A stretch of 11,135 nt of DNA from a candidate division TM6 bacterium UASB124 (GTDB lineage Bacteria > Dependentiae > Babeliae > Babeliales > RVW-14): assembly GCA_001468855.1 (NCBI GenBank), contig LDIV01000001.1, positions 795,202 to 806,336 of the forward strand, written 5' to 3'. Every line of letters begins with the position of its first letter. The stretch's first letter is position 1. Positions 1-11,135 of this stretch are shown piece after piece. The notes below the pieces were generated by a model. The model made no database searches. It was not told the DNA's origin and was given only the letters and a program-made list of their open reading frames with translations. The position numbers were made by a program, and so were the translations under genes.

Positions 1-59
1 GCATCTTTACATAAAAAATCAAGACCTGGATATAACTTTCAGCTAGTGCGTAAGTCCTG
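1..59. mobile_element. End of an insertion sequence extending left of the window
   Basis: Bases 47-59 read TGCGTAAGTCCTG, the exact reverse complement of CAGGACTTACGCA at 11118-11130. The tip is placed at about 58-59 because IS982-type coding homology begins immediately afterwards, at about base 57-60. That puts the body of this IS to the left, with only its last roughly 59 bases visible. Its transposase lies outside the window, so the family cannot be assigned. No target-site duplication can be checked because the other end of this copy is not visible. Confidence 0.6.
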
Positions 60-812
60 ACAATTGCTATCTTTTTCCATTATTCGAATTACAGAACATT
101 CAAGCATTTTTACAACAAAGTGATTTGCCTTGAACTAATTGATGCTTTTGGTGCAACGGTAAGTTACAACAGATTTTTAGAACTGATGCAAGAGGTAACG
201 GTTCCTCTTTTATTGTTTGTTGCATTAGCTAGAAAAGGTAAGGTTTCTGGTATAGCATTTGTTGATTCTATGGCGATTAAGGTTTGTCATCCAGCAAGAA
301 TAAGTGCCCACAAAACATTTAAAAATTTAGCTCAGCGAGGAAAAACGTCAGTTGGCTGGTTTTACGGGTTTAAGTTGCATCTGATTATTAATCATGTTGG
401 TGAAATAATATCATTTTGGATAACGCCAGGAAATGTCGCCGATAATAATGTTACAGTTCTTGATAGACTAACCAAGGGGCTTTGGGGAAAGCTGTTTGGA
501 TATCGTGGATATATCTCTGAAGATCTTTTTACCTGCCTTTTAAAGCGATGCATTAAGCTCTTTACTAGAATCAGAAAAAACATGAGAAATAAACTAATAA
601 CGCTTTGGGATAAATTTTTATTGAGCAACCGCGGAGTTATCGAATCAACAAATAATCTCCTGAAAAATTCTTGTCAGATAGAGCATTCGCGACACCGCAG
701 TGTTACAAATTTTTTTGTTAACTTTGTTGCTGGACTAGCTACTTATTCATTTAGAGAAAATAAGCCATCTATAAACATTAAATCTTTTCGACTTTTAGAG
801 GCTATTTCTTGA
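60..812 (+). pseudogene. IS982-family transposase, 5'-truncated and catalytically damaged
   Basis: This is a DDE transposase remnant of the IS982 family. The family pattern is clear: SYNRFLELM, FVDSMAIKVCH, the block around FKNLAQRGKTSVGWFYGFKLH, ITPGNV, IRKNMRNKL, IES.N.LKN.CQIEHSRHRS and a FxVNxxAGLxxYSF end. The frame is open upstream of the first possible start (GTG at 120), back to about base 54. Those upstream codons encode IS982-like residues (IAIFFHYSNYRTFKHFY), so the true N-terminus, roughly 50 or more residues, was removed where the neighbouring IS tip now lies. Counting from GTG 120, the first catalytic Asp (D49 in VDS) and the Glu (E175 in VIES) are present. The usual GDKGYI block reads GYRGYI, so the second catalytic Asp is Tyr128. 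The gene is therefore almost certainly inactive. Confidence 0.9.
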
Positions 813-830
813 AATCGGGTTCACGTTAAA
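60..830 (+). mobile_element. IS982-family element fragment interrupted by another IS
   Basis: This is the 3' portion of an IS982-type element carrying the transposase remnant. IS982 elements are about 1 kb with one transposase gene that stops close to the right end. Here the stop is at 810-812, followed by AAATCGGGTTCACGTTA, which may be the right terminal region. The left end is missing, so the inverted repeat cannot be confirmed and the right boundary is approximate. The rest of the spacer to 1013 shows no gene. Confidence 0.65.
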
Positions 831-1013
831 AAAACAAGGCTCAAACAACAATATTAATTGTTTTAATTTCCCGATTCACTTATTCAATACACTGTTTCAT
901 CAATTCCAACCTTTCTTTTTATCCAAGATGGGAAATTGGTAGCCAAATGGCTTCTTGAGCAAGAATGCTCTTAAATCAAGGATTGAAACCCCTTTGACAC
1001 GATTCTCTCTTTA

Positions 1014-1568
1014 TTATTCCTTTTTAAAAGTGAAGAATCGACCTATCTTTGCAGAAAGACTATCGTATTTTTTTATTAATACTTCTAGGGCGTCAAAACG
1101 ACCTTCATGAAGATAATCTTTTTGACAAATCTCTCGAGCTTTTTCAATTGCCGGTTTATATTTTTTTGCAAAAAGTTGTTCAAATAATTGATTACCATTC
1201 TCCCTAAAGGAATAGGAATCGCTCTTTACTAAAACTTCTGCAACCTGCAAGCCTTCTTCATACTGACCTTGTACAATAAAATTACTTGTTTTATCCAGAA
1301 GCGTTTTTACAAGACCATAAAGATGATCCTTATCTTGATAGTTGCCCAAGATTACTATCGCTTGCTCACGTGCTTTCTTACAATCATTCTTAATAAGTTC
1401 TTCAAAAAGTTTTATTCCAAATTTACGAACCTCAAATGCGCGACTCTTTATTGCTCTATCAGAAATCTTTAGGGCTTCATCGAATTGTTTGCTTGCAATA
1501 ACCTTATTCAATTCGTCATAAAGAATTTTTAATAATCTCTTACATATCTCGGTCTTGTACTTATCATA
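1014..1568 (-). pseudogene. Detached C-terminal HEAT-like repeats of the giant exported protein
   Basis: This reading frame is open from 1568 down to a TAA at 1014-1016, about 184 codons. The only in-frame start is a TTG at 1511-1509 with no convincing Shine-Dalgarno sequence. It encodes about four helical repeats of the type seen in the neighbouring giant gene. For example, QFDEALKISDRAIKS, then R.FGIKLFEELIK, matches QFDMALGVAQDLVHI, then DLGIQLFDLLMKK, near the end of the upstream frame. The match continues upstream of the TTG (CKRLLKILYDEL against LFKSLFDKL), into the stretch that overlaps the end of the giant frame. The simplest reading is one gene split by a 1-base indel, with this segment its original C-terminus. 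It would make an independent protein of 165 residues only if TTG 1511 were really used. Confidence 0.75.
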
Positions 1569-4500
1569 TTAGAAGTAGGACTGGTCCAATCAAAATCGAT
1601 TGATATTAATAGAGCATTATCAAACGCTAATACAGAACCTTTTTTCATCAGCAAATCAAATAATTGTATACCCAAGTCTGATATCATTTTGTTAGGTATG
1701 TGAACTAAATCTTGAGCAACTCCTAGAGCCATATCAAATTGTCCGTTTTCAATAAGAATTCTCAACTTATCAAAAAGACTTTTAAATAACGTTTCAATAA
1801 GTCCTATATTTTGAAGTCCTATATTTTGAGAATTTTCCTGAGCAGCTTTAGATGCTCTATCTATTACAAAATCAAGGCATTCCTTATTGTTCATCAATAT
1901 AGCCGTAAGCTCTTCTAACAACTCCCGAGGTTTTATCTTTAAAGCAGCGCAAAAAACATCCTTATCATAACCTTTTTGCAAAACTTTTTTCCAAAAGTAG
2001 ACGCTCAATTTTTGTATTTCAACATCAAAATCAGATGATGTACACTGAAGAACTGTTATTGCATCTTGATTAGTAATACAATTCTTATCATAAAGCTCTT
2101 TAATCAAATCTAGACCATAACTTCTTACATATTTATTCTTATCATGAATAGCAATAAGTGCTTGTTCTTTTACCATATCTTGTCCAATAAGGTCTTGTTT
2201 AAAAAGTTCTTTAATTAGCAAAATTCCAAGCTCTCTCAGTCTATCATCAGCGCTTTTCATGGAATCTTGAGCAGTTTTGATTCCCTCTTGAATTGCTTTT
2301 TTATGTTTAAAAAGAAACTCAAATAATATGTTTCCATTGTGACTTCCATTGGATACACACAATTGAGCTATCTCTATCGCTTTCTCATAAGCCTTACCGT
2401 ACTCAAAAAGTTTTTCGAACAATTTTGTCCCAAGACTCCCTAATTCATTATAAGGATCAGACGCACTATCTCTAGTTGTAAAGTCACAAGCAATTTTTTC
2501 TAATTGATCATACTCACCATCTGATAGTTTTGTTTTCAAAAGCATTGTAAAAAGATCTATGGCATAATCAGGTGTGCTTTTTGTTTTTTCAATAAGCTCA
2601 ATAATTCTCTGAGCAGGAATGCAACTCTTTGCAAAAAGAGCTTGGGTTAAGGTGATGCAAAATCCCAGACGCTTAGACGCTAGAGCATCACCAGCAATTT
2701 TTTCAATTTCTTCGGCTTTTACAACGCCCCTTTCAAAAAGAGACAGGATTAATCTTTCAGCTGCATCATAATACCATTTGGATGACATCGCTTGCTCAGC
2801 AATTTTTTTTGCTTCTTCTATGGTTACAAACCCTTTTTCAAAAAGCAATCGAATCAATGCTATACCATACTCTTTAATATCAACGCATTTAATGGCAGCA
2901 TGTGCAATATATTTTATCTCTTCACATAATTGACCGTCTTGAATGCATTCTGCACATTTTTCTACAATCTTGCTCCAAATAATGTTCGCTGAATTAATCC
3001 TAGAGAAAACACTTGAGATTCCCTCTATAAGATATTGAGGATTTTTCTCTAAAACATTTTTTACACGCGCCAAGGATATGACACTTGACAAAGGCTTATA
3101 TGATTTGCCTACTGACCAATCACCCGCTGTGCTAAACATAAATGCAATACATGGTAATAAGTTATCTAAATCACAATTATGGGAGATTTTGAGCATAAAA
3201 CAAAGTTCACAAGATTTTTCAACAACACTATCTCTGTCAAGATTAACGCCATCAATTAAATCCAAAAAACGCCAAACAAAATCTTTTATTAGAGGCCACC
3301 TATCACGATTATTACCAAAAAACATAAATTCAATACGCGCATCTGGTCCATTTTTATCAGCAGAAAGTTTCAAACAAACGCCGTGATTGGCCATGCTAAC
3401 CTGATAGCGAGCAATAATACGAGATCCATTGTATTTCACACCTTGAAAATATGTACTTTTCAAATCCAGTAAAACCTTATTTATATCGTTGAATAATTTT
3501 GGAGCTTGTTTTTTCTTCAAAACCGACAGAGGCATTGCTTTGGCTATCCACCATAAAAGACTTCTGTGAATAAATGTAAACATATCTTCAAGTGTTTTAG
3601 GCAACGCTCTGTCAAAACCAGATCCTGTACAAGCTGCAATACTATTAACCGCACTAAAATCCTTAGATGGCAAAAATTGCTCTGCTCCTGTTGATGAAAT
3701 TTGGTCAAATCTTTCTTTGATCTTTTTTCTCGTGGATATTGATTTAGAAGCGACAACATAATGTAAATTTTTGCCGATGTCAAAAGATTCCAAAAGGCTA
3801 AAATATGGCACGAGTACTTGTTTGAAATTTTTTACATGTTGATCTTTGTTTTTATATTTATTTGAACTGGTAAGAGATTTTATTGATCTATCAAAAACAT
3901 CTACAAAATGTTCTATAAGATTTAAAAGAAATATTTTTACAAAAACGTTACCTTTTTCATCTAAATATTTTTTTAATTTGTCATCAACAAAAAATTTCAA
4001 AAATCTGTTTTTAAAATCTTCACATACCTTCTCAAAAGATTCTGGATCTTCCCACTTTTTTGAATCATAACAAGCAAGCGCTTTTTCTATGTTCAACATC
4101 TCTTCCAAAATATCTTTGTAAACATTCATTTCATATGAATAACGCTCTATTATGCTTTTTATCTCTTCTGGCTTATCTAAAGCAGGGTCCAGAAAAACAT
4201 TCATCCATCCTGACAATGCATCAAGTGATTGTATTTTGCTTATAAGCGCAACAAATGATTTTTTTAATTTTTCATTATCTGCATTTTGATTGTGTGCAAC
4301 ATATGTAATGACCTTAAGCCAATATTTTTCAAGCTCTGGTGAAAGTGCAACAGCACAACCTTTTTGTGCTATATCTAATAAATCAGGATATTTTTGTATC
4401 ATATGCCGCATTGATTCGTCTGAAATCTGCTTAATACATACCTCATTGCTCCAATTTTTTGTATCAAGAGACCTAAATGAATAACAATCAACATCTCCTG

Positions 4501-6709
4501 AGATTCTTTCTTGTATTAAAGCTGCTTCAAGAAAGTTAGTAAAATAGGCTCTCAAGCGAGGTTGATCAAAATATTCAATTATTTGGGCCATTAAATAATA
4601 AACGTAGCGAAAAAGTATTTCTGCTCGCTGATTATTCTGCTGACCACTAAAAGCAACAAATATACGATACCTTAGCGAATCTAATACCTTGCAACATAGT
4701 TCTTTATCTTTTGCATTCCAAATCATTTTTATAAGATTTTCTAATGGCACAGCTGGATAATACTCTGAAAAAGATCGTGAGATCTCATACTGTTGTGTTA
4801 TGCTCTGCGGAATCGATACATACTGATCAATTGGATGCTTACAGTAACCTTGCTCACTATCACACGTAGGCGTACTAACAACAATTCCTTGTTGTACATC
4901 AATCCATAATGAGAGCGGTTCTTGTGTAAGCCATTGATTGATAATCTCTATCTTTGGAATAATAACAACTGCTTTGCCAAAATGACGAAAGTTTGCCGCA
5001 GCATGCGATGTTTCTAGTGCATTTCCTTTCACTGCAACAACTTGGACTTTTTTTTGTTGATCAAATTGCTCATCTGTTTTTTGTTTATCAGTTTTTGTCA
5101 TAAATTTTTCCAGTGCCTCGTCCAATGTTTGCGCAACTATTATCTGATCTGCAGTGGTTATGTGCTTAACAGAAAAATCATCTGGTATCAACGTCGAACA
5201 TTGCACCTTCTGCGCATATTTTTTTACATCTTTTATATAAGAAGGGTTCTCTTTTTTGCTGCTATACACTAACGGACGTGCTTGCACCAAATAGATCGTC
5301 TTTGTATGTCGTTCATACACAAGTTCTATATCCATTGGCATGCGATATGTTATCTCGATTTCATCTGCAACTGCTTTAATTGCTAACAACGCATTGTCAT
5401 CCAATGCTGACTTATTTTCTAATTCTTTTCCATTGTCTTTGAATTCAAGTCCATACTTTCCATCGCTGGTTTGCAATGGAACAAGCCGTTCGGGTTTGTT
5501 TTTTATTCTTTTGTTTATCTGGGTTTTAGGACCTACATAATACGTATCTACTTCTACCTTGCTATCAACAACACCCTCGTTATGTCCAAATGATGCCTGT
5601 ATGTGAGTAATACCAGATGTTCTCCCTTTTGCTTCTTGGGTATAGACAACACATCCAACGGGAATCTCTTCCGTCTTGGCATTTGCTTTTTCACCAATCA
5701 TACGTTGCAATAACACTGCATAATGTGGCTTGGTTAAACGTATATTTTCCCCACTCTCTTTCCGTTGCTCCAATGATTTTTTACTAAAATATGATGCCAC
5801 AACATTACACATCGCTCGATCAATAGCATTTCTTTCAGGCGTTACATTTATCTCAGTATGATTACCACCAGCATTTGAACAGTTCTTGGTATCCTCTTGA
5901 CCAGAGCTACGCACCATTAATCTCCATCCCTTCCTACGTGCTTCTTCAATAAATACATCAATGGGCGTGTTAGACCGTTTGCTAGGTCTTTCAACTTCAG
6001 AAGTCAAACCTGCTTCACTACATGTCCTTTTTCTTCCAACTAAATTGCCGCCTCCTGTTGATGATAAACTTTGTTGAACTTCTTTATCAAAGTTTATTTG
6101 TTCACCTTCTTTTACTTGTGCACCTGCAATCAAGGCTCCTATTTCTTCCAATCTCTTTAAAAATTTATCCTCATTCTGCTCTTTGTATGTCTCTTCTATT
6201 TTTTTATCAAGGTTTGGAACAAGCGATTGCAAAAACAATTTTACGTCATCCGACGATATCCCTAAAAATTCCGGAATTGAAACACGCACTCCATATTGTT
6301 TTACTTTGTTTTGCAATGAAGGTTGAGAAATAATATCTTTCAACACACATAAATTTGCTGTCTTATTACCATATATAGCATTCTTTTGAAGCACTTCCGC
6401 TGGTTTAACAGTCGTTGCAACAGAACTGAAATTTGAATAAGAAGTCGATTGAGTCTTGCCATCTTGTTGGTCAATATCCATCGGTGAAGACAATAAAGAG
6501 CTATTGGAAAAGACTTGTTTGTGAGCTTGTGCTAATTGCATTGATGACGATAAACTTGAATTTGCTGAAGCATCTTGTCTTGGTGTATTGTCACCAATAA
6601 TTTCAAGGTCCGTGTTAACATCTAGATCATCATCCATGGCTATTACAAAGTTAGTGCTTGAAAGAGTGATAAGAGTCGAAACTAAAAAAAGTTTTTTAAA
6701 TGTGTTCAC
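1529..6709 (-). CDS. Giant exported PEP-synthase-like ATP-grasp and phosphohistidine protein with HEAT-like repeats
   Basis: About 1726 residues from GTG 6709. GGAGG at 6715-6719 lies 5 nt from this GTG but only 2 nt from ATG 6712, and TTG 6721 overlaps it. Residues 1-24 form a Sec signal peptide (KK, hydrophobic core, FVIA, then MDDD). Residues 110-485 resemble the PEP synthase/PPDK ATP-binding domain: GNKTANL; VRSS with downstream ED (266-273); LLQRMI; ASFGHNEGVV; DIELVYE (D460, E462); and VQARP (R478). Residues 555-620 resemble the swivelling phosphohistidine domain, with TSHAA carrying candidate His569. In this family ATP phosphorylates that His, which passes phosphate to an acceptor. The PEP/pyruvate-binding barrel is not seen. 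Instead there is an unassigned helical region (620-1215), with a small beta-like stretch near 1095-1150, then HEAT-like repeats from about 1216. The frame stops at 1529 in mid-array. The acceptor substrate is unknown. Rifampin phosphotransferase and glucan water dikinase also pair these two domains without the barrel. Confidence 0.85.
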   Translation of the reverse strand: MNTFKKLFLVSTLITLSSTNFVIAMDDDLDVNTDLEIIGDNTPRQDASANSSLSSSMQLAQAHKQVFSNSSLLSSPMDIDQQDGKTQSTSYSNFSSVATTVKPAEVLQKNAIYGNKTANLCVLKDIISQPSLQNKVKQYGVRVSIPEFLGISSDDVKLFLQSLVPNLDKKIEETYKEQNEDKFLKRLEEIGALIAGAQVKEGEQINFDKEVQQSLSSTGGGNLVGRKRTCSEAGLTSEVERPSKRSNTPIDVFIEEARRKGWRLMVRSSGQEDTKNCSNAGGNHTEINVTPERNAIDRAMCNVVASYFSKKSLEQRKESGENIRLTKPHYAVLLQRMIGEKANAKTEEIPVGCVVYTQEAKGRTSGITHIQASFGHNEGVVDSKVEVDTYYVGPKTQINKRIKNKPERLVPLQTSDGKYGLEFKDNGKELENKSALDDNALLAIKAVADEIEITYRMPMDIELVYERHTKTIYLVQARPLVYSSKKENPSYIKDVKKYAQKVQCSTLIPDDFSVKHITTADQIIVAQTLDEALEKFMTKTDKQKTDEQFDQQKKVQVVAVKGNALETSHAAANFRHFGKAVVIIPKIEIINQWLTQEPLSLWIDVQQGIVVSTPTCDSEQGYCKHPIDQYVSIPQSITQQYEISRSFSEYYPAVPLENLIKMIWNAKDKELCCKVLDSLRYRIFVAFSGQQNNQRAEILFRYVYYLMAQIIEYFDQPRLRAYFTNFLEAALIQERISGDVDCYSFRSLDTKNWSNEVCIKQISDESMRHMIQKYPDLLDIAQKGCAVALSPELEKYWLKVITYVAHNQNADNEKLKKSFVALISKIQSLDALSGWMNVFLDPALDKPEEIKSIIERYSYEMNVYKDILEEMLNIEKALACYDSKKWEDPESFEKVCEDFKNRFLKFFVDDKLKKYLDEKGNVFVKIFLLNLIEHFVDVFDRSIKSLTSSNKYKNKDQHVKNFKQVLVPYFSLLESFDIGKNLHYVVASKSISTRKKIKERFDQISSTGAEQFLPSKDFSAVNSIAACTGSGFDRALPKTLEDMFTFIHRSLLWWIAKAMPLSVLKKKQAPKLFNDINKVLLDLKSTYFQGVKYNGSRIIARYQVSMANHGVCLKLSADKNGPDARIEFMFFGNNRDRWPLIKDFVWRFLDLIDGVNLDRDSVVEKSCELCFMLKISHNCDLDNLLPCIAFMFSTAGDWSVGKSYKPLSSVISLARVKNVLEKNPQYLIEGISSVFSRINSANIIWSKIVEKCAECIQDGQLCEEIKYIAHAAIKCVDIKEYGIALIRLLFEKGFVTIEEAKKIAEQAMSSKWYYDAAERLILSLFERGVVKAEEIEKIAGDALASKRLGFCITLTQALFAKSCIPAQRIIELIEKTKSTPDYAIDLFTMLLKTKLSDGEYDQLEKIACDFTTRDSASDPYNELGSLGTKLFEKLFEYGKAYEKAIEIAQLCVSNGSHNGNILFEFLFKHKKAIQEGIKTAQDSMKSADDRLRELGILLIKELFKQDLIGQDMVKEQALIAIHDKNKYVRSYGLDLIKELYDKNCITNQDAITVLQCTSSDFDVEIQKLSVYFWKKVLQKGYDKDVFCAALKIKPRELLEELTAILMNNKECLDFVIDRASKAAQENSQNIGLQNIGLIETLFKSLFDKLRILIENGQFDMALGVAQDLVHIPNKMISDLGIQLFDLLMKKGSVLAFDNALLISIDFDWTSPTSNMISTRPRYVRDY
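1801..1830 (-). repeat. 15-bp in-frame tandem duplication
   Basis: Two adjacent copies, GTCCTATATTTTGAA at 1801-1815 and GTCCTATATTTTGAG at 1816-1830, differ at one base. Being 15 bp long, the duplication keeps the frame and produces the repeated residues QNIGLQNIGL inside the repeat array of the giant protein. It looks like a recent slippage event. Confidence 0.85.
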
Positions 6710-6714
6710 CATAA

Positions 6715-6719
6715 CCTCC
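6715..6719 (-). promoter_or_regulatory. Shine-Dalgarno site that sets the start of the giant gene
   Basis: On the minus strand the order is TTG, GAG, GTT, ATG, GTG. The GGAGG ribosome-binding core is too close to ATG 6712 (2 nt) but well spaced for GTG 6709 (5 nt), which favours the GTG. The choice changes only the first residues before the signal peptide. Confidence 0.6.
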
Positions 6720-6762
6720 AAAATTCACTAATTTTAAATATTAACGACAATTGTAATGTATT

Positions 6763-6796
6763 AAAAAAGGTCCGATGCTTAGCACATGCCTTTTTT
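6763..6796 (-). terminator. Rho-independent terminator after the UIM coiled-coil gene
   Basis: AAAAAAGG at 6763-6770 pairs with CCTTTTTT at 6789-6796, with a small inner TGC-TTA-GCA hairpin. Read on the minus strand it lies 18 bases past the stop of the upstream gene and ends in a T tract. The symmetry means it could also work in the other direction. It argues that the giant gene downstream is a separate transcription unit, although no convincing promoter for it was found in the roughly 50 bases between. Confidence 0.65.
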
Positions 6797-6814
6797 ATTT
6801 ACCTAATCGATATC

Positions 6815-8293
6815 TTAATTCTTTTTTCCCGTAAACCAATTCCATAAACCTTGCACTAGTGAGCTACCACCACGAGTTGTCGCTGTTGTTGTGCTTGGAG
6901 AAGACGAGGCTGTCGATGCTGACGATAAACCGTTGTCATTTATCGATGATAATGTCGCCGCCGTTGATGCAGCTAAAGCAGGCAACGCTGATGTCATTGT
7001 TGAAGATGAAGTAGTTGGTGTTGGTGATGTATTTGATGTTTTTTTTGGGCCAGAACCGAACAAAACGGAACTTGGTAATACTGGTTGCTTATATTCATCT
7101 TCTTGTAATCTGCGAGCAATGTCTTCATCTGTTTCTCTTGAAGCGATTGATGATGACGATGAGGATGAAGGCGCCATTTTTTCACCCCTATCGTGTTCCT
7201 GACGAGACAACTCATAAGCTAATTTAAGATCTTCATCTTCTTTTTCATCTTTTTCATCATGTTTAACTTCATTGTATTTACTATCATTGAAAGATAGATA
7301 TGGGGTTGGCGCCGGTTGAACATGTCCACCATTGAGCTGCTGATCTAATGCTTTTGCATATGCACTATCATCAGCTAGCTGCTCAGCTGCTGACTCTTGG
7401 TGTAACTGTTCTGCCATTACATCATCATTATCCGTATTTGGTGCAATTTGAACAGAAACAGAAGACTTATCACCGCCAACGATTGAAATCTGATTACACA
7501 AGGCTTCAAATTGTTGAATTTTTTGTTTATCTGCAATCATATTAACAGATAAACAATCATTCTGATTAACCTGAGCAATAAGTTCCATAACAACTTGTTT
7601 AAGATTATTCATTAATTGTGTAATTATTGGATTTTTTTCTTCCAACAAGGCTTTAATTTCTTTATCCTCTTGCAATGTTTTTAATGCATTCAAAATATTG
7701 GTAAGTTGCTTAAAAATTGCATCAGAAATAGTAGCCATATGTTTGAGTGTTTCATCATAATCAAGTTGACGTACTACAGCCAATACTGCATCAATGTCTA
7801 TGCTTGCTATCTTAACTCTTTGTTCAAGAATTAATCGCGCTTGTTCTTCTCGTTGTCTTTGTTCTAATTCTTTCTGCCTTTGTTCAGCTTCTAGTCGTGC
7901 TTGTTCTGCCTTTTGTGCAGCCATTTGTCTATTAAATTCTCTAGCCTTTTCTGATTGAATTCGGCGGCGTTCTTGTTCTTGTTGATCTAGTACATCAGGT
8001 TGAACATTCGTTGGTGGCGTTGACTCTTTTTCTTTTTTTTGTTCTTCATATGATGTTGATTCTTTTTTTTCTTCTTCCTTTTTTTCTTGTTGCTCTTGTT
8101 CTTTCTGCTCACGTTGCAAGCGTTCCAAATGAGCACGATAACGTTCTGCTTGCAGCCTTCTGACATCATCTATTTCATGATCTTGTTCTTTCTTCTCATC
8201 TTGGGGTCCTTCTTGCTTCTTCATTGAATAGACAGATGATTCTGCAACCAAACAGCTTAAAAATACAAGTGATAAAATATGTAAACGTTTCAT
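6815..8293 (-). CDS. Exported coiled-coil protein with ubiquitin-interacting-like motifs
   Basis: 492 residues. ATG 8293 is preceded by GGAGG at 8303-8307, spacing 9. Residues 1-23 are a Sec signal peptide (MKRLHILSL to SVYS, then M24). Residues 30-160 are a Q/E/K/R-rich coiled coil; 160-275 form a more ordinary helical domain. Residues 352-366 read EDEDLKLAYELSRQE, which fits the UIM consensus: acidic run, Leu356, Ala359, Ser363, Glu366. At 389-400, DEDIARRLQEDE resembles the inverted ubiquitin motif (MIU). DDVMAEQLHQE (290-300) and DSAYAKALDQQ (309-319) show the same acidic, hydrophobic-Ala-x-x-Leu pattern. A Ser/Thr-rich linker (374-475) leads to an aromatic basic tail, GLWNWFTGKKN. No enzyme signature is seen. 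Binding to host ubiquitin is inferred from motifs only; short motifs in charged helices can arise by chance. The opposite-strand frames here are compositional shadows. Confidence 0.85.
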   Translation of the reverse strand: MKRLHILSLVFLSCLVAESSVYSMKKQEGPQDEKKEQDHEIDDVRRLQAERYRAHLERLQREQKEQEQQEKKEEEKKESTSYEEQKKEKESTPPTNVQPDVLDQQEQERRRIQSEKAREFNRQMAAQKAEQARLEAEQRQKELEQRQREEQARLILEQRVKIASIDIDAVLAVVRQLDYDETLKHMATISDAIFKQLTNILNALKTLQEDKEIKALLEEKNPIITQLMNNLKQVVMELIAQVNQNDCLSVNMIADKQKIQQFEALCNQISIVGGDKSSVSVQIAPNTDNDDVMAEQLHQESAAEQLADDSAYAKALDQQLNGGHVQPAPTPYLSFNDSKYNEVKHDEKDEKEDEDLKLAYELSRQEHDRGEKMAPSSSSSSSIASRETDEDIARRLQEDEYKQPVLPSSVLFGSGPKKTSNTSPTPTTSSSTMTSALPALAASTAATLSSINDNGLSSASTASSSPSTTTATTRGGSSLVQGLWNWFTGKKN

Positions 8294-8354
8294 TAGGTAT
8301 AACCTCCGATTAAAGGTAGCTTAAGCAATTAGATACAATATTTAGTTTCTTATT

Positions 8355-8382
8355 ATTTTAACACAATCAGCAATTAAATCAA
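8355..8382 (-). promoter_or_regulatory. Predicted sigma70-type promoter of the UIM coiled-coil gene
   Basis: On the minus strand, TTGATT (8382-8377) and TAAAAT (8360-8355) are separated by 16 bases. They lie about 60 bases upstream of ATG 8293, so the leader is short. The region is very AT-rich, so a chance match is possible. Confidence 0.5.
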
Positions 8383-8586
8383 TTTCCAGTTGAAATATTT
8401 TAGCGTGAGACATTGTGTAAAAAATATCCATAGAATTATCTTTTTTTTAACCATAATCACACAAAACATTACAGCCTGAAAACTTTATACTGCGTCACAA
8501 ACATACACCAAAGCTTTGTAACGATGGGAATGAATGGCGACGATAATCCTACAACCTGTCTTCAATCAATTAATGTTTATTGGATC

Positions 8587-8631
8587 TGCCCAGAAAACCC
8601 CATGTTTTTAAAAACTGGGGATGAATGGGCA
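8587..8631. repeat. Nested two-stage palindrome
   Basis: The outer arms TGCCCA (8587-8592) and TGGGCA (8626-8631) enclose the inner arms CCCCA (8598-8602) and TGGGG (8616-8620). These in turn enclose GTTTTT/AAAAAC (8604-8615), with one bulged T at 8603. Each stage is perfectly complementary, so the single strand could fold into an interrupted hairpin. Its position upstream of tnpA suggests a transposase recognition hairpin. Confidence 0.75.
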
Positions 8632-8639
8632 GTTGCGGA

Positions 8640-8660
8640 GCAAAAAAATAAGTTTTTTGC
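8640..8660. repeat. Perfect 8-bp hairpin upstream of tnpA
   Basis: GCAAAAAA (8640-8647) and TTTTTTGC (8653-8660) are separated by the 5-base loop ATAAG. The hairpin lies about 33 bases before the tnpA start. It may be a second left-end hairpin or may affect tnpA expression. Confidence 0.65.
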
Positions 8661-8692
8661 GTAAGAAAGAATGAATTGGCATACTGTGTGGC

Positions 8693-9085
8693 ATGAAAAA
8701 ATATTGGACTGGTACGCATACAAAGTACAGGTTAATGATACACATAGTTTGGTTGCCAATCTATAGAAAAAGAGTTTTGAAGGGGGGCTTGGCCAAAAGA
8801 ATGGAAGAACTGTTGAGAGAATATGCTGATGTAAATAGATGGAATATCGAAGAATTGAATATTCAGCCCGATCATGTTCATATGGTGTTGCAATTTCGTC
8901 CCGATATAGCAGTAAGTAAGGTAGTGCAGCTGTTTAAGGGAAAAAGCAGCAAAATAATAAGACAGGAATTCCCTGGGTTAGAAGAAGTTTACTGGGGAGA
9001 TAGTTTCTGGGCAGATGGATTTTTTGCAGAAACAGTGGGTTCGGTAAGTTTGGATGCAATTAAGAAATATGTTAGTAGCCAATGA
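8693..9085 (+). CDS. tnpA: IS200/IS605-family Y1 (HUH) transposase
   Basis: 130 residues, close to the usual 130-155 for TnpA. These enzymes move single-stranded DNA by nicking hairpin-flanked ends through a phosphotyrosine bond. The N-terminus (THTKYRLMIHIVWLPIYRKRVL, residues 8-29) matches the family's conserved opening strand and YRRKVL-type block. The metal-binding HUH motif is PDHVHMVLQF with His61 and His63, and the likely nucleophile is Tyr126 in IKKYVSSQ. All expected residues are present, so the protein could be active, although it ends soon after the tyrosine helix. ATG 8693 lacks a good Shine-Dalgarno sequence, which is common for IS genes and usually keeps expression low. It is transcribed opposite to the exported-protein genes on its left and has no apparent functional link to them. 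Confidence 0.92.
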   Translation: MKKYWTGTHTKYRLMIHIVWLPIYRKRVLKGGLAKRMEELLREYADVNRWNIEELNIQPDHVHMVLQFRPDIAVSKVVQLFKGKSSKIIRQEFPGLEEVYWGDSFWADGFFAETVGSVSLDAIKKYVSSQ

Positions 9086-9319
9086 TAGAGTGTACAGGTA
9101 CGGGGATTCCACGGCCTTTAGGCCGTGGCGATTTCAATGAACATCCTTTTTGCTCAACCCTTCGGGTAAAATTTATATTTTATGGGAAGTTTTGTCTTTA
9201 ACTATACTTTAATGAAATTTGCTTAAGAAAGTTGATATTTTTAGAAATAAATTATCAAAATTATTGAATTTATACGCTAAAACACATTAATTTATTATTT
9301 CACTTAGAAATTAAAACTA
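9086..9319. other. Intergenic region downstream of tnpA
   Basis: This stretch holds the right-end hairpin of the IS200/IS605 element (9109-9128), the candidate cleavage site at 9134-9137 and a small hairpin, ACCC-TTC-GGGT, at 9157-9167. From about 9170 it is strongly AT-rich and shows no coding frame or repeat. It leads into the promoter of the next gene. Confidence 0.6.
9109..9128 (+). repeat. Right-end hairpin of the IS200/IS605 element
   Basis: CCACGGCC (9109-9116) and GGCCGTGG (9121-9128) form a perfect 8-bp stem with the loop TTTA. It sits 23 bases past the tnpA stop and 5 bases before TCAA. It might also end tnpA transcription, but no T tract follows, so transposase recognition is the better reading. 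Confidence 0.75.
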
Positions 9320-9348
9320 TTGACTTGGGATGTGCAATTTAGTTAGAT
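9320..9348 (+). promoter_or_regulatory. Predicted promoter of the charged exported protein
   Basis: TTGACT at 9320-9325 is a near-perfect -35 element. A 17-base spacer leads to TTAGAT at 9343-9348, a weak -10. The start codon lies about 62 bases downstream. The AT-rich surroundings make the -10 assignment uncertain. Confidence 0.45.
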
Positions 9349-9409
9349 TGTAAATACGTAGAATTGTAGAGTAAAATTCACACTTAACTAATCAAAAAAA
9401 GGAGCTTTT

Positions 9410-9883
9410 ATGAATAAAGTTCTTAGATTATGTAGCCTTTGTATTTGTGCCTTAGCTGTTTCAAACGCATATGCTAAACAAGAGGCAAAAACACCCATGT
9501 TGGATCAGCCAAAAGAATTAAGCGAAAAAATTGATGCAAAAAAAAGTTGGCGGCAAGCCAAACGAGAAGATTGGCGTAAGGCAAGAGATGAAAGACGAGC
9601 TCAACGTGATAAGCAACGTGAAGAACGACAAAAGGAAATGGATAAGAAATGTGAAGAGTTAGGTAAAAAATTGGATGAATTTAAATCCAAAATTAATGAT
9701 GTAAAAGATGATGCAACTAAAAAGGCGCTTACAAGTGTGCACGAATATCTACAAATGAAACGCGAGATGTGGCAGGAATATAAGACAAAGATGAGAGAAA
9801 AGGGTAAAGAGTGGCGTGAAAAAAGACAGGAACGCAGAGAAAGTCGTGCGCAACGTCGTGAAGGTAGACGTGATTCGAAATAA
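9410..9883 (+). CDS. Small exported, highly charged helical protein of unknown function
   Basis: 157 residues. GGAG at 9401-9404 lies 5 nt before ATG 9410, supporting this start. Residues 1-22 form a Sec signal peptide (MNKVLRLCSLCICALAVSNAYA, described as n-region, hydrophobic core and an AYA cleavage motif); Cys8, Cys11 and Cys13 fall inside it. There is no lipobox directly before a cysteine at the cleavage site. The mature part is almost entirely Lys, Arg, Glu, Asp and Gln, with regular RR/RE/WR patterns at 45-80 and 118-157, and a less basic middle (81-115) containing Cys81. It probably forms one long helix or a coiled coil and is strongly basic overall. Periplasmic chaperones such as Skp and Spy are also small, exported and helical, but I see no specific match. 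Nucleic-acid or membrane binding is equally possible. It has its own promoter and terminator, so it is likely monocistronic. Confidence 0.85.
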   Translation: MNKVLRLCSLCICALAVSNAYAKQEAKTPMLDQPKELSEKIDAKKSWRQAKREDWRKARDERRAQRDKQREERQKEMDKKCEELGKKLDEFKSKINDVKDDATKKALTSVHEYLQMKREMWQEYKTKMREKGKEWREKRQERRESRAQRREGRRDSK

Positions 9884-9911
9884 ATAACAACACTGTTAAG
9901 TAGTTTATGGT

Positions 9912-9944
9912 CCGGTTGTTTTAATACAACCGGGCTCTTTTTTT
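9912..9944 (+). terminator. Rho-independent terminator of the charged exported protein
   Basis: CCGGTTGT (9912-9919) and ACAACCGG (9926-9933) form an 8-bp stem with the loop TTTAAT. GCTC and seven T residues (9938-9944) follow. It lies 29 bases after the stop at 9883. The T tract overlaps the stop codon of the convergent CYTH gene. Read in the minus direction the hairpin has no T tract, so it mainly serves the plus-strand gene. Confidence 0.85.
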
Positions 9945-10563
9945 ATGACCGATATTTCTTTTCCCATGCTGCTTTTAAAAGTGCATAGTGCTCCGGATTG
10001 ATATATTTTATGAATCCGGCCATTGTGTCTTTATCCAAAGAATATTCTTGAGGCGTTGCAGAACTGATGCCTTGTTGTAATGCAAATTTATAGATGCGTT
10101 GTTGGGCACCGGGAATTTCTTGTTCTGTTTCAACTAATAATTCAATTTCACATCGCCTGAGGATAAATGTTGGAAACGTAATGGTATCAACATCAATGAT
10201 AAAATTATCGTTACTGTATTTTTTGCGTTCTTTGATAAGGGTATAGAGTGGTTTGATTTCTGCATGTGTCAATGCAAGCTCCAGTCCTATGTCCATTGAC
10301 AGATTAAGATATTTTTTTATGAGTTGTTCATCGGTAATCTCATGCCGAGAGACAATATTATGATGAGCTTGTGTTGGGATTGGTATTTTGAGGGTGAATG
10401 ATCCATTGCGAGATCGGAGCCACATGTCTTTAAGTGAAAGCTCATATTTTGGTTTGTCGTAATAGATATTTGCTTGTTTTTCTTGGCTGATAAACGTAGC
10501 ATTACGCAAAAGATGCTCTTCTTGCTCAGGTGTTAGACTGTATTTTACTTCAACTTCAATCAT
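9943..10563 (-). CDS. CYTH-domain triphosphatase, thiamine-triphosphatase-like
   Basis: 206 residues, matching the size of animal thiamine triphosphatase. CYTH enzymes hydrolyse triphosphate compounds inside a tunnel lined with acidic and basic residues, using a divalent metal. The hallmark ExExK motif is present at the start (E3, E5, K7 in IEVEVKY). It is followed by YYDKP (34-38), WLRSR (Arg50, Arg52), TLK (Lys59), the basic run KERKK (111-115), DVD (124-126) and CEIELLVE (Glu139, Glu141). The C-terminal SLDKDTMAGFIKYINPEHYALL resembles the tail of eukaryotic ThTPase (KLIVYLxRFRPQDYxxLL pattern), beyond the generic CYTH core. The likely activity is hydrolysis of thiamine triphosphate or inorganic tripolyphosphate; the sequence alone does not decide between them. 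ATG 10563 starts 6 bases after the Nudix stop, so the two genes are probably one operon and may be translationally coupled. Confidence 0.88.
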   Translation of the reverse strand: MIEVEVKYSLTPEQEEHLLRNATFISQEKQANIYYDKPKYELSLKDMWLRSRNGSFTLKIPIPTQAHHNIVSRHEITDEQLIKKYLNLSMDIGLELALTHAEIKPLYTLIKERKKYSNDNFIIDVDTITFPTFILRRCEIELLVETEQEIPGAQQRIYKFALQQGISSATPQEYSLDKDTMAGFIKYINPEHYALLKAAWEKKYRS

Positions 10564-10569
10564 AGTGTT

Positions 10570-11013
10570 TTATTCCCAACCAAATTCGCTGTAAAAAATA
10601 TTTTTTGCGATCATATCAAGAACGTGTTTATGTAGTGGTAAAATGTTGAGCAGCAAATTATCTATATCAAACCATGCAATATCGTCACATTTGTTTGATT
10701 CCATAATCTGCGGAGTTCCTTCCCATTCTGTTGCCTCAAGAAAAAAGCTGATAAACTCTTGATTCGATTCGCTATACGCATGAACCGTGTGTACTATTTT
10801 TAAATTTTCTTTTTTTACCTGGATACCAAGTTCTTCCTGTGCTTCTCGTATGATTGCCTGTGTTGCCGGCTCTGCTGATTCAATGCCTCCACCCGTGCCG
10901 CCATAAAATCCATCCTTAAAACCAGTATTATAGCGTCTCATCAGTAAAACCTTATTCCTTTGACGCAAAAATAATACAACGAATGGGATGAGTTTAAACC
11001 GCTCTTTGGCCAT
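10570..11013 (-). CDS. Nudix hydrolase
   Basis: 147 residues, typical of a single-domain Nudix enzyme. These cytosolic enzymes cleave nucleoside diphosphates linked to another group, often to clean up damaged nucleotides. A full Nudix box is visible at residues 42-64: G, five residues, E48, seven residues, R56-E57-A-Q-E60-E61-L-G63-I. It is preceded by YGGTGGG and a KVLLMRR strand near residues 21-27, as in MutT-like members. The substrate cannot be read from the box. ATG 11013 has AAGG at 11021-11024 with 7-nt spacing, which supports this start. It is the first gene of a probable two-gene operon with the CYTH protein. Both act on phosphoanhydride bonds, which suggests related nucleotide or cofactor maintenance. 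Confidence 0.92.
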   Translation of the reverse strand: MAKERFKLIPFVVLFLRQRNKVLLMRRYNTGFKDGFYGGTGGGIESAEPATQAIIREAQEELGIQVKKENLKIVHTVHAYSESNQEFISFFLEATEWEGTPQIMESNKCDDIAWFDIDNLLLNILPLHKHVLDMIAKNIFYSEFGWE

Positions 11014-11038
11014 GAAAAAACCTTTTCTTACAACAGAT

Positions 11039-11083
11039 TGCCTAATTTATGTGCTTGAGAATATAACGTGACTGCCTAAATTA
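11039..11083. repeat. Pair of near-identical 11-bp direct repeats upstream of the Nudix operon
   Basis: TGCCTAATTTA (11039-11049) and TGCCTAAATTA (11073-11083) differ at one base and start 34 bases apart. The second overlaps the predicted -10 element of the operon. The arrangement could be a repressor or activator site, but AT-rich repeats of this length can arise by chance. Confidence 0.4.
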
Positions 11084-11085
11084 TA
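11080..11085 (-). promoter_or_regulatory. Predicted -10 element of the Nudix-CYTH operon
   Basis: On the minus strand a perfect TATAAT lies 67 bases upstream of ATG 11013, preceded by TTG. No good -35 hexamer is found at 16-18 bases. Expression would need an activator or would be weak, or the match is accidental. Confidence 0.35.
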
Positions 11086-11117
11086 CAAATGGTAGAAGCC
11101 TGTTCGTTGTATATAAA

Positions 11118-11135
11118 CAGGACTTACGCAACATA
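11118..11135. mobile_element. End of an insertion sequence extending right of the window
   Basis: CAGGACTTACGCA at 11118-11130 is the exact reverse complement of 47-59. Given the reasoning for the left copy, the tip is at 11118 and the element body lies to the right. Beyond the shared 13 bases the two ends differ (inner sequence CTAGCTG on the left copy, ACATA here), as expected for the left and right ends of one IS family. Only 18 bases are visible, so the family is not assigned. Confidence 0.5.

Follow-up and report, generated by a model that had tools for sequence, protein, structure and literature searches.

We identified a gene whose 492-amino-acid product is, on balance, probably an exported, apparently non-enzymatic, multivalent reader of host ubiquitin. 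The gene lies on the minus strand of the stretch of DNA analysed here (the window; 11,135 nucleotides). UIMs and MIUs are short helices that grip ubiquitin in animal and fungal proteins. The C-terminal half of the 492-aa protein would carry such ubiquitin-binding helices, namely a canonical ubiquitin-interacting motif (UIM), an MIU-like helix and perhaps two weaker ones, strung on flexible linkers, and the N-terminal coiled coil could multimerise the protein. It would be an exported protein, probably of a Dependentiae (TM6) bacterium, whose genome encodes it and at least one paralogue.

The gene (6815..8293; all coordinates of the protein's parts given below are likewise on the minus strand) is an intact open reading frame from an ATG. 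Direct reading shows a ribosome-binding-site-like GGAGG nine bases upstream of the ATG (8303..8307), and two homologues match the protein at both ends; we therefore rejected a wrong-reading-frame artefact. E, Q, A and K are abundant in the protein. From its N to its C terminus it has what looks like a signal, then a coiled coil, a conserved part predicted to be helical and, in the tail, separate predicted helices set in low-complexity linkers. A signal-peptide-like N terminus (residues 1-23; 8225..8293), called by eye, is followed by two long, coiled-coil-like helices predicted by AlphaFold, one charged (residues 34-89; 8027..8194) and one rich in Q, E, R and K (residues 102-176; 7766..7990), and by a central region that is also predicted to be helical (residues 166-275; 7469..7798). 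The N termini of all three family members (the 492-aa protein and the two relatives described below) look signal-peptide-like by eye; a possible cleavage site lies between MKRLHILSLVFLSCLVAESSVYS and M in the 492-aa protein (VYS-M), with VVA-M and IMA-M at the same place in the relatives, and the 492-aa protein is apparently exported. Beyond the motifs described below lies a Ser/Thr-rich tail (residues 403-480; 6854..7087) with 21 Ser and 15 Thr among its 78 residues, modelled with low confidence. The alignment shows a conserved aromatic-basic C-terminal end, LWNWFTGKK (residues 483-491; 6821..6847), which reads LWKWFFKK and IWNWFKKK in the relatives and sits beyond the variable Ser/Thr-rich tail; it is possibly a sorting or membrane-contact signal. 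Searches with the whole 492-aa protein returned no Pfam family at E ≤ 1 and no NCBIfam family at E ≤ 0.01, and on these grounds we rejected a recognisable enzyme as the explanation of the gene. Because neither search found an enzyme domain, we refer to the protein as a reader.

Searching ~5.8 billion proteins (7,987 candidates scored) gave at least two relatives at E ≤ 0.01 besides the protein itself. P0002 (414 aa) is 46% identical across 78% of the query, and is taken as a paralogue encoded on the same contig as the gene for the 492-aa protein; P0003 (509 aa), encoded on a 2,369-base contig, is 39% identical across 78% of the query. A family profile masked by hand at its low-complexity parts, with all motif segments retained, returned the same three strong matches and at least five weak ones with E-values from 0.048 to 10 (7,993 candidates scored). 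Local alignment placed four of the five weak matches at ARRLQ-like stretches; the fifth, P0007, which bears the source name RIO kinase 1, aligned at both a UIM-like and an MIU-like stretch. In P0007 the UIM-like stretch comes before the MIU-like one, the same order as in the 492-aa protein, and the spacing is similar. Two of the five bear organism names, Nucella lapillus, a mollusc, and Umbelopsis, a fungus. The family alignment had no match among genome contigs or among viral contigs, an absence that is weak evidence given that each search used two peptide patterns, one of them low-complexity.

Conservation was counted as invariant columns across the three sequences (the 492-aa protein, P0002 and P0003). 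Such columns make up 9 of 18 in the UIM segment and 9 of 14 in the MIU segment; the corresponding counts are 2 of 34 in the linker at residues 322-349, 4 of 19 in the linker at 368-386 and 9 of 117 in the Ser/Thr tail. The region at 40-165 has 32 invariant columns of 132, and the central region 52 of 115. The motifs are not the sole constrained part of the protein, since the central region is conserved too.

The original prediction held that residues 353-366 match the UIM at all key positions, and the match proved to be canonical in each of the three sequences. All key positions are present in EDEDLKLAYELSRQE (residues 352-366), and the motif itself, DEDLKLAYELSRQE (residues 353-366; 7196..7237), falls in a predicted helix at 349-371. 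All three proteins have the residues that define a UIM, with an acidic patch, a hydrophobic residue, Ala, Ser and a further acidic residue spaced as in the motif, and the low-confidence models of the 492-aa protein and P0003 both place them in a helix. D353, D355, A359, L362, S363 and E366 are invariant, and position 356 is L, V and L, respectively; free variation at Ala359 and Ser363 had been named beforehand as evidence against the prediction, and neither residue varies. The Pfam UIM model (PF02809) matched a 36-aa piece of the protein at 20.4 bits (E 4.2e-4) and a 127-aa piece at 16.5 bits (E 0.0072). Cut pieces of the three family members scored 20.4, 17.1 and 16.7 bits, short of the curated cut-off of 21, and when P0002 and P0003 were scanned whole, Pfam did not list the UIM at E ≤ 10 in either. 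None of ten shuffled versions of the 127-aa region matched the UIM, and three matched other families (E 0.008, 0.015 and 1.1). Since shuffled sequences reach similar E-values with other families, the value of 0.0072 is unimpressive alone.

We compared the motif with the sequences of solved structures (177,635 sequences; matches listed at E ≤ 10). A single UIM piece matched ataxin-3 (E 0.19) and Vps27 (E 1.3), and a query differing by one letter outside the motif matched ataxin-3 (E 0.082) and STAM2 (E 0.3); the matches of these single pieces were all UIM proteins, none of them significant. A UIM profile built from the three sequences matched ataxin-3 at E 9.2e-5 and STAM2 at E 4.8e-4, its remaining two matches being AN1-type zinc finger protein 2B (E 0.67) and Utp14 (E 0.77). 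The hand-masked family profile gave two matches only, STAM2 (E 1.4e-4) and ataxin-3 (E 0.092), both over the UIM. Whole unmasked P0003 matched STAM2 (E 0.013) and DOPA decarboxylase (E 1.6). With the whole unmasked 492-aa protein, no UIM protein was among the matches at E ≤ 10; there were five weak matches (E 1.2 to 7.4), to four antibody chains and a zinc finger protein, covering parts of residues 372-469. This null result counts against the UIM, yet the motif takes up little of a long, low-complexity protein. Against UIMs of known structure, similarity is significant by profile, not by the unmasked 492-aa protein alone. The profile search that had been proposed as a check was thus favourable where family profiles were used, which recovered ataxin-3 and STAM2, and unfavourable at the Pfam cut-off and with the unmasked whole protein. 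We conclude that the predicted UIM at residues 353-366 is real and conserved.

The MIU-like motif, ETDEDIARRLQEDE (residues 387-400; 7094..7135), lies in a predicted helix at 389-401 and had been described as close to the inverted MIU form. ETDExxARRLQ occurs in all three sequences and fits the MIU pattern of an acidic, hydrophobic, Ala-x-x-Leu-Gln, acidic helix, and P0003 holds a second MIU-like copy, TDEQIAQELQEEE. Among solved structures, the MINDY-1 MIU peptide was the sole match of a single MIU piece (E 1.1) and the top of three matches of another (E 1.1), ahead of two to the insulin receptor (E 2.2 and 3.5). These E-values for MINDY-1 are not significant. A profile of four MIU copies, in contrast, did not recover MINDY-1 from the solved structures; it matched ERC2 (E 0.16), rabenosyn-5 (E 0.81 and 4.3) and a seed globulin (E 3.0). 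Pfam assigned no ubiquitin-binding family to the MIU pieces, matching the copy in the 492-aa protein to DUF2555 (E 0.039) and giving no match for the extra copy in P0003. We conclude that an MIU at residues 387-400 is moderately supported by its sequence, and that this support is weaker than that for the UIM.

Three further helices with an acidic, Ala-x-x-Leu pattern had been claimed in addition to the UIM. All three units are present, at residues 290-300, 309-319 and 387-400, but the first two share one continuous helix, predicted by AlphaFold at 289-321. These two, DDVMAEQLHQE (residues 290-300; 7394..7426) and DSAYAKALDQQ (residues 309-319; 7337..7369), are weakly MIU-like units of the form [DE]-x3-A-x2-[LV], and the relatives retain their key residues. 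Invariant columns number 3 of 15 in the first half of the helix (289-303) and 5 of 15 in the second half (307-321); the linker preceding the helix has 5 of 15, above the count for 289-303. A piece covering helix 289-321 had no match in solved structures or in Pfam, and, with database support lacking, we rejected both units as established MIUs. They are weak candidates for MIU-like helices.

Two patterns, both picked after viewing the sequences, were counted in the family and in shuffled proteins. The UIM pattern [DE].[DE][LIVM]..A...S..[DE] occurs once in each family member, as against 0.0036, 0.0022 and 0.0026 times per shuffled protein. The looser pattern [DE]-x3-A-x2-[LV]-x2-[EDQ], among whose matches the UIM itself counts, occurs 4, 4 and 5 times, as against 0.25, 0.17 and 0.15 times per shuffled protein, and none of 5000 shuffles reached the observed count; being post hoc, these counts indicate non-random spacing, not ubiquitin binding.

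The AlphaFold model of the 492-aa protein was built from the three-sequence alignment, and P0003 was modelled too; because mean pLDDT was low (53.6 for the 492-aa protein and 50.8 for P0003) we used the models for secondary structure only. The helices in the 492-aa protein span residues 3-24, 34-89 and 102-176, four more stretches up to residue 273, and residues 289-321, 349-371, 389-401 and 478-487; the tail helices of P0003 span 275-306, 345-358, 382-399, 435-449 and 498-508. Separate helices are predicted at the UIM and at the MIU in both of these low-confidence models, and over residues 285-400, the stretch for which a helix prediction had been proposed as a check, the model of the 492-aa protein has helices at 289-321, 349-371 and 389-401. 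A fold search with the low-confidence model of the 492-aa protein gave 64 matches at E ≤ 10, none of them at E ≤ 0.001 (best E 0.22).

Alternatively, the motifs may have arisen incidentally in a structural, exported coiled-coil protein whose helices are acidic and abundant in Gln and Ala, a case of convergence without ubiquitin binding. A protein so rich in E, Q, A and K would lend itself to this, and it would accord with the chance families found at E 0.008 and 0.015 in two of the ten shuffles, with the ordinary coiled coils picked up by the MIU profile, with the two of four helical units that have no database support and with the failure of the unmasked 492-aa protein to match a UIM structure. 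However, the UIM family profiles reach ~1e-4 against two different UIM proteins, the key residues of the UIM are kept while the flanking linkers diverge, and P0003 has an added motif copy; we therefore regard convergence as rather unlikely. Still less probable, in our judgement, is a protein that acts on the bacterial side, at the periplasm or cell surface, for example in the envelope or in adhesion, and never meets host ubiquitin. The sole visible signal is Sec-type, and a Sec-type signal brings proteins only to the periplasm in two-membrane cells; the conserved W-x-W-F-x-K-K C-terminal end, too, might be a sorting or membrane signal. Against a bacterial site of action, no purpose that a UIM might serve within a bacterial cell is known to us. 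Moreover, signal-peptide proteins of Dependentiae have been proposed to act in the host (PMC6561590, PMC4378268), and in Chromulinavorax 44% of coding sequences carry a putative signal peptide (PMC6561590).

The best alternative partner to ubiquitin is Atg8. The helices might bind another ubiquitin-like protein, above all Atg8 at its UIM-docking site, in which case autophagy would be blocked or diverted instead of ubiquitin being read; the canonical UIM spacing suits ubiquitin best, and we think such binding improbable. Atg8 reportedly has a surface that resembles the hydrophobic patch of ubiquitin and binds UIM-like sequences, and ataxin-3, the top structural match of our UIM profile, is named among the users of that site (PMC7615515). 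The same source, however, describes structural data for UIM-like sequences at the site as not yet available, and its text names no MIU there (PMC7615515). The odds that we attach to these alternatives are not mutually exclusive.

The neighbourhood of the gene offers some indication of its setting. A CYTH protein encoded in the window (26 matches including itself) has its closest non-self match at 47% identity; the best of its matches that bear an organism name is candidate division TM6 bacterium GW2011_GWF2_38_10 at 44%, followed by Uhrbacteria at 37% and Patescibacteria at 34% and 32%. The match to TM6, thin evidence from one gene, would fit the character of a phylum of eukaryote parasites rich in exported proteins. 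At 1529-6721 (minus strand) lies a gene for a protein of 1730 aa. Its start resembles a signal peptide, its N-terminal part matches the PPDK/PEP-synthase ATP-binding domain (PF01326, E 2.1e-31), and a long region beyond has a weak Cnd1 match only (E 0.032). Export would be unexpected for a dikinase-like protein; a search for this neighbour in genome contigs gave no match. Directly downstream, a 165-aa open reading frame with a TTG start (1014-1511, minus strand) has a weak HEAT_2 match (E 0.022), and its helical repeats resemble those of the 1730-aa frame, possibly continuing the same repeat array. Two transposase genes are on the plus strand, an IS982-type at 120-812, whose match to the model begins only at model position 34, and an IS200/IS605-type at 8693-9085, which is near full model length and adjoins the UIM gene. 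Also on the plus strand, 9410-9883 encodes a protein of 157 aa whose start resembles a signal peptide and whose body is highly charged and rich in K, E and R; its family matches are weak only. Rfam and tRNA scans of the whole window had no match, and promoter-like sites in it number 11, compared with 9.5 expected from shuffling.

The 492-aa protein has the same Acidic-Leu-x-x-Ala-x-x-x-Ser-x-x-Glu helix as the eukaryotic UIM proteins ataxin-3, STAM2 and Vps27. Unlike them, it is bacterial and has a signal-peptide-like start and a coiled coil. The companions of those eukaryotic UIMs are Josephin, VHS, SH3 and FYVE domains, and Pfam found no such companion domain in the 492-aa protein at E ≤ 1. 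MINDY-1, with TDLELAQQLQQEEYQQ, has a D-x3-A-x2-L-Q core in common with the MIU-like helix of the 492-aa protein; the latter protein differs from MIU proteins in that no catalytic or RING domain and no profile-level match was found, RNF168 and Rabex-5 being considered by description only. Ala-to-Gly changes in both MIUs of RNF168 are reported to leave ubiquitin binding markedly lower (PMC2699339). In ZUFSP, the Leu/Gln pair of the MIU is termed highly conserved, and the double mutant of that pair is described as having activity equal to wild type (PMC5824887); an MIU therefore need not matter for function. The Leu/Gln pair is present in the MIU-like helix of the 492-aa protein.

Other bacteria may have deubiquitinase effectors that carry additional helices for binding ubiquitin. 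OtDUB of Orientia tsutsugamushi is likewise bacterial and has a dedicated ubiquitin-binding domain, but this domain is described as unique and is paired with a protease (PMC7214410), whereas no enzyme domain was found in the 492-aa protein. Dependentiae are protist parasites with reported ubiquitin-system genes (PMC4378268). Babela massiliensis, probably of the same phylum as the source of the 492-aa protein, encodes an F-box protein, a RING protein, Ulp1-like proteins and three C19 peptidases described as secreted; the ubiquitin system of the host is the proposed target of these proteins (PMC4378268), a setting that suits the capture of host ubiquitin as originally predicted. These are writers, adaptors and erasers, unlike the proposed reader, and the term UIM occurs 0 times in the main text of that paper (PMC4378268). 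Literature surveyed by title and the start of the abstract, with most subscription journals outside its coverage, contained no UIM- or MIU-bearing Dependentiae protein. What is new here is the combination of a UIM and an MIU-like helix in an apparently non-enzymatic bacterial exported protein; the components are known singly in eukaryotes.

We infer that the 492-aa protein is exported, would be delivered into the cytosol of the host and would form oligomers, and that it is likely to bind ubiquitin. Inside a protist host, an oligomer that presents several helices of low affinity would gain enough avidity to hold ubiquitin or its chains, with the Ile44 patch as the contact surface; an anatomy of weak helices, flexible links and a coiled coil suggests as much. 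Since the searches revealed no catalytic domain, the protein most likely serves as a reader, which would either mask ubiquitin deposited on the bacterium or on its vacuole, or tether ubiquitinated host proteins or membranes. A wider proposal, which we put forward tentatively and with considerable doubt, is that there is a family of stand-alone, non-enzymatic, oligomeric bacterial ubiquitin readers in which the number and spacing of tandem UIMs and MIUs vary from one relative to another. They would coat ubiquitin chains attached to the parasite or its vacuole and so conceal these chains from the autophagy receptors of the host, or they would stick ubiquitinated membranes of the host round the parasite. 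Conserved copies of the motifs in two related proteins suggest that the parasite may read or mask host ubiquitin marks. Bacterial ubiquitin tools in the sampled literature mostly write or erase the mark; an enzyme-free reader assembled from eukaryote-style short helices would, if confirmed, be a further bacterial strategy. The idea is easy to test, since the helices are short and a single Ala change should weaken each. If it is true, the protein would also open a way to study how a phylum of which few members have been cultivated lives with its hosts.
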